Shown in pieces: positions 1 through 64,000 of a stretch of 64,000 nt of DNA (its first letter is position 1; the number at the start of each line of letters is the position of its first letter). The notes below the pieces were generated by a model, which ran no database searches, had not been told where the DNA came from, and saw only the letters and a program-made list of their open reading frames with translations. Origin of the DNA: Paenibacillus aceti. Its GTDB lineage: Bacteria > Bacillota > Bacilli > Paenibacillales > Paenibacillaceae. The position numbers and the translations under genes were made by a program. The stretch lies in contig NZ_KZ987724.1 in NCBI RefSeq assembly GCF_003614185.1, positions 3,810,107-3,874,106 on the forward strand, in the 5' to 3' direction.

Positions 1-474
1 AGCATCAATCAGGATTACGTCAAACTGTTCTCGCAGCGCTTCCAGTAAGCTGTTCATACTCTTGGAACCTAGCATCTCTGCCGGATTCGGAGGAATCGGT
101 CCTGCCGTCATTATATAGAGATTAGTAAGTTCAGACTCCTGAATAGCATCCTGCAATTCAACCTGATGTGATAGATATGATGAAAGACCATAGCGATTAG
201 TCAATTGGTAGGTGCGATGAACGGTAGGCTTACGCATATCCGCATCGATCAGGAGCACTTTGCGTTCATTCTGCGCGTAGGTGACTGCTAGATTCCCTAT
301 TACTGTGGATTTACCTTCTGCAGGCCCGGCAGAGGTTATCATAATAATCTGAGTCTTCTCATCTACCGATGAGAACTCTATATTCGTCCGCAATGCACGA
401 TAAGATTCCGAAATGGGGGAACGGGGATTGACCAAAGTGATCAAATGACGTTTACTACTTGGCTGCCGTGACAT
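1..474 (-). CDS. CpsD/CapB-type bacterial tyrosine kinase (3' end outside window)
   Basis: Partial: 158 codons are visible and the frame is still open at base 1. Cytoplasmic BY-kinase that autophosphorylates on tyrosine and, with its membrane adaptor, controls exopolysaccharide chain export. The visible part begins MSRQPSSKRHLITLVNPRSP and includes the family's SYRALRTNIEF segment. The P-loop GPAEGKST lies near residue 56, Walker A' LLIDADMRKP near residue 75, and Walker B FDVILID at the window edge. The tyrosine cluster and stop are not in the window. The ATG at 474 overlaps the last 20 bases of the adaptor gene at 455-1231, so the two are probably translationally coupled, as in Firmicutes where adaptor and kinase are separate proteins. 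Confidence 0.9.
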   Translation of the reverse strand, partial: MSRQPSSKRHLITLVNPRSPISESYRALRTNIEFSSVDEKTQIIMITSAGPAEGKSTVIGNLAVTYAQNERKVLLIDADMRKPTVHRTYQLTNRYGLSSYLSHQVELQDAIQESELTNLYIMTAGPIPPNPAEMLGSKSMNSLLEALREQFDVILIDA

Positions 475-1231
475 GGTTATTATCTCCCCTCTTCGTCATA
501 GATGCGGTTTGTGTTCGTGATGATTTATGCTGCAAATCTTCCTGACTGATTCGTGTAATCATAGCGAGTGTCGGGAGCTCCAGATAATCCTCCACGTCCT
601 CTTCTGACTTGATGGTATCATCCAGGTATTCCAGCAATAAGGAAAGTCCAAGCCCAATCATAAGCGAAACAACGAAGGCAATCGCCATATTCAGCATAAT
701 ATTGGGTTCCACAGGCTTCGGTCTTACCGGAGGATCCGTCTTGGCCATATTGAGAATGGATACGTTCTCTACATTAAAAATTTGCGGAATCTCCTGTTGG
801 AACACCTCCGACACGGCGTTGGCAATCTCTGCAGCTCTCACATAAGATGTATCACGGACAACCACAGTCATCACCTGAGTGTTATTAACAGAGCTAACAT
901 TAATCATTCGCGACAACTCTTCAGTATTCAACTGAAACTGGGGGTAATTCCTCACAACTTCATCTAATATCGCCGGTGTCTTGATGATTTCCTTGTAAGT
1001 ATTGATCAACTGAATATTCGTATTGATCTGGTTAAGATCTATTTGATTAGCTACAGATTGTGAAGGAGTCTGATTAACAACTATTTTCGTGGAAGCCTCA
1101 AATACGGGCTTCTTAATGAAGATGCTATACACCCCTACTAATAAACATATCAATACGACAACTAGGGCAATTAGCCAGATTCTCTTCAGAACAATCCGGA
1201 AATAATCCCTTAGATCTAATTCTCGTGGCAC
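455..1231 (-). CDS. Wzz/CpsC-type polysaccharide co-polymerase, kinase adaptor
   Basis: 258 aa, GTG start behind GGAGGG. Two membrane segments bracket an extracytoplasmic domain: one near residues 19-39 (IWLIALVVVLICLLVGVYSI) and one near 180-200 (after PPVRPKPVEPN, the proline-rich motif before TM2 in Wzz proteins). A cytoplasmic tail of about 55 residues (LEYLDDTIKSEEDVEDYLELP) matches the kinase-activating tail of YveK/CapA-type adaptors. By family it sets polysaccharide chain length and activates the BY-kinase, whose gene follows with a 20-base overlap. A terminator lies between it and the SLH gene upstream, so it may have its own promoter or depend on read-through. Confidence 0.9.
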   Translation of the reverse strand: MPRELDLRDYFRIVLKRIWLIALVVVLICLLVGVYSIFIKKPVFEASTKIVVNQTPSQSVANQIDLNQINTNIQLINTYKEIIKTPAILDEVVRNYPQFQLNTEELSRMINVSSVNNTQVMTVVVRDTSYVRAAEIANAVSEVFQQEIPQIFNVENVSILNMAKTDPPVRPKPVEPNIMLNMAIAFVVSLMIGLGLSLLLEYLDDTIKSEEDVEDYLELPTLAMITRISQEDLQHKSSRTQTASMTKRGDNNHVTAAK

Positions 1232-1260
1232 TTAAGTTCCCTCCAGCTTGTAATTAACAT

Positions 1261-1299
1261 AAAAACTTCCTCCTCCCAATCAACGTGAGAGGAGGAAGT
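1261..1299 (-). terminator. Rho-independent terminator of the SLH gene
   Basis: Perfect 11-bp inverted repeat (ACTTCCTCCTC with GAGGAGGAAGT, 13-base loop) followed on the minus strand by a T run. It lies 12 bases beyond the stop of the SLH gene at 1311-3329 and ahead of the Wzz-like gene. Confidence 0.85.
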
Positions 1300-1310
1300 C
1301 CTAGTCGGTC

Positions 1311-3329
1311 TTATTTATTCTCGAAATTCATGGTGCGATAGATCATTACTGCTGCTTCAGCGCGAGTTGCTTGGTTGTTCGGATTGAACTTACCACCGCT
1401 ACCAATCACCAGGTTATTGGAAGCTGCAAAGGCTACGCCACTCTTCAAGGAAGCTGCAATCTTGTCAGCATCACCGAATTGGGTCAACGCGCCGTCAACA
1501 TTCTCAACATCGCCCAATTGTTGGCTCACCTTCAACGCACGGGAGATCATAGTCGCCATTTCTGCGCGAGTGATCTTATCGTTCGGAGCGAACTTATCAG
1601 CGGAGCGTCCTTGGATAATGCCCAACCGTGCTGCAGTAGCTACATATGGTGCGTACCAAGCATCGCTGCTTACATCTGTGAAGGTTGCAGTATCGAAACT
1701 ATTCTCCATGTTCAGAGCGAGAATCAGCATTTTGGAGAACTCTGCACGAGTAACAGAATCCTTCGGAGCAAATACTCCATTGCCTCTTCCTTCAATAGCT
1801 CCCTTAGCAGCTACTACTTGGATTTGACGTCCTGCCCAAGCTTGAACACTGCTAATATCATTAAAGGTAACTTTATTCTCAACTACCGCAAAAGTAGCTA
1901 ATGTGCCTCTAGGCTCAACAATATGTTGTCCATCCAGCGTGCCGCCTTCAAACTTCAGGGAACTCTCTTCCACCTTCGCTACAGTAAGAAGTTCACGATC
2001 CACTGTTGCATCACGAAGTGGCAGACGAATGGTAATTGGCGAACGGAATTCATTCTTGATAACTCCATTAACCTCTAGTTCGAACTTAAGAACGTCCGAT
2101 GCCAGCTTAAGCTGACTGATGGAAGTTACTGCAGAATCTTCTTGCTTAGTAATAATGAGATTCAAGGAATCAGCGAATTGCGACAATGGCAATGTTACTG
2201 TTATTCCATTAACTACTACATTTACATTCGCGATACCAGCAGCTTTTGCCGCTTCTACAATATTCTTGGAAAGAGGTACAGAAATCGCAGCTGCATCTAC
2301 TGTTCCCAAATTAAGTGTCAGAGCCAAATCAGTCTTGCCATTAGCCAGAGACTTGATCTTATCAAGCTTCTTCAAGACATCTGCTTCATTCAACTCTAAT
2401 GTAGCTTTGCCATCAACGATCTTAACCAATTTGGAAACATCCATTTGGCTAAGGGATTCAGCTGTATCCTCTGTGGAAGGCTTCGTTACTGGTGCGCCAC
2501 CGCCGCTAGCAGCGCCGCTACCACCACCGCCAGGACCGTTATTACCACCAGTACCTGAATCCGTAAGGAAAGCTTGTCTGTAAGCACCAATTAGGGTCAA
2601 GGCTGCCATTTTGACAGTTTCATTATTAAGTTTACCTCTAACGTTATCTACTGTGTCTTTAATATCTTTCCTTGTAATCCCTAGTTCCTTAATCACATCT
2701 TCTAACGTATGGTTTCCTTTAACGTTTTTACTCAGCGCTTCATCTAAAAGTTTATCCCTCTCAACTTTATCCTGAAGAAGGGCTACTAACTGAATTTCGC
2801 TTTTCCCCTTTAGCGAGGTATTTAAATCATTTTGAAGATCGAACACAAATTTAACAATATCATCTACTGTTAAATCCTTTACTCCGCCTGCTTTCGCCAG
2901 TTTTTTGGCTGCGTCAATATAATCCTTATTATTGCGAATTTTTTCTAAGTCTTGATACTCAGGATCGTAAGTTAACGAACTAATGTCTTTATAAAGGTTG
3001 AGCAGAACCTCATCATCGACTCCTGCTGCTTTCGTTTTTGCCAAAATACTATCAAAAGCTTCTTTCAGATCTGCATCTGAAATCTTACTGATTTCATCTT
3101 TTAAATTAGATAACTTTTCCTTACCATTCTCTTGCGTCTCTATTCCTTTCTTCAACGCATCCAACTTTTCTTTCACTTTGTCAAAATTAGAATCCGCCGC
3201 CGCTGCAGAAGCAACAATGGCACCTACATGACTTCCATATGCCTTACTACTCAATGGAATCCCTGACAAAGTCGCAGCAATCATACTTACTGCTAATGTG
3301 GATACAACAACCTTCTTTCTAATTGTCAC
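1311..3329 (-). CDS. Secreted SLH-domain protein encoded inside the polysaccharide locus
   Basis: 672 aa, GTG start with GAGGTGA seven bases upstream. The signal peptide begins MTIRKKVVVSTLAVSMIAAT. The body starts with a Lys/Glu-rich helical region (about 40-260), then a Gly/Ser linker near 265-285 (GGNNGPGGGGSG), then an apparent beta-rich region. Three SLH repeats occupy about residues 495-670, each ending in the usual motif (VTRAEFSKML, ITRAEMATMI, ATRAEAAVMI). SLH domains bind pyruvylated secondary wall polymer, so this is a wall-anchored exoprotein. Its place between the tyrosine phosphatase gene (ends 3392) and the Wzz/kinase pair suggests a role in holding or organising the exported polysaccharide; that is inference. 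No enzymatic motif seen. Confidence 0.85.
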   Translation of the reverse strand: MTIRKKVVVSTLAVSMIAATLSGIPLSSKAYGSHVGAIVASAAAADSNFDKVKEKLDALKKGIETQENGKEKLSNLKDEISKISDADLKEAFDSILAKTKAAGVDDEVLLNLYKDISSLTYDPEYQDLEKIRNNKDYIDAAKKLAKAGGVKDLTVDDIVKFVFDLQNDLNTSLKGKSEIQLVALLQDKVERDKLLDEALSKNVKGNHTLEDVIKELGITRKDIKDTVDNVRGKLNNETVKMAALTLIGAYRQAFLTDSGTGGNNGPGGGGSGAASGGGAPVTKPSTEDTAESLSQMDVSKLVKIVDGKATLELNEADVLKKLDKIKSLANGKTDLALTLNLGTVDAAAISVPLSKNIVEAAKAAGIANVNVVVNGITVTLPLSQFADSLNLIITKQEDSAVTSISQLKLASDVLKFELEVNGVIKNEFRSPITIRLPLRDATVDRELLTVAKVEESSLKFEGGTLDGQHIVEPRGTLATFAVVENKVTFNDISSVQAWAGRQIQVVAAKGAIEGRGNGVFAPKDSVTRAEFSKMLILALNMENSFDTATFTDVSSDAWYAPYVATAARLGIIQGRSADKFAPNDKITRAEMATMISRALKVSQQLGDVENVDGALTQFGDADKIAASLKSGVAFAASNNLVIGSGGKFNPNNQATRAEAAVMIYRTMNFENK

Positions 3330-3391
3330 TCGTCATTCACCTCATATATGTAATAAATTTTAATAACTCACTATGTTAAAGTTAGAGAACT

Positions 3392-4174
3392 CTAACTAAA
3401 CACACTAAATAATCTGCTAAGCTTATTTCTTGTGCTCTTGTGTCCATCTTCGCTCAATAAAGCGATTGGAGCATCCATAATCACTTTCTCAGCGTTGTCT
3501 CTGAAATACTGTTCGATCTCAGAACCCAATTTATGTCCAATCATCTGGTAAGCCTTCGACAGACCAAAAGGGCGCCTAACAGTGTCATGTGCATCCGATG
3601 CAATCAGTTGAACCAAGTTTTTATGACATAAATCTAAAGATAATTTCTGAAGTTTCTTTCCAAATTCCCCTGTTAGCGACTGAGCAGTCAATTGACCCAG
3701 TGCCCCGTTATCTATCATATTCTGAAGAATCGTAGGATCATTTGCGATCTCAGCATTACGCTCCGGATGTGCAATTATGACTTGTAGTCCCATAAGCGAT
3801 AGCTCATAAATGAATTCTTCGACATAACTAGGTACTGAAGAGGATGGAAGCTCTAATAATAAGTATTTCGAATGATTCAGTGATTCCAGTTGTCCATTCT
3901 TCCAATCATCCAATAGATTGTCATAGACTCTTACTTCTTGCCCTGGTAGCACTTCCAAATTCATGTTCAAGTCATGAATCCGGGTATTAAACTCTACGAC
4001 ATACTTATTGATCTCGGGTGCTGTATTATTATATCTTCCATTAGCATGGTGAGGAGTAGCTACAATCTTCGTTATTCCATCTGCGATAGCTTGTTGAGCC
4101 ATCTCTATAGCTTCGTTCCAATCTGTCGCCCCGTCGTCTATAAAAGGAAGAATATGAGAGTGAATGTCGATCAT
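3392..4174 (-). CDS. CpsB/YwqE-type tyrosine-protein phosphatase (PHP fold)
   Basis: 260 aa. Start set at ATG 4174 because AGGAGG lies six bases upstream; a longer in-frame extension to 4219 has no such site. Metal-binding PHP motifs are present in order: MIDIHSHILPFIDDG at the N-terminus, VATPHH, VIIAHPERN and IASDAHDTVRRPFGL. This family is the manganese-dependent phosphatase that dephosphorylates BY-kinases of polysaccharide systems. It is first in the local order phosphatase, SLH protein, Wzz-like adaptor, kinase, the usual cps regulatory set interrupted by one gene. The stop lies within a short palindrome (3381-3396). Confidence 0.93.
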   Translation of the reverse strand: MIDIHSHILPFIDDGATDWNEAIEMAQQAIADGITKIVATPHHANGRYNNTAPEINKYVVEFNTRIHDLNMNLEVLPGQEVRVYDNLLDDWKNGQLESLNHSKYLLLELPSSSVPSYVEEFIYELSLMGLQVIIAHPERNAEIANDPTILQNMIDNGALGQLTAQSLTGEFGKKLQKLSLDLCHKNLVQLIASDAHDTVRRPFGLSKAYQMIGHKLGSEIEQYFRDNAEKVIMDAPIALLSEDGHKSTRNKLSRLFSVFS

Positions 4175-4379
4175 AGTTAGCCTCCTCTTCCCGACAAAAT
4201 CGGTCACAATATTTGCCATATGCTCTATGATATCAAGATCTTGCCAATTTTAAAAGAGAAATCATCTCTTTTTCTAAAAAAAACCTATATTTCCTCTTTG
4301 AAAGCCTTTTCTCTCACTTTTACATCATAATTTAACATATTTCTAGCCATTTGTTATATAAAATTTGGGGAATTGTCGA

Positions 4380-4422
4380 AAAAATGCAGACAAGACTGAT
4401 GATAGCTTCACCAGTCTTGCTC
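4380..4422 (-). terminator. Terminator-like hairpin after fliT
   Basis: On the minus strand CAAGACTG and CAGTCTTG pair with further pairing inside, and a T run follows after about five bases. It sits just beyond the fliT stop at 4428 and would end the flaG-fliD-fliS-fliT transcript. The distant T run lowers confidence. Confidence 0.6.
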
Positions 4423-4427
4423 CTCAT

Positions 4428-4766
4428 TCAGTTCCTTCTATCCATTAGAATACTATCTGACGCATACGCGGATTCGTAGGCACTGCGCTGTTGCTTCGCC
4501 TGGTCCCGCTGCATCAGCCAATTGGAAGCCTCTAATTTGAGTTCCTCCATCCGCTCCCGAATCATTGGATCGTATTCCAATATAGAAGCAAGCTTCTCTT
4601 GCTGAAATTGATTCAACGGCTCGCGAGAGGCACTGTCAACGATCTGATCAACGATGATCTGACGTTTCCCGACAAAATTCACAAGCTCCTCGGTCGACAG
4701 TTGACGCAGCGAACCAATAACGGACCGTGTTAACTGGTCCAACTCCACGATCAATTCATTCATCAT
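4428..4766 (-). CDS. fliT: FliT-like flagellar protein
   Basis: 112 aa, mostly helical and charged, with a conserved-looking C-terminal half (EYDPMIRERMEELKLEASNW). It begins seven bases after fliS in the order flaG-fliD-fliS-fliT. FliT proteins are small helical export chaperones for the filament cap FliD. Family similarity is low at this length, so position carries much of the call. Confidence 0.7.
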   Translation of the reverse strand: MMNELIVELDQLTRSVIGSLRQLSTEELVNFVGKRQIIVDQIVDSASREPLNQFQQEKLASILEYDPMIRERMEELKLEASNWLMQRDQAKQQRSAYESAYASDSILMDRRN

Positions 4767-4772
4767 ATTCTC

Positions 4773-5153
4773 CTAATTCCCGCTAGCGGCAACCATCTTG
4801 GCGGCCTGAGCCCAGGATTCCCGAAGCTCTAGCAGATACCCCAGCGCCTCTTCAGCAGGGCCTTCCTGCTTCTTAATATTAGCCTCAATCAGAAGATGGT
4901 TCATATACTCATAGAGCGCAGCCAATCCTTCAGAGACCTCGTAGCTACGGTCCAGAGTAGCCGTTAATTCAGATATAATAGCCTGCGCCTTATTCAATTG
5001 AGTATTGGTCTTATTGTGATCCTGCTCCTTGATCCCCTCGATGCCTCCCCGAACGAAGCGAATCGCTCCATCATACAGCATTAACAGCAGCTGTGAGGGC
5101 GTGGAGGTCTGTACAGAAGTCTTCTTGTACTTATCATATGGAGATGTAATCAT
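4773..5153 (-). CDS. fliS: Flagellar export chaperone FliS
   Basis: 126 aa, usual FliS length. The N-terminus MITSPYDKYKKTSVQTSTPS and the following LLLMLYDGAIRFVRGGIEGI segment are family hallmarks of the helical bundle that binds the flagellin C-terminus. FliS keeps flagellin unfolded in the cytoplasm until secretion. Lies 17 bases after fliD and before fliT, so it is co-transcribed with both. Confidence 0.95.
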   Translation of the reverse strand: MITSPYDKYKKTSVQTSTPSQLLLMLYDGAIRFVRGGIEGIKEQDHNKTNTQLNKAQAIISELTATLDRSYEVSEGLAALYEYMNHLLIEANIKKQEGPAEEALGYLLELRESWAQAAKMVAASGN

Positions 5154-5169
5154 TGTTCATTCACCTCTT

Positions 5170-6648
5170 CTATTGTCCAGAAAATGAGAGTAAACTCGCT
5201 GATTGAGAGTTAAACTTATTAATGGCAGTCTCCATAGACGCAAACTGTTTATAATAATTATTCTCCATAACTGTAAGTTTCTTGGTAAGGTCTGAGATCC
5301 GATTATTCAGATCCCTCAGTTCTTTCCCCATGGTACTCTGTTCATTTAACGAAACCGATACATCTGTACTATACTTTTGGGTACCTGCTTTGTCAGATAG
5401 TCGGGACAAGGTCACATTAAGACTATCATACATCTTGTCGAAAATCCCTTTGGATGATCCATCAGATGAGCCTACAAACAGTTCAAGGACCTGGTCTGGA
5501 TTCTCATCGATAGCTTTCAAAAACTTCTCCTCGTCCAGATAGAGTTTTCCATTCTCTGTATAAGGACCTGTAGTAATACCTACGGATGGCAGGCCAATGC
5601 TTGAATCCCCTAAAGTTACTGTAGAGGAGACAAGTATATTTCTCATGCTTCCTAATGCCTCGACTAGAATCTCATCGTTCCGCAGCAGACCACTCTTGGC
5701 CTTCTCTTCCCAACGTTTAATCTCATCCTCTTTCATTTCCTTCTTTTCCTCAGTGGAAAGAGGACGGAAGTCGCGATATTTCTGTTCGTTGGTTTTATCG
5801 TTTAATGCCTTTATCAGAGTATTATAATCCTCAATAAATGCCTTAACTGTCTCAAGCGCCTTTTGTCCGTCTGGCTTCGTAGTAATGTTGGCAGGATTTC
5901 CATCGGTAGTTCCCAGCAAATTGATCTGAACCCCATTAACCGTCAGCTGATTTGAGGTTGGAGTATACTTAGTACCATTGATCGTAAGCTCAGCAGTCTT
6001 ACCCGCTTTAGTATTGGCTGGATCAGCATTGAATGCCTTAGTAAGCAAAGTTCCATCAAATTGTACGGTATCATTTCCATATTCCTTCGACTTAATGATA
6101 ATCTTCTTTGAAGCTTCGTCAAAAGAGGCACTAATATTAGCAGCCACATCACCATTTAACTTCTTCAAAACATCCTGGATAGTATCCGACTTAGTGAATG
6201 TAAATGACTGTGTATAAGAACCATCACCTCGACTCACAGAAAAGGTAAACGTATCTTCAGCACTATTCAAATCTCCTAATCTAGTCCTTACAGAAGTTCC
6301 TGCACTTAAAGCCAAGGATTCCAAGCTAGTCTGTGTTGCAAGTGATTTAACCTCCACTTCCATAGGAACTTGATTAGCCGTGGTTGTAGCTTTAACGCTA
6401 ATAGCGTCCTTATTACCCGATACTGTAGAGCTAAATACATTCATCTCAGAAGCAGAGCGATACTTAGCACCTAACTTATTTTGGCGAAAATCGACAACAG
6501 CACTGTTTAATGTACGATAACTTTCTCTCTGCCATTCTAGTATTTGCTTATTCTGATTCAGTTTATCAAGAGGTGCCCGCTTAGCTGTCATTAATTGTTT
6601 TACTAAAGAATCGATATCCATACCTGTTGCTAATCCCGGAACTCTCAT
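5170..6648 (-). CDS. fliD: Flagellar hook-associated protein 2 (filament cap) FliD
   Basis: 492 aa. The N-terminal FliD domain starts MRVPGLATGMDIDSLVKQLM, and the C-terminal domain ends in a coiled coil (SLNEQSTMGKELRDLNNRIS, then LTKKLTVMENNYYKQFASME). FliD forms the pentameric cap at the filament tip that folds incoming flagellin. Starts 12 bases after flaG, within a sigma-D operon. Length is typical for Paenibacillaceae. Confidence 0.95.
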   Translation of the reverse strand: MRVPGLATGMDIDSLVKQLMTAKRAPLDKLNQNKQILEWQRESYRTLNSAVVDFRQNKLGAKYRSASEMNVFSSTVSGNKDAISVKATTTANQVPMEVEVKSLATQTSLESLALSAGTSVRTRLGDLNSAEDTFTFSVSRGDGSYTQSFTFTKSDTIQDVLKKLNGDVAANISASFDEASKKIIIKSKEYGNDTVQFDGTLLTKAFNADPANTKAGKTAELTINGTKYTPTSNQLTVNGVQINLLGTTDGNPANITTKPDGQKALETVKAFIEDYNTLIKALNDKTNEQKYRDFRPLSTEEKKEMKEDEIKRWEEKAKSGLLRNDEILVEALGSMRNILVSSTVTLGDSSIGLPSVGITTGPYTENGKLYLDEEKFLKAIDENPDQVLELFVGSSDGSSKGIFDKMYDSLNVTLSRLSDKAGTQKYSTDVSVSLNEQSTMGKELRDLNNRISDLTKKLTVMENNYYKQFASMETAINKFNSQSASLLSFSGQ

Positions 6649-6660
6649 ACTTTCCTCCCC

Positions 6661-7029
6661 CTATCTACGTTCGTCAATAATAAGTCCTGCAAATTCCATC
6701 ATTCTAGCAACTAACTCCAGAGTCTTTTCTGGAGGGATTTCACGAATAAGCTCTCCAGTCTCTTTATTTAGCACCTTCACCATGATAGAGTTTGTCTTCT
6801 CATGAACATTAACTTCAACCATTGTCTCAGGCCCCTGGAGCGCCTTGATTGCCCGATCTATGGAACGAACCATCTGCTGTTCACCAATGGTGACATAATC
6901 TCCCTGCTTCTCCATTTGTACAAGCTGCTTCTCATCATGGATGAACGATTTTGCTTCGATCTTAGGTGTCTGAGAATAAAGTCCATTCGAAGCTGCAGGA
7001 TTCCCACTGAAAGAAATTTGCAGATTCAC
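6661..7029 (-). CDS. flaG: FlaG family flagellar protein
   Basis: 122 aa. The C-terminal half carries the FlaG signature (VKVLNKETGELIREIPPEKT, then ELVARMMEFAGLIIDERR). FlaG proteins influence filament length; the exact mechanism is unsettled. The GTG start follows GAGGGTG. First gene of the operon behind the sigma-D promoter at 7067-7094, so expected only in cells with a completed hook. Confidence 0.92.
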   Translation of the reverse strand: MNLQISFSGNPAASNGLYSQTPKIEAKSFIHDEKQLVQMEKQGDYVTIGEQQMVRSIDRAIKALQGPETMVEVNVHEKTNSIMVKVLNKETGELIREIPPEKTLELVARMMEFAGLIIDERR

Positions 7030-7066
7030 GAATACACCCTCTTTCCGATATTCCTCATTGTTATAT

Positions 7067-7094
7067 TTATCGGTTTTCTAGCACATATAATTTA
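7067..7094 (-). promoter_or_regulatory. Sigma-D promoter of flaG-fliD-fliS-fliT
   Basis: Minus strand reads TAAA, 16 bases, ACCGATAA, against the sigma-D consensus TAAA-N15-GCCGATAT. It lies about 40 bases upstream of flaG and beyond the hag terminator, so the cap genes have their own late promoter. Confidence 0.8.
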
Positions 7095-7108
7095 GGCTTA
7101 GTCTATGT

Positions 7109-7143
7109 AAAAAAGAGCCCCGAGAAAATATTCTCGAGACTCT
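7109..7143 (-). terminator. Rho-independent terminator of hag
   Basis: Minus strand: GAGTCTCGAGA pairs with TCTCGGGGCTC (one or two wobble pairs) and is followed by TTTTTT. Lies 18 bases after the flagellin stop and ahead of the flaG promoter. Confidence 0.88.
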
Positions 7144-7160
7144 CCGTAGTAAATTTAAAA

Positions 7161-8339
7161 TTAACGAAGCAATTGCAATACGCCTTGTGGTTGTTGGTTA
7201 GCTTGAGCCAACATCGCTTGAGCTGCTTGAGTCAAGATGTTGTTCTTCGTGAAGTCTACCATTTCTTTCGCCATGTCTACGTCACGAATACGGGATTCAG
7301 CTGCAGACAGGTTTTCGGAAGTAGCGCCCAGGTTGTTAATAGTGTGTTCCAAACGGTTTTGGTTTGCACCTAGTTTAGAACGTTCTTCAGAAACTTTGTT
7401 TAGGGCGTTGTTGATGGTGGTGATGGCGGTATCAGCGGCTTTTTGGGTAGAGATATTTACACCAGTATCCTCGTCGACGTCGGTTGCCGCTGCTGCATTA
7501 GCTTTTACAGTAGTACCTGCAACTGCATTATCAATTACACCAGTCGTGGCAGAACCATCTGTAGTTACCTCAACCCCAATTTTCTTCAAAGCATCAATAA
7601 CATCTTGTTTCGTTGCAGTAATGTCACCAGGAGCATCAGGTCCAGTTTTTGGTGCACCCTGTGCTAAAGTAATAGTAATTTTCCCATCTTTGTCAATTGA
7701 AGCTGTTGTTTCTTTTATTTCAACTCCATCTTTAGTTTGTGGTGCGGCAATATCAATTTTAACCTCATCAGTGGATCTATTCGTCACAATAACCCCTAAA
7801 TCTGCAAGGGTTGTATCCTTTTTAAGACCGTTAACGCCTAATTCTTTATTACTCATATTACCAATGCTCAATTTAATACTTTGACCCGAGTTAGCACCAA
7901 TATGGAATGTTTTATCGTCAAATGTTCCATCCAATACCTTCATATTATTGAACTCAGTATCTGTAGAAATACGTTTGATTTCTTTGGAGAGTTCATCAAC
8001 TTCTGCTTGCAGTTTTTGACGGTCAACGCCTTCGTTAGTATCTGAGGAAGCTTGAACAGCCAATTCACGCATACGTTGCAGGATGCTGTGAGTTTCAGTC
8101 AATGCACCTTCAGCAGTTTGGATCAAAGAGATACCATCTTGAGCATTCTTGGAAGCCATGTCCAAACCGCGGATTTGGCCGCGCATTTTTTCGGAAATTG
8201 CCAGGCCCGCTGCGTCGTCACCTGCACGGTTGATACGAAGACCAGAAGACAATTTCTCCAGGTTCTTAGAAGAAGCGCCTGTATTAGCACCCAATTGACG
8301 GTGCGTGTTCAATGCAGCAATATTGTGGTTAATAATCAT
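7161..8339 (-). CDS. hag: Flagellin
   Basis: 392 aa. Conserved N-terminal D0/D1 (MIINHNIAALNTHRQLGANT; SSGLRINRAGDDAAGLAISE) and C-terminal D1/D0 (ENLSAAESRIRDVDMAKEMV; QAMLAQANQQPQGVLQLLR) flank a variable surface domain at about residues 165-300. Main subunit of the filament. Longer than the roughly 300-aa Bacillus subtilis Hag because the surface domain is present. Monocistronic: its own sigma-D promoter (8436-8463), a leader with a CsrA-type hairpin (8368-8381) and a terminator (7109-7143). Confidence 0.98.
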   Translation of the reverse strand: MIINHNIAALNTHRQLGANTGASSKNLEKLSSGLRINRAGDDAAGLAISEKMRGQIRGLDMASKNAQDGISLIQTAEGALTETHSILQRMRELAVQASSDTNEGVDRQKLQAEVDELSKEIKRISTDTEFNNMKVLDGTFDDKTFHIGANSGQSIKLSIGNMSNKELGVNGLKKDTTLADLGVIVTNRSTDEVKIDIAAPQTKDGVEIKETTASIDKDGKITITLAQGAPKTGPDAPGDITATKQDVIDALKKIGVEVTTDGSATTGVIDNAVAGTTVKANAAAATDVDEDTGVNISTQKAADTAITTINNALNKVSEERSKLGANQNRLEHTINNLGATSENLSAAESRIRDVDMAKEMVDFTKNNILTQAAQAMLAQANQQPQGVLQLLR

Positions 8340-8343
8340 TTGT

Positions 8344-8354
8344 ATTTCCTCCTT
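8344..8354 (-). promoter_or_regulatory. hag ribosome-binding site, candidate second CsrA site
   Basis: AAGGAGGAAAT lies just upstream of the flagellin ATG. It contains GGA, the core of CsrA sites. In Bacillus subtilis the second CsrA site overlaps the hag Shine-Dalgarno, and the arrangement here is the same. Confidence 0.6.
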
Positions 8355-8367
8355 GAAATTATTTATC

Positions 8368-8381
8368 CCACATCCATGTGG
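8368..8381 (-). promoter_or_regulatory. CsrA-binding hairpin in the hag leader
   Basis: CCACATGGATGTGG forms a five-base-pair stem with TGGA in the loop, the classic shape of a high-affinity CsrA site. It lies 13 bases upstream of the Shine-Dalgarno, and csrA and fliW are the next genes. Predicts translational repression of flagellin by CsrA, relieved by FliW. Confidence 0.7.
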
Positions 8382-8435
8382 TTCCGCCCGCTTCCGTTAA
8401 GGTCGGCCGCCCCTCCGAAATAGCGTCTAATACAT

Positions 8436-8463
8436 TTATCGTCAGAAGGAAGGCTTATGTTTA
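8436..8463 (-). promoter_or_regulatory. Sigma-D promoter of hag
   Basis: Minus strand reads TAAA, 16 bases, GACGATAA, close to the sigma-D consensus. The predicted start gives a leader of about 90 bases holding the CsrA-type hairpin. Confidence 0.78.
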
Positions 8464-8489
8464 GAGTTTTTAATTAAAATTACAAAAAA

Positions 8490-8723
8490 TTATTTAGGAC
8501 TCTGATACTGCTTCAATAAGGCTCCAACATTAACTGAAGCTGGGGACACAGAATCCCTGTTGGCCTCCTGAATCGATATATATATCTCCTTACGGAAAAT
8601 CTCTACATTTCCCGGAGCTGCAATTCCCAACCTTACGACATCCCCCTCTACACCAAGAACAGTGATCTCAATCTCGTCCTGTATAATGACCGATTCACCT
8701 TTCTTACGGGATAATACGAGCAT
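8490..8723 (-). CDS. csrA: Carbon storage regulator CsrA
   Basis: 77 aa starting MLVLSRKKGESVIIQDEIEI, with VRLGIAAP and the RKEIYISIQ strand typical of the CsrA dimer. RNA-binding translational repressor; in Firmicutes its main target is the hag leader. The start is one base after the fliW TAA, so the pair is translationally coupled. A longer open frame to 8846 overlaps fliW and is not used. Confidence 0.97.
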   Translation of the reverse strand: MLVLSRKKGESVIIQDEIEITVLGVEGDVVRLGIAAPGNVEIFRKEIYISIQEANRDSVSPASVNVGALLKQYQSPK

Positions 8724-8724
8724 C

Positions 8725-9174
8725 TTATTCACCCGCCTTATTGGCCAGAGAATGTTCCTCTTTAGACCATAGAAGATGCCGCGAACGATATTCCGTGGAA
8801 TGGAGTATGACCTGCTTGGCCATATTATTCTCCAAATTAAAAACAACAGGGGCCAACAAGTTTATAGTTGACTTCGACACATCTTTATTCAGGGTCAGAA
8901 TACAACGAAGCATCACGGACGACCCTAACTCAAGCTCTTCAGTCACATGATCCGACAATTCAAATTCATAATCAGGGAAGAAGAGGAATGGATCTGTAAT
9001 CAATAAGGCGATTTGACTCTCGTGCATCGATTGTAAATAAGAGAAAGGACTGTCCGGAAGGTCAATAACCGCAAATTCAGTATGTTCCTCGAACCCAGGT
9101 ATGCCCTTCGGAAAATGAAATATTTGTTCTTCCTTAACATCTACAACTCCAAATTGAGCTGTCTCAAGCTCCAT
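8725..9174 (-). CDS. fliW: Flagellar assembly factor FliW
   Basis: 149 aa, family length. Contains FPKGIPGFEEHTEFAVIDLP near residue 23 and SPFSYLQSMHE, typical of FliW. FliW binds either flagellin or CsrA; when flagellin is exported, freed FliW sequesters CsrA and hag translation resumes. Directly coupled to csrA. Confidence 0.95.
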   Translation of the reverse strand: MELETAQFGVVDVKEEQIFHFPKGIPGFEEHTEFAVIDLPDSPFSYLQSMHESQIALLITDPFLFFPDYEFELSDHVTEELELGSSVMLRCILTLNKDVSKSTINLLAPVVFNLENNMAKQVILHSTEYRSRHLLWSKEEHSLANKAGE

Positions 9175-9227
9175 TCTACTCGCTCCTTAAATATACAATT
9201 TTAATTTACTTCCAATAATAAATAATA

Positions 9228-9260
9228 AAGCTATAGATGGTCATATTGCCACTATAGCTT
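9228..9260 (-). terminator. Possible weak terminator between yviE and fliW
   Basis: Minus strand AAGCTATAG pairs with CTATAGCTT across a 15-base loop, followed by the T-rich TATTATTTATTATT. Nine-base stem without a pure T run; may only attenuate. Confidence 0.4.
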
Positions 9261-9269
9261 GTAGTTCTA

Positions 9270-9830
9270 TTACATTTGTACATCAATATTGGGTGGTGTA
9301 AATTGAATCGAAGCATATTGCTTCACGAATATGTTCAAATGCCCGTGCTCAACATCAATTTCCGGATTATGCGATTGTCCGCTAATTTCCGGCTTTATCT
9401 GTGTAATATTAATTTCCGGCCTATGCGGCTGAACATAGATATTTACATTATCATAGGATGCCGGTGCGCGGTACTCCACGAAAGGATCTCTCTGCCAATC
9501 CCCGCCATAAACCTCCGCGATTGTACTCCCTAAATGGATAGCTGCCAATTGATTTCCCTGTTCAACTCGCTTGGCTAACCCTTCGAGAAACAGTTGAGGC
9601 ATATGCGAATAAATCTGGCGATTCATCTCCAGGGCAGTGCCTCCATTGTAGGCTCTCCACGCATCATGCTGATCGATTTGCATTTCCGGTCTAGGCTGGG
9701 ATATTTGCATATCAGCTCGAGGGGACTTGATCTCAAGTTCCCCTCTCGGTTGCCTGATCAATATTTGCGCCCTGCTTGATTCCATCCCCAGCAGAGACGG
9801 CTGGGTAGTTATTTGGACTTGAGGAGTCAC
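9270..9830 (-). CDS. yviE: DUF6470 family protein, YviE-like
   Basis: 186 aa with no signal peptide. Unusual repetitive ends: the N-terminal stretch has repeated Q(P)RGE/RPEM(Q)I motifs (ILIRQPRGELEIKSPRADM, then QISQPRPEMQID), and the C-terminus repeats H-x-P-E-I (PHRPEINITQIKPEISGQSH). Central helical region TALEMNRQIYSHMPQLFLEG. It lies between flgL and fliW as yviE does in Bacillus subtilis. Function is not established; location points to late flagellar assembly. Confidence 0.8.
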   Translation of the reverse strand: MTPQVQITTQPSLLGMESSRAQILIRQPRGELEIKSPRADMQISQPRPEMQIDQHDAWRAYNGGTALEMNRQIYSHMPQLFLEGLAKRVEQGNQLAAIHLGSTIAEVYGGDWQRDPFVEYRAPASYDNVNIYVQPHRPEINITQIKPEISGQSHNPEIDVEHGHLNIFVKQYASIQFTPPNIDVQM

Positions 9831-9848
9831 AGAACTGTCACCACCATT

Positions 9849-10781
9849 CTATCTCAGGAAATCCACCAGAGATGTAGAGATGATTTTCGATCCAGCAGCT
9901 AGAGATGCGTTATAAATACTTTCTGAAATCTTGGACTGGATAATTACCTTCTCATAGTCGGCATCTTCCGTCTTCGCCTGCATATCTGTTAAATTAAGTC
10001 CCAGATCTTCAAGACGATTTCCCATTAATTCTACTCGATTCGTCTTGGAGCCTATTTCTGAACGCACAGTCATTACTTTATCCAGTCTGGAATCAAGCTT
10101 ATCCAACTGTTCCGAGATCTTCGGGAAATCGCTATTTCCGAGCGCTCCTATCAATCGATCCATCATCGTAAAGAGATGGTCGTCATCCTTTTCTGACGGA
10201 GAACCAAATATATCGTTACCTGTAACATTTATGGCTAACTGAACACTTTCACCGACGATAAAGTTAATTTTCCCATCATCCGAAGAGAGATCTCCAACAT
10301 TGCTTGTATCCGATAAATGATCCGCCGTCTTCGTAAAATCATAAGGCTTCTTATCATAGGTCTGCCCATTGAATATATACTTATCATTCATTTTACTGTT
10401 AGCAATATCAATTAATTGTTCCTTCAATTGCTCTATCTCAGTCTTAATACTTGTCAGCGCTGATTGAGGATTCGTTGAATTAGACGCCTGTACAGTCAAT
10501 TCCTTGACACGCTTAATCACATCTCCGACCTGACCGACCATAGTGTCTGTAAAATCTAGCCACGACAATGCACTATCCACATTCGCCTGATGCTGTTCAT
10601 TGGACGACAATTCGGCACGATAGCGCATGGAATAAGTAATTCCTACCGGATCATCCGATGGCTTATTGAGCTTCCGGCCGGTGTACATCTGAGTCTGCAG
10701 ATCATTCATGCGCACGCCATTGCGGTTCAGGTTCAACAGCAATTGGGAATTCATCATATTATTCGTAACTCTCATCTTCAT
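9849..10781 (-). CDS. flgL: Flagellar hook-associated protein 3 FlgL
   Basis: 310 aa. N-terminus MRVTNNMMNSQLLLNLNRNG and the GRKLNKPSDDPVGITYSMRY segment are flagellin-like; the C-terminus closes with a D0 helix (ISESIYNASLAAGSKIISTS). Forms the hook-filament junction on top of FlgK. Two ATGs two codons apart are possible; GGGGGTAG spaces better for the second (10775). Seven bases after flgK. Confidence 0.95.
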   Translation of the reverse strand: MKMRVTNNMMNSQLLLNLNRNGVRMNDLQTQMYTGRKLNKPSDDPVGITYSMRYRAELSSNEQHQANVDSALSWLDFTDTMVGQVGDVIKRVKELTVQASNSTNPQSALTSIKTEIEQLKEQLIDIANSKMNDKYIFNGQTYDKKPYDFTKTADHLSDTSNVGDLSSDDGKINFIVGESVQLAINVTGNDIFGSPSEKDDDHLFTMMDRLIGALGNSDFPKISEQLDKLDSRLDKVMTVRSEIGSKTNRVELMGNRLEDLGLNLTDMQAKTEDADYEKVIIQSKISESIYNASLAAGSKIISTSLVDFLR

Positions 10782-10788
10782 CTACCCC

Positions 10789-12393
10789 CTATCGGCCCAC
10801 AACGCCCGTAGCGTTGATTAATTTATCAAGTAATTCATCGAAGGTCGTCATAAACCGCGCTGCTGCGGTATAAGCATGCTGGAATTTAATCATATTGGAC
10901 ATTTCCTCATCCAGTGAGACCCCGCTTACGGATTGCCGCCGGGTATCCACTTGAGTGACCAATATCGAGGAATTTTCAGCCTGACGGGCCGCTTCCTGGG
11001 ATTGAACCCCCAATTGTCCGACCATCGCGCTATATTGCGAGTTCAGCGTAGATTCTCCCCCATCATCGGCGGTAATCTTCGTTTCATTCATAGAGGAGAA
11101 CAAAAGAGCCAATGTGTTATTACCCTTAACTACAACCTGTCCAGTACCGCTCGCTTCAGTCCGCAATGATGTCGCGACCAACGTAGGGTCTTGGGCAATC
11201 TGATCATTCAGCTTAATAGTGCCGGCATCGGTGCCTGTGAAGAATGGAAGTCCGCGATCCGTCGTTCCGTTCAAAGAGAATCCTAATTGATGCAAGCCGT
11301 TCAAGCCTTTAACATCAATCTTGGCCTCTTCCTTCAGCACAGCATTAGGAGGCATCGGCGAGCCAGCCGTAAGCAGTTGATCTGCTCCTCCGACCGTGAT
11401 CACGGTATTAGCATTGACGATTGTTCCTTCAGGAAGCATCGATCCCGCTGGAATGGAGACATCCTTCATCGTACCGTTCATGATCGTATTAGCCAGATTA
11501 TTAAGCTTCGCCTGATAATCAGTAACATAATTGTTCCGGGAGTAGACCATCCCGTACGCTTCACCGCTAGTTAACGTCCCGGCAGCAAAGGCATTCTCTA
11601 AATATGCGCCCTTCTCCGCAGGGGTCGCTCCGGCATTGACTTCAACCTGAACTGCATCCCCCTGAACGAGGGTATCGCCCCCAAGCATAATCGTATAACC
11701 CTGCTCTGTATCCTGTACCGTTACATTAATGATCTGAGACAATTTATCCGTCAGCAGATCACGCTGATCTCTTAGATCGTTGGCGTTGTCGCCGAGACTT
11801 TCGACTCGGGTAATGGATTTATTCAAATCGGCGATCGAGGATAAATAAGACTGTACTTCATCCGCCTTAACCCCTACATTGGTCGTTAAATCCTGACTTA
11901 GATTACTTAGCTGCCGGCTCATGTAATTGAAAGCATCGGTCAATGCCATTGCATTCTGAACTACAATCTTCCGGGCCGTTACACTCTCAGGGTCCTTACT
12001 TAAGTCAGACCATGACTTCCAGAAATTATTCATTACCGTACGGAGCCCTGTCTCCGAAGGCTCGTTCATAATCCCCTCGAGCTTGGACAAGGTATCCGCT
12101 TGAAGATTCCAGTTCCCATAGGCACTGACTTCTCCCCGATACTCATGATCCAGGAATGTCTCTCTAATCCGTGTGATTGAAGAAAACTCTACACCGGTAC
12201 CGAGTTGTCCCGGAGCTATAGAACGATTCATTCCATAGGCTTCGATCGGTGATGACGCTCTCATGTTCACAACTTGCCGGGAGTACCCTGGAGTATTGGC
12301 GTTAGAGACGTTATGTCCCGTAGTGTTCAAAGCCGCTGTCTGTGTAAATAAACTACGCTTTGCCGTTTCTATCGAGTGAAATGTGGATGACAT
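10789..12393 (-). CDS. flgK: Flagellar hook-associated protein 1 FlgK
   Basis: 534 aa. N-terminal rod/hook signature SNANTPGYSRQVVNMRAS near residue 31; the C-terminal D1/D0 helices begin SGVSLDEEMSNMIKFQHAYT. First hook-filament junction protein. Sits between flgN, its chaperone gene, and flgL, with short gaps, as a single operon. Confidence 0.96.
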   Translation of the reverse strand: MSSTFHSIETAKRSLFTQTAALNTTGHNVSNANTPGYSRQVVNMRASSPIEAYGMNRSIAPGQLGTGVEFSSITRIRETFLDHEYRGEVSAYGNWNLQADTLSKLEGIMNEPSETGLRTVMNNFWKSWSDLSKDPESVTARKIVVQNAMALTDAFNYMSRQLSNLSQDLTTNVGVKADEVQSYLSSIADLNKSITRVESLGDNANDLRDQRDLLTDKLSQIINVTVQDTEQGYTIMLGGDTLVQGDAVQVEVNAGATPAEKGAYLENAFAAGTLTSGEAYGMVYSRNNYVTDYQAKLNNLANTIMNGTMKDVSIPAGSMLPEGTIVNANTVITVGGADQLLTAGSPMPPNAVLKEEAKIDVKGLNGLHQLGFSLNGTTDRGLPFFTGTDAGTIKLNDQIAQDPTLVATSLRTEASGTGQVVVKGNNTLALLFSSMNETKITADDGGESTLNSQYSAMVGQLGVQSQEAARQAENSSILVTQVDTRRQSVSGVSLDEEMSNMIKFQHAYTAAARFMTTFDELLDKLINATGVVGR

Positions 12394-12411
12394 ATGATCC
12401 TCCTCTGAATC

Positions 12412-12912
12412 TTAGGCTCGTGTATCAAATAATCCCGGTTTCTTCACCCCGCCGGATTTACCGCCAGGATGCTGATAAGTGATCTCTTGGTCTTCCCTGC
12501 CACCTAGCAGCTCCAGGGAATAGTCGATAAAGACTAAGGATTGCTCTATCAATTTCTGATTTAATTCGTTTAATCTTTTTAATTCATTCAGGGTCGATGA
12601 TAGCTTGGCTTGTGCATCCTGAAGCGCCTTCTTGTCGACAGGATCAAAGGCCAGACGGGTTAACTCCGTCACGGTCAATTGCAGTTGAGATTTTATCCCC
12701 TTCTCTAGCAAAAAATCCTGACAAACCTTCTCGCGCTCGCCCTCCAATTGTTCAATCTGCTTCACACATCTTGACTCCTGATTCATCACTTCGATCAGCT
12801 TCTCAACATCGTTGTTGACGATGGCCTCTTGCTTGTGCTTGCTGATTCCCAGCATTTCTTGATGAACTTCGTACAGAGAATCCAACGAATCAACTACTTG
12901 CTGTATTGACAT
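12412..12912 (-). CDS. flgN: FlgN-type flagellar chaperone (YvyG-like)
   Basis: 166 aa, helical, beginning MSIQQVVDSLDSLYEVHQEM, with heptad-rich helices to about residue 135 and a glycine-rich tail. FlgN chaperones deliver FlgK and FlgL to the export apparatus. Nine bases after flgM and just before flgK. Confidence 0.88.
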   Translation of the reverse strand: MSIQQVVDSLDSLYEVHQEMLGISKHKQEAIVNNDVEKLIEVMNQESRCVKQIEQLEGEREKVCQDFLLEKGIKSQLQLTVTELTRLAFDPVDKKALQDAQAKLSSTLNELKRLNELNQKLIEQSLVFIDYSLELLGGREDQEITYQHPGGKSGGVKKPGLFDTRA

Positions 12913-12921
12913 AGCCGCCCC

Positions 12922-13206
12922 CTAATTCTCGTCAAAAGACTTGAAGTATGGCAGAAGCTTCTCAGCCAGCTTGCCAGCGTCTACATGATAGGTTCCTGTG
13001 GAGACCTGTTCCTTCAACTCTTCAATGCGTTGTAAGCGCTCCGGCGATTGGGCACTCTCCTGTGCCTTCAATAATTCCATACCTTCTGTAGAAATGGACA
13101 ATTCGTCTTTACGCCGTGATTTATGATCTAACCCTTTGCGTTGCGACTCATATTGGCGTTGATAGCTATTTATGGCGCCGACCCGTCCGGTATCATTGAT
13201 TTTCAT
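12922..13206 (-). CDS. flgM: Anti-sigma-D factor FlgM
   Basis: 94 aa with start at ATG 13206 behind AAAGGTGA; an upstream in-frame start lacks a site. N-terminal half polar and disordered; C-terminal sigma-binding half contains LQRIEELKEQVSTGTYHVDA and KLAEKLLPYF, typical of FlgM. Holds sigma-D until the hook is finished. Behind its own sigma-D promoter (13256-13283), giving feedback. Confidence 0.93.
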   Translation of the reverse strand: MKINDTGRVGAINSYQRQYESQRKGLDHKSRRKDELSISTEGMELLKAQESAQSPERLQRIEELKEQVSTGTYHVDAGKLAEKLLPYFKSFDEN

Positions 13207-13229
13207 GGGTTTCACCTTTCTTTCCAAAT

Positions 13230-13262
13230 AAAAAAACCGATAATCTTTACTAAGTTTATCGG
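13230..13262 (-). terminator. Hairpin with T run between yvyF and flgM
   Basis: CCGATAA pairs with TTATCGG (7 bp, 12-base loop) and a TTTTTTT run follows on the minus strand. Suitable to end yvyF transcripts. Its 5' arm is also the -10 element of the flgM sigma-D promoter, so transcripts from that promoter would not contain the full hairpin. Confidence 0.6.
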
Positions 13263-13283
13263 CGTAAGTTGATACTTATTTTA
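13256..13283 (-). promoter_or_regulatory. Sigma-D promoter of the flgM operon
   Basis: Minus strand reads TAAA, 16 bases, GCCGATAA, a near-perfect sigma-D site about 50 bases upstream of flgM. Confidence 0.85.
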
Positions 13284-13332
13284 TAGCGAACTATTGGATA
13301 TTAAAGAATATTATGCCGCAAGATCAGCGCTG

Positions 13333-13755
13333 TTAGCGTTCTGGAGCTCGAAATTTGTCAACAACTCCATAGGTTCCGCCGCCCCGTTTGTCTTCTTCAC
13401 CGGCAGCCTTGCTCTGTTCTTCTCGGGTAACTGCACTCAAATCACGGGCCAGACGGCTTCGGCAACTGTCACACATATTGCCTTCATAGATCAGAATTCC
13501 GCATACTTCACACGGATACATCATATTCGGGTTATCCGCAATCGAGATGCGGCCCTCTTTAATAAATTTCGTAATTTGTTTAATCGATACTCCTGTAGCG
13601 TCAGACAGTTCAGCCATCGTTGCAGATTTGTATTCGCGCAGATACTCAAGACATTTCTCGTATTCCGCTTCAATATCTTTCATGCAAGAAGGACAGAGGT
13701 CTCTGAAATTTTTGGCAAACAACCTTCCACAGCGCGGACAATTTCCAAGATTCAT
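13333..13755 (-). CDS. yvyF: YvyF family flagellar-operon protein (zinc-ribbon)
   Basis: 140 aa from ATG 13755, chosen because AGAAGGA is six bases upstream. Two cysteine pairs form an N-terminal zinc ribbon (NCPRCGRLF, then LCPSCM); two more form a second (PCEVCG, then MCDSCR). A helix-turn-helix-like segment (TMAELSDATGVSIKQITKFI) lies between. Matches the YvyF/TIGR03826-type family located upstream of flgM. Proposed regulatory role; not proven. Confidence 0.85.
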   Translation of the reverse strand: MNLGNCPRCGRLFAKNFRDLCPSCMKDIEAEYEKCLEYLREYKSATMAELSDATGVSIKQITKFIKEGRISIADNPNMMYPCEVCGILIYEGNMCDSCRSRLARDLSAVTREEQSKAAGEEDKRGGGTYGVVDKFRAPER

Positions 13756-13910
13756 ATCCATTCCTTCTTTCCCCTTCAAGTCATTATCTATAAATAACCA
13801 TCTGATGTTAGATTACATGATCAGACAAGTTTCGTCCATCCCTTTCTCTTTCTCCCCTTCCAAAAAATCGGACAACCGACCTCTAAATCTCATCCTGCTC
13901 CAGATTCACT

Positions 13911-14723
13911 TCACGAGCGCGCCCAGGTCACACTATATATTTCCGCAGAACGGCCCAGCTTCCCGCAAATATCATGCAGAGCCAAGGCACAGGTATCCAC
14001 CGTGCTTCCTGTCGTATATACATCATCAACCAGCAATAGACGCACAGGGGATAATGAATAGGGCTGAGCTAAAAATACCTTTTCTAGTTTCCCGGCTGCA
14101 TCCGGCACTGGCTTAAATACTCCCTTCAACTCTAGCAGTCTCTGCTTCCGGTTCTTAAAACTCTGCTTCTCCGTGTGCCGAGAACGCTCGAGAAGCTCTA
14201 ACACGGGAGCTTTAGCTACGTTCGCCGCTCCATAGGCCAGAGTCCGCGATTGATTGAACCCACGTTCGAGCATCCGTGCCTCACTCACCGGAACAAAGGT
14301 GATCCCATCAAAAAATCCCCGCGAAACCCCCGACCGATCGCTTAATTCCTTCAACATCCCTCTCATAGCAAGCTTCATCATCTGAGCAAACAACGGGCCT
14401 AGCGATTCGCGCCCCCTGAATTTATACTGCGCCAGCCACTCGCGCATCGCCGCATTATATTGAACCACACTACGATTTATTTGAAAATAGCGCTCCGCTT
14501 GCCCTGCCCGACTGCAATCCGGGCACCCCACCGCCCTGCCACAAACCGGACAGCGAGGTACCGTAATCCATGGGATCGAAACATAGCAAGCCGCGCAGAT
14601 TTCCGTAAATCCGTTAACTCCGCAACCACCTGAGCGAATCATTTTGCCGCATGTAAGACAGGTCTGGGTTGAAGGAGCCAGTAACTGGTGCAAAGAAGAG
14701 CTTAGAATGTCCTTCCAAGACAA
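13911..14723 (-). CDS. comFC: ComFC family phosphoribosyltransferase-like competence protein
   Basis: 270 aa from TTG 14723 (AAGAGGTG six bases upstream); a GTG three codons earlier is possible. N-terminal zinc-finger cysteines (TCLTCGKMI; CPVCGRAVGCPDC), FVPVSEARMLERGFNQSRTL mid-protein, and the PRPP loop LLLVDDVYTTGSTVDTCA near the C-terminus. ComFC is a cytoplasmic competence protein partnered with ComFA in DNA uptake. comFB, present between them in Bacillus subtilis, is missing here. Confidence 0.93.
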   Translation of the reverse strand: MSWKDILSSSLHQLLAPSTQTCLTCGKMIRSGGCGVNGFTEICAACYVSIPWITVPRCPVCGRAVGCPDCSRAGQAERYFQINRSVVQYNAAMREWLAQYKFRGRESLGPLFAQMMKLAMRGMLKELSDRSGVSRGFFDGITFVPVSEARMLERGFNQSRTLAYGAANVAKAPVLELLERSRHTEKQSFKNRKQRLLELKGVFKPVPDAAGKLEKVFLAQPYSLSPVRLLLVDDVYTTGSTVDTCALALHDICGKLGRSAEIYSVTWARS

Positions 14724-14878
14724 TTTTTTCACCTCTTTCGCTATGTTTGTTGAACCTACTATTCCCGACCAAATCGCATCTCTCTGTCACAATCAAGCAA
14801 CTTGTTGATACAAGCTAGTCTATATAGCCAGAGCGGACTAAAACCAATTCTAGCGACCCTCATACTTTTGCTAGCGTG

Positions 14879-17158
14879 CTAGTGCAAGAAGCCCTTTTTG
14901 CGGGCAATGGTGTTCATGGAGCGAATTTGCCGTACCGCACCGCGCTGTGATCGGGTCCATTCCGGGGAAGCGAACCAGACTCGGCCTGCGGGGTCATCCT
15001 TTGATCTGCCGGCGCGCCCGGCCATCTGAACCAGGGAGGCTTCATCGAACAGATCGCTATCTGCATCCAAAATAAAAACATCGCTCTTCGGCACGGTCAC
15101 TCCCCGCTCCAGAATCGTCGTAGTTACCAGCATACGAATTTCGGTGGCTCTGAAATCTAGCACTTTATCGGCACGCAATTCATCCTGTGATGAGGTTCCC
15201 TCGATCCTGATGCCTGAGAATCTTCTTCTGAGTAATTCGGTCAGAGGTTCAATATGCCGGATACGGGAGACGAATATGAAAATTTGTGCAGCTCGCTGAA
15301 TAGACTCGATTAACGCTGTAGCTAAAGCGGAGGGGAGAGAGTGGCGGCGAAGGCAGTTCTCCACGGGATCTATTCTGATCCGGCGCGGCACGGGGAGTGG
15401 ATGGCCGTGGAACCTGGCTGGCACTTTAGCGTGTTCTATTTCGCCTTGGCGCACTTCCCGCTGCATCTGAGCAGGCGGAGTGGCCGACAGGAAAATGAAG
15501 CGGCCTGTGTTTTTGCAGGATTCCTGGGCGGCGAAAGCAAGCATAGGATCATTGTGATACGGAAACGCATCCAGCTCGTCGATGATCACGAGATCAAATG
15601 CGTGATAGAAGCGCATGAGCTGATGCGTTGTCGCCAGGATAAGCCGCGCCTCTTCCCAGCGTTGGGAGCTGCCGCCGTAAAGGACTGCAAGCTTTTGCTC
15701 CGGAAAAGCCTTGCCGATCCGCGGTGCCAGTTCCAACACCACATCCCGGCGCGGCGTAGCTACGAGCACTCTGCCGCCGGTGCAGAGTGTGTAGTCGATG
15801 AGCGGGAAGATCATTTCTGTCTTCCCGGCGCCAGTCACGGCCCAGAGCAGGAAACGGCTCTGGGCTGGGCGGCCTGGTGGAGCAAGGCCGCCGCGAGATG
15901 CACCGGCATGACCGTCGGTCAGCGCCGGTGCACAGGAATTGGCCCGCTGCCGGGGCAGGGCCAATGGAAAGCGAGCGGCATGGGCGATGGACCATGCCGC
16001 TGGGCGCGGACCGCCATGGAGCCCGCCTGGGCCATGGCGGTCGCGCGGGGCTGCTGGCGCGCCCTGCGGCTGCGCCAGAAATCGCAGCGCGGCGGAGGCC
16101 GCATCGCGCTGCGCGGGGCTTAACCCCCACCGGTCCAGCAGGGACTCGGTGGGGGCCCCGCCCGTGCCGCCCGCCGCAGGCGGCACGGCCCTCGCGCTGC
16201 CGCGCAGCAGCAGCGCACAAGACCGGCTGCGCCCCATAGCGAGGCAGGCCTCGCAATAGGCGCAGCCGCTGGACCCGCACGACCCGCAGGGCGTGCGGGA
16301 ATGCACTTCGCTGCCGCAGCGCCGGCAGCGATACCGGGCCCGCGGCCGCGCCAGCGGGCCCCGGCCTCCGCGGGCGGTGGCAGCCGCCACGCCCGCGGTA
16401 ATTAGCACGCGCCCCTGCAGGTGCGCGTGCTGCACGGCGGAGCGCCACACCGGCAAAAGCTCCGGCAGGCGCTCCACCAACAGCTGCTGCAGCTCCGCTT
16501 CCAGCAGCGACCTCCCCTCCAGCGCGGCTGCTATGCGCCGCGCCCCAACCTCCACCGCTTCCTCCCAACGCCCGTCGTCCGCTCGATCTACTACAGCTCC
16601 CATCACCACTCCGCTCGCGGTTATCCAATCATAAGCCTGTCTGCCCCAGGCTCCCTCACCCACAGCTTCTCCTATTCCAAGGCTCATTTTTTCAGCGCCC
16701 CTTTTCCTCCCTCCCCCAAGCTGCCCCAACAAGCTCTCTCCCATCGCAGTGATACCTTGCTGGCTTGTCCACAACAATCCACCCGACTGCAGCTCTAACA
16801 ATCGCTGCTCATAGAGAAGCTCACCCGTTCTGAGCTTACGCTCCTGCTCAAGCTCTCTTTTCAGAGCATCAACAATATACCTCCTCCAATCCCTCATATC
16901 CCAGCGATCCATCTCCAATCTGGACTGGAACCGGTCACGTAAGCTAACTCCCCACCCTAATGGCATAGATGCAGACAACAGAATCATCCGCTCGCTTCGC
17001 TCCAACTGGGGCTTATTTTCAAACACACCCTCTCCCCCTCCATCGACTAGCCACCCCCGTTGCTGCAGACACCATCTGAGATCCGTTCCAACATCAAGAC
17101 TGACCATCAGTTTCCAAAATGCACGCTCCAGCCTAACCACATATACTGCCGCTCTCAT
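14879..17158 (-). CDS. comFA: ComFA-type DNA translocase/helicase
   Basis: 759 aa from ATG 17158, with AAGGAGGGG five bases upstream. N-terminal region of about 270 residues, then a four-cysteine zinc finger (YRCRRCGSEV; CGSCGSSGCAYCEAC), a Q-motif-like LSPAQRDAAS, and an Ala/Gly/Pro-rich stretch. Then the ATPase: Walker A AVTGAGKTE about 300 residues before the end, DELDAFPYH as Walker B, FLSATPP motif III and QMAGRAGR motif VI. Drives single-stranded DNA import during competence. Longer than the roughly 460-aa Bacillus ComFA because of the N-terminal region and the GC-rich spacer (about 15850-16560), whose composition is far above that of its neighbours. Confidence 0.92.
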   Translation of the reverse strand: MRAAVYVVRLERAFWKLMVSLDVGTDLRWCLQQRGWLVDGGGEGVFENKPQLERSERMILLSASMPLGWGVSLRDRFQSRLEMDRWDMRDWRRYIVDALKRELEQERKLRTGELLYEQRLLELQSGGLLWTSQQGITAMGESLLGQLGGGRKRGAEKMSLGIGEAVGEGAWGRQAYDWITASGVVMGAVVDRADDGRWEEAVEVGARRIAAALEGRSLLEAELQQLLVERLPELLPVWRSAVQHAHLQGRVLITAGVAAATARGGRGPLARPRARYRCRRCGSEVHSRTPCGSCGSSGCAYCEACLAMGRSRSCALLLRGSARAVPPAAGGTGGAPTESLLDRWGLSPAQRDAASAALRFLAQPQGAPAAPRDRHGPGGLHGGPRPAAWSIAHAARFPLALPRQRANSCAPALTDGHAGASRGGLAPPGRPAQSRFLLWAVTGAGKTEMIFPLIDYTLCTGGRVLVATPRRDVVLELAPRIGKAFPEQKLAVLYGGSSQRWEEARLILATTHQLMRFYHAFDLVIIDELDAFPYHNDPMLAFAAQESCKNTGRFIFLSATPPAQMQREVRQGEIEHAKVPARFHGHPLPVPRRIRIDPVENCLRRHSLPSALATALIESIQRAAQIFIFVSRIRHIEPLTELLRRRFSGIRIEGTSSQDELRADKVLDFRATEIRMLVTTTILERGVTVPKSDVFILDADSDLFDEASLVQMAGRAGRSKDDPAGRVWFASPEWTRSQRGAVRQIRSMNTIARKKGFLH

Positions 17159-17194
17159 GCTTACCCCTCCTTCAATAATTTCTCCCTCCACCAC

Positions 17195-17640
17195 CTAACC
17201 ACCACGCCTACCCTTGCTTATGTAATGTCACCTCTGCCCCCACATCGGAATGAAATAAATGCTTAAATACACTTATTCCAAGCGGGTCTGCAACAAACCA
17301 ACGATATAAATGCATTTGTACAACTATTTCCCCGATCTCGCCCTCATAACGAGCAAACTGCCACAAATAAATGTATATTTGCACCTATATCGCGAGAGTC
17401 GTCTAGCAAGTCTTAAATAGTTGCACTTAAGCACTTATCCATCCCTCGCCCTCCCTCGGTCACCGCACTCCCTACCCTCCCCCACCTAAACAGCCCTTAA
17501 TTACTCACTTATCCCCACCATTCTCACCCCCGTCCCCCATCCTTGCCCACATCCATCTCCCCCTCACCTCCCTATCTCATCAATCCTTATAAGCGACCCC
17601 AATCCCGGTTCCACCTCCTTCCAAGCAATTTCCACGCAAA
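17195..17640. repeat. Intergenic region with four spaced degenerate repeats (family B, array 1)
   Basis: No gene. Copies at about 17255-17279, 17305-17330, 17366-17391 and 17412-17440 share the form ATAAATGCATTTGTACAACT followed by ATTTCC. Intervals are 50, 61 and 46 bases. The rest, 17450-17640, is strongly pyrimidine-rich on the plus strand with no visible coding signal. Confidence 0.6.
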
Positions 17641-17682
17641 AAAGCACACTCCCCCGGCCTAGGCCATGAAAGAGTGTGCTTC
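17638..17682 (-). terminator. Rho-independent terminator of the GT2-like gene
   Basis: AAGCACACTC and GAGTGTGCTT form a 10-bp stem with a partly structured loop (GGCCTAGGCC), followed on the minus strand by TTTT. About 80 bases after the stop at 17763. Confidence 0.85.
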
Positions 17683-17762
17683 ACACTTTGAATAAACGAT
17701 ATTCAGTTACTATTCTCAAATTCCTGCAAAAACAAAATTTCTCCCTGACGGTTGCTGCCTTG

Positions 17763-18200
17763 CTATACATGGACATACGGTATCTTGTTCGCCCCCTCGG
17801 GCGAACGGAGATCGATGAATAATCGGGTCTCTTCTGCATCAATGGGAGCTTGCGCTGCCAGCATATATCGCTTCTTCTCTTCCTCGCCGACCGCAGTCAG
17901 ACGAGTGAGGTTCAGGTCCATTCCCTCCCGATGCTTCAAACGCTCGACGATCGCTATCGTGTTATCGTCCGATGCTTCGTCGAGTACCGTCACCTTCACT
18001 GAATCACCGCGCCAACGTCCATACCAGTCCAAGGCCCTCAGATACCATTCCATGTGCTGCTCATGATTATGAGTCACCAGTACATAATGCATCCGCTTAC
18101 GAGCCTTCGGCTGCATGCGCCGATATTGTCCGTGTACCAAGTGCACCATCGCCGTCGCCAACCCGTAACTGAACAGAATCCAACCCATATATGGAAACAT
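17763..18200 (-). CDS. Small membrane-anchored protein with GT2-like fold start
   Basis: 145 aa, conserved function unknown. One N-terminal membrane segment (MGWILFSYGLATAMVHLVHG), then YVLVTHNHEQHMEWYLRALD and VTVLDEASDDNTIAIVERLK. The last two resemble the opening beta-alpha-beta and Asp-rich site of GT-A family 2 glycosyltransferases, but the protein ends before a catalytic domain would be complete. Could be a stand-alone sugar-nucleotide-fold protein. Lies downstream of degU with a 290-base gap and is bounded by its own terminator. Confidence 0.65.
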   Translation of the reverse strand: MFPYMGWILFSYGLATAMVHLVHGQYRRMQPKARKRMHYVLVTHNHEQHMEWYLRALDWYGRWRGDSVKVTVLDEASDDNTIAIVERLKHREGMDLNLTRLTAVGEEEKKRYMLAAQAPIDAEETRLFIDLRSPEGANKIPYVHV

Positions 18201-18490
18201 GGACCCACCTCCCCATAGAGGTCATCAAACTGCCCTTTTTCATTATAAGGGGAGCAGTTCGATCTCTCTAACGACAATATATGCCGCTAGCGGCAGGTCG
18301 GTTACTGGACTCTATTGAAACGAATCAATTATAGAGATTGTTCACTATGTACCCAAGCTATACCTGTACAAAATATCCAAAAGGCGATGAACCTCGCCTC
18401 TCTTTTCAATTTAATGAATATATTGGAAGGCCAGGGTAACAAAAAGCCGGCCACTCTAATAAGCGTCGAATTTCTAGAATCCGCTACCTC

Positions 18491-19219
18491 TTAAAGAGTA
18501 ACCCAGCCAAATTTGATCGCATTGATAACCGCTTGCGTACGATCGTCAACATCCATTTTCTGCAAAATACTACTCACATGGTTCTTCACTGTCTTCTCAC
18601 TAATGAATAAATGCTCGCCAATCGTCTTATTACTGCGGCCTTCTGCCATCAATCTAAGCACCTCGGCCTCTCTGCGAGTCAACGGGTTATTGTCGCCAGC
18701 GACAAATTTAACTCCGGCTTCCCGTATCGCATGATCCTCCGAAATCGCTCCTGTCTCGCTCAAATATTCCATCCGGCGCAGCTGCTGAATCAGCTTGCCC
18801 GTTACTTTCGGATGGATAAAGGCATTTCCATCAGCAACCGTACGTATCGCGTTGATCAGTGATTCGGCCTCCATGTCTTTCAACAGGTATCCTGTCGCAC
18901 CTTTGCGCAAGGTCTCGAACACATAGCTCTCATCATCGTGGATCGACAGAATGATAACCTTCACCTCCGGCAAAGCGTCGCGCAGCTCAGCCGTTGCGTC
19001 GACTCCATTCAATACCGGCATATTGATATCCATCAGCACGATTTCCGGTTGATAAAGGCGACAGCTCTCCAGCACTTGAGAACCGTCACTGCATTCACCA
19101 ATCACTTCAATATCCTCTTCCATATTCAATATCCGCTTTAATCCCTCACGAAACAATTGGTGATCATCAGCTAAGAGGACCTTTATTGCCTGCCCATCAT
19201 TAGAATTGTGATTATCCAT
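18491..19219 (-). CDS. degU: Response regulator DegU
   Basis: 242 aa. Receiver domain with acidic pocket (LLADDH near 15-20) and phospho-acceptor Asp64 in VLMDINMP; C-terminal LuxR-type HTH (LTRREAEVLRLMAEGRSNKT, then SEKTVKNHVSSIL). Controls exoenzymes, motility, competence and biofilm formation in Bacillus relatives. Overlaps degS by 8 bases (translational coupling). Confidence 0.96.
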   Translation of the reverse strand: MDNHNSNDGQAIKVLLADDHQLFREGLKRILNMEEDIEVIGECSDGSQVLESCRLYQPEIVLMDINMPVLNGVDATAELRDALPEVKVIILSIHDDESYVFETLRKGATGYLLKDMEAESLINAIRTVADGNAFIHPKVTGKLIQQLRRMEYLSETGAISEDHAIREAGVKFVAGDNNPLTRREAEVLRLMAEGRSNKTIGEHLFISEKTVKNHVSSILQKMDVDDRTQAVINAIKFGWVTL

Positions 19220-20393
19220 CTAGGTTCTCCTTTCCCTTATCTGTGTTTGTCGGAATGTGGATAATAATTTTCGTACCCATATTTTCGGTAGATTCGATGT
19301 CCATTCTTCCTTCCAGCAGCTCCACCCGTTCTCTCATACCGATCAATCCAAAATGGGTGTGCTCCTTGGTCTTCTGCTCCAGTTGATCTACTCTGAAGCC
19401 CAGACCATTATCTTGTACGACGATCTTGACCAGATGCGCCTGATAAGTAATCTCCACGCCAACATAGGTCGGACATGCATGCTTGGCTGCATTGGTCAGT
19501 GCCTCCTGAACCAGACGGAATATCGCCGCTTCCATAGGCGAAGACATCCGCTGCTCCTTCCCCTTCGTCTCGAAGGTGGCTCTTATCTTCGTTCTCTCTT
19601 CAAAATCATGTACATATTTGCGAACAGCTGGAATTAGCCCCAAGTCATCCAGGGCCATCGGACGCAAATTGAAAATGACTTTTCGCATTTCTTCCAAGCT
19701 GAAGCGAACTTGTCTTTTCAAATCTATTATTTCGTCTTGTACCATCTTAAATTCCTGCTTCGCGAGCATTCTTTCTACAATTTCCGTCCTAAGAACTAAA
19801 TTAGCTAGTAGTTGTGCAGGCCCATCATGGATCTCTCGAGAGATCCGTTTACGCTCTTCTTCCTGCGCCAAAATGATCTTTAGCCCCAGCATTTGGCGGT
19901 TTTTGGCCGATTCGAGAATTCGAGTCACTTGGCCCAGCTCGCCAGATAGGTACTCGAGAACTACGCCCATTTGCGCACTTACTGTTTCTGCACGCTCTAC
20001 TGACTTCTCGACACCGCGAACTCTTTTTTGCAATTCATCACGGCGTGCTTTAAGATACATCTCCTTCTCCCGATAGATTAATAGATCGAGCTGAAGCTGC
20101 GTAGCCTTCTCGTAAGCCTGTTTGATATCCTCTTCATTATACCGCACAAAATCCCGGCTGACTTCCGTCAGCCGGATGCGGGATCTGCGATAGTTAACTT
20201 CGAGCTGGTCCACCTTCTCCACGGTCTCCGCCGTTTCCTTCATAACCTGCTGCAGTTCATTGTTCAGCGTCCTCAGCTCATCACGCGCAGATTCTAGTAT
20301 TTCCAGGATTTGAATTTTGCTATTCTCCATCACGCCAACAGCGTTCTTAATAACACGATCGATTGCATCAGCCTGATCTTGATAATCTGCCAC
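19212..20393 (-). CDS. degS: Cytoplasmic sensor histidine kinase DegS
   Basis: 393 aa, GTG start, no membrane segment. Long N-terminal coiled coil (about 30-175), HisKA_3 dimerisation helix with His189 in ISREIHDGPAQLL, then an ATPase domain (FRLVQEALTNAAKHA, DNGLGF, GLIGMRERVELLEG). Phosphorylates DegU. The coiled-coil sensor region is the SMC-like part known from DegS. Confidence 0.96.
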   Translation of the reverse strand: MADYQDQADAIDRVIKNAVGVMENSKIQILEILESARDELRTLNNELQQVMKETAETVEKVDQLEVNYRRSRIRLTEVSRDFVRYNEEDIKQAYEKATQLQLDLLIYREKEMYLKARRDELQKRVRGVEKSVERAETVSAQMGVVLEYLSGELGQVTRILESAKNRQMLGLKIILAQEEERKRISREIHDGPAQLLANLVLRTEIVERMLAKQEFKMVQDEIIDLKRQVRFSLEEMRKVIFNLRPMALDDLGLIPAVRKYVHDFEERTKIRATFETKGKEQRMSSPMEAAIFRLVQEALTNAAKHACPTYVGVEITYQAHLVKIVVQDNGLGFRVDQLEQKTKEHTHFGLIGMRERVELLEGRMDIESTENMGTKIIIHIPTNTDKGKENLDG

Positions 20394-20440
20394 TTTGACC
20401 TACTCCGTTTCCCAAAAACCGTCTATTACCAAACATCATA

Positions 20441-23182
20441 TCATGATTCCAAGCTGATGGATTTGGTTTTCTTGTCCCATTTTATCACGATTCCCAGCTG
20501 CTCTGATACTAAACGAAGCGGGACTAAAGTTCTATTATCTACGATGATTGGCGAGACCTCTGCCTGCTTTTTGGAGCCGTTCAAAATGAATTCCTTCTTG
20601 CCAACCGTAAGCTCAAGTACTGAAGTGCCGCGGGTTACCGTAATCTTCTTGGCTGTGTTATTCCAGGTGGAGCTGCCACCAAAGGAATCCAGCACGTATT
20701 TAATAGGAATATATGTGGTGCCATCCTTCAGTAGCGGTGCCACATCAATATTCTGCTTCTCGCCATTTACGAGCATCGACTTCTGGCCGATTGTCATCAA
20801 GGCGTTGGCACTGGGCAAGCCCGTATCGCCTCCATCTGTTACTGGCGCTGTGAAGCGGATATTATCAAAGGATACGCTGCCTGTCAGCGCACGCTCATCC
20901 TGACCTTCCTCGAGATTAACAACGTAGAGACGCTTTAATTTGGCCGGGAATTTCATCGCGCTCGCTGTCAGATCAACCGTCAGTGTTCTCCAGCCTGTAA
21001 AATCAATCTGCTTCGTTAGATCAACATAGACGCTCTTGCCATCGGCATCAGCAAATTCAGCACGCAGCCAGTTCAGACTGGAATCGCCGAGCACATCAAT
21101 CGTCATCTTGGTCGAATCCTTCGGAATTTCCTTGCCCGTCGAGCCGTTGATCTGAGCGTAAGCGAATTTATTACCAACCCCGCCTGTGAGATCATAATCC
21201 AGCGTCAGTACCTTCGTGTTAGCACGATCGCCTGTCCCTTGAACCACCGTTGCACTGCCCTTCACCTCTGCTGGCAAGCCTGTAAAGGTAACCGGATAAG
21301 AGACATTCTCGAAGTTCTCCCAGATTTGCTCGGAAGAAGTGGTGAATACGATCGGCGTTCCACTGAAGCCATCATATTTCGGAGTCGCATAGCCGACCTT
21401 CGCACCTGCATTCACAGATTGCACGGACAGCACGCCGTCCTTCACACTAGCCTTCATGCCTGTGAAATCCCATTTCACGGATTCCGCCGGAACTGTAACG
21501 GTATTGCCATTCTTCAGCGTTGCAGTAACTGCTACATTAACTGAAGTGCCAGACTCAAGCGGTGCAGAGGATATGCCCGCGCTTAAGCTGTCCAGATCAC
21601 TGCCTCCGAGCACCGTAACATCCATACTTTCCTTGGCGTCTCCACTAACTGCTGTAATCTTGGCCTTCCCGGATTTAACCCCCTTGAAGCCTTCCCCGGT
21701 CCAGCTTACATTCCCGTTATCCGACTTCCAGTTCGCCTGAATTCCCGAGGCATCCACCGGGTTATAGTAGTTGTCATACCCCTTCAGAGCATAGGACGCT
21801 GTTTGACCGATCATCAGGGTTGATGGACCACTGACTTTAAGGCCTTTTAACGTACCCTGTGGAGCAGTTGTGAATACGCCAAGACCATTGGCCACTGCCC
21901 GTTGACCCGCTGATCCATTGGAGGTCGTAAAGGCAAGCGTAGTTGATGTCTCGGCAAGCGGCCGGGTTACCATGGTCGTGGACCCGCCTCCATCGAGGTT
22001 CAAGCCTTTCCATACGCCGATACTGGTCATGAACTTCTGCAGTTCTGCCAGTGTCAGACCACTGCTGCTGCTATTTTTCTCCGCTGTAATCAGATAGGCT
22101 TTCTTGCCATCCTTAGAGTAGCCGACCGCTGTTCTCGCTACTGCGCTACTACCGCTAATCGAGGTCGTCGGACGAGTGAACTGCGAAGCCTTCCCCTGAT
22201 CTACCAGCAAGGTGTGACCGCCGATCATCATTTTGAGATTCGCTGGGTCGATTTCCTGCCCGCTGGTGAGCGAACGAAGCTGATAGCTAGTATCGATCTG
22301 CTGCCCCACGGATAAATGACTCGCAATGAACTCCGCTGCCTGTCCATGAGCACGCAAAATATACCCATCCGCAGGTACCTGCCCAGGAATCGGCGCCTGC
22401 ATCGAGATCTCTTGGATGATACCGTTCTGCACAAGCACCTCTGTCGGCGTCGTCGAGCTATCCTTCGGGCGTGTCTCCGACTTCCAGGCGCTGGTATAGA
22501 TGTACATTTTATTGACATGGCTGAAGCCTTTGTCTGGCTCCGTCCGGTAAGCCTCTTGGTTAATGCCGACCAGTGGAAAGGTTGAACCGTCAGCAGCGTA
22601 CACCGTGCCGTTAAATTCAAATCTATCAATCATCGGAGAACCGTCATTCGTAACGGCAAACGCGTACATCCCCTCCAGTTGGGAAGGCGTGGTCAGAATC
22701 GTCCCCTGCGAGACAGCGCCTCCCATCGCAACCCCTTGTCCGCTCATCGGAAAGAAGTCGCCATTGACCCCGGCCACGGCCCCTGTATCATTCGTCATCC
22801 CTTGCACCGACTGTCTCGTAGTCAATTGCCCCTGTTTCCCCGTCATAACATCCAATTGTACGTATGGGTTGGTTAGATCGATTTCAATCACATCGGTCAG
22901 CACCTTCACCTGCTTGCCCGAACGTGTCGTCGTATATTGATATTTGACGAGCTTGGCGCCTGAAGTGATAATATCTTCACTTATCTTCACGGTCTGCTCC
23001 GCCGCGGCATGAGCTGTTGAAGCAGGCCCGTTGAACGGCCCTAAGCTCACTACAGGCTGAATCCAGATCAATCCCGCCATCGTCACCAGCATCAGCTTCT
23101 TGCCCTGATTCGCTGCCATCCGTACCCATTTGTTCTCTTTTCCCGTCTTCTCTTGTCCAGTTACCTCTCTTCTGACTACCAT
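20441..23182 (-). CDS. Secreted phosphodiester glycosidase with stalk domain
   Basis: 913 aa. Signal peptide hydrophobic core LMLVTMAGLIWIQPVVSLGP near residue 30. NAGPA-type phosphodiester glycosidase domain at about 100-430, with GVNGDFFPMSG and the hallmark NLDGGGSTTMV near 395-405. Ig-like region about 450-620, a carbohydrate-binding-like region about 630-770, and a C-terminal copper-amine-oxidase-N (stalk) domain, about 790-913, with RTLVPLRLVSEQLG. Likely a wall- or polymer-associated enzyme that cleaves a sugar phosphodiester; the substrate is unknown. Lies 47 bases upstream of degS on the same strand, with no terminator seen between them. Confidence 0.85.
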   Translation of the reverse strand: MVVRREVTGQEKTGKENKWVRMAANQGKKLMLVTMAGLIWIQPVVSLGPFNGPASTAHAAAEQTVKISEDIITSGAKLVKYQYTTTRSGKQVKVLTDVIEIDLTNPYVQLDVMTGKQGQLTTRQSVQGMTNDTGAVAGVNGDFFPMSGQGVAMGGAVSQGTILTTPSQLEGMYAFAVTNDGSPMIDRFEFNGTVYAADGSTFPLVGINQEAYRTEPDKGFSHVNKMYIYTSAWKSETRPKDSSTTPTEVLVQNGIIQEISMQAPIPGQVPADGYILRAHGQAAEFIASHLSVGQQIDTSYQLRSLTSGQEIDPANLKMMIGGHTLLVDQGKASQFTRPTTSISGSSAVARTAVGYSKDGKKAYLITAEKNSSSSGLTLAELQKFMTSIGVWKGLNLDGGGSTTMVTRPLAETSTTLAFTTSNGSAGQRAVANGLGVFTTAPQGTLKGLKVSGPSTLMIGQTASYALKGYDNYYNPVDASGIQANWKSDNGNVSWTGEGFKGVKSGKAKITAVSGDAKESMDVTVLGGSDLDSLSAGISSAPLESGTSVNVAVTATLKNGNTVTVPAESVKWDFTGMKASVKDGVLSVQSVNAGAKVGYATPKYDGFSGTPIVFTTSSEQIWENFENVSYPVTFTGLPAEVKGSATVVQGTGDRANTKVLTLDYDLTGGVGNKFAYAQINGSTGKEIPKDSTKMTIDVLGDSSLNWLRAEFADADGKSVYVDLTKQIDFTGWRTLTVDLTASAMKFPAKLKRLYVVNLEEGQDERALTGSVSFDNIRFTAPVTDGGDTGLPSANALMTIGQKSMLVNGEKQNIDVAPLLKDGTTYIPIKYVLDSFGGSSTWNNTAKKITVTRGTSVLELTVGKKEFILNGSKKQAEVSPIIVDNRTLVPLRLVSEQLGIVIKWDKKTKSISLES

Positions 23183-23367
23183 TTAATTTGCTACTCTCCC
23201 ATCTTTTATACGATTATCATTCCATCTATTTAATCTCTCAGTAAACCTACTACACTATTAATAGACTACTTTGAACCCAAAAAGTTACGAAAAAGCGCAA
23301 ATTTCTTGGAAAAGGAGGGGATTTGGTGCAAGTATGTACTGAATGACCAGTTGGGGTGGTTTGGGTA

Positions 23368-23551
23368 ACTGCATAATGTACAGCTAATTTAATTGTTACA
23401 AGCTTTACGAGATAATTAGTTGTAAAAAGTACAGTTAAATCTTCTGAGTTGCTTCAAAAACGGTATTCCTCATAGTTTAACTGTATAAAATGCAATTAGT
23501 TAATGTTCTCACCCCAATATGGGAAATTTAGCTGTACAAAATGCATTTAAC
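23368..23551. repeat. Four spaced degenerate repeats (family B, array 2)
   Basis: Copies at 23368-23392 (inverted), 23413-23440, 23474-23502 and 23525-23551. The best is TTTAGCTGTACAAAATGCAT followed by TTAAC. Intervals are 45, 61 and 51 bases. Upstream of the plus-strand nuclease-like gene, in a 608-base gap with no other gene. Confidence 0.65.
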
Positions 23552-23672
23552 ATGACCGCATACTATTTTGTATTACCATCCCTTAGTTCTCTAATAGAAA
23601 CAGCCCATGGAAGCACATATACCCCCCTATGGAAAAAGTTTATCCAACCTGTTAAACTGAGAATATTAACCC

Positions 23673-23678
23673 TATAAT
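23673..23678 (+). promoter_or_regulatory. Candidate -10 box ahead of a leader hairpin
   Basis: TATAAT on the plus strand, about 17 bases upstream of the hairpin at 23695. No convincing -35 was found, so this is a weak call. Confidence 0.35.
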
Positions 23679-23694
23679 AAAGTAGCGACGTAGC

Positions 23695-23732
23695 ACGTCC
23701 CATCCATTTTTGTAATGGTTGGGGCGTTTTTT
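23695..23732 (+). terminator. Rho-independent hairpin upstream of the nuclease-like gene
   Basis: ACGTCCCATCCATT pairs with AATGGTTGGGGCGT (14 positions, one mismatch, one G-U) and is followed by TTTTTT on the plus strand. It stands 60 bases before the start of the only plus-strand gene. There is no plus-strand gene upstream for it to terminate, so it may act as an attenuator or end a short RNA. Confidence 0.75.
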
Positions 23733-23790
23733 ACTTCTCACATAATAGGGTTGGTTGGATAACAATCTGAATTAGAGGAGGAATGCTAGA

Positions 23791-24465
23791 GTGAACTTTG
23801 AAACTGCCCACCATGCCTTTATCAATAAACATCTGGAACTAAGAAGCAGTGAACGGCGAGGTAGACTAGAACGAGGGCACGGTCATGGAGAAAAGCTATT
23901 TCTACAAAAAGTATGGTGGCCTCTATACAGAAACTTCGAATATCTACACCCGGAATATGAAATCATCGATTGGCGTAAAAGACCCTATTTCAGTGATTTT
24001 GCCTATTTACCTGGTTCGCTCAAATTTATCATCGAAATTAAGGGATATGGTCCTCATGTTCGAGATATGGATCGCCAAAAATATTGTAATGAATTGAATC
24101 GCGAAATCTATATCCAAACCTTAGGCTATCGTATCATTTCTTTTGCATATGATGATGTCTCAGAGCAGCCCGAGTTATGCCAATACTTATTACAGACATT
24201 ACTGAATCGCTATCAGGCTCAGAAACAACCTGTACAACGTACAGTTATGGCAGAATCTGAAATTATACGCTACATTCTAAGCTCCCCACACCAATCGGTC
24301 AGCCCAAAGGAAATTTCACTTCATTTTCAAATTAACCATCGCACATCTGTTAAAATGCTAAAATCGCTATGTCACAAAGGCTGGCTTCAGCCCATTCACA
24401 GCGGATCGGGACAACGAATACACCGCTATGCATTAGTCGCAGGCTCTGTCGGATATTTCGCATAA
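23791..24465 (+). CDS. PD-(D/E)XK (Vsr/DUF559-like) protein with C-terminal winged helix
   Basis: 224 aa, GTG start with GAGGAGG nine or so bases upstream. The first 150 residues follow the Vsr/DUF559 plan: an N-terminal helix with Glu (HGHGEKLFLQKVWWPLY), then SDFAYLPGSLKFIIEIKGYG with Asp...Glu-x-Lys, then RDMDRQKYCNELNREIYIQT and GYRIISFAYDDV. The C-terminal 75 residues (ESEIIRYILSS; VSPKEISLHFQINHRTSVKM) read as a winged helix. Could be a DNA nuclease or a DNA-binding regulator that kept a nuclease fold. The only clear plus-strand gene here and flanked on both sides by repeat arrays. Confidence 0.75.
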   Translation: MNFETAHHAFINKHLELRSSERRGRLERGHGHGEKLFLQKVWWPLYRNFEYLHPEYEIIDWRKRPYFSDFAYLPGSLKFIIEIKGYGPHVRDMDRQKYCNELNREIYIQTLGYRIISFAYDDVSEQPELCQYLLQTLLNRYQAQKQPVQRTVMAESEIIRYILSSPHQSVSPKEISLHFQINHRTSVKMLKSLCHKGWLQPIHSGSGQRIHRYALVAGSVGYFA

Positions 24466-24506
24466 AAATATCATTCATGGAGCCCTTCTCCTACATTACT
24501 TAAAAA

Positions 24507-24542
24507 AATCAACCTCCTTCGCATAAGCATAGGAGGTTGATT
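24507..24542 (-). terminator. Terminator for minus-strand transcription from the SLH gene
   Basis: AATCAACCTCCT and AGGAGGTTGATT pair perfectly (12 bp, 12-base loop), with TTTTTT following on the minus strand. On the plus strand the same stem lies 42 bases past the nuclease-like gene and may also slow that transcript. Confidence 0.8.
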
Positions 24543-24569
24543 CTAGTTACACATAACTCATACCTATTC

Positions 24570-24755
24570 AATTGCACAAAGTACAGCTATAAAAGTAACA
24601 ATCGGTTCCAACATGATTTTAATTGCAAAACCTGCACTTAAAATAATCCGTTTCCTCAATTTTACTGGAATGGACTATTCCAAGTGTACTAAATGCAGTT
24701 GCAGGGGGAGCCTTCTTGTAAATTAAGAAATTAAATGTAGCTTTTGCAATTATCC
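24570..24755. repeat. Four spaced degenerate repeats (family B, array 3)
   Basis: Copies at about 24570-24593, 24618-24646, 24682-24702 and 24731-24755, for example ATTGCACAAAGTACAGCTAT and AAGTGTACTAAATGCAGTTG. Intervals are 48, 64 and 49 bases. Between the ends of the nuclease-like gene and the SLH gene; the 334-base gap holds nothing else but the terminator at 24507. Confidence 0.6.
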
Positions 24756-24799
24756 ATATCACCCTGCCACAAAGGACTAAAGCTACCTCGTAGCTTCAT

Positions 24800-27700
24800 T
24801 CAACCATTCAACTTATCCAGCACCCGCTTCAGCATAATTGCAGCCTGGGCGCGGGTAGCGTTGCCTTGCGGCTTGAAGGTGGTCTGGGTCATCCCTTGGA
24901 TGATGCCCTCCTGGACGGCCTTGGCGACCGTCTGCTTGTTCTGGATTTTCGCCGCATCCTTGAACTTGACCAAGGCCTGCGTTCCAGAACCGGAGACTTC
25001 ATACCCGGCATACTCCATAGCCCGCACCATCATCAGCGCCATTTGCTCACGGGTAATATTGTTGTTCGGCTTGAAGGTCCCATCGGCGTGTCCGTTAATA
25101 ATCCCTGCCTTAGCCGCAGCCCCGATATAAGCTCCTGTCGCCGAGCCTGCAACTACATCCGGGAAGCGGCGCGCATTGGCCTCATCTCCAGCCAAGCCAA
25201 GCCCCTTGGCGATGAACACCGCAAACTCCGCACGAGTGATATTCTGATTGGGTTCGAATTTCGTGCTGTTATTCACCCGCGGTTCAACGATTAACTTGCT
25301 AGCAAGCTCGGAGATTTCATCCTTCGCCCAATGCTTTGTAATATCCTCAAAATAACCATATCCCACCGCAGGTCCAATCACCGTATTGCCATTCACCTTG
25401 CCCGAGAAGACAATTCCCGCTCCACGGCTACTAGCCTTAGATGGCGAATAAGCTACCACACCCGAATTGAGATCATACTTCATTAGAGAAGCTGTGCTTA
25501 CCGGTACCTGCTTCGAGGTATACATATATATTTTCCCGGTATGAGCCACTTCAGCCGAACTTGAGTTATTAGCTACATTAGCAGTGATATACACTTCCAC
25601 TGGATCTCCCAAAGCGCTGATCGTAACCGCTCCGCTAGAAGTGAGTGACGGAAGCTGCACCTTAGGCACGGACTCCAGCCGAATAGCTAGGCTGACGGAA
25701 GCGAATGAGTTCGTATTGACCAAACGCGAAATCTCCGTAAAAGGAATCTTCTCTACCGGAAGCTCGTATAGAACATCTCCATACTTGATTGCAAATGAAG
25801 CCGTCTTGCCGCTGCTATATAAATCCATCAACGGATTCAATGGCACAACGACATGCGCAGCCTTCTCGGTGGCTGGCACCTCGAATACTAATAATTTCTG
25901 AGCACCATTGGTATTGCCCACAAAGCTGAGTGAATCTTTCAACTTCACGCTATCCAAGTTATATTTCGTAATCGTCTGCCCATACCGCGACCGGTCTACC
26001 GAAGTCTGAGCCGAATTTAGGGCCATGGCATAGCCAGAGATACCAAAATCAATACCTGACCAGGAAGTCACATAAGAAGGCTGTCCAACGCTGCCTGGCG
26101 TAGTTGTAGAACCCGAATCCGTCAAGTTCGTAACCGGCATACTGCTATAGCCTTTCATTACATTCCCTGCGTAATCATACAACATCGTACCGCTCGACAT
26201 ATAAGATACAAGTACGGCCTGTCCGGCTCGCACTGGATTCACGAGCTTCAGGGTCACAGTATCTCCGCTTACGCTTGCCGATTGCAGGCTCTGGCTCATA
26301 TTATCCACTGATACAGAGAACTGATTGGTCGGAAAGGCATTAACTGATCTTAAGGATGTATTGTAAGTGATCGTAATCGTGTCACCACGAACTATGGCAG
26401 AACGTATGCCTTCGATCACTACATTATACTGTACGGGTTCCAAATTGAGGTATCCCGCCAGATTGCCATTCAAGTCAGCAATACCGCCAATTCCCGACAC
26501 ATAGGACACAGTCACATTTTGCCCCTGATTAAAAGATGACGCTAGCGTCAGGATCACCTGATTAGACATAATCTCCACATTATTTACATAAACGGGCGAG
26601 TTGTTAACTAGTACAGAGAACTGACTTTTCATCGGGATATTCGTTGTTTTCAGAGCTTCATTATACGACAGAATAATTTTATTGCCTGAGCCTTCTGCAC
26701 CTGTAAATTCCGGTGGCTTCGTATCATACGTATTTCGTACATAATAATCCTCGAAGGCAGGAATATTCTGTCCCCGATAATCCTGAAGCGGATAAGAACC
26801 CGGGTAATAAGATACCTTTACATTATCTCCATTGGATACGGAACTTGTTAAGTACAGCGTAACGGAAGAGCCACTCTGGTAAATGCGATCGATCCCTCTG
26901 GAATAACCGTCTACTACCACACGAAACTGCTCGTAAGCATAGGTTGAGACACTCTTTAGGGTATCGCTAAAATATAGGGTCAGTACACTGCCGGATACAC
27001 TGCCTTCCCTCGGCTTCGGCAACACAGAATCAATCCCATTTATTACTTCTTTACCGGAAAAAGACCCTGCCACATTGCCGGACAGATCCTTAATCGGCCT
27101 GACTCCATTAGAGGTATATCCTACCCGTACATTTTGCCCCACAGCTACCCCGGTCTCCAAGGTGACGTACACACTTTCGCCAGAGATATAGGCATTACTA
27201 ATACGACGGGTTTCGCCGTTCACAGTTGCTGTGAAGCTACTGGTCAGAAGATTAATCGATGAATCCAATGTCTTATTGTACTGCAGTCGAATCATTGAGT
27301 TCGTGTACATCGTTGCGCTTTGCAGTACCGGAGCAGTCTTATCTCTAGCCCCTGTCTGGAAGGTCCAGCTCGATGATCCATTTACTCCATTGAAAACTGC
27401 GCCTGTATCAGCATCAGCAATGGCCCCTGAGGCAATATCGATATAGTAAGTTGCACCTTCTCTTAAATTATCGTTTGGAGTAATATACAACTTATTGCTT
27501 GAAGCTGTTATTTTTGCTGCTATCGAAGTATTCGAGCCTTGCATTTTTAAAGTTACCTTCGACGCATCCAGCAATGTGATATTACGGTTAAATGTTGCAG
27601 TCATACTGCTTGAAACCGACACATTCGTGCTGCGATCACTAGGATATAAGTTACTTATCGATAGAGTACCGGAGCCAGCCGTTCCCGTCGTAAAAGACCA

Positions 27701-28747
27701 AGATGAAGAGACCGGAGTATCATTACCATCTGCATCTTTAAATGCACCTTGCGGTACGCTCACCGTATAAGCCGTGTTATAGCTTAATGCTGGCCAATCC
27801 ACTGTAATGCTGCTTGTCCCCCCGCCTGTTACATTAGAGGAGGTGACATCAATCTCTGTTTTGCCATTTTTGGATTCGAGTATAATCTTCCCGAAGCTTG
27901 GATATACCGGCCGAGTGAAATTCAGTTGCCCTTTTGTCTTAATATCGACTCCGCTGGCCCCATTCCTCGGCATCGTAGGGGTAGAGCTATTCCAGCCCAC
28001 CGCCGATCCTTGTACATTGAAATACCAATCCTGGGCACTGCTAATCCCGCCAAAATACTGATCATCAATATCTTTAAAAGCATCCTTATCGATCAAAATA
28101 TAATAACGCTCGCCTGGAGCGACATTTGCGGTAAATGACACTTTTGCGCCTTCGATTCTCATGGTATTGGCTGAGATTGGAGTGGATTTATTATTAGATG
28201 CCTGTACAAGTGACAACTTGCCGTTTCCAGCCTGGACTGGCTTATCGAATGTTAAGCTCATCTCCTGAGAGGTTCCTGATATTGTCGTTCCTTTTGCTGG
28301 GGAAACTTCAGTAATAACAGGCGCCTTGCTCCCAGGATCGCTTATAGTCGTAAACGTAAGATCGATCGCTTCCGACCTCACGCTATCCTTAGCGGCGTCT
28401 ACAAAAGCTCCTGCATTTGCAACTACACGATAGGTCGTATTGTATTCTAGATTAGTAGGGAGGCTTACTTCCATTGATTTAATAACATAGCCCTGGGAAG
28501 CAATTTTCTTCTCAGCAATCGGACTACCGTTACTGACCTGGAATACTTGAATGGAGCCCTCTCCCTCTCGAACATCACGGTCAAAAGACAGCTTGATCGC
28601 TTTAATCCCGACCTGAACCCCTTTTTCCCCATTCGCCGGGGACACTGTTACTTTAAACGAAGTTTCTTCCGCTGCCGATGCAACCATCCCAAGCACCAGA
28701 TTAAGCACTAGAATAGCAGCTAGCATTACTGATAATCTTCTTCTCAC
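24800..28747 (-). CDS. Large secreted Ig-like/SLH surface protein
   Basis: 1315 aa from GTG 28747, chosen because AGAGGAAGG lies eight bases upstream; longer in-frame starts to 28816 lack a site. Signal peptide LSVMLAAILVLNLVLGMVAS. Several tandem bacterial Ig-like (Big_5) domains in the N-terminal half (VSPANGEKGVQVGIKAIKLS; VSPAKGTTISGTSQEMSLTF; LYPSDRSTNVSVSSSMTATF), then SwmB-like repeats with a recurring V-x-V-S-Y pattern (GQNVTVSYVSG, GQAVLVSYMSS). Three C-terminal SLH repeats at about 1130-1315 (ITRAEFAVFI, ITREQMALMM, ATRAQAAIML). Wall-anchored scaffold or adhesin; no catalytic motif seen. Confidence 0.88.
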   Translation of the reverse strand: MRRRLSVMLAAILVLNLVLGMVASAAEETSFKVTVSPANGEKGVQVGIKAIKLSFDRDVREGEGSIQVFQVSNGSPIAEKKIASQGYVIKSMEVSLPTNLEYNTTYRVVANAGAFVDAAKDSVRSEAIDLTFTTISDPGSKAPVITEVSPAKGTTISGTSQEMSLTFDKPVQAGNGKLSLVQASNNKSTPISANTMRIEGAKVSFTANVAPGERYYILIDKDAFKDIDDQYFGGISSAQDWYFNVQGSAVGWNSSTPTMPRNGASGVDIKTKGQLNFTRPVYPSFGKIILESKNGKTEIDVTSSNVTGGGTSSITVDWPALSYNTAYTVSVPQGAFKDADGNDTPVSSSWSFTTGTAGSGTLSISNLYPSDRSTNVSVSSSMTATFNRNITLLDASKVTLKMQGSNTSIAAKITASSNKLYITPNDNLREGATYYIDIASGAIADADTGAVFNGVNGSSSWTFQTGARDKTAPVLQSATMYTNSMIRLQYNKTLDSSINLLTSSFTATVNGETRRISNAYISGESVYVTLETGVAVGQNVRVGYTSNGVRPIKDLSGNVAGSFSGKEVINGIDSVLPKPREGSVSGSVLTLYFSDTLKSVSTYAYEQFRVVVDGYSRGIDRIYQSGSSVTLYLTSSVSNGDNVKVSYYPGSYPLQDYRGQNIPAFEDYYVRNTYDTKPPEFTGAEGSGNKIILSYNEALKTTNIPMKSQFSVLVNNSPVYVNNVEIMSNQVILTLASSFNQGQNVTVSYVSGIGGIADLNGNLAGYLNLEPVQYNVVIEGIRSAIVRGDTITITYNTSLRSVNAFPTNQFSVSVDNMSQSLQSASVSGDTVTLKLVNPVRAGQAVLVSYMSSGTMLYDYAGNVMKGYSSMPVTNLTDSGSTTTPGSVGQPSYVTSWSGIDFGISGYAMALNSAQTSVDRSRYGQTITKYNLDSVKLKDSLSFVGNTNGAQKLLVFEVPATEKAAHVVVPLNPLMDLYSSGKTASFAIKYGDVLYELPVEKIPFTEISRLVNTNSFASVSLAIRLESVPKVQLPSLTSSGAVTISALGDPVEVYITANVANNSSSAEVAHTGKIYMYTSKQVPVSTASLMKYDLNSGVVAYSPSKASSRGAGIVFSGKVNGNTVIGPAVGYGYFEDITKHWAKDEISELASKLIVEPRVNNSTKFEPNQNITRAEFAVFIAKGLGLAGDEANARRFPDVVAGSATGAYIGAAAKAGIINGHADGTFKPNNNITREQMALMMVRAMEYAGYEVSGSGTQALVKFKDAAKIQNKQTVAKAVQEGIIQGMTQTTFKPQGNATRAQAAIMLKRVLDKLNG

Positions 28748-28867
28748 TTTAGCAACCTTCCTCTCTCTATCTATTCTCATTCTTATATGTAAAAAAACAT
28801 ACGCGATTATACGCACACTTACTATTATTAACGGCAGAATGCAATGCCAAGTTTAGAAGCAGGCAAA

Positions 28868-28910
28868 ATAAAACGGATATCCGCTTCCTGAACAGGAGAG
28901 AATATCCGTT
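28868..28910 (-). terminator. Terminator of metK
   Basis: AACGGATAT and ATATCCGTT pair, with TTTTATTTT following on the minus strand. Twenty-eight bases past the metK stop. Confidence 0.75.
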
Positions 28911-28937
28911 AATTGTATTTGTGTAAGAGTTATAAAA

Positions 28938-30140
28938 TTACAAACCGGCTTGCTGTTTCAAAATCTCAACCTTGTCCAAACGCTCCCAAGGCAGATCCAC
29001 ATCTGTACGGCCAAAATGTCCGTAAGCCGCAGTCTGACGGTAAATCGGACGGCGAAGATCCAGCATACGAATAATACCGGCTGGACGAAGATCAAAGTTG
29101 TTGCGCACAAGCTCAACCAGCTTCTCTTCCGGAACCTTACCCGTACCATAAGTATCTACATTGATCGACACTGGTGTAGCTACGCCAATCGCGTAAGCCA
29201 ATTGAATCTCTACCTTATCAGCCAATCCAGCAGCTACGAGGTTCTTCGCCACATAACGAGCTGCATAGGCTGCGGAACGGTCAACCTTCGTCGGATCCTT
29301 ACCGGAGAAGGCACCGCCGCCATGACGAGCATATCCGCCATAGGTGTCAACGATAATTTTACGACCCGTTAGACCTGCGTCCCCTTGCGGCCCACCGATT
29401 ACAAAACGGCCAGTCGGGTTAATATAGTATTTAGTCTCTCCATCGAGCAACTCTGCAGGAACTACCGGAAGGATCACTTGTTCTTTAATATCATGTTGAA
29501 TTTGTTCCAATGTAGTATCTTCAGCATGCTGGGTGGATACTACGATCGTATCGACACGCTTAGGCTTGCCATCCACGTATTCGATCGTAACCTGTGTTTT
29601 GCCATCAGGACGAAGATAGTTAAGCGTACCATCCTTACGTACCTCAGAGAGTCGGCGAGCAATACGATGGGATAGTGCGATCGGAAGCGGCATCAATTCA
29701 GGCGTCTCATTCGTCGCAAAACCGAACATCAGGCCTTGGTCGCCTGCACCGATATTTTCCGTCTCCTTGTCCATCTGTGTTGGATCACGATGTTCCAGCG
29801 CTGCGTTAACACCTTGAGCGATATCCGCAGATTGTTCGTTCAATGATGTTAGCACCGCACAGGTATTATAGTCAAAGCCGTACTTGGCGCGAGTATACCC
29901 AATTTCTCTTATGGTGTTGCGTACGATAGATGGAATATCTACATATTCCGATTTCGTGCTGATCTCACCGATCACAAGCACAAGGCCTGTAGCGACGGAT
30001 ACTTCGCATGCTACACGTGCATTTGGATCATTCGCCAGGAATGCATCAAGAACCGCATCTGAGATCTGGTCACAAATTTTATCCGGGTGTCCCTCGGTAA
30101 CGGACTCGGATGTAAATAAATGTCGCCCTTGAACGGACAT
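28938..30140 (-). CDS. metK: S-adenosylmethionine synthetase
   Basis: 400 aa from ATG 30140 behind GGGGAGG; a longer frame to 30173 has no site. Motifs: [20 protein letters not shown] at the N-terminus, [12 protein letters not shown] and [20 protein letters not shown]. Makes SAM from methionine and ATP in the cytoplasm. No S-box riboswitch was recognised upstream; the 390-base gap instead holds the SASP terminator and a long repeat element. Confidence 0.98.
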
Positions 30141-30185
30141 TAAATCAACCTCCCCATGTGGATAGTATGGCATTCAATACTATAA

Positions 30186-30400
30186 AGGTTGTTCAAAAAG
30201 TCCGCTTTTGATCACGCAGTGGATCAAGCAGTAATTCGGCATCGAATCTTGAATTCACCCGGGTCTAAGTAAATGCTTACGAAGTATGTTTCCTTCGGAA
30301 ACATCTCAGGTGCTCACGTACCAACTACGTACGTTCTGCTCCTCAAACCCTAGCTTCATCCAACCTTCTCGGTGCTGAAAACCGAACTTTTTAAACTCAC
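30186..30400. repeat. Intergenic element, family A, copy 1 (about 215 bp)
   Basis: Begins AGGTTGTTCAAAAAGTCCGC, ends GAACTTTTTAAACTCAC, with imperfect inverted ends (TTCAAAAAGTCCGCTTTTGA against TTTAAAAAGTTCGGTTTTCA). Shared with copy 2 at 30932: the middle blocks ATCGAATCTTGAATTCACCC and CTAGCTTCATCCAACCTTCT. Copy 1 has about 35 extra bases in the centre. No open reading frame; resembles a MITE or mobile hairpin element. Confidence 0.8.
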
Positions 30401-30454
30401 AATATAAATTAGTACCGAATAACGAGGAGTAAGGCCAACCAGAACCTTTAAATC

Positions 30455-30487
30455 AAAAAATGAACCTTTTCCTGAGCGGAAAAGGTT
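30455..30487 (-). terminator. Terminator of the SASP gene
   Basis: AACCTTTTCC and GGAAAAGGTT pair perfectly (5-base loop); a six-T run follows one base-pair step later on the minus strand. Confidence 0.82.
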
Positions 30488-30564
30488 GATTTACAATCCT
30501 CAAAAGTCATATTAGCGTATTTAGAAGTTCATGTCAAAATAAAAAACGCGAATTCTGTTGGAAC

Positions 30565-30834
30565 TTATAAGGAAAAGTTCCGTTCCGCCTGGGCAACGAG
30601 GCGTTTGGTGATCTCTCCACCTACAGAACCAACCTCACGGGAGGTCAAATGTCCCCAGTAGCTTCCTTGAGACGAGCCCCCGATAGCTCCCAGCTCACCG
30701 GCAAATTCCGTATCAGCACCACCTGCGCCCCCAGTACCGCCTACAGGCAGTCCGAATTCTGCTGCTATCTCATATTTCCATTGATTCAGCACCTCACGGC
30801 TTTCTGGAACGACCTTACGATTACTTCTTGCCAT
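30565..30834 (-). CDS. Alpha/beta-type small acid-soluble spore protein
   Basis: 89 aa from ATG 30834 (AGGAGG 13 bases upstream). Conserved blocks VVPESREVLNQWKYEIAAEF near the start and SREVGSVGGEITKRLVAQAE at the end. EFAGELG in the glycine-rich centre matches the GPR protease site region. Coats and protects spore DNA, and is degraded at germination. Expected to be transcribed by sigma-G; promoter not identified. Single gene with its own terminator. Confidence 0.9.
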   Translation of the reverse strand: MARSNRKVVPESREVLNQWKYEIAAEFGLPVGGTGGAGGADTEFAGELGAIGGSSQGSYWGHLTSREVGSVGGEITKRLVAQAERNFSL

Positions 30835-30931
30835 AACTCCATACACCTCCTGATTATAATGGGTTCAGGAATAGTATGTGTCCAGCACCTTACGCTAACC
30901 GTATTAATGTTTGTTACTTATGGAAAAATAG

Positions 30932-31106
30932 AGGTTATTCAAAAAATCCGCTTTTGATCACGAAGTAGATCAGGAAGTATCTCGACATCGAATCTTGAAT
31001 TCACCCGGGCCTTCCGGTGCTCACGTACAAACTACGTACGCTTCGCTCCTCAGACCCTAGCTTCATCCAACCTTCTCGGTGCTGAAAACCGGACTTTTGA
31101 ATCTCA
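30932..31106. repeat. Intergenic element, family A, copy 2 (about 175 bp)
   Basis: Same orientation as copy 1 and shares both ends and both internal blocks; lacks the central extra segment. Lies directly beyond the stop of the gene at 31113, between it and the SASP gene. Confidence 0.8.
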
Positions 31107-31112
31107 ATTGTT

Positions 31113-31646
31113 TTACTTAATTTGATATCCTCCGCGGACCATTACCGTTAAATTATATTTATTTCCTTCCTGCACCTGAATACCACGCCCAGCTCTTGGG
31201 AAGGTTAATAAATGGTTATTCGAGACGGCTCCACCATTAGGGATATCCACACCGTCTGTCAAATCAGTAACTCCGTTCTTATCTTCACTGTAAACCACCG
31301 CTTTACCGGAACGGACAACGAATTCCGCACCTGCCGAAGCGATGAGGGTTTGACCTGGCTTCACATCAACTACCTTCACCTCGTCCGAGGAACCATTGCC
31401 ACTCTCCGATGGAGTAGACGGCTTAGTAGATTCTCCTGGAGTTGCAGGTACCGTAGCCCCTCCGCCCTTCAGAGCTTGCTGAATGGCTTGATCCACATAA
31501 CTCTTGGTCACTACAGGGTCATCCGAGGTACCAGGCTGATTCGTCACGCCAGCCCCCTCTGCTTGCAAATTCATCAACGCTCCTGCCCACACACTCCCGC
31601 CAATCAACACAACCGCGGCAGTCACCTTCCATGCTGTCTTCATCAT
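31113..31646 (-). CDS. Secreted protein of unknown function
   Basis: 177 aa. Signal peptide or N-terminal anchor (VTAAVVLIGGSVWAGALMNL). A short helical segment follows (VVTKSYVDQAIQQALKGGG), then a Thr/Ser/Pro linker at about 65-90 and a globular-looking C-terminal domain of about 85 residues (VDVKPGQTLIASAGAEFVVR; SNNHLLTFPRAGRGIQVQEG). No recognised domain. Conserved-looking composition and a strong signal sequence support it being real. ATG start behind AGGAGG. Confidence 0.7.
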   Translation of the reverse strand: MMKTAWKVTAAVVLIGGSVWAGALMNLQAEGAGVTNQPGTSDDPVVTKSYVDQAIQQALKGGGATVPATPGESTKPSTPSESGNGSSDEVKVVDVKPGQTLIASAGAEFVVRSGKAVVYSEDKNGVTDLTDGVDIPNGGAVSNNHLLTFPRAGRGIQVQEGNKYNLTVMVRGGYQIK

Positions 31647-31711
31647 GTTCCTCCTCTATGAATCTATTTGTTCAATTACTATTAATGATATTCGTTTTAA
31701 TAGACTGGAAC

Positions 31712-31744
31712 AAGCAAAAATCCCCGGGGTGGGGATTTTTGCTT
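31712..31744. terminator. Bidirectional perfect terminator
   Basis: AAGCAAAAATCCCC and GGGGATTTTTGCTT pair perfectly over 14 bp with a five-base loop; T-rich on both strands. Ends the gene at 31755-34277. Confidence 0.88.
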
Positions 31745-31754
31745 AGGTAATTTG

Positions 31755-34277
31755 TTAATCAACAGATTTATAATAATAATTAAATCCTTGTGTTCCAAGC
31801 AATAGTTTTTGGCCTTGGAATACATCATAAATATTAAGTTTGTAACTGCCAATCTTTCGGTCTTGGAATACAGCATCTTCAAAATTGAAGCCAGCGCTGC
31901 CTCCATTCATCAATTTCAAATCAGTCTCGGGTGAGAATTCTTTTTCAAAAGTGCGACCGGTGGAATCGACGACTTCGAACAAGTACTTATGTCCAAACTC
32001 TCCTATATTATAATCCATATCCCGTTTCTGATTATATTCAAAATTCAGGTTCACTGAAGTTGATCCACTTAAAGTAGCTTTTACATTTTTTATTGTCAAC
32101 GTATAAGGGAAAAGATCCAAATCAGATAAGTTACCTCTCTTGTTAGGTCCATTAATCCCCAACTCCAATGTAGCGGCATTAATATATCCCGTTGGTACTT
32201 CCTTGACTGCAGTTAGTTTATTATCAGTGATACCTTCCCCGATAATCAATTTCATTTCATTTGTGTTGATCTTCTTAGGAATCTTTGCCCACAAAGTAAC
32301 AACACTCTTTTCTTCCGGTCCTGCAGATGTTTCAATCTGACTTACAGAAGCTTTATAAGTTTGGCCTCCAGAAGCTTGATAGGATCCAGCAAATTGTGAA
32401 AGATCAACTTGATGATCCTCTTTATTTGTTACCTCAAGGTCTGTATAAATCAGATCCGAACCAGCACCATTATATACGAAAGAACGAAGTACTCTAATTC
32501 CTTCTTTACGTCCCTCAGTATCAATAGAATAGATTTCACCACTTGCAATTGTAGTTAATTCTGGAGCCGCCCCTACATGGCTGAATTGCATCCATTCCGA
32601 AGTATTATTTTCTCCTATCTTCTGCATCAAAGAAACCTGGATTTGACTAAAGCTAAGATAACTTGGAACTTTGGAAACTACATATACATCTGTCGACATA
32701 TTACCACCTAATAAACTAGCACCCTGGGTAGTGATCAGTTTAGAATCCGATGTCAACTTAGCTTGGTCAACTTTAAGTTGACCAGTCAATTCGGGAAGTA
32801 ACAACGTTTTATAGCTGGGATTATAAATTGTAATCCTTGCAGCGACTAGATCACCGTCGCTCCAAGGCAATCTTTGTAAGGATGAAAGTGTAAATCCTAC
32901 AAGTCCTTGAGTAGTCTGTACAAATTGTTTTTGACCAATCATATTTTGCATCGATTGAATTTCCGGCATTGCAAAGACACCTACAGGATAGCTGAAATTA
33001 TCTTTGGCATCCTCTGCAGGGGGTAGATTCATAAATAATTGTGGATCAGCAGCACTGACATTGGCAGGAATAGTTGCATTTAGCATTATAGTTTTCTCTT
33101 CTAGAGGCTGTAATGTTATATTCTCCATAACTTGCGAATCTATTGGTAGACGATAACCATCAGAAGTCTGCAAATCAAATTGATACTTAGGTAACTTTAC
33201 TGTCGTTCCACTTGTGTTCCTTAAGACAAGATGCATTGAGAGATTATGTTCATCAAAACTTTGCAACATAGTTGCTCCATTTATACGGACAGCTATCTTT
33301 CCATTGCCTAGAGAAATATACTTGTCCGTATTTGCCTCAACCGCCAGCGATTTATTGGCTACGTTAGGTAACTGCATCGTAGCAATCGGTAAACTAAGCT
33401 TAGAAGTCTCGTCGTCCTGAACCAATTGAATTTCCATTTTGTTTAATTTAATACTCTTCGGAATTTGAGTCATTAAATTCAATGTTTTATTATCCTGCGG
33501 TTGTATTTTGTAATCTGTGCTTGTTGGATCCGCAGTCAATGGATAGCTTGCACCATTGGCTGTCTTGACAACAAACTTAACCTTCGGATCTTCAAATATT
33601 TTGTAACCAACGTTCTGCAAATTCAAGCCAATGCTAACATAGTTATAATCACCAGAAGCAAATGCAGCCACCTGATTCACTTTTGTTTTAATCGGTGTAT
33701 CGAATACTTTTAAAGTTTTTGCCTGATTCGCCGGTGTAGAAGTCAAATAACTCGCAGGAATCTTAAATTGCCCTTTTAAACTTTCATAACCAGCCTGGTT
33801 GAAATCCCACTTTATGACTTGGAATACAAGGTCGCTAATTTTGGTGTTTTTACCAACCTTAGCCACAAACGTTAATGTTGTTGAGGATCCAGCAGATAGT
33901 TTTTTCTTATCCTTATCTTTTGTCATTAATGTGGCACTGTATTTAGTTCCATTAGCGGTTTTCACTTTAGACCAATAGTCTAATAAATCTAGAGTTTTTC
34001 CATCCCCATTTTTGATAGTCAATGTATAAGTAAGAATACTCTCCTCATCTAGGGTTAGAATATTTACATCTGTTAAAGCTGCTGTACTCTTAGCAGATAT
34101 ATTTACGGGTTTGAGATTAGCTAAGGTATGTACCGTCGTGGTGCTCTGTTTTGTTGTCGACTTTGTCGTTGATTTCGTCGTCTTAGTCCCCGCCGCCATC
34201 GCTCCATGTGAGCTTGTCAATAGCATTGTAATCCCAAGCGTAGCCGCAAGTGCCGAAACTTTCTTCTTTTTCAACAT
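31755..34277 (-). CDS. Large secreted protein built of repeated beta-sandwich-like modules
   Basis: 840 aa, ATG behind AGGAGGAAGT. Signal peptide MLKKKKVSALAATLGITMLL then LTSSHGAMAA, followed by a Thr/Ser/Lys-rich stretch (TKTTKSTTKSTTKQSTTTV). The rest is at least five divergent units of 130-160 residues with the same plan: a short N-x-x motif, T-x-x-G-x-x-Y, then a K-I-P-x-x strand (TYTLTIKNGDGKTLDLLDYW; LVLRNTSGTTVKLPKYQFDL; DLEVTNKEDHQVDLSQFAGS). No catalytic motif or SLH domain. Immediately downstream of the S-layer gene; may be an S-layer-associated protein. Function unknown. Confidence 0.7.
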   Translation of the reverse strand: MLKKKKVSALAATLGITMLLTSSHGAMAAGTKTTKSTTKSTTKQSTTTVHTLANLKPVNISAKSTAALTDVNILTLDEESILTYTLTIKNGDGKTLDLLDYWSKVKTANGTKYSATLMTKDKDKKKLSAGSSTTLTFVAKVGKNTKISDLVFQVIKWDFNQAGYESLKGQFKIPASYLTSTPANQAKTLKVFDTPIKTKVNQVAAFASGDYNYVSIGLNLQNVGYKIFEDPKVKFVVKTANGASYPLTADPTSTDYKIQPQDNKTLNLMTQIPKSIKLNKMEIQLVQDDETSKLSLPIATMQLPNVANKSLAVEANTDKYISLGNGKIAVRINGATMLQSFDEHNLSMHLVLRNTSGTTVKLPKYQFDLQTSDGYRLPIDSQVMENITLQPLEEKTIMLNATIPANVSAADPQLFMNLPPAEDAKDNFSYPVGVFAMPEIQSMQNMIGQKQFVQTTQGLVGFTLSSLQRLPWSDGDLVAARITIYNPSYKTLLLPELTGQLKVDQAKLTSDSKLITTQGASLLGGNMSTDVYVVSKVPSYLSFSQIQVSLMQKIGENNTSEWMQFSHVGAAPELTTIASGEIYSIDTEGRKEGIRVLRSFVYNGAGSDLIYTDLEVTNKEDHQVDLSQFAGSYQASGGQTYKASVSQIETSAGPEEKSVVTLWAKIPKKINTNEMKLIIGEGITDNKLTAVKEVPTGYINAATLELGINGPNKRGNLSDLDLFPYTLTIKNVKATLSGSTSVNLNFEYNQKRDMDYNIGEFGHKYLFEVVDSTGRTFEKEFSPETDLKLMNGGSAGFNFEDAVFQDRKIGSYKLNIYDVFQGQKLLLGTQGFNYYYKSVD

Positions 34278-34344
34278 ACTTCCTCCTATACAGTAATGTC
34301 CTTATAGAATTAAACGTATCAGGATGAAAAATGTTTCGAAAAAC

Positions 34345-34375
34345 AAAAAAGAAAGAGGGCAAATGCCCTCTTTCT
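34345..34375 (-). terminator. Terminator of the S-layer gene
   Basis: AGAAAGAGGGCA and TGCCCTCTTTCT pair perfectly with a two-base loop, followed by TTTT on the minus strand. Eighteen bases past the S-layer stop. Confidence 0.9.
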
Positions 34376-34392
34376 CTGAAAGCTGCAAGATA

Positions 34393-37326
34393 TTAGTTAT
34401 TATTTGCAACTCTACCGTTTGTTTCCTTTTCAAACGATGCTACTTCATTTTTCGCAATAGATGTATCTGTCAGATACTTAGATCCAAGGAATTTCACAGT
34501 ATAGCTAGTGTCTTCTTTTCTGCCAGCATCGCTAAGTACGATTGTAACAGATTCAGGATTCACTTGAACTGTGTAATCAATACCTGCAACTAATTTCTTA
34601 CCATCGAAATAACGAGTAATTTCGAAGTCTTTTGCAAGTAATGTTACATTTGCTGCTGGATCCAATTGGATAGCTTCTGTAAACTTAGCTTCAAGATTAT
34701 TACCATTAACTGCAACGTTGTCACCAACAAACTCTGGTTTTACTTTATCCAGAACGTCAGTTTCACCAGTAGCTCCAACTCTTCCAGCAAGGGTAGTCAA
34801 TTGATCAAAGTATACTTTCACTTTTAAATTAGCAGCACTAGTAGTGTTCAATTCTTTATCACCAAAGTTCAATTTCACTTTAGATGTTCCGTTCACTTCG
34901 ATGTTATCTACGGTATAAACAGCGCCCGTTACTGTATTCGTAACCTCAAATGCAGATTTAGAACCAGATGTTACTCCAGCAGACAGTTTCACTTCGAGAG
35001 TGTGTTTATCAACTAATGCAGCTTTGTGAGTATTGGAAATTTCCTTGTCATATACAGCCAGTTCCAATCCTTTATCCTCTGCTAAAGAAATTTTGTAATC
35101 TGGAGAATTTGTAGTAAATTCCTTCAACAGGTTACCAGCTTCATCCTTAACACCAAGGATTTGCAATTGAGAAACTCGTTTAGCATCGGAGCTTTGTGCG
35201 CCCATTGCGTACTCTTCAGAGAATTTAAATGCAACAGCATTGCTGTCATTGAAGATCGAAATATCAGCAATTGCACTTGTCAATGGTTTAAGAGTATCGC
35301 CTACTTGAACATAGTAGTTGGAATAATCAGCCAATGTAGCAGGATCCATCTTCTTGCTGAAACCAACAATTACAGTTCTGTCTCTTTGGTTAATAAGTTT
35401 GTAATCAATAGCTGGAGATTTAGTGTCAGCTACATCAATACTTCCACTATAATCAAGCATTGTGTTTTGAAGGCGAGTGGAATCCTTAACATTTTTTACA
35501 GTCAAAGTATTTCCACCAACAGACATTTCGGAATAAAGTTCAAGAGTTACAACTTTTCCATTCAATACTGCACTCTTAACTGGAAGTACTTTGTTATCTT
35601 TATTAGTTACAGTGTAGTTGCCCTTAGTTTCAGCCGATTTACTTTCAAGTGATTTAGAGAAAGTAATCTTAACTGTCTTATTTCCATCAGAAACTGCTTT
35701 CTTAACTTCTGGGCGAGTGGTATCAATCTCAGGATTTACAATAACAGAACTATCCTTAGCAATTTCATTGCCACTGTAATCTTTTACGCCTTCAACATAA
35801 ACTGGAATAGCACCAGTTGGCAAGGATTCAGTGTCTTTGAAAGTAAATTTGATCTTGTTATCTGCAATTACTTCGAAAGTATTAGCTTTCTTCTTGTCGC
35901 TACCGGATTTCCAATATACATTTGCAGCTTTAACAGTATCAGTATCTACTTCTTCGGAGAATGTAATTGTTACAGTTTCCAAAGTTGCAGAAGCTTCTGT
36001 AATTGTAGGAGCATCTTTATCTTCCACTACAGTAAATTCATGAGTGGTATTCAAAGATTTGAAACCTGCATAATCATAAACTCCGCCAATTACCAATTTG
36101 TGGTCGCCCACTGCAAGAGCACTAGTATTGTATGGAGTCAAAATTACAGTTCTTAAAGTAGGTTGTTTAACATTGCCAAAGTAGTTCTTGCCATCGAGTT
36201 CAAAGCTGGATTGAGCTGGCAATTGAACTGGTTCACTAAATACGATTTTAACGGATTTTGTTCCAAGAGATTTCACTTCGCTTACTTCAGGAAGTTGGTT
36301 ATCAACAGTGTAGAATTCAACTTCTTTAGCGCTGATTACCGAATCTCCAGCTTTAATATTGGAAACAGTAAGGAAGTCCGCTTTATTGTTAGTAAGCGTA
36401 CCATTCAGTGTCAATGTAACTGTCTTTTCGTCATCTGACAATACAGCCTTGCTGATTGCCTTACCAGATTTCAAAGAATAGTTAGCTACATCTTCGGCAG
36501 TTTCTTTGTCAACTTTACCATCAAAGGCTACTACAGCCTCTTTCAAGTTAGAAGCAGAGACTTTTTCAACTTTAGTTGCAGTAGTCACTACCCAAGTAAC
36601 AGTGTATTTCAACACTTTACCATCTTTAGTAGTGTACTCGAGCTCAGTTGCTTTGTTAGCTTCAAGAGCTTTTTCCAAAGTTACGTCAACAACTTCGCCA
36701 TTGGACAAAGTCAATTTAACGTGAGTAGCATCGATAGCTTCAGCTTTCGTTACTTTGAATTGTGCATCTTGGTAGATTGCATATGCAGCAACGATTGCTT
36801 GGGAACGGCTAGCGTTAGCTTGGTAGTTGATACCAGCATCGATGTATCCGCCCTTAACAGCTGCTTCTACGAAACCTTTAGCCCATTCGGAAGCTGTGTT
36901 GTTAGCGTCAGCTGGAACTTCAAGTTTCAGTGCGCGAACGAGAACTGCTGCCAATTCTTGAACGGAAAGGTTGCCGCTTGGATCGAACAATTTCTTCTCA
37001 GCGTTCTTACCTTCCATGATTCCTGCTTGAGTTACAGCTTCAATGTAAGTACGTGCCCAGTGCTTAGCATAGTTCTTATCGTTGTAAGAAGTAGCTTCTA
37101 CTGGAGTAAGATCAGTTGCTTTAGTGATGATCTTAGCCAATTCAGCACGAGTCAGGCTTCTGTCCAAGTGGGACTGTCCATCTGGGAAACCTTCTACGAT
37201 ACCAGCGTCTTTCAATGCGTTAAATTGTTGCTCTGGTGTCAACTTAGCGTCAGCACCGAATGCTACAGTAGCAAACATGGAGAATGCCATTGCTGTAGAC
37301 AAAGCTACGGATAAAATTTTCTTCAT
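34393..37326 (-). CDS. Major S-layer protein (N-terminal SLH domains)
   Basis: 977 aa from ATG 37326 (AAGGAGGAG upstream) with a clear signal peptide, MKKILSVALSTAMAFSMFAT. Three SLH repeats form the mature N-terminus, about residues 30-205 (LTRAELAKII; LSVQELAAVLVRAL; the third ending NASRSQAIVA). The rest, about 770 residues, is Ig-like and beta-rich (TVTITFSEEVDTDTVKAANV; VKITFSKSLE). N-terminal SLH, very strong signals, a 200-base leader and a strong sigma-A promoter suit an abundant surface-lattice protein. A second in-frame start at 37398 (MSNKSYSFKENSYVIVNQGG) with its own AAAGGGGGTG site would add 24 residues. Confidence 0.88.
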   Translation of the reverse strand: MKKILSVALSTAMAFSMFATVAFGADAKLTPEQQFNALKDAGIVEGFPDGQSHLDRSLTRAELAKIITKATDLTPVEATSYNDKNYAKHWARTYIEAVTQAGIMEGKNAEKKLFDPSGNLSVQELAAVLVRALKLEVPADANNTASEWAKGFVEAAVKGGYIDAGINYQANASRSQAIVAAYAIYQDAQFKVTKAEAIDATHVKLTLSNGEVVDVTLEKALEANKATELEYTTKDGKVLKYTVTWVVTTATKVEKVSASNLKEAVVAFDGKVDKETAEDVANYSLKSGKAISKAVLSDDEKTVTLTLNGTLTNNKADFLTVSNIKAGDSVISAKEVEFYTVDNQLPEVSEVKSLGTKSVKIVFSEPVQLPAQSSFELDGKNYFGNVKQPTLRTVILTPYNTSALAVGDHKLVIGGVYDYAGFKSLNTTHEFTVVEDKDAPTITEASATLETVTITFSEEVDTDTVKAANVYWKSGSDKKKANTFEVIADNKIKFTFKDTESLPTGAIPVYVEGVKDYSGNEIAKDSSVIVNPEIDTTRPEVKKAVSDGNKTVKITFSKSLESKSAETKGNYTVTNKDNKVLPVKSAVLNGKVVTLELYSEMSVGGNTLTVKNVKDSTRLQNTMLDYSGSIDVADTKSPAIDYKLINQRDRTVIVGFSKKMDPATLADYSNYYVQVGDTLKPLTSAIADISIFNDSNAVAFKFSEEYAMGAQSSDAKRVSQLQILGVKDEAGNLLKEFTTNSPDYKISLAEDKGLELAVYDKEISNTHKAALVDKHTLEVKLSAGVTSGSKSAFEVTNTVTGAVYTVDNIEVNGTSKVKLNFGDKELNTTSAANLKVKVYFDQLTTLAGRVGATGETDVLDKVKPEFVGDNVAVNGNNLEAKFTEAIQLDPAANVTLLAKDFEITRYFDGKKLVAGIDYTVQVNPESVTIVLSDAGRKEDTSYTVKFLGSKYLTDTSIAKNEVASFEKETNGRVANNN

Positions 37327-37395
37327 AACCTTTTTTTCTCCTCCTTGATTAACTATCACATAAGAGTTTTCTTTAAATGAATAGCTCTTGTTACT

Positions 37396-37419
37396 CATTA
37401 GCCATTGCACCCCCTTTCC
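37396..37419 (-). promoter_or_regulatory. Upstream in-frame translation start with its own ribosome site
   Basis: GGAAAGGGGGTG precedes ATG 37398, which is in frame with the S-layer start at 37326. A four-codon frame (ATGGCTAATGAGTAA, from 37406) overlaps this start. Tandem starts of this kind are known for the cell-wall protein gene of Brevibacillus brevis. Confidence 0.55.
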
Positions 37420-37535
37420 AGAGTCTGAGCAGGATTCCTATAAATTAGGTCTGCGACAGGGTCACAGAAACTTATAAACTATTGAGCAAGTTAATAGAAT
37501 GTACAAATAGACTAGGTTCCTAATCCTAACTTAAC

Positions 37536-37564
37536 ATTATACAATGAGTCCCAGGTGGCGTAAA
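37536..37564 (-). promoter_or_regulatory. Sigma-A promoter of the S-layer gene
   Basis: Minus strand reads TTTACG, 17 bases, TATAAT. The predicted leader is about 200 bases to the ATG at 37326, long enough for mRNA-stability or translational control. The remainder of the 500-base gap shows no gene. Confidence 0.75.
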
Positions 37565-37850
37565 GTTAATTTTTCTAAAAGATAGACAAGTTTCCCCATG
37601 AGGAACATGATGGAATGTCTAAATTTGGTCCTCATCGTCATGCTCACCATCTTAAACGCAGCAGGATCGAAAAAGTTGCGCCTATTTCAAAAAAAATTTC
37701 AGGATTGTTACCTTTTCTAGTCTTCCCCTGCATTTCATCATTTTGTCATGTGTTCCTGCTGACGGAAATTAGTATAACACCCCTGAATATCCCAAGTCAC
37801 TCGCAAGTTTTTCCAGCTCAATATTTCTAATATATGTACAGGAAGCACAA

Positions 37851-37877
37851 ATAAGACGTCCAATTCGGACGCCTTAT
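37851..37877 (-). terminator. Hairpin after the coiled-coil gene
   Basis: ATAAGGCGTCC pairs with GGACGTCTTAT (one G-U), five-base loop. The downstream T run is short, so termination may be weak. Confidence 0.6.
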
Positions 37878-37912
37878 AGGCTGAATAAACCACATACGAT
37901 TGCAATTTATTA

Positions 37913-38254
37913 TTATCTTACTCTCATCGCTAATTGAATAATCCGCTTACGCATCTTAGGATCAGAGTTCAATTTGGCATACATATCATCAATCGCTTGC
38001 TTGTTATCCTTATATTCCTTCTCATGCTTCATTGTATTATGTGACCAATCGATCAATTCATTCTCCGCATTACGCAGATCATTGAACGCTTCATGGAAGC
38101 CAGTCTCTACTACAAGGCCTTCCATAATCTCTTGAGTAACCTCTTGTTCCTTAGCGATCTCTTCAATTCTCTTCTCCAATACCTTGGATCTATCCTCAAA
38201 CTTTCTCTTTGCCTGCGAATATCCTAGCTGCGGCTTCGACATTATCGGTTTCAT
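37913..38254 (-). CDS. Small coiled-coil protein of unknown function
   Basis: 113 aa, ATG with AAAGGGTGA ten bases upstream. Almost entirely charged helix (SQAKRKFEDRSKVLEKRIEE; ENELIDWSHNTMKHEKEYKD), no signal peptide, basic C-terminus ending KRIIQLAMRVR. No recognised family. Single gene between the SLH gene and the S-layer gene, bounded by hairpins on both sides. Confidence 0.65.
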   Translation of the reverse strand: MKPIMSKPQLGYSQAKRKFEDRSKVLEKRIEEIAKEQEVTQEIMEGLVVETGFHEAFNDLRNAENELIDWSHNTMKHEKEYKDNKQAIDDMYAKLNSDPKMRKRIIQLAMRVR

Positions 38255-38370
38255 CTGTTCAAATTCACCCTTTTTGCAAAAATGTACTTCTCAATATTTT
38301 ACTCTATCTTTCTTACTCTGCCTATTGTAACTTAATCTCCAGCAAATTACAAAATGATGTAATTGGAAAT

Positions 38371-38409
38371 AAATATCCCCTTGCCGCATACCGCTGAAGG
38401 CAAGGGGAT
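38371..38409 (-). terminator. Terminator of the 1326-aa SLH gene
   Basis: ATCCCCTTGCC and GGCAAGGGGAT pair perfectly over 11 bp with a 13-base loop; a T-rich tail follows on the minus strand. Confidence 0.82.
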
Positions 38410-38420
38410 GATTTTCGCTA

Positions 38421-41400
38421 CTAGCTAAAATTCTTCGGGAAGATATTCGTCGTCTTCTTAAACAGCTCTACAACGATCTTACCTGCCTCAGCCCGAGTCA
38501 TATTGCTATCCGGATTGAAGTTATAGGAAGGCTTCTTAGCCCCTGGCAAGGTCACTGGGGTACCGCTCATGATCTTAGCCTTGGTCACGGCCGAAATCGA
38601 TGGCAGAGCGTAATAATCCATCTTGCCGGAATCAAGGAATGATTTCGCCAAATTATCCTTCAGCTTCTGATCATTCGCTGGCAATTTCAATGACTTCATC
38701 GCTCTGGAGATCATTACAGCTGCATCCTGCCGAGTAATAGGCATATTCGGCGAGAAGAATCCCTCCGTGCGACCAGTGATGATACCGGCTCTAGCTGCCG
38801 TCTCAAGATGCTCGAAATCCCAAGTTGACGTTTTGGAACCATATGGCACGTCGAAGAAGGTTTGCTGATTCTCATCGGCGTTAATAGGTATGTTCAGACC
38901 CTTGACCAGTAATGTTGCGAACTCGCCGCGTGTCGTCTGATCATCAGCACCGAAGGCATCAGCACGCAACGCCTCCATAATTCCTTTGGAATAGAGACCA
39001 TTTAGAATATTTCTCGCCCAAGGATGGTTCGTAATATCACTGTAACCCCGGTTAAGCTTCATTACCGTATAATAACCAAATTCATCAAATGGTACTGTAA
39101 TCGTATGTTTGCTGGAGTTAACCGACCCAGGGACTCTCTCCCATCTGCCAAAGCCCCCCGCATCAACATATCTAAATACAGTAACTAAGGTACCAGCTTG
39201 GTCCACGACATTCGGATCATAGCTCAGTGTCAATGTTCCGCGTTGAGAAGGAACTATCTTGCGTTCGTTCTCGAAAGCTGTGAAGAAGCCTTCAGTTGAA
39301 TAAGGGGCCAGACCATTCGTCGAGGCCTTATAACCAATATTCCCTTTATCACCTAACTCGCCAACCCCACCGCTAATCCAGTAAATCTGAGAAATGCGTG
39401 TAAAGTTAGAGGTGTCGACCGTAGAGTTAAAACGGCTGATATAGGTGTCCGGGATAATGATATTGTTAATACCATCATTCTTGTTGATAAAGCCGCCGTA
39501 GTCATTGCGGCGTTCAACAACGCCGTCCTTCGGATCGGCAATACCGAATAGAATCTTATTATCAGGATAGAACTTCGTCACCCGATTGCTGTTCATATTG
39601 GCCGATTGAAGCACCGTCCCTTTCGGGAAGCTAAGCTCTAACGATTTATTGAAAATACTATATTTATTAGAGACCTTCTCAGCCATAAATTGAGAATCAA
39701 TTTCTACAGTACCTGTATAGAAAACCTCGATCGTGTCATTAATCGTTGCATCACCGCGGACGATTTGAATCTTGATTTTCGTTGCCTTGTTCGGTTTTAA
39801 ACCAACATAATCATAAGTGAATCGATCCTTCATTTCCGGCTCTGGCCGACGGGTTGCCTCACCCTTGTCGATAACAACCTTGGTAGCTCCCTCAGCCTCA
39901 ATATCAAAGCGGATGAAGTTCTTATTCACCACATATTTATCGCCCACTGTTGGTTGAGGTGCAAGCAAACGATATGGTGCCAGCTCACGTGTAATTTCTA
40001 GACGTTGATTAGTACGAGCACCTGTCGAATTCACCAATTCCAGATTGTATACATGCGTACCCGGAGATTCAAATTTGAAATTACGAATCCGCAGAATAAA
40101 ATCATTCTCATTACCCGTTAGGTCATAATTATATCCTTGGTAAGTGGCGATTTCATGCTTCGTTTCGATATCGAGTGGGACGGTGAATATTTTATCTGAG
40201 CCAAAATACAAGTTTACATATCTTGCCCCGCCGCCGCGAATAACTAGATCATATTCTTGTTCACTCGTCGTATATTTATCGTCCTTGAACGTAAACTCTG
40301 CAGGATGCTCAAAGATCTTGGCGATCATTTCTTTGACTAATTCTTTAACATCTGTATCTGGGGACTCAAATTGCTCCTTGGTCGGGAATGGCGCGCGCGA
40401 CTTCCCTGTTGCAGGAACCTTGGCTGGATGGAACTGACTAATATTCGAGATATTCTCATCTACAATATAAATTCTAAGTTCCTTACGAACCTCACGTTTA
40501 TTACCCGCGTTATCCATAGAAGTACCGGTAAATACGATTGAGTTCTCTCCGTATACAAGCGGCCCCTCTGGTTTGATGAATAAGGTCAGGCTGAACTTAG
40601 TCTGCTTGGGATTGGCAGTAAGATCGACATCCAATTTGATGTCAGTCCCATCAATCCCGTCTTTCAAGTTCTCACCAGAAATCCCATTAATGAAATATTG
40701 AGAATTCGTTAAATTCTCAAAACCGATATATTCACCGGTAATATTCATTTCGTTGGCAGCCAATTTCGAATTAAAAGTATAGGTTTGTCCATCAAACAGA
40801 TTACTAATATAAATATAGTTCTTGGATACATAGGAAATCTTCACAGTGACAGGTGAAGAATTATCATATTTAAATCTGACTTGCTGCTCACCGTTGGAGA
40901 AGCCGGTTATTTTATATATCCAGGTATTTGTCATACCTTCCACTTCAGACATTCTAGTAATGTTGAGCGTCTTCGTTCCTAACGGTAGGTACTCACCGGT
41001 AAGTGACCCGTCCGGTGTGCCACTTGTCTTCACCATAATATAAAAATCGCCGTTGCTTACTTGCGCACCATCAAGCTTAGTTTGGCTGACATTATCCAGT
41101 TTCCCACCATACGAATCTTTGTAATCCGGGAGATACTTCATGTCGGTAATCAATACTTGACCGGAAAGGTACTGGAAAGTCGGCGTATAAGAAGCCGTAA
41201 AGTTCCATGCCGAACCGTTCGCTCCATAATTCACGATTACTCGTGGCGATTGAGTCGTCTTCACCGCCCCATTCTCAGTCTCCAGATTAAAAGCACTTGT
41301 TCTGAAGGTTACAAGGCGATAGGATGGATTACCACCCGAACCGGTGATTACAACTTCGCTTCCCGCCTTAGGATTGAAACTTCCCGAATCACTATATAGG

Positions 41401-42401
41401 TTGGAGTCAAGGATTTCGGCAATCGTTACATCTTGGCCACCTACTGTGATCTTTGAATCGGCTACAAAGTCTTTGTCACTTGCTGTAAATGGCAACAGAA
41501 CTTGAACAATCATTTGCGCCTGTGTTAATCCAGTAGTCGTCAACGATGGTCTATTCTCGAATACTTTGTATTCTTGATTTCCATCCATGACATACATATC
41601 TGTAAAAGGATCAGACTGTTTGAAGTAGTATACGTCCCGGGTGATTGTTATTGAGTCAGACGCATTCGTGAATACGATCTTCAGCTTGTTCAAGCCCGGT
41701 ACCAGATTCAGAGGCGGTGTCGCCAATTGATTGTTATAAATCTCGGTGGATAACGGCGCGCCTCCATTAACAGATACAGTAGCTTTCGTTGTATTATGAA
41801 CTTCACCCAGTAACGAAATCGGCGAATTCTCCACTACAACTCTTGTGCCTTCGTTCAAGTTCACATCAGACAGCAGACCGCCGCCGGAAATAACGAGCTT
41901 AGATACAAAAGGAATCTTGTCATACAGAACATAGAAAGATTCAGAACCTTCCAAGTTCCCAATCGTGCCTGTAAAAGTAATCCGGTTCAGGCCAGGGAAC
42001 AAAGTCAGGTTCGATGCTACAAAGCGGCTCTCTGGCGTATTGGAGTCCTTTTGAACCGTCCCAGGTGCAGAATGGACCTTATCGGTTATCCAAGATTTCT
42101 TCGCTGCGTCCCAAGTGAAGAGGTCTACCTGAGCTCTTAGCGTATCTCCAGAAACTTTAGAATAAGTCCCGCTAATAGAAATCGTCGGGTTATTGGTAAT
42201 GTAAACCTCATCCCGCAAATTTTCCTTCGTTAAATCAAGATTAGATGTCTTGCGGATATCGAGGATATCCGGGCTAAAGTATGTCGTAGATGTTAAATCA
42301 TTACCTGCGGCCATCGCTTGCTGCGTAAGCCCTGCCGGAAACAGGGAGCCTACCAATACCATGAGCAGAAGCCACACGATTGATTTCTTGATGCGTTGCA
42401 T
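38421..42401 (-). CDS. Very large secreted SLH surface protein
   Basis: 1326 aa from ATG 42401 with AAAGGAGAG nine bases upstream; the longer open frame to 42476 has no site. Signal peptide SIVWLLLMVLVGSLFPAGLT. About 1100 residues of beta-rich extracellular sequence with repeated Ig-like units (NPTISISGTYSKVSGDTLRA; NSPISLLGEVHNTTKATVSV; YNYDLTGNENDFILRIRNFK), then three SLH repeats at about 1125-1326 (TTRGEFATLLVKGL; ITRQDAAVMI; MTRAEAGKIVVEL). No catalytic motif. Lies between the S-layer gene and the wall-polymer genes. Confidence 0.88.
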   Translation of the reverse strand: MQRIKKSIVWLLLMVLVGSLFPAGLTQQAMAAGNDLTSTTYFSPDILDIRKTSNLDLTKENLRDEVYITNNPTISISGTYSKVSGDTLRAQVDLFTWDAAKKSWITDKVHSAPGTVQKDSNTPESRFVASNLTLFPGLNRITFTGTIGNLEGSESFYVLYDKIPFVSKLVISGGGLLSDVNLNEGTRVVVENSPISLLGEVHNTTKATVSVNGGAPLSTEIYNNQLATPPLNLVPGLNKLKIVFTNASDSITITRDVYYFKQSDPFTDMYVMDGNQEYKVFENRPSLTTTGLTQAQMIVQVLLPFTASDKDFVADSKITVGGQDVTIAEILDSNLYSDSGSFNPKAGSEVVITGSGGNPSYRLVTFRTSAFNLETENGAVKTTQSPRVIVNYGANGSAWNFTASYTPTFQYLSGQVLITDMKYLPDYKDSYGGKLDNVSQTKLDGAQVSNGDFYIMVKTSGTPDGSLTGEYLPLGTKTLNITRMSEVEGMTNTWIYKITGFSNGEQQVRFKYDNSSPVTVKISYVSKNYIYISNLFDGQTYTFNSKLAANEMNITGEYIGFENLTNSQYFINGISGENLKDGIDGTDIKLDVDLTANPKQTKFSLTLFIKPEGPLVYGENSIVFTGTSMDNAGNKREVRKELRIYIVDENISNISQFHPAKVPATGKSRAPFPTKEQFESPDTDVKELVKEMIAKIFEHPAEFTFKDDKYTTSEQEYDLVIRGGGARYVNLYFGSDKIFTVPLDIETKHEIATYQGYNYDLTGNENDFILRIRNFKFESPGTHVYNLELVNSTGARTNQRLEITRELAPYRLLAPQPTVGDKYVVNKNFIRFDIEAEGATKVVIDKGEATRRPEPEMKDRFTYDYVGLKPNKATKIKIQIVRGDATINDTIEVFYTGTVEIDSQFMAEKVSNKYSIFNKSLELSFPKGTVLQSANMNSNRVTKFYPDNKILFGIADPKDGVVERRNDYGGFINKNDGINNIIIPDTYISRFNSTVDTSNFTRISQIYWISGGVGELGDKGNIGYKASTNGLAPYSTEGFFTAFENERKIVPSQRGTLTLSYDPNVVDQAGTLVTVFRYVDAGGFGRWERVPGSVNSSKHTITVPFDEFGYYTVMKLNRGYSDITNHPWARNILNGLYSKGIMEALRADAFGADDQTTRGEFATLLVKGLNIPINADENQQTFFDVPYGSKTSTWDFEHLETAARAGIITGRTEGFFSPNMPITRQDAAVMISRAMKSLKLPANDQKLKDNLAKSFLDSGKMDYYALPSISAVTKAKIMSGTPVTLPGAKKPSYNFNPDSNMTRAEAGKIVVELFKKTTNIFPKNFS

Positions 42402-42552
42402 GTGTTTATCTCTCCTTTTTGAATGGTCTGGTGATTCCCGCATTTCCATGTCGGAAACCGTCCAAAAAATCGGCACTTATTTTTGTTATCGGACAAAAGG
42501 TGACAATCTTTTAGAATAACGGCAAAATCCATTTCTTAAATATATGTACAGC

Positions 42553-42582
42553 AAAAAAGCCCAACCTAATAAAGGCAGGCTT
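42553..42582 (-). terminator. Terminator of the heptad-repeat gene
   Basis: AAGCCTGCCT region pairs imperfectly with AGGTTGGGCTT, followed by TTTT. Thirty-four bases past the stop at 42616. Confidence 0.6.
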
Positions 42583-42615
42583 AACAGGACCATCGTGTTG
42601 CAAACGGGATTATTA

Positions 42616-43170
42616 TTAATCAGAGACTGCTACCTTATCTCGGGCAGCTATTTTATCGCGCTCTGCGAAAAATTTGACTCTCCACAAATCTGAAATATCT
42701 GCCTCCTGCTCAATGGAGCGAAGTGACAGCTTCTCCAGGACTCTCTCGTGGTGTTCTTGACCTTCTTTAACCTGGGCAAACTCGCCACGCAGATTGTGAA
42801 CATCCATGCTTAAGGCATCCAGCTTAGCATCGGTCTCTTCCTGACGATCCCGGATGGCCCGGACAATCGCATTCGTCTCACTCAGCTGTGATTGCATCAG
42901 GGTTTGTGTCTCTTTCACTGCTTCCAACTCAGACCTTAACGACTGTGTATCTGACTTTACTGCCCCTAATTCTGACTTTACTGACCCTAATTCTGACTTT
43001 ACTGATTCTAATTCCGATTTTACTGATCCTAATTCTGACTTTACTGATCCTAATTCCGATTTTACTGATCCTAACTCCAACTTTACCGTTCCTATATCCG
43101 ATCTCATCGCCTGCTGCTCAGTTTCAATTCTGTCCAGCTTATGTAGAATCTGCAGAAGTACCTCACTCAT
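42616..43170 (-). CDS. Coiled-coil protein with perfect heptad repeats
   Basis: 184 aa from ATG 43170 (AAGGAGG, then eight bases). After MSEVLLQILHKLDRIETEQQ come seven consecutive seven-residue units of the form LGSVKSE (residues about 30-80), then further coiled coil to the end (VHNLRGEFAQVKEGQEHHER). At DNA level the units are near-identical 21-bp tandem repeats (42953-43100). No signal peptide, so probably cytoplasmic. Could act as a length-variable rod. No family recognised. Confidence 0.7.
   Translation of the reverse strand: MSEVLLQILHKLDRIETEQQAMRSDIGTVKLELGSVKSELGSVKSELGSVKSELESVKSELGSVKSELGAVKSDTQSLRSELEAVKETQTLMQSQLSETNAIVRAIRDRQEETDAKLDALSMDVHNLRGEFAQVKEGQEHHERVLEKLSLRSIEQEADISDLWRVKFFAERDKIAARDKVAVSD
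42953..43100 (-). repeat. 21-bp tandem repeat inside the coiled-coil gene
   Basis: About seven copies of a unit close to GATCCTAATTCTGACTTTACT (20-21 bases), each encoding SVKSELG. In-frame length changes would not break the protein. Confidence 0.85.
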
Positions 43171-43340
43171 AGAAAGAACCTCCTTTTGCCCTATTATCAT
43201 GGATCATGCCCCTAGTATAGCCGATTCGCCCCTTACTGTACATGCCAACAACAAATGTAATTTAATGGTCGAGAATGATCGTATTTACAGCCCAATGTAG
43301 GGGTTGTAGAAGTGACGTAGGATGAAGTATAGTCGCACAC

Positions 43341-43480
43341 TAGAAAGCCTGCAAATATGCAGGAATTTCACCAACATCGCGATTCAAAATGATAAATTCC
43401 TGCGATAATGCAGGTATTCTCTCCACATCTGCTCGATTTTAGAGGAAAGGGCTAAAAAGCCTGCATTTATGCAGTTTTGG
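43341..43480. repeat. Three spaced hairpin repeats (family C, array 1)
   Basis: Copies at 43341-43369, 43391-43421 and 43451-43480; consensus AAAGCCTGCA, four bases, TGCAGGAATTT. CCTGCA and TGCAGG can form a small hairpin. Intervals are 50 and 60 bases. The 530-base gap has no gene. Confidence 0.65.
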
Positions 43481-43613
43481 AGTTCGCAGGGGAGGGATGG
43501 GGAGATACTAAGCAACGCTAAATAAGGTACCTAATAATGATTAGGCCATCTATACCGCCACACTTCAATGAAGAACTGAATAGAATAGATGTAACAAGGT
43601 CTTACCAGCACAA

Positions 43614-43653
43614 AAAACAACCCCCACAGCGCCAAAGCACCCTAGAGGTTGTC
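43614..43653 (-). terminator. Terminator of the tagO gene
   Basis: ACAACCTC pairs with GGGGTTGT, with a structured loop, and TTTTTT follows on the minus strand. About 75 bases past the tagO stop. Confidence 0.75.
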
Positions 43654-43729
43654 CCAATATACTTCTAAATAATTTATATAATTTCTGTAATCATGACTTA
43701 CGTACGAAATTTCATGCTAACCAAGCGAC

Positions 43730-44851
43730 TTACTTCGAACCGCGTTCCTCTCCGACCTTCATGCGCAGACGTGCCAGAAAATCCAGTACAGGCCGCTTCG
43801 TCTTGCCGATCAGGCCGATAACTTCGGCTCCGATTTGCAGGAAGAAGACCATCACGCAGATCACTACGAAGGTAACCCAGTTCGCGTTGTACACCGCTGC
43901 TGAGGATTGGATAACTGCAAGCACCCCGAAGAAAGCGGCGATCCCGTAAATAATCAGCACCGTCTGCCGGTGGCTGAATCCAAGCTCTCGCAAGCAATGG
44001 TGCAGATGCCCCTTATCTGGAGAGAAGATCGGTTTCTTCTGCATCCAGCGGCGAATGATCGCGAACATCGTGTCCGACAGCGGCACACCGATCAGAATCA
44101 GCGGCGTCAGGAAGGATACGATCGCGACTTGCTTAAACCCAAGCAAAGATAAGAGAGCCAGGCAGAAGCCAAGGAATAACGCACCCGAATCGCCCATGAA
44201 GATCTTGGCCGGGTGGAAATTGAAGTGCAGGAAGCCAAGAATACTGCCCAAGAGCAGCAGGCTCATGAGAGCAACGACCACATTGCCCATGATGAACGCC
44301 ATCACGGCGATCGTAGCAATCGCAATACCGGAGACCCCGGCGGCAAGCCCATCCAGACCATCGATCAGATTGATCGCATTGGTTACCCCGACAATCCATA
44401 GAATTGTGAACGGAATTGCGATCCAACTCTCGATCGAAGCGTAAGTATGGAACGGTATATTCGCAAATTCCAGCCGCACATCGAATCCGAAGACCACAAC
44501 GCAGGCTGTAGCAATTTGAACGACGAATTTCAACTTAGCCGGCAAATCAAAGCGGTCATCCAACGCCCCAAGCAGAACAGTCATCGTACCGCCAACCAGA
44601 AATGCCTTGATGAAATTTACTTCACGTGCTGAGAAAGAATCAGGTACAAACCATACGATCAGCAAAAAAGCAACTATAAAAGATAAATAAATGCCCAATC
44701 CACCGAGCCTCGGCATAATCTTCGTATGCACTTTACGTGCATTAGGCACGTCCACAGCCCCGACCTTAAATGCGAATTTCTTAACAAGCGGTGTCAGAGC
44801 CAGTGACAAACCGAGAGCGACGATAAACCCGATGGTATAGATCATCCACAT
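43730..44851 (-). CDS. tagO: Undecaprenyl-phosphate GlcNAc-1-phosphate transferase (TagO/WecA)
   Basis: 373 aa, multi-pass membrane enzyme, start at GGAGG-preceded ATG 44851. Family motifs in order: PNARKVHTKIMPRLGG, GALDDRFDLPAKLKF, NAINLIDGLDGLAAGVSGIA, FNFHPAKIFMGDSGALFLGF and GHLHHCL. Starts assembly of lipid-linked wall polymers by moving GlcNAc-1-P to undecaprenyl phosphate. The same strand next carries tagA and csaB upstream, consistent with secondary wall polymer synthesis. Confidence 0.95.
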   Translation of the reverse strand: MWMIYTIGFIVALGLSLALTPLVKKFAFKVGAVDVPNARKVHTKIMPRLGGLGIYLSFIVAFLLIVWFVPDSFSAREVNFIKAFLVGGTMTVLLGALDDRFDLPAKLKFVVQIATACVVVFGFDVRLEFANIPFHTYASIESWIAIPFTILWIVGVTNAINLIDGLDGLAAGVSGIAIATIAVMAFIMGNVVVALMSLLLLGSILGFLHFNFHPAKIFMGDSGALFLGFCLALLSLLGFKQVAIVSFLTPLILIGVPLSDTMFAIIRRWMQKKPIFSPDKGHLHHCLRELGFSHRQTVLIIYGIAAFFGVLAVIQSSAAVYNANWVTFVVICVMVFFLQIGAEVIGLIGKTKRPVLDFLARLRMKVGEERGSK

Positions 44852-44960
44852 GTGTATTAACCTCCAATTGTTCTGCCGGAATGATTATACTCTCTTTAAA
44901 AGGAATCTCCAACCCTGTATTTAAGCAATATTACGCTGTTTTTCGCAATAATTCAATTAA

Positions 44961-45725
44961 TTATCTTATTTTGGTCAGGTTTTCTCCTTCGCGCATCACC
45001 CGAACTGTAAATTTCGGCAGCGCCAGCATCCGCGGTAAACGGGATGGCTGTTTCAATAGACGGTATAACCATTCAAGCCGAAGCTTCTGGAATACAAGCG
45101 GTGCCCGCTTGGTCTTGCCGGAGATGACATCAAAACTGCCGCCGACACCCATCATAATCGGCACTCCTAATTCCTGCTTATATTTGCCAATCCAGGGCTC
45201 TTGATTATCCGCCCCACGAGCGACGAATAACAGCTGCGGAGCGGCCTCCTTAATCACCTGAACCACTTCCTCATCCTGTTCCGGGCCAAAAAAACCATCT
45301 CGATATCCCGCGATAACCAAACCCGGATATTGCCTAGACAAGCGGCTCGACGTCTCCTCGATCACCTCTTGCGTTGATCCGAGCAGATAGGCCCTCCATT
45401 GCTTCTGTGCTCCAAGCAGCAGCAGCTCATGCATCAAATCGATCCCCGCTACACGTTCAGCAACCGGATCGCCACCCTTCTGCGCGGCCCAGACTACGCC
45501 ACTGCCATCCGGTACAATCAATTCAGCGTTCTGCATCATCTGCTTGTATTCCGGACTTTCCAGGGCGGCCATAATCATAATTGGATTCGCTGTAATAATC
45601 TGATGTGGTGTTCCCGAAGAGACCGCCTTGGCTAAATAATCAACGGTATCCTTCATTCCCCATTTACATACTGGAATGCCGAACACCGAAACTGTCGGTA
45701 CCTTCGGATTCTGTGTCATTGTCAT
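44961..45725 (-). CDS. tagA: WecG/TagA/CpsF family glycosyltransferase
   Basis: 254 aa. ITANPIMIMAALESPEYKQM near residue 39 and the LIVPDGSGVVWAA catalytic-Asp segment near 70 fit the TagA family; C-terminal MGVGGSFDVISGKTKRAPLV, then FQKLRLEWLYRLLKQPSRL. Adds the second sugar (ManNAc) to the lipid-linked GlcNAc made by TagO. Start behind AAGGGGTG. Seven bases after csaB. Confidence 0.92.
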   Translation of the reverse strand: MTMTQNPKVPTVSVFGIPVCKWGMKDTVDYLAKAVSSGTPHQIITANPIMIMAALESPEYKQMMQNAELIVPDGSGVVWAAQKGGDPVAERVAGIDLMHELLLLGAQKQWRAYLLGSTQEVIEETSSRLSRQYPGLVIAGYRDGFFGPEQDEEVVQVIKEAAPQLLFVARGADNQEPWIGKYKQELGVPIMMGVGGSFDVISGKTKRAPLVFQKLRLEWLYRLLKQPSRLPRMLALPKFTVRVMREGENLTKIR

Positions 45726-45732
45726 CCTTGGT

Positions 45733-46914
45733 TCACCCCTTGCTCCGTAGTAATTCTACGATACGCTGCGCCGGCATACGAGCCGCATTCTTCAGCGTCC
45801 CGATCTTCGCCGTATGCGCTCTGCGCCAGGCTTCACCATCCACGAGCAGACGCTCTGCCTGCGAAGCAACGATCCGCGGATCGAGCTCCTCCGTCGTTCC
45901 GACGGGAACGCTGCCGATGCGACCGAGGAAATGATCGATCTTCGGATCATACGAGATGCCGAGCAGCGGAACCTCCAGCGAGGCCGCGTAGATCAGGCTG
46001 TGCAGCCGCATGCCTATAAGCAGGCTGCACTGGCTGACCTCCCGGAGCATATCCTGCGGATGCTCCGTCTCCGCCGCAATACTGACGGTGCTGCCGTTTT
46101 CTGCCACATTTCCCATCCTCTCGATGACGAAGCGCGACGCTTCGTCATCGCCTGGGAAATGAAAGGGCAGAAAACGGATATGCACCGGCTTGCGGCGGCT
46201 CAGCGAAGCCAGGCCTTCGGCCAGCTTCGCCAGTTCGGTCCGCGCTTCTGTCCAGAAGCGGACCGACACCCCCACTACCGGCACCCCATCGCCGGTAGTG
46301 CAATCCGCAGCAGACTCACCGCCCACCGGGCGCGAGTCTAACTGCGGATCGGCTGAAGCTGCCACCCCATCGACAGGCAGCTTCAGCCCCATCACCGGAT
46401 CGGGGACAACCTGGATGTCCCCGCCCGGAATGCCCATGCTGCGCAGCAGCTCCGCCGACTCCGCGTCCCGCACGGAGATATAATCGCAGCGCCGGAACAC
46501 CGAAGCGATAAATGGACGGAACAGCTTGCGATTAACCGGGCCTACGCCCTGCGCATATACAAAAGTCGGCTTCCGAAGCCATTGCGCCAGCTTGATCACG
46601 CCGAGATAATACGGGATCGACTTCCATCCCGTCGCATCCTGCAGCAGGCTGCCCCCGCCGCTAATCAAGCCGTCGCTATTCTTGATAGCGTTCCTTACTT
46701 CCGCAAATTTCATCCGATGTACGGCTTTTACTCCGTAGGTGCGACTAGTCCATTCTGGATCTATCGATAACACTACCGGATCAATCTGAACTTCATTGGC
46801 ACGGCCTTCTTCTTCCAGAGCAGTAAGAATCGATTGCAGCACAGCTTCATCCCCACTGTTGCGAAAGCCATAATATCCCGATAAAACTATGGTTTGAGGA
46901 GACGCGGCGACCAT
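45733..46914 (-). CDS. csaB: Polysaccharide pyruvyl transferase CsaB
   Basis: 393 aa. GYYGFRNSGDEAVLQSILTA at the N-terminus, ISGGGSLLQDATGWKSIPYY and VYAQGVGPVNRKLFRPF mid-way, GMRLHSLIYAASLEVPLLGI near the C-terminus. Adds a ketal pyruvate to the secondary wall polymer, the ligand of SLH domains. A GC-rich, Ala/Asp/Gly-rich insert lies at about residues 185-215. Overlaps the DUF5693 gene by 28 bases and runs straight into tagA. Confidence 0.95.
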   Translation of the reverse strand: MVAASPQTIVLSGYYGFRNSGDEAVLQSILTALEEEGRANEVQIDPVVLSIDPEWTSRTYGVKAVHRMKFAEVRNAIKNSDGLISGGGSLLQDATGWKSIPYYLGVIKLAQWLRKPTFVYAQGVGPVNRKLFRPFIASVFRRCDYISVRDAESAELLRSMGIPGGDIQVVPDPVMGLKLPVDGVAASADPQLDSRPVGGESAADCTTGDGVPVVGVSVRFWTEARTELAKLAEGLASLSRRKPVHIRFLPFHFPGDDEASRFVIERMGNVAENGSTVSIAAETEHPQDMLREVSQCSLLIGMRLHSLIYAASLEVPLLGISYDPKIDHFLGRIGSVPVGTTEELDPRIVASQAERLLVDGEAWRRAHTAKIGTLKNAARMPAQRIVELLRSKG

Positions 46915-48905
46915 TTATCCCAGCACCTTTCGATAATATGCCAAATTAGAATCGCGATTAAGCCAACAATCAAGCCGAGGCCCAACCCCAGCAAGCCGCG
47001 GATCAGCGATAACACCGCTGGAGTATGAATATGAGCGAATGTATCTACCATTGATAACTGTCCCATGACCGCGACCACCATCGCGTAGAGCGCCCAACGG
47101 TAACGGAACGCTGCAAATATCCCTACCAGGAACAGCGGATGCGCAAGCAAGAACTCTTTATTTCTCGGTCTGACACCAAAAGTATTCTCCAGCAGCGATC
47201 TGAACGCTGCCTCACCAGGCAGCAGCGACCCGGCATTCCCTGTACGGGACAGATAATAGAGCCCTACCGCACCCAGCACACCTATAACCAGAACCCACAG
47301 AAGCGTAATCCGCATTTGCAGCCAACGATTCAATTCCTTCCAGATGGACTCCCCCTGATACAGGAAGACATAAATAGTAATCAGCAGAATCGGTCCCAAA
47401 TGCAGCAGGCTGACGCCGCGGAACTGATTCAGAACCAGACTGTAAGTAATGTTATTAAGCAATGCGATGACAAAAGGAACCGCCGCCAGCGAAATAACCG
47501 CTGTTTTGACGTATAGAACAATCGTATGCGACAATCTTTTGCCAACCGTAAGCCCTGTCCTTAAGCCACTTACCTCATTCACCTTGCGTATCGCCAACAC
47601 CATCGCAATCGTCGGCGCGCTAATCGCTACGAACAAAGCAAGCGCCTGCTCCATCAACGTCGAATTCAGCACATACAGCCCAGCCGAACCGATCAGTCCG
47701 AGCACGAAAGCCGCCAGGGTAAGCGGAGCGATAAAATACGAAATCAACAAGGCGATCATCGCGATCCCGCCAAGGACGACCAGCGCCTTCAAATATTTCT
47801 GCCAGGAAGCATCATATACATGGAAGGCCTCTGCCTGTCCGAACTCGAAGCCGTTATTCTCAATACGCTTGATCGCATTTCCCGGCTCTTGAAGCGAATT
47901 GATCAGATTGTCAATCGGGTTCGTAATCGCCGCTTTCGCAGCATCTTTGGCTGGAGAAGCATTTAAATAGATCATTCGGATATTACGATCCTTAGTAGCT
48001 AGCGCAAAACGATCCGCCAAAGTGTCCGTAGACTGACTTGCTTCTGCATCCGTAAGCGAATGCAAGCGGGCCACATTATAATCTGTTAAATAGGCCAGCT
48101 TGTTCAGGCCCTTCTGAGGAGCCTTCAAATTCTCAATCGTAGCGATCCCGATCTTGTATTTATTAAGCAGTTCGGCAAAGCCCTGCAAGCTATTCAAGCT
48201 TGCATTGTCCTGAAATCCTTTGACAGCTTCACCTTCGAACAGAATACGATTCACACCATGATCGGCAAAATACTGCAATTCCTCATCCATCGCCGCTTGA
48301 TCATACGGAATATTATCCGACATCCGCGGCAATATGTAGAAACCTCTCTCTTCCAACATCGAGAACGCCATTTTATCGATCGGCATCGGCTTCAACACAG
48401 CTTCATCCGGCGACATTTCGATCACTAATCCCGGACGTCCTTCATATTCCCAAGGCCCCACCGCAACATCATAGCCGTGAAAAGCTTCTTCGATCACAGG
48501 CCGAAGCTGCTTCTCATTCTCTTCACTCGTAAAAGCAATATAACTATAGTTGTGATTTGAGTTCACGATCGATTTATTGAGCTTGGCGATATCAGCCTCA
48601 TTAAAGACCATAATCCGCCTTGTCTTCTGATATTCATCCAATGTACTCTCGAACAGAGCCATCGTCGTGACTCCGGCTTCCTTCAGCCTGTCCAACTGCT
48701 CATTCATATAAGCGGCCGGGTTCGCCTGATAATTAGATATTTCCACTAAACCACGATAATTAAATACAATTTCCACTTTATTCGCCGATGATTCCGTCTC
48801 CACCCGTTGATAAATTACAGGTATGGAGGCTACAATCCCGATCACTACCAAAATCCATAGCCATTTGCGGGAAGCCTGATTCCACCGCTGCCAACTTTGT
48901 ACCAC
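46887..48905 (-). CDS. DUF5693 family membrane protein
   Basis: 672 aa, GTG start behind GAGGAGG. An N-terminal membrane anchor (WLWILVVIGIVASIPVIYQR) is followed by about 330 residues outside the membrane, including a beta-alpha region (GVTTMALFESTLDEYQKTRR; ADHGVNRILFEGEAVKGF), then at least eight membrane segments from residue 380. Repeatedly found next to csaB in Paenibacillus-like genomes (family knowledge, unchecked here). Proposed role in polymer export or ligation; not established. Confidence 0.8.
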   Translation of the reverse strand: MVQSWQRWNQASRKWLWILVVIGIVASIPVIYQRVETESSANKVEIVFNYRGLVEISNYQANPAAYMNEQLDRLKEAGVTTMALFESTLDEYQKTRRIMVFNEADIAKLNKSIVNSNHNYSYIAFTSEENEKQLRPVIEEAFHGYDVAVGPWEYEGRPGLVIEMSPDEAVLKPMPIDKMAFSMLEERGFYILPRMSDNIPYDQAAMDEELQYFADHGVNRILFEGEAVKGFQDNASLNSLQGFAELLNKYKIGIATIENLKAPQKGLNKLAYLTDYNVARLHSLTDAEASQSTDTLADRFALATKDRNIRMIYLNASPAKDAAKAAITNPIDNLINSLQEPGNAIKRIENNGFEFGQAEAFHVYDASWQKYLKALVVLGGIAMIALLISYFIAPLTLAAFVLGLIGSAGLYVLNSTLMEQALALFVAISAPTIAMVLAIRKVNEVSGLRTGLTVGKRLSHTIVLYVKTAVISLAAVPFVIALLNNITYSLVLNQFRGVSLLHLGPILLITIYVFLYQGESIWKELNRWLQMRITLLWVLVIGVLGAVGLYYLSRTGNAGSLLPGEAAFRSLLENTFGVRPRNKEFLLAHPLFLVGIFAAFRYRWALYAMVVAVMGQLSMVDTFAHIHTPAVLSLIRGLLGLGLGLIVGLIAILIWHIIERCWDKWSPRLLKP

Positions 48906-49238
48906 AAAGCTACCTCCTCAACAAAGAAAAAATACGATTTACACTTATCCTCTATCTTACAATCTAACCGCCCCATTAATCAAAATTGGAAATTAAATTC
49001 CAAGACGGAGCTGCTTGATAATAGGATAGAGCTGGCCGATTCCATCCTCTATAACACAATTGTTTACTATATACCAAAATTTAATTTATCGCATTAGCGA
49101 GAAACTGTAAAAATGCAAATGGCCCCCTCATAATAGTCGATTACCGCCACAAGCCTAGTCCAATAATACTGTAATTTAGCCGCTAAATATTATCAAATTG
49201 TCATTTTTTAAGTTACAGCTATTTTGCCCATGTACAGC

Positions 49239-49271
49239 ATTTAAGTCGACTTTGAGTAAGTCGACTTAAAT
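49239..49271. repeat. Perfect 14-bp inverted repeat
   Basis: ATTTAAGTCGACTT and AAGTCGACTTAAAT flank a five-base loop. No T run, so not an obvious terminator. It overlaps a family-B-like motif (CCCATGTACAGCATTTAA). The 437-base gap 48906-49342 holds no gene. Confidence 0.7.
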
Positions 49272-49342
49272 ACGAGATGTATTTACTTTAAATAACGATT
49301 CCCTCGATCAAAAGGACTACAGCAATGTGAATTATGCCAGGC

Positions 49343-51061
49343 TTAGGCGTCTACGCGAGCCAATACTTCCGCTTGCAAACGGTTCAATCTGGCTTTGGCA
49401 TCGTCATTCGACTCGCCGCATACTGCGAAATAGCATTTGATCTTCGGCTCTGTCCCGGATGGGCGCAGGCAGAACCATGAGCCATCCTCAAGCATGAATT
49501 TCAGTACATTTTCCTTAGGCAGACCGTCCAGACCGAGCGAATAGTCGAGCATTTCCTTCACTGGGGTGCCAGCGATTTGCTGCGGAGGATTGCTGCGGAA
49601 AGCATCCATAAGTGCGCTGATCTTGGCAACCCCGTCTTTCCCTTTCAATGTGCGTGATGCCAATGCTTCACGATAATATCCGAACTTGGCATACAGCTCC
49701 TCTAGCACATCGATCAATGTCTTGCCTTGCTGCTTATAATAAGCGGCCGCTTCACAGATCAAGGTCGAGGCAACCACCGCATCCTTATCGCGCGCATAAT
49801 TGCCAGCCAAATATCCGTAGCTTTCCTCATAGCCGAACAGGTAAGTAAATTCGCCGGTCTCATCGAACTGATTCATTTTCTCACCGATATATTTAAATCC
49901 AGTCAGCGTATTGAACACGGTCGCGCCATAGTGACGGGCAATCGTCGCGCCCATCTCACTGGTGACGATCGTCTTCACCACTGCCCCATTATCCGGGAAG
50001 TTGCCTGCTTCCTTCATTTGGCTTAACACATAATGGACAAGAATCGCACCGGATTGGTTCCCGGTCAGAATCTCATATTCTCCGCTCGCCGAACGAACGA
50101 CCGCACCCATCCGGTCCGCATCCGGGTCCGTGCCGATCAGAATGTCCGCTCCCACTTGCTTGCCAAGCTCAATCGCCATCGCGAACGCTTCGCGTTCCTC
50201 CGGATTCGGAGATTTAACGGTGCTGAAATTACCATCCGGCAATTCCTGCTCCTTCACGATATGAACCTGGGTGAAGCCCAGTTTGTCCAGCGCACGACGC
50301 ACCGGAAGGTTCCCTGTCCCATGCAGCGGAGTATAGACCACGACCAGATCCTTGGCAGCCCCGGAAGTCATAAGCTCACGATTCACACTCGTTGCCGCAA
50401 CCGTCTCGGCAAAGGCTTCATCCTCCGCTTCCCCAAGCCAGATGAGTAGTCCCTGCTGCTCTGCTTCTTCACGGCTAAGACGCTTGATCTCACCAAAAGA
50501 GGTTACTTCACGAATATTGGCAATCACCTGCTCGGCCTCATGCGGCACCAATTGCCCACCGAAGGCGTTATATACTTTATATCCGTTATATTCCGGCGGA
50601 TTATGGCTCGCAGTAACCACAATCCCGCCAGTTGCCGCTTCCTCACGCACCGTGTAAGATAGCTGCGGCGTCGGACGAAGTGAAGGGAACAGCTTGGCTG
50701 CGATTCCATTGCCGGCAAGTACCAGAGCAGCCTCCAGAGCAAACTCAGGTGAGAAATGGCGACAGTCATGGGCAATGACCACAGAAGGACGGCCTTCTTG
50801 CCCCCCATGCGCCTGCAAAATATATTGAGCAAACCCCTGAGTAGCACGAGCGACCGTGTAACGATTCATCCGGTTACTACCCGCTCCGATGACCCCGCGT
50901 AATCCACCCGTCCCAAACTCCAGATCACGATAGAAGCGATCCTCCAATTCTGCCGGATTACTCTCAAGCTGCCGCAGCTCCTGCTTCGTAGCCTCATCGA
51001 TGGCAGGGTCCTGGAGCCAGCTGTCCAGTTTTTGTCTCACATTCAAGCTAAGTTCAGCCAT
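49343..51061 (-). CDS. pgcA: Phosphoglucomutase/phosphomannomutase PgcA
   Basis: 572 aa from ATG 51061 behind AGGAGGAG; a GTG two codons upstream is possible. Active-site serine loop TASHNPPEYNGYKVYNAFGG, metal loop GTDPDADRMGAVVRS, sugar-binding GYEESYGYLAGN and phosphate loop LRPSGTEPKIKCYFAV. Interconverts glucose-6-P and glucose-1-P for UDP-glucose, which feeds polysaccharide and wall polymer synthesis. Confidence 0.95.
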   Translation of the reverse strand: MAELSLNVRQKLDSWLQDPAIDEATKQELRQLESNPAELEDRFYRDLEFGTGGLRGVIGAGSNRMNRYTVARATQGFAQYILQAHGGQEGRPSVVIAHDCRHFSPEFALEAALVLAGNGIAAKLFPSLRPTPQLSYTVREEAATGGIVVTASHNPPEYNGYKVYNAFGGQLVPHEAEQVIANIREVTSFGEIKRLSREEAEQQGLLIWLGEAEDEAFAETVAATSVNRELMTSGAAKDLVVVYTPLHGTGNLPVRRALDKLGFTQVHIVKEQELPDGNFSTVKSPNPEEREAFAMAIELGKQVGADILIGTDPDADRMGAVVRSASGEYEILTGNQSGAILVHYVLSQMKEAGNFPDNGAVVKTIVTSEMGATIARHYGATVFNTLTGFKYIGEKMNQFDETGEFTYLFGYEESYGYLAGNYARDKDAVVASTLICEAAAYYKQQGKTLIDVLEELYAKFGYYREALASRTLKGKDGVAKISALMDAFRSNPPQQIAGTPVKEMLDYSLGLDGLPKENVLKFMLEDGSWFCLRPSGTEPKIKCYFAVCGESNDDAKARLNRLQAEVLARVDA

Positions 51062-51160
51062 GATCACAAACTCCTCCTATACAATTCTAAGTCCATTCAC
51101 CAAATCTAATGGATAGACAGGTCTCTCTACAGTAAAAAATCACACATTACAAACTGCTGC

Positions 51161-51583
51161 TTAAGATAAAGCGAACATAATAACGCCTTCAGCTACGACC
51201 TTGTCGTCAACCTTGGCTACGGCCTTCCCCTTACCGATCGAGCCCTTCAAGCGAATAATCTCCACCTCAAGGCGCAGCGTATCGCCAGGCACCACCTGAC
51301 CACGAAAGCGGAATTCATCCAGTCCGGCCAGGAATCCGATCTTCCCGCGATTGCTCTCCAAGTGTAAAATAGCCACAGCCCCTACCTGAGCCAGTGCCTC
51401 AGTAATTAGCACGCCCGGCATAACCGGATATTCCGGGAAATGACCTGTAAAAAACGGTTCATTGACGGTCACATTCTTGATCCCGACAGCCCGTTTACCC
51501 TCCTCTAATTCTATGATCCGATCCACCAGCAGGAACGGCGGACGATGCGGAATAATCTCCTGAATTTGTTTAACATCCATCAT
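51161..51583 (-). CDS. fabZ: 3-hydroxyacyl-ACP dehydratase FabZ
   Basis: 140 aa, ATG behind AAAGGAG. Hot-dog fold with catalytic His48 in [20 protein letters not shown] and Glu62. Dehydrates 3-hydroxyacyl-ACP in fatty acid elongation. Also near flhO/flhP in Bacillus subtilis. Confidence 0.97.
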
Positions 51584-51830
51584 ATGTATTCTCCTTTCCA
51601 GATTTAAATTACTCGTATTTAGTATAAAAACAGCTAAACTCGATCACACTTTAATTATCCTTAAGCGTCTGCAGAAGCGAAAGGTTAAGATAAGGGGCTA
51701 ATCTCATGTGGCGATAGCTGCATCAGATATAGCCCTTTCTCATTTTACTTATACCAAGCATATCGTACTTAACAGTTAACCTTTAGCTCTTAACTCTTAG
51801 TCCCCCATCATTATACATTCTCCTTATACA

Positions 51831-51856
51831 AAAAGAAAACTCCCGTCTCCGGGAGC
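51831..51856 (-). terminator. Terminator of the mbl-flhO-flhP-epuA run
   Basis: CTCCCG and CGGGAG pair around a four-base loop, followed by TTTTCTTTTT on the minus strand. The 307-base gap holds nothing else. Confidence 0.72.
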
Positions 51857-51890
51857 TATCTCACTCAAAATATGGAAATTAAATGGTCTG

Positions 51891-52097
51891 CTAAGGAGCA
51901 AAGACCAAATCGAAGACATGACGCCAGGTGCTCCAGTCAAGTACATCGTGGATATCCTGCTTGCCAAGCACTACATATCCGGCGATTGCCCCGCCGATCA
52001 ATGCAGCCGCCAGGAACAACAGAATCAACACGATCCGAAGCAGAACGCCCCACCATGGACGTTTCTTAACAACTTCCGGGTTATTCTTTTCTGCCAT
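51891..52097 (-). CDS. EpuA family small membrane protein
   Basis: 68 aa from ATG 52097 (GGTGGAG upstream). KKRPWWGVLLRIVLILLFLA opens a single long membrane helix, then GGAIAGYVVLGKQDIHDVLD. Matches the EpuA family, often annotated as an RNA polymerase beta-like subunit; its real role is uncertain. Twelve bases after flhP. Confidence 0.85.
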   Translation of the reverse strand: MAEKNNPEVVKKRPWWGVLLRIVLILLFLAAALIGGAIAGYVVLGKQDIHDVLDWSTWRHVFDLVFAP

Positions 52098-52109
52098 GAA
52101 GCTCTCCAC

Positions 52110-52934
52110 CTACCCGCGTAAGTTATTAGCCAAATTCATCATGGTATCGCTCGAGGTCAAGGCACGGGCTGATAACTGATAAGCTCTTTGAACCTGCATC
52201 AATTCCGCCATTTCATTGGTCAAATTCACATTGGAGCCTTCCACGGCTCCCTGACGAATCCGGGCCTGCTGGTTCATCGGAAGTCCGAAAGTATCCGCCA
52301 GCACATCGTCCTCCTGAGCTCCAGGAGCCAACACGAATAAATTCCCGTCCCGCTTCTGAAGCGCATCCGCGCGCAGCGGCGTATATAGTTGAATCTGACC
52401 TGCATCTACAGCAGCGCCAGAGGCGGCGACCGCCGTAATATGTCCCTGCTCATCAATCTGCAGCTTGGAGTGGGCTGGAACGACAATCCGTTCCCCTTCT
52501 GTATTCAACAGATAATGGCCATCATTCGTAACAAGCCAAGCAGATTCCGCATCATTAGGGTCAGGCTGAACCATGAAGTTGCCCGCCCGGGTATAGGCCT
52601 TGGTATTCCCTGCCGTCATGACCGAGAACAGGGCGTTCCCCTCAATCGCCAAATCTGTCGGACGATCCGTCAGCTTGATAGGACCTTGTTCAAAATTAAC
52701 CGCAGCCCCCACCATTGCCGAACCGAATCCGAGATTGAAGCCACTAGGCGAGACACGTCCGGGCAGCTTCATCCCTTGCGCCTGCTGTTGAACCCGGGTC
52801 AACGTATCTTCAAACACCGCTTCCTTGCGTTTATATCCAACCGTGTTGATATTGGCCATATTGTCAGCGAGCAGATCGAGACGCTGCTGAATGCCGCTCA
52901 TGGATACCATGGCGCTGATCATGGAGTTGTTCAT
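52110..52934 (-). CDS. flhP: Flagellar hook-basal body protein FlhP
   Basis: 274 aa. N-terminal rod signature DNMANINTVGYKRKEAVFED near residue 25; C-terminal NVNLTNEMAELMQVQRAYQL. FlgG/FlgF-like distal rod protein. Order mbl-flhO-flhP matches Bacillus subtilis. Confidence 0.93.
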   Translation of the reverse strand: MNNSMISAMVSMSGIQQRLDLLADNMANINTVGYKRKEAVFEDTLTRVQQQAQGMKLPGRVSPSGFNLGFGSAMVGAAVNFEQGPIKLTDRPTDLAIEGNALFSVMTAGNTKAYTRAGNFMVQPDPNDAESAWLVTNDGHYLLNTEGERIVVPAHSKLQIDEQGHITAVAASGAAVDAGQIQLYTPLRADALQKRDGNLFVLAPGAQEDDVLADTFGLPMNQQARIRQGAVEGSNVNLTNEMAELMQVQRAYQLSARALTSSDTMMNLANNLRG

Positions 52935-52975
52935 GTAGCACCTCCTATATTTAAGCCATTCACCATATACTAATA

Positions 52976-53008
52976 AAGGTTAATCAAATTGTCCACTTTT
53001 GATCACAT
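52976..53008. repeat. Truncated family A element
   Basis: AGGTTAATCAAATTGTCCAC followed by TTTTGATCAC matches one end of the elements at 30186 and 30932. The other end is absent; the stop of flhO lies ten bases further on. Confidence 0.6.
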
Positions 53009-53017
53009 ACCAGAGTC

Positions 53018-53920
53018 TTATACCTTGCCAACCTCGTTCACTGCTTTGTCCAGAGTCTTGTCGTAGAATTGTACGATCTTCTGGTTAGATTCATAGGCCC
53101 GCTGTGCGGCCATCAGATCTACCATCGCTTGCGCGGGGTCCACATTGGATACCTCAAGACAGCCTTGGCGCACCTCTGCTCCCTCGCGATTCGTCAGTTG
53201 GCGGATATTAGCGTCCGCTCCAGATACTTCACGATATACGCCATTGCCATCCCGAACCAACTCCTGAGGACGATCCGCAACCGAGATGCCCAGATTGGCT
53301 ACTACCTCGCGAGTACCTACTTCATTATAATAGTAGAGTCTCCCCACGCTGTCGCTCTGCAGAGCATCGAGGGATACCCCTGCGGGCAATACAACCGGAT
53401 TGTGATTCATATCGAGCACCCGATATCCTTGAGAGGTTAACAACGCTCCGTCGGCATCCACCTTGAAGCTTCCGTCTCTTGTATAGCGAAGCTGATCATT
53501 ATTGTCCATCACAGTGAAGAAGGCTTCCGGGCGGTAAAATACTTCACCATTATCATCCACATACCTACCTGATGCATCAAATGGAATCAATTCGCCTGTA
53601 TTCGGATGGTTCAGGCCAATATTGGACAGAAGCGCGAAGTCCGACTTCTTGCCTGTCTCTTTCAAATCCCCTTGAACAAAGGAAGGCAGACTTTCCTCAG
53701 CGAATACCCCGGTAGCTAGCTTCCCGATCCTGCGACTGTTCCCGGACTGCTTGTCTCCAATAATCGAAACTAACATTTCCGGAAAAGTATGCGAGACCGA
53801 GCTTACCTGCTTGTACCCCGGAGTATTGATATTCGAAATATTCTGGGTAACCGTATCATGACGCCGCTGCTCGGTTATCATGCCCGATGCAGCCGTATAT
53901 AATCCTCTTAACATGGACAC
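53018..53920 (-). CDS. flhO: Flagellar hook-basal body protein FlhO
   Basis: 300 aa. MLRGLYTAASGMITEQRRHD, then QNISNINTPGYKQVSSVSHT, at the N-terminus; C-terminal VSNVDPAQAMVDLMAAQRAY. FlgG-like rod protein. Between mbl and flhP. Confidence 0.93.
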   Translation of the reverse strand: MSMLRGLYTAASGMITEQRRHDTVTQNISNINTPGYKQVSSVSHTFPEMLVSIIGDKQSGNSRRIGKLATGVFAEESLPSFVQGDLKETGKKSDFALLSNIGLNHPNTGELIPFDASGRYVDDNGEVFYRPEAFFTVMDNNDQLRYTRDGSFKVDADGALLTSQGYRVLDMNHNPVVLPAGVSLDALQSDSVGRLYYYNEVGTREVVANLGISVADRPQELVRDGNGVYREVSGADANIRQLTNREGAEVRQGCLEVSNVDPAQAMVDLMAAQRAYESNQKIVQFYDKTLDKAVNEVGKV

Positions 53921-54018
53921 GCCTCCAAATTCAAACTTTGCTGCTCCGGCTGTAGAGCACTCTTACGCCTTACGCCAGATCAACACCGATATTCACACAT
54001 AATGAATATATCGGTCGA

Positions 54019-55017
54019 TTAGAATCTTTTCTTAATGGCCTTGTCCAAATTATCGAGCATAATCCCCGTACCTTTAACTACGCAATGCATCGGATCTTCA
54101 GCAATCAATACGGGCACATGAAGCTCCTCGGCCAATAGCTCGTCCAATCCGTGCAGCAATGCGCCGCCGCCCGTCAGAATTACGCCGCGGTCGATAATAT
54201 CCGCTGACAGCTCAGGTGGAGTACGTTCAAGCACCGATTTGGCCCCAGCTACGATCGTAGCGACCGAATCGAACAGCGCTTCCTGAATTTCCTTCGAAGT
54301 GACCGTGACCGTTAACGGCAATCCAGATACCATGTCTCTGCCGCGAATGTCCATCTCGGCGATGCGACCGGAAGGATGCACCGTCCCTACGCCAATCTTG
54401 ATATCCTCTGCCGTACGCTCACCGATCAGGAGCTTGTACTTTCCTTTAATATATTTAATAATGGCGGAATCAAACTTGTCGCCGGCAATCTTGATAGACG
54501 AGGACGTAACGATATCCCCCATCGAGAGTACCGCTACATCCGTCGTCCCGCCGCCGATATCGACAACCATGTTACCGCTCGGTTCGAATATGTCCATACC
54601 TGCTCCGATCGCTGCGGCCTTCGGTTCCTGTTCCATGAACACTTCCTTGGCGCCGCTTCGCTCAGCAGCTTCACGAATCGATTTCTGCTCCACCGAAGTA
54701 ATATTCGTCGGAGCGCAGATCAAAATCCGGGGATGGCTGTACCAGCTCTTGCCCCCCACACGATCGATGAAATACTTCATCATCGTCTCTGTAACTTCAA
54801 AGTCAGCAATTACGCCATCACGCAGAGGCCTGATCGCAACGATATTTCCTGGCGTACGTCCAACCATTCGTCTTGCGTCCTCACCTACGGCAAGTACACG
54901 CTTGGCGTCGTTATCAATGGCTACTACAGACGGTTCGTCAAGAACCACTCCTTTTCCTTTGACATGAATCAGTACATTCGCTGTACCCAAATCAATACCA
55001 ATATCCTTGCTCATCAT
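54019..55017 (-). CDS. mbl: MreB-like actin homologue Mbl
   Basis: 332 aa from ATG 55017 (GGGGGAG upstream; a second ATG follows at once). Begins MSKDIGIDLGTANVLIHVKG; phosphate-2 loop MVVDIGGGTTDVAVLSMGDI; adenosine loop ILTGGGALLHGLDELLAEEL. Membrane-associated filament that directs lateral wall synthesis. Next to spoIIID, as in Bacillus. Confidence 0.95.
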   Translation of the reverse strand: MMSKDIGIDLGTANVLIHVKGKGVVLDEPSVVAIDNDAKRVLAVGEDARRMVGRTPGNIVAIRPLRDGVIADFEVTETMMKYFIDRVGGKSWYSHPRILICAPTNITSVEQKSIREAAERSGAKEVFMEQEPKAAAIGAGMDIFEPSGNMVVDIGGGTTDVAVLSMGDIVTSSSIKIAGDKFDSAIIKYIKGKYKLLIGERTAEDIKIGVGTVHPSGRIAEMDIRGRDMVSGLPLTVTVTSKEIQEALFDSVATIVAGAKSVLERTPPELSADIIDRGVILTGGGALLHGLDELLAEELHVPVLIAEDPMHCVVKGTGIMLDNLDKAIKKRF

Positions 55018-55441
55018 TACGATGCTCCCCCAAAGCGTTTTTTGTTGACATTTAAAGGGACGGTCTATATGCAACGAGACACCGTTCTCTAATGTCGGCG
55101 AACAATTTGTACAGTATAGACTGCCCAGGCTGGGAAGTCAGTTAGTCACAGCAATAAAATACAAGATCCGACAGAAATGACAGTGTATCCCCCTGCCGTG
55201 ATCCTGTAGAGACCAACCTGACCCCCTGGCTCAGGGCAATCTGATATGCAAAACATGGCAAATTCGTCCCCATATTTCCTGGTGCAGTCAATCGACAGAA
55301 CGGTGCCTAATTCCGTGAAAATTCGGGTCCAATGGATAAAAATCCACATTGTTATACCATATTTAAAAATACCATACTTTGGGGGAGGTGTTCAATGATA
55401 ATCCTAAAGTCCCATTGCAATCGCCGCGGAATGCCTGTAAA
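55018..55441. other. Gap between mbl and spoIIID
   Basis: No convincing gene. A minus-strand frame at 55146-55349 lacks a ribosome site and family features. A plus-strand 27-codon frame at 55395-55478 has a strong GGGGGAGG site but runs into spoIIID antisense. Confidence 0.5.
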
Positions 55442-55726
55442 TCAACGTGCTGAGCCAATTACCTCCCGTTTGTTCTGACCTTTTTTCTTATACTTGATCT
55501 TAGTCGCCTCGCCTCCACGGAGATGTCTGATCGACTTATGGTATTCGAGAATGTGCTTCACCTGATCTGCTAAATCCGGATTGATCTCCGGCAGACGCTC
55601 AGTTAAATCCTTGTGCACCGTGCTTTTCGATACGCCGAATTCTTTCGCTATGGTCCGTACCGTATGCCGAGTTTCCACGATGCAGCGACCAATTTTAATC
55701 GTCCGTTCTTTGATGTAATCGTGCAC
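55442..55726 (-). CDS. spoIIID: Sporulation transcription factor SpoIIID
   Basis: 94 aa, GTG start behind GGGAGG. HTH core VRTIAKEFGVSKSTVHKDLT (residues about 23-42), then RLPEINPDLADQVKHILEYH and the basic C-terminal DNA-binding tail GGEATKIKYKKKG. Mother-cell regulator acting after sigma-E. Confidence 0.97.
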   Translation of the reverse strand: MHDYIKERTIKIGRCIVETRHTVRTIAKEFGVSKSTVHKDLTERLPEINPDLADQVKHILEYHKSIRHLRGGEATKIKYKKKGQNKREVIGSAR

Positions 55727-55851
55727 GCTCCCGCCTCCCTACTCGAGATAGTTTGGTACATTATATGAGGGGCGTGCCCATATATTCTTTGTTTCCAAGC
55801 CTGACAAGCCTAAGCGAGACCAAATATTTTAAATAAGCCTGTAAAATAAAC

Positions 55852-55898
55852 AAAAAAAAGGACCCCATCCCATCCACTCGATTATGGATTTGGGGTCT
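55852..55898 (-). terminator. Terminator of spoIIQ
   Basis: GACCCCA and TGGGGTC pair, with further pairing inside (ATCCA/TGGAT), followed by a long T run on the minus strand. Confidence 0.85.
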
Positions 55899-55993
55899 CT
55901 TCGTCTGAACTTGGGCCATTCTCCGTATCACTGAACTACCGAGCGAAATTATACGGACAAGCCACTATTCAAATATTCAGGACTCTCGAATTA

Positions 55994-56740
55994 TTATTCG
56001 TCCTTAGGCAGGACATGCGCCGGATTCACCGGCTCGTCATTCTCATACACTGCGAAATGAACATGGTTGCCGAGATCCTTCTCCAACTCATTACGTCCAG
56101 ATACGCCGAGCACATCGCCTTGCTTCACTTCAGCGTTCATCTCTACCTTCACATCGGACAGGCTCTCATACACCGTCTTCAAGTTGTTAGCATGTGTAAT
56201 CTCTACGACATACCCGACTAACGGAGCTTCCTCAGCCCGCGTAACCTTACCGCTCATCGCTGCTTTGACTTCAAATGGCTGATCATCCTTGCGCGCCAGG
56301 TCAATCCCGGTATTCGCTCTGAACGTATCATTGTACTGAACGAGCGCCGCTTGGTGTTCCTCAGCACTTCCATCCTTATCATAGAACGGCTTGACGACGG
56401 AAACATCGGCTACATTAGCAACAGGCCACGCGAAATCTTCAGCGGAAGCGACGGTCTCAGCAGCTTGTTCATCCTGCTTCCCATCTGTTTTCCCCGCTGT
56501 TCCCTGACTGTCTTCAATAGATTGCGAGACACTGGCAGGGGCGTCCTTCGGCTTTTGGCTGGCATCCTGATAGACCCACACTAACGTTAGTATAATTGCC
56601 ACTGCCGCCATGTAAATTGCTGGGAATACCCATCTTTTAGATAAAACTCTCTTCCACGTGGATACCGGTGCTACCGGCTCTCCCATTGTAATTTTAGGAG
56701 ATTCCTCATGGTTCTTCTTTTTGTTATTTTGTTCACTCAT
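55994..56740 (-). CDS. spoIIQ: Stage II sporulation protein Q (degenerate M23 domain)
   Basis: 248 aa. Cytoplasmic N-terminus, one membrane segment near 35-53 (FPAIYMAAVAIILTLVWVYQ), an acidic linker, then a LytM/M23 domain at about 130-245. The first zinc-ligand motif, normally H-x-G-x-D, reads N-T-G-I-D; the second, HVHFAVYEND, keeps both histidines. That loss is known for Bacillus SpoIIQ, which forms the engulfment channel with SpoIIIAH instead of cutting wall. A sigma-F-like site lies upstream. Confidence 0.88.
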   Translation of the reverse strand: MSEQNNKKKNHEESPKITMGEPVAPVSTWKRVLSKRWVFPAIYMAAVAIILTLVWVYQDASQKPKDAPASVSQSIEDSQGTAGKTDGKQDEQAAETVASAEDFAWPVANVADVSVVKPFYDKDGSAEEHQAALVQYNDTFRANTGIDLARKDDQPFEVKAAMSGKVTRAEEAPLVGYVVEITHANNLKTVYESLSDVKVEMNAEVKQGDVLGVSGRNELEKDLGNHVHFAVYENDEPVNPAHVLPKDE

Positions 56741-56761
56741 TGCCTCATCACCTCAATAATC

Positions 56762-56789
56762 ATTGTTACCGAGGCAAATGCTTTTATAC
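56762..56789 (-). promoter_or_regulatory. Candidate sigma-F promoter of spoIIQ
   Basis: Minus strand reads GTATA, 14 bases, GGTAACAAT. The -10 fits GGnnAnAnT fully; the spacer is two bases short of ideal. Confidence 0.45.
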
Positions 56790-56902
56790 TTGGCTATACT
56801 AATTTTTTTTGTAAAATAAGAGCCTTGCCAGATTTAGCTCTCAATTAGCTTTCAATCTACTGCTCTTCTACGGTCGCTGTGGCTCTCTCCGGCGGGCTTT
56901 GT

Positions 56903-57015
56903 AGCGCTCTATGGAACTCTTTATAGTTCTCTATGGCACTCTGCAACTCTCTATAGAAACTCTGTAGCGTTCTATAAAGCTCTTGTAACTCTCTGTAGCA
57001 CTCTGTAGCTTCCCT
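56903..57015. repeat. Degenerate short tandem repeat (CTCTNTAG family)
   Basis: About ten units of 8-13 bases built on CTCTATAGNA, CTCTGTAGCN and AACTCTCTATAG. No reading frame. Part of a 757-base gap between spoIIQ and spoIID. Confidence 0.75.
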
Positions 57016-57142
57016 TTATAGCCCTCTACAGCCCTAGCTCATCTCTCATAGCCTCACGCTTGCAAAAAAAGTATAGTATATAGGAAGCAACCTTTGTATT
57101 TGATCGTGTTATTGTACGATCTGGTAACGCGAGCGGCCATCT

Positions 57143-57286
57143 ACTAGAAAAGCCTGCGATTATGCAGGAATTTTCTCAACTCCAGCCTGATTCCAACCAA
57201 AAGGGAGAAAAAGCCTGCACATTTGCAGGAATTCCCTAGGAACAGGTGGTTTTGTTCGCAAAAGCCTGCAGTTTTGCAGGCTTTTA
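57143..57286. repeat. Three spaced hairpin repeats (family C, array 2)
   Basis: Copies at 57143-57177, 57205-57235 and 57257-57286, for example AAAGCCTGCGATTATGCAGG followed by AATTTT. Same family as 43341-43480; intervals about 60 and 52. The last copy reads AAAGCCTGCAGTTTTGCAGG then CTTTT and could end transcription. Confidence 0.65.
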
Positions 57287-57497
57287 GTTTTCGGTAATTT
57301 CCACAGTTAGTTTGCGGCGGCATTTCACAGGTAGTTTTGCTTTATTAGTTTGTGTAGCTAGGTTCACAGTCTGTCTGCGCGATATTTGTCTATTTCGCGG
57401 CTGTGTGTCCACGGTTAACTTATGTGTTTATTTACTTAGTCTGTTTAGTGACGTCTGTTGGGCGATACCCAGGTCAGTGAGAACTTGCTGTGACTTA

Positions 57498-58793
57498 TCA
57501 TTTCTTTTGCTGCCCCAAAATATCGGAAATTTGACCGAATGATATTCCAGTATAGTAGTGTCTGAGAATTTGCGTCGTCGTGTAGCCCCGCTTGGCCATT
57601 CCGTTGGCGCCCCATTGGCTCATTCCTACCCCGTGCCCAGAGCCGTAAGTCGTGATCTTCACCTTCGAACCATCCAGCTCTATCGTGAATTGGCTGGAGC
57701 GCAGATCCAGCTTCTCGCGGACTTCGCGGCCGCTATAGGTGTTATCGCCGATGCGAATATCCTTCACCCGGCCTCCCGCTGTCACAGACAGCACTTTGAA
57801 TAGCTTCGCCGCTGGCGTCCCCGTGCTTGCAGCTTGCTCGGAACTTCCCAGCGTACTGTTACCTGCGGCAGTTTCCGTGCCTAATCCGTTCCCAGAACTC
57901 GCCCTCTTGCCCGCACCAGTTTCCTTATCTGGACTTATCCCCTTACCAGTCCCCGTCCCTTTGCCGCTTCCATCATTTGCGCCGATTGCCGGGAGCGCCG
58001 GGGCCTGCTGTCCCAATTTCGCGAACACCTCCTTCAGGCTTATCTGCTCCGTAACTATATTCTTAGGATTAAGCCCCAGCTCCCAAGGGCTGGAGACGCT
58101 GCGAAGATAAGGTACCGCACTCGACCAGTAATCCTCTGAATTCTCGGTGTAGCCGCCGCTGGAGGAGAAGAAGGAAGCCGTGATCGGCTGACCTTGATAG
58201 GTCATTATAATGCCGCGCGTCTGATCTACAGCCTGTTGCAGCCTCTTAAGCTGCTTGCCTCTTCCGCTGGTCTTCCATTCTTCCAGGGCACTGCTAGACA
58301 CATAGGCCTGATGTGAGACGGTATCGTTCACATCAGCCACGCCACCGGGGACTCCGCTAGTGTCCCCGGCGGCCAGGCGGCGGGCGATAAAGGTACGTGC
58401 CGCTATCGCCTGCGCCTTGAGGGCCGCGAGCTCGAAGTCAGCCGGCATTTCGGCGGCCAGCACGCCGGTGACGTATTCCTCGAGCGGCAGCGTCTCCACC
58501 TCGCCCGTGTGCGTCAAGTACACGCGCACGGGCAACTGTTCGGGATCGGCCGCAGCCTGGCGGCCCGATCCCTCTGCCCGGCCGCCGGCCTGGCCCGCGG
58601 CCGGCGAATGCACCGCCGCCGCAGTGCGGGCGGCGTCCTGCGCCTGCGGCGCCCCGTGCTGTACGAGCAGCACGGGCAGCAGCACCGCTAGCGCGCCTAC
58701 GGCTGCGAGCGCGGCCAGGGGGCCGAACCTTCCTCCCCGGCCCCCCTTCATTTTCCCCGCCGAATTCCACCGCAACTTCGGGCGCCTCTCCAC
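57498..58793 (-). CDS. spoIID: Stage II sporulation protein D
   Basis: 431 aa if started at GTG 58793 (GAGGGG upstream); ATG 58751 and a frame to 59039 are alternatives, so the start is uncertain. Membrane anchor LAALAAVGALAVLLPVLLVQ; SpoIID domain EEYVTGVLAAEMPADFELAA with the catalytic-type Glu in AAEMP; SFFSSSGGYTENSEDYW; GHGVGMSQWGANGMAKRGYT near the end. Lytic transglycosylase for engulfment. A Gly/Lys/Thr-rich insert (GANDGSGKGTGTGKGISPDK) interrupts the domain, and the N-terminal coding part (about 58370-58780) is very GC-rich. Confidence 0.9.
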   Translation of the reverse strand: MERRPKLRWNSAGKMKGGRGGRFGPLAALAAVGALAVLLPVLLVQHGAPQAQDAARTAAAVHSPAAGQAGGRAEGSGRQAAADPEQLPVRVYLTHTGEVETLPLEEYVTGVLAAEMPADFELAALKAQAIAARTFIARRLAAGDTSGVPGGVADVNDTVSHQAYVSSSALEEWKTSGRGKQLKRLQQAVDQTRGIIMTYQGQPITASFFSSSGGYTENSEDYWSSAVPYLRSVSSPWELGLNPKNIVTEQISLKEVFAKLGQQAPALPAIGANDGSGKGTGTGKGISPDKETGAGKRASSGNGLGTETAAGNSTLGSSEQAASTGTPAAKLFKVLSVTAGGRVKDIRIGDNTYSGREVREKLDLRSSQFTIELDGSKVKITTYGSGHGVGMSQWGANGMAKRGYTTTQILRHYYTGISFGQISDILGQQKK

Positions 58794-59208
58794 TTTCCCC
58801 CTCGGGGAGTCAGAGATAGACGGGTTCAAGCTCCTTCCTTTATATAGATCTTGGTGATCCTCTCTATTCCATGATTCTTCTTGACCACCTCTGGCTTCTT
58901 CTTTATTAGCCGGATTAGGCTGCTCTCCTCCGCTTGATGTCCTGAATCTCAAGGTGCTCCATCCTTCATTCTTCAAATCTACGACCTCCATCCGCGTTCT
59001 CGCCAGCCGCCCGCAATAACGATGAGCGCTAAACGGCATACATCCTGCTTGTAAATCCGACTTCCTATCAACCTTGCGATCACTTATCCTCTCTACTACT
59101 TTTTATGCAAAAAGTAGGCGGCACATACCATAAATCTATGGAATTCATCTTCGAACCGAAGATTCACCCAACTCTCTGAGGTTCATTTCCCGATAATAGG
59201 ACAGGGGT

Positions 59209-59393
59209 CTAAGGAAACTACAGAACGCTATTCCTACGAAAATAGGCCCTCTCGAAATCTAACGAAACTCCAGATCGTTATTGGAAACAAATGCAGTCCT
59301 TAGAGGATGAATTTAGCCGAATAGCGATATCCCGTTTCGTTGCAATTTCCAAAGGGCCTTTCGGGTGCAAATAGCGATACCATGTTTCGTTAG
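59209..59393. repeat. Four spaced repeats in a two-plus-two inverted layout (family D)
   Basis: Copies at 59209-59235, 59259-59284 (forward, AACGAAACTCCAGATCGTTA) and 59318-59343, 59368-59393 (inverted, AATAGCGATACCATGTTTCG). Intervals 50, 59 and 50 bases. The 467-base gap holds only this and a terminator. Confidence 0.65.
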
Positions 59394-59446
59394 AGCAGCA
59401 GGAGACAGCATAAACAGGACCGGCGTCTCTCCTACCCAAACACACC

Positions 59447-59494
59447 AAAAAGAGCCGTCCAGTTCCCGCATTTATCCGGGATCAGACGACTCTA
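59447..59494 (-). terminator. Terminator of the BMC/CoA operon
   Basis: AGAGTCGTC pairs with GGACGGCTCT, with an inner TCCCG/CGGGA stem, then TTTTTGG on the minus strand. Confidence 0.82.
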
Positions 59495-59506
59495 TGACAA
59501 CAAACA

Positions 59507-60250
59507 TTACATTTCCTTCGCACGGTAATCGAAGGGATCGATCTGCTTCAGCAGGCTCATTTCGCGTTCGGTCGGCAGTGGTGTGTAGCGAATCTCATCA
59601 TAACGCAGCGGGAAGCCCGTGTTCGCGGCCACTTCTTCCAGCGAAGAGGTCGGATGGATGGAGTCCAGATACAGGCTGCCATTCTTAAATTCGAATACAC
59701 ACAGATTCGTAACGATCTTCCACAGATTGCCTCTTGTCGTCACGAAATCCACCTTCTCCACAAAAGTACGCTTATCATGCTTCGTACGCCAGATAATCGC
59801 CCGCTTCGCCGTAGGGATCAACACCGCGCTGCCTGCCCCGCCGGGCAGACGCACCTTCGGCTTATGATAATCGCCGATAACTGAGGCATTGACGTTACCG
59901 GTAACGTCGAACTGCACCCCGCCGAGAAAAGCGACATCCAGCCCGCCGCGCATAGACAGATCGAATACATGCTCCAGCGGGAAATAAGCCTCGCCGCTCG
60001 CCAGCAGCTCGGCACCTGCCGAAGAGTAGGACGGCTTCTTGATCGAAGCCGGATTAACGCCGCCGGGAATGTTCAGATGAACGAGGTTCGGGGCATGCAT
60101 ATGTCGGGCCAGCATCATCGCCACCATCGGCATTTGCGACGATACGCCATGGAACACGCGATCTTCATCCCTCAATAGCCTTGCCATGGCACACACCATA
60201 ATATCGCATACCCTTGGTTCAGCGCCTTTGCTCATGAGATTCATATTCAT
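59507..60250 (-). CDS. CoA-transferase-like protein, beta subunit
   Basis: 247 aa. Family I CoA-transferase fold (MVCAMARLLRDEDRVFHGVS; GGAGSAVLIPTAKRAIIWRT). The segment where transferases carry catalytic Glu (APNLV-x-x-YESG type) reads APNLVHLNIPGGVNP at residues 54-67, so the Glu is absent. May be a non-transferase relative (IpdAB-type hydrolases also lack it). ATGA overlap with the alpha-subunit gene. Confidence 0.82.
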   Translation of the reverse strand: MNMNLMSKGAEPRVCDIMVCAMARLLRDEDRVFHGVSSQMPMVAMMLARHMHAPNLVHLNIPGGVNPASIKKPSYSSAGAELLASGEAYFPLEHVFDLSMRGGLDVAFLGGVQFDVTGNVNASVIGDYHKPKVRLPGGAGSAVLIPTAKRAIIWRTKHDKRTFVEKVDFVTTRGNLWKIVTNLCVFEFKNGSLYLDSIHPTSSLEEVAANTGFPLRYDEIRYTPLPTEREMSLLKQIDPFDYRAKEM

Positions 60251-61077
60251 CTTAGTCCACCTGCCTTAAAACCTCTATCCTTCAGCTCATATTCCTGCAA
60301 ATAGATGTCCATCTCCTCGGCTTTGAGCTTCTTGAACCGCTCGATCGCCTTCCAATCGGCATCATAGGCCTTCTCCACCGAGCAAGGCGCCGCGCCTCTC
60401 GGGGCGTGCACCACGGCGCTGACCAGGAAGCCAGGAATATCGACCAGATCGGGACGCATCCTGATTTTGCTGCGAGGCACGATCTTCTCCGTCGTTACAA
60501 TGACCTTACGTGCTGCGCGACTCATTAGCGCATCCTCAAATTTCGGCCCATAGATGACCGCATTGCCCTGTTCATCCGCCTCTTGCACATGAACGACGGC
60601 AACATCCGGAACAATTGCCTTAACGACCGTTATAGGCTCACCACTGAACGGGTCCTGAATGACGCGAAAATAATCCGCCACCTGTAACAGATCCCCAGCC
60701 TTAAGCCCGGCGACTGGCATGAATGGCGCTCCCGCTGCCGCCGCCCGCAAGGCGCAGATCACCGTATAACAGGCATGCTCATTCCCGATTACTCTGCCGC
60801 CTTCTACTGCCTTGCGATAATGCATCGCCAGACCGAATTCCGTCTCATAGCTGACGAATCCAGCATCGACAGATTCCACACAACCGACCGCGCACAGAAG
60901 GTCGATATCATGCGCCCCCGCCGTCTTTACGATGCGGAGGTTCTTCCGTCTCTGACGGGCCAATTCCCGTACCATCGCCATCGGTGCGCGATGCAGTACA
61001 TTACCGCCGAAGGAAATGCGGTCGCCGTCCCGGACTAACCCTGCCGCTTCTTCCAAACTCATTATTTTCGAACTCAT
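60247..61077 (-). CDS. CoA-transferase-like protein, alpha subunit
   Basis: 276 aa, ATG behind AGGAGGG. RISFGGNVLHRAPMAMVREL, LRIVKTAGAHDIDLLCAVGC and ALRAAAAGAPFMPVAGLKAG match the alpha subunit of family I CoA-transferases. Pairs with the overlapping beta subunit. Substrate unknown; 17 bases after the CoA-disulfide reductase gene. Confidence 0.85.
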   Translation of the reverse strand: MSSKIMSLEEAAGLVRDGDRISFGGNVLHRAPMAMVRELARQRRKNLRIVKTAGAHDIDLLCAVGCVESVDAGFVSYETEFGLAMHYRKAVEGGRVIGNEHACYTVICALRAAAAGAPFMPVAGLKAGDLLQVADYFRVIQDPFSGEPITVVKAIVPDVAVVHVQEADEQGNAVIYGPKFEDALMSRAARKVIVTTEKIVPRSKIRMRPDLVDIPGFLVSAVVHAPRGAAPCSVEKAYDADWKAIERFKKLKAEEMDIYLQEYELKDRGFKAGGLR

Positions 61078-61094
61078 CCGCTTCTCCCTCCTGG

Positions 61095-62426
61095 CTACTT
61101 CGCTGCATTACATGCAATATGAACGGCATCCCACACCCCCGCAAAAGGCGGAGCATAACAGAGATCGACCATACCCAGCTCGCGTGTCGTCATCCCGGCG
61201 TGAATAGCGACCGCAAAGATGTCAATCCGCAGCACGACTCCCTTCTCGCCGATGCCTTGAGCCCCCAGCAGAACCTGGGTTCGCTTATCATAAATCAGCT
61301 TGAAGCGAATCGGTGTCGGATCTGGATAATATCTCGGGTGATCTCCAGAGGTAACGAACACGGTACTGTAATCGATGCCCAATCTACGCGCATCCGCTTC
61401 CGACATCCCTGTCCGGCCCAGCTCCAGCCCCAGCACCTTGATCGCAGCGCTGCCCAACGTGCCGATAAATTTCTCATGCTTGCCGAGCATATTGCTACCC
61501 GCGAGCCGTCCGCATTTATTCGCCGTCGTCCCGAGCGGGATGAAGGTATTCTCCTCCATCACCCGGCTATATACTTCAGCACAGTCGCCTGCGGAATAGA
61601 TATCCTCGACACTAGTACGCATCTCGCGGTCGATAATGACAGCCCCGTTGCGGGCCAGCGCAACGCCTGAGCCCTGCAGGAAGCCGGTATTCGGCCTGAC
61701 GCCGATCGCCAGAATGACGAGATCCGCCGCATAGAGGGCCTTATCTGTCTGCACGCCTTGTACTTTTCCGTCGCCCGTAATCGCCTCGACCTTCTCACCA
61801 AGATTCAACCGAACGCCATGCTGGAGCAGCTCCTCAGTTGCTATATCCGTGATTTCCTGGTCAAAAGTCTTCAAAATGCGCTCCCCAAGCTCGATCACTC
61901 GTACCCGTTTGCCAAGCTCGACCATCGCCTCCGCTACCTCGATCCCGATATAACCAGCGCCGACGATGACTACATCCTGAACATCTGGCCTGGCCACGAT
62001 CTGCTGCATGGCGATGCCATCCTCCAGCGTCTTCAGCATCAGAACCCCGTCCAGCTCCTTACCTGGCAGATTCGGCACGAGCGGCCGGGTCCCCGTAGCA
62101 ATCATCAGCTTATCGTAGGATTCCATGAATACCCGATTGCGTTCGAGGTCCTTGACCATAATCTGCTTGCTGCCCGAAATCACCTTGAGCACCTCATGCC
62201 GCATATTCGTCCTAATCCCCGCCTCCTCAAATTTCTCACGCGGACGGGCGATCATTTTGGTATAATCATCATTTACACCTGACACATAGTACGGTAAACC
62301 GCAGGCTCCATAGGATAAAAAACTACCCTTCTCATACACAACGACTTCCACACTCTGATCCATTCGCTTAAGCTTTGAAGCCGCGGACATGCCTGCCGCT
62401 ACTCCCCCGACGACAACTATCTTCAT
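61095..62426 (-). CDS. CoA-disulfide reductase family flavoprotein
   Basis: 443 aa. Two Rossmann motifs (VVGGVAAGMSAASKLKRMDQ; VVIVGAGYIGIEVAEAM) and the single active cysteine Cys42 in SFLSYGACGLPYYVSG, diagnostic of CoA-disulfide reductase and related NADH oxidases. Reduces CoA-S-S-CoA or O2 with NAD(P)H. Starts within an ATGA overlap with the remnant upstream. Confidence 0.9.
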   Translation of the reverse strand: MKIVVVGGVAAGMSAASKLKRMDQSVEVVVYEKGSFLSYGACGLPYYVSGVNDDYTKMIARPREKFEEAGIRTNMRHEVLKVISGSKQIMVKDLERNRVFMESYDKLMIATGTRPLVPNLPGKELDGVLMLKTLEDGIAMQQIVARPDVQDVVIVGAGYIGIEVAEAMVELGKRVRVIELGERILKTFDQEITDIATEELLQHGVRLNLGEKVEAITGDGKVQGVQTDKALYAADLVILAIGVRPNTGFLQGSGVALARNGAVIIDREMRTSVEDIYSAGDCAEVYSRVMEENTFIPLGTTANKCGRLAGSNMLGKHEKFIGTLGSAAIKVLGLELGRTGMSEADARRLGIDYSTVFVTSGDHPRYYPDPTPIRFKLIYDKRTQVLLGAQGIGEKGVVLRIDIFAVAIHAGMTTRELGMVDLCYAPPFAGVWDAVHIACNAAK

Positions 62427-62596
62427 GATGACTTCCCCTCTTTCTGCTTGGAGAGGATCTCCGCTTCTGCTTGCTGAAGCGCCTCCTCAACCGTCAACTC
62501 TGCCTGAAAGGCCCTACTTATTTTATCGTATAATACGCCTAATACTTCACCAGCATTGTCCAGCGCTGGAAGAGGCTGCGCGCAGTTCTCTATCAT
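62423..62596 (-). pseudogene. Remnant of an ABC solute-binding protein C-terminus
   Basis: 57 codons from ATG 62596 to TGA 62423. The translation, with AGEVLGVLYDKISRAFQAEL and TVEEALQQAEAEILSKQKEG, follows the C-terminal helices of sugar ABC-transporter solute-binding proteins. The frame extends a little upstream (to 62650) without a start or ribosome site. Its TGA overlaps the CoA-disulfide reductase ATG, so it may still couple translation. Confidence 0.6.
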
Positions 62597-62681
62597 ATTA
62601 AGATGAGCGGAATACCAATCACATCTTGTTGAGTCTATATCATAGGTGGAGCGTCTCTGTCACTTCGGCTCCCCTCCTTCT

Positions 62682-62954
62682 TTATGGCTGTTCAGACAAA
62701 TCGATGATCGGCTCGTTATCGACAATCCCGACGACCAATGCGTCGATCGGAGCGTTCTTCGTTAACGCATGCTGATTGCCCTCCCCAAAAGACACGATCA
62801 CCTGCTGCCCTATACCAGCGCCCATGACATCAGCTGCGACGATAACCTCTTGGTTATCCGTATATTGAGGACGAATAAGCAGTAATTTATAGCCCTGGAG
62901 CGTATCATATTTACGGGAAGATACCACATTGCCTACGACTCTACCAATAATCAT
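62682..62954 (-). CDS. eutN: EutN/CcmL microcompartment vertex protein
   Basis: 90 aa, complete. Starts MIIGRVVGNVVSSRKYDTLQ, with GYKLLLIRP and VIVAADVMGAGIGQQVIVSF; family length. Forms pentamers that close shell vertices. Nineteen bases after pduL. Confidence 0.95.
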   Translation of the reverse strand: MIIGRVVGNVVSSRKYDTLQGYKLLLIRPQYTDNQEVIVAADVMGAGIGQQVIVSFGEGNQHALTKNAPIDALVVGIVDNEPIIDLSEQP

Positions 62955-62972
62955 CCCTTTGTCCTCACTTTA

Positions 62973-63638
62973 CTATTTAATAATCTCCAGCATATCCCCT
63001 GTCTTCAGCCCAAAGGCATTACCGTCATCGGTATCAATATGCATGTCCAGCGCAAAATCATCTCTAACGCGGATCATCACCTCATCCATAAGTCCGCCCC
63101 TTTGCCCTTCGATCTTCACTTGCACCTTCTGTCCGTTCTGAACACCGAAGGCTGCTGCATCATCAGGGGTCATATGAATATGGCGCTCGGCTATAATACA
63201 TCCCTGTTCAATAACGACAGTCCCCTTGGGACCGATAAGTGTAATACCCGGTGTGCCAGGGTGTACGCCGGATTGTCTGACCGGAGGATCGACACCGAGC
63301 CTCCGGGCATCGCTAGGCGCTACTTCCACCTGCGTATCCTTGCGCAACGGCCCGAGAATGCGAACCTTCTCGATTCGTCCCTTCGGACCGACCAATGTGA
63401 CTTGCTCATTAGCTGCAAACTGTCCAGGTTGGGAAATATCCTTGAATATAGTCAGCTCATAGCCCGGCCCGAACAGGATATCCAGATGCTCGCGATTCAC
63501 ATGCACATGTCTGGCTGATACGCCGACCGGCACATGCCTGCCCGGCTCCGCGATGGGAGCCAAGCCGGCCTTGTCAAGTTCCTCCATGACAAGCTTCGTA
63601 ATCGTCTCTGTCAGTCCAACCGTAATCGATTGTGTCAT
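62973..63638 (-). CDS. pduL: Phosphate propanoyltransferase PduL
   Basis: 221 aa. Two beta-barrel repeats with metal-binding histidines: VGVSARHVHVNREHLDILFG near 43 and AERHIHMTPDDAAAFGVQNG near 150; a third, DMHIDTDDGNAFGL. Converts acyl-CoA plus phosphate to acyl-phosphate plus CoA in the compartment lumen. The first 25 residues (ITVGLTETITKLVMEELDKA) look like an amphipathic encapsulation helix. Confidence 0.96.
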   Translation of the reverse strand: MTQSITVGLTETITKLVMEELDKAGLAPIAEPGRHVPVGVSARHVHVNREHLDILFGPGYELTIFKDISQPGQFAANEQVTLVGPKGRIEKVRILGPLRKDTQVEVAPSDARRLGVDPPVRQSGVHPGTPGITLIGPKGTVVIEQGCIIAERHIHMTPDDAAAFGVQNGQKVQVKIEGQRGGLMDEVMIRVRDDFALDMHIDTDDGNAFGLKTGDMLEIIK

Positions 63639-63652
63639 AGGATCACCACTTC

Positions 63653-63928
63653 TTAGTTCATGCTAGGGAGAAGCTTCACAACATCTCCATGCGGTCTCGG
63701 GATAACATGTACGGCGATGAGTTCGCCAATTCTCTGCGCGGCTTCAGATCCAACCTCTACCGCCGCCTTGACTGCACCCACCTCGCCTTTTACCATCACG
63801 CTGACCAAGCCGGAGCCGATCTTCTCTGTGCCTATAATTTCAACATTCGCTGCCTTCAGCATCGCGTCAGCCGCCTCAATCGCTGCCGTTAAGCCTCTGG
63901 TCTCAATAACACCTAATGATTCGTTCAT
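63653..63928 (-). CDS. BMC-domain hexameric shell protein (PduA/EutM-like)
   Basis: 91 aa with one BMC domain: [40 protein letters not shown] (KIGSG lines the pore) and [16 protein letters not shown]. Main facet protein. Start behind GAGGAGG. The rest of the operon, including the signature enzyme, lies past the right edge. Confidence 0.96.
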
Positions 63929-64000
63929 GGGGGATGCGCCTCCTCAATTTATAGAAAGATCATAGAATCGATATAGTAGTTGTAGCTGTAAAAAGTACAT

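Follow-up and report, generated by a model that had tools for sequence, protein, structure and literature searches.

The putative nuclease gene and the pair of four-site repeat arrays that flank it in Paenibacillus aceti are, with fair probability, best explained as one unit of a repeat system in which the array is a non-autonomous element copied by the nuclease. The window referred to below is the whole 64-kb stretch of DNA that was analysed, and the genome to which it belongs (5.6 Mb) is called G000. Taken together, the gene and its arrays resemble a type of genomic repeat system in Paenibacillus-type bacteria that has not been described before; no description of the element was found in the open-access literature searched, including PMC1913061 and PMC12306157. 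Comparison of genomes supports the geometry of the arrays, their adjacency to the gene, the pairing of paralogues with array families and a homology of ~190 bp in several families, as well as presence or absence between species and a replication-locked orientation in one family. These data are best read as a counterpart of REP/RAYT that uses an unrelated nuclease, a protein that would bind, cut and mobilise its arrays.

A plus-strand gene for a protein with a Vsr/DUF559-like fold and a winged helix had been proposed in the initial annotation, and both the reading frame (224 aa) and a structure model of the protein (P0001) bear this out. Its Pfam scores are below cut-off (DUF559, PF04480, 15.8 bits with 20.6 needed; MarR_2, 18.3 bits), but among 27 homologues 22 have a DUF559 match at E ≤ 0.1. 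The AlphaFold2 model has a mean pLDDT of 84.5. Foldseek ranks 6p4o first, an XPB-Bax1 helicase-nuclease entry whose E value (7e-4) alone falls below 0.001, followed by the endonuclease-like 3hrl (E 1.3e-3), most of whose 94-residue chain is covered; many MarR-type winged helices also match. The adjacent strands predicted at residues 65-72 (containing D69) and 79-84 (containing E82 and K84) have the layout of a PD-(D/E)XK/Vsr-like core. Residues D69, E82, G85 and H89 are invariant across the 27 homologues, and K84 of the E-x-K motif is not universal, being H in the paralogue L003 and D, H or Q in four paralogues of genome G015. According to the model, then, P0001 is a DUF559/Vsr-like fold joined to a MarR-like winged helix, with putative nuclease activity. 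It resembles the DUF559/Vsr-like nucleases (PF04480; PDB 3hrl) in its N-terminal fold and active-site layout, but differs from them in its additional winged helix, its association with arrays and its scores below the Pfam cut-off. TnsA is likewise a PD-(D/E)XK plus winged-helix protein; there is no TnsA model among the 25 of 28 Pfam families listed for the 27 homologues. A defence or phage protein was considered and set aside, as the matches are weak and point to no known system: PADLOC SoFic is matched by 5 of the 27 homologues (best E 7.7e-5; residues 94-210 of P0001) and PHROG 503 by 10 of them (best E 7.5e-4; residues 149-203). The gene has no match in a phage collection and one in a plasmid collection, a 2.7-Mb Paenibacillus record.

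The four-copy arrays that had been noted on both sides of the gene are indeed present, and their sites could be located individually (Table 1). Arrays 2 and 3 are copies of a single element of ~190 bp with four 21-bp sites, each a quasi-palindrome of the form TAnnTGyA-N5-TrCAnnTA (type B). The intervals had been put at 45-64 bases; instead, the start-to-start spacing is fixed at 51-61-51 in both arrays, and in both the best-scoring strand is minus for sites 1-2 and plus for sites 3-4. Twelve family-B copies had also been counted, which holds for arrays 2 and 3 but not for the third array (array 1), which is of type A, with 20-bp sites and an N4 centre, related to type B but distinct from it. 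A motif-free scanner, which scores the mutual resemblance of four 20-mers at 0/51/112/163 (±1) with no motif supplied, found four arrays in the window at the real spacing and no peaks at four control spacings; with the pattern counts given below, this excludes a chance resemblance. The fourth of these represents another site family, which recurs in G000 at L241 1284 and L243 1393, and for which no cognate gene was identified in that genome. Scanning positions 23200-24900 for terminators gave three matches with 1.2 expected; one of these (24798-24778, minus strand) falls in the gap separating array 3 from a minus-strand gene that ends at 24800, at a distance of ~22 bp from the array. Elsewhere in the window, positions 43349-43483 give a weak partial match to type A (23.3 bits), perhaps a decayed array.

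Table 1. Positions of the gene, the arrays and the type-B sites within the window
Feature	Position	Strand	Description
Putative nuclease gene (protein P0001, 224 aa)	23791..24465	+	DUF559/Vsr-like PD-(D/E)XK fold + MarR-like winged helix; putative cognate protein of type-B arrays
Array 2	23362..23555	-	Type B, four sites 51-61-51
Array 3	24564..24756	-	Type B, four sites 51-61-51
Array 1	17253..17441	+	Type A, 20-bp sites; between ORFs 14879-17194 and 17763-18200
Fourth array	about 59210..59393	.	Another site family (TAACGAAAC...); motif-free scan
Array 2 site 1	23366..23386	-	
Array 2 site 2	23417..23437	-	
Array 2 site 3	23478..23498	+	
Array 2 site 4	23529..23549	+	
Array 3 site 1	24569..24589	-	
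Array 3 site 2	24620..24640	-	
Array 3 site 3	24681..24701	+	
Array 3 site 4	24732..24752	+	

Both types are dispersed through G000. A one-site pattern has 48 matches in this genome as against 0 with a reversed control; most loci read from this pattern have the full four-site layout and a few have one to three sites. A sequence model of type B (R1), built from 19 copies that match it by construction, finds at least 40 distinct strong places, a single tandem cluster accounting for six, and a model of type A (R2) finds at least 69 distinct places at 65 bits or more; these counts are lower bounds because 150 of more than 1400 candidates were scored in each of the R1 and R2 searches. At least 23 of the 40 type-B places adjoin an A element, sometimes a partial one, and 14 of the 23 listed B-A pairs have the order and orientation of a B-gene-A unit. 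It was considered that B(+)A(-) pairs might be deletion derivatives of such a unit (as found at L130); no junction or target duplication supports this, and it stays an idea. No gene for type A was found in G000. Five further arrays of this genome, one in each of the loci L239-L243 (picked from weak matches to the type-A model), match the array beside the paralogue L002 at 17.8 or more of 20. A near-identical unit made up of a peptidase-like gene end, one A array and two B arrays occurs three times in the part of L067 (G000:C1:2541000-2560000) from 6.9 to 15 kb, near a masked (N) stretch and a CRISPR-like repeat.

Spacers are common to the copies of one type, A or B, and these are therefore copies of one element rather than independently evolved sites. 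This sharing also bears on whether the arrays act as RNA, that is as terminators, small RNAs or guide arrays, which we find hardly credible. The type A consensus does pair somewhat (-12 kcal/mol), and one family (GGACAC, see below) has a terminator-like right end, but the type B consensus reaches only -1.9 kcal/mol, the covariation terms are -0.19 and -0.12, and the window has no Rfam match at gathering score. Spacers that are common to copies are, moreover, not unique guides, and CRISPR-like or guide arrays were rejected for the same reason, the spacers being homologous between copies instead of unique.

The idea had been raised that the protein recognises or cuts the arrays, which would be undermined if arrays were equally common in genomes without the gene or if homologues in other places had no arrays nearby; neither turned out to be so. 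Among 41 genomes of the GTDB genus, 32 have the gene and 28 have arrays found with the type-B model; R1 arrays are present in 28 of the 32 gene-bearing and 0 of the 9 gene-less genomes (one-sided Fisher p about 2e-6, ancestry uncorrected and the R1 model biased to B-like arrays). All 28 array-bearing genomes thus have the gene, four have the gene without R1 arrays, and nine have neither. The four exceptions are G007, G018, G024 and G034, and the gene loci of the first three were scanned: those of G007 (L131) and G018 (L143) have arrays of other families, and the flanks of that of G024 (L136) have no array above threshold in the motif-free scan. That homologues elsewhere adjoin arrays was confirmed at individual loci. 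When 620-bp flanks were scanned without a motif at a threshold of 80, arrays were found at 28 of 32 genus loci (three of the 28 belong to G000 itself) and on 38 of 64 flanks, with 1 of 256 scans of the same flanks passing at control spacings; no array reached threshold at the other four loci, L121, L132, L136 and L140. A second set consisted of the best 80 of at least 571 named loci, from Paenibacillus, Cohnella, Gordonibacillus, Fontibacillus and a few other records. At a threshold of 77, arrays are present at 59 of these 80 loci and on 67 of 157 flanks, as compared with 8 of 628 controls; at 21 loci no array reaches this threshold. The paralogues L002 and L003 have no type-B arrays, so that the link between gene and array at one stage seemed possibly incidental; this idea was dropped when the motif-free scan showed that both have arrays of their own. 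A density comparison in 20-kb stretches at fixed coordinates (200 kb per group) gave one array peak in gene-less and two in gene-bearing genomes.

The protein family extends beyond the genus: of 398 genomes sampled from the class, 46 have a member at E ≤ 1e-15, and 20 of 145 genera are represented. Twenty loci outside the genus were scanned (two from the same family, one from the same order and 17 from other families within the class); the 51/61/51 threshold is reached by 6 of their 39 flanks and by 3 of 156 controls. Four of the outside loci (L372, L375, L378 and L361) have repeat sets in their flanks at spacings of 53/53, 62/61, 52/53 and 41/48, respectively; these come from a free-spacing search without control and are perhaps lineage-specific geometries.

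Is each variant of the gene paired with its own variant of the array? Very probably it is, judging from paralogues within single genomes. G000 has two paralogues of P0001, with 53% and 27% identity. The array beside L002 has the site CCTGCAAAAATGCAGG, and that beside L003 has the site TAACGGTCATTAATGTCCGTTA, with about eight sites at an alternating spacing of ~50/61 (by eye). Of the seven gene matches in G015, the six that were examined are flanked by six different array families (B, CCAATAG, GGCGTTA, AAGTGC, GGACAC and CGGTTG). Over 14 loci, the scanner found 14 peaks with the true spacing and a total of 8 when four control spacings were tried; the array at L319 scores only 77, with one control peak, and that at L321 scores 88, with two. 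In ten 20-kb stretches of G015 chosen around known B arrays there are 23 array peaks, 11 of type B (one being the L119 gene's own array) and 12 others; each of the 23 has its best match among the six gene arrays of G015, ahead of all 19 foreign gene arrays. Blastn matches to the gene-flank arrays span the array for B, CCAATAG and GGCGTTA, cover 142 bp for AAGTGC and only 60 bp for GGACAC, and are absent at 1e-4 for CGGTTG.

The winged helix and the sites vary together. Across 47 named loci, site similarity rises with winged-helix identity (Spearman 0.56), and the partial correlation given nuclease-domain identity is 0.45 (0 of 999 permutations). The nuclease domain still correlates with the sites when the winged helix is given (partial correlation 0.29, same loci), and part of the signal is therefore shared descent. 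From this comparison we infer that the protein recognises the sites of its array. The same data weigh against the possibility that another transposase (for example Y1/RAYT) is responsible for moving the arrays, with the nuclease gene as a passenger, since neither the pairing of genes with arrays nor the covariation of winged helix and sites would be explained. G000 does have 14 copies of a 157-aa Y1 transposase, of equal score, but G012 has no Y1 match and yet has 59 array matches (both strands counted). Y1/RAYT was rejected as the mover of the arrays on this last ground, and a passenger role for the nuclease gene is very improbable.

We propose instead that the ~190-bp array is a non-autonomous element that is copied to many places, and that the neighbouring gene encodes its cognate protein. 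The winged helix would bind one family of palindromic sites, the protein probably acting as dimers, and the near-integral helical spacing would align the four sites along approximately the same face of the double helix, allowing a multi-dimer complex to form. The Vsr/PD-(D/E)XK domain would then nick or cut DNA, leading to an array copy elsewhere; for at least one family copying would take place beside intrinsic terminators, with replication determining the orientation of the copy. Separate array families would go back to paralogues whose winged helices had changed. Mobilisation of the arrays by the nuclease seems probable on these comparative grounds. We lean slightly towards the wider statement that winged-helix Vsr-like nucleases in Bacilli form an undescribed class that copies its own four-site arrays in a replication-coupled manner, with many such pairs per genome.

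Evidence for spread comes from the ends of the copies and from related genomes. Blastn alignments between copies within the B family, and likewise within the CCAATAG family, extend over 190-210 bp and stop near the array ends. One A-B pair of G000 is missing in the relatives G031 and G011, and a second is missing in G031 and G032, with a single A-like array at that place in G011 (both judged from gap length and by eye). Where G000 has the B array L083 5446-5635, G031 and G011 have ~2.3 kb of other sequence. Such presence or absence between genomes, with the defined ends seen in the B and CCAATAG families, is typical of MITEs. An unlikely alternative is that the protein is a host regulator or chromosome organiser that binds arrays to bridge DNA or control nearby genes, the nuclease domain being structural or rarely used and the arrays selected as platforms. 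This would fit the fixed spacing with less conserved spacers, the roughly eight sites beside L003, the several conserved paralogues per genome and the near absence of the gene from the phage and plasmid collections. It accounts for the geometry of the arrays but not for their spread: homology between members of one family continues through the spacers, A-B pairs are absent from relatives, and different families occupy the same intergenic spot across species (by eye). The invariance of the catalytic-type residues D69, E82 and H89 also argues against it.

REP/RAYT is the reference case for a domesticated nuclease with dispersed palindromic repeats. As described in two papers, REPtrons comprise a chromosomal nuclease gene bordered by palindromic repeats with cognate non-autonomous copies genome-wide, several families being possible (PMC8049555, PMC8266576). 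Here too the gene is bordered by its repeat and the repeat is dispersed genome-wide. The protein is different, RAYT being a HuH Y1 transposase and P0001 a PD-(D/E)XK/Vsr-like fold with a winged helix, as is the repeat, a REP being a short hairpin or hairpin pair and the array having four double-strand-type sites at 51-61-51 bp (~190 bp). REPtron substrates are single-strand hairpins tagged with GTAG/CGTC, unlike the site geometry described here, and RAYT genes are mostly single-copy whereas genomes of this genus have up to 8 copies of the gene. There is no Y1 model among all six families for P0001 or among 25 of the 28 Pfam families for the 27 homologues; taken with the arrays of G012, this means that the system does not have the enzyme that defines a REPtron.

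As regards MITEs, of which PMC3733652 names bcr1, RUP and NEMIS, the arrays resemble them in being short, non-coding, multi-copy and missing at matching places in relatives. They differ in that neither the usual transposon terminal inverted repeats nor target-site duplication is established for them, and in having an internal four-site geometry and a cognate nuclease gene in place of an IS parent. If our reading is correct, the system would stand beside REP/RAYT as a second solution, one that employs an unrelated nuclease and a rigid 51-61-51 multi-site DNA architecture, and this lifestyle would have originated on more than one occasion. It would also provide sets of protein-DNA pairs inside one genome (six were examined in one species), explain one class of the repeats found between genes in Paenibacillus-type genomes, and make it testable how a Vsr-like fold could drive replication-linked copying of DNA.

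The GGACAC family, found in G012, G013 and G015, is a unit of ~330 bp with dozens of copies that are 83-93% identical. Among 20 aligned copies, about 17 start right after a T-run, usually that of a native terminator (by eye, without control), and 17 end in a terminator-like hairpin with a T-run, so that most copies have T-runs on both sides. One G015 copy begins exactly after a terminator that is present without the element in G013; only this left junction is clean because G013 has about 1.8 kb of other, array-free sequence to the right. No convincing target-site duplication was seen by eye at the array copies inspected, and none was seen for A/B pairs. In homing-type spread, the nuclease would cut a chromosomal site and arrays would be copied in by double-strand-break repair rather than by transposition. 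A DUF559/Vsr-like fold, copies adjoining terminator T-runs and different families at the same spot would all be in keeping with such a route. It would, however, need homologous flanks, and the aligned GGACAC copies, one orthologous pair apart, have unrelated flanks with no shared target beyond the T-run, which makes homing improbable.

Copies of the GGACAC family are also oriented with respect to replication, as the proposed nuclease-driven copying supposes for this family. In G015, 39 of 39 copies among the matches listed are oriented alike relative to replication: 20 plus-strand copies lie at 6.41-7.57 and 0-1.72 Mb and 19 minus-strand copies at 1.91-4.39 Mb. This amounts to two switches round the circle, an arrangement reached in 0 of 100000 shuffles. 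GC skew in ten stretches flips in step with the orientation, in one of them weakly (0.019). Inspection by eye showed no such locking for type B in G015 or for either type, A or B, in G000. In IS200/IS605 and Tn7-TnsE, too, orientation is tied to replication; the likeness extends to one array family here, and the protein is different. The gene beside this most amplified, replication-oriented family (L321, G015:C1:878900-881300, positions 962-1641) is split over two overlapping frames. At L308, L315, L313 and other compared loci, one intergenic spot holds different array families, or none, depending on the species (by eye), and some spots therefore look like insertion hot spots. Another dispersed repeat, of ~160 bp (L273 1-163, G015:C1:2310000), has more than 30 copies among the matches listed in G012.
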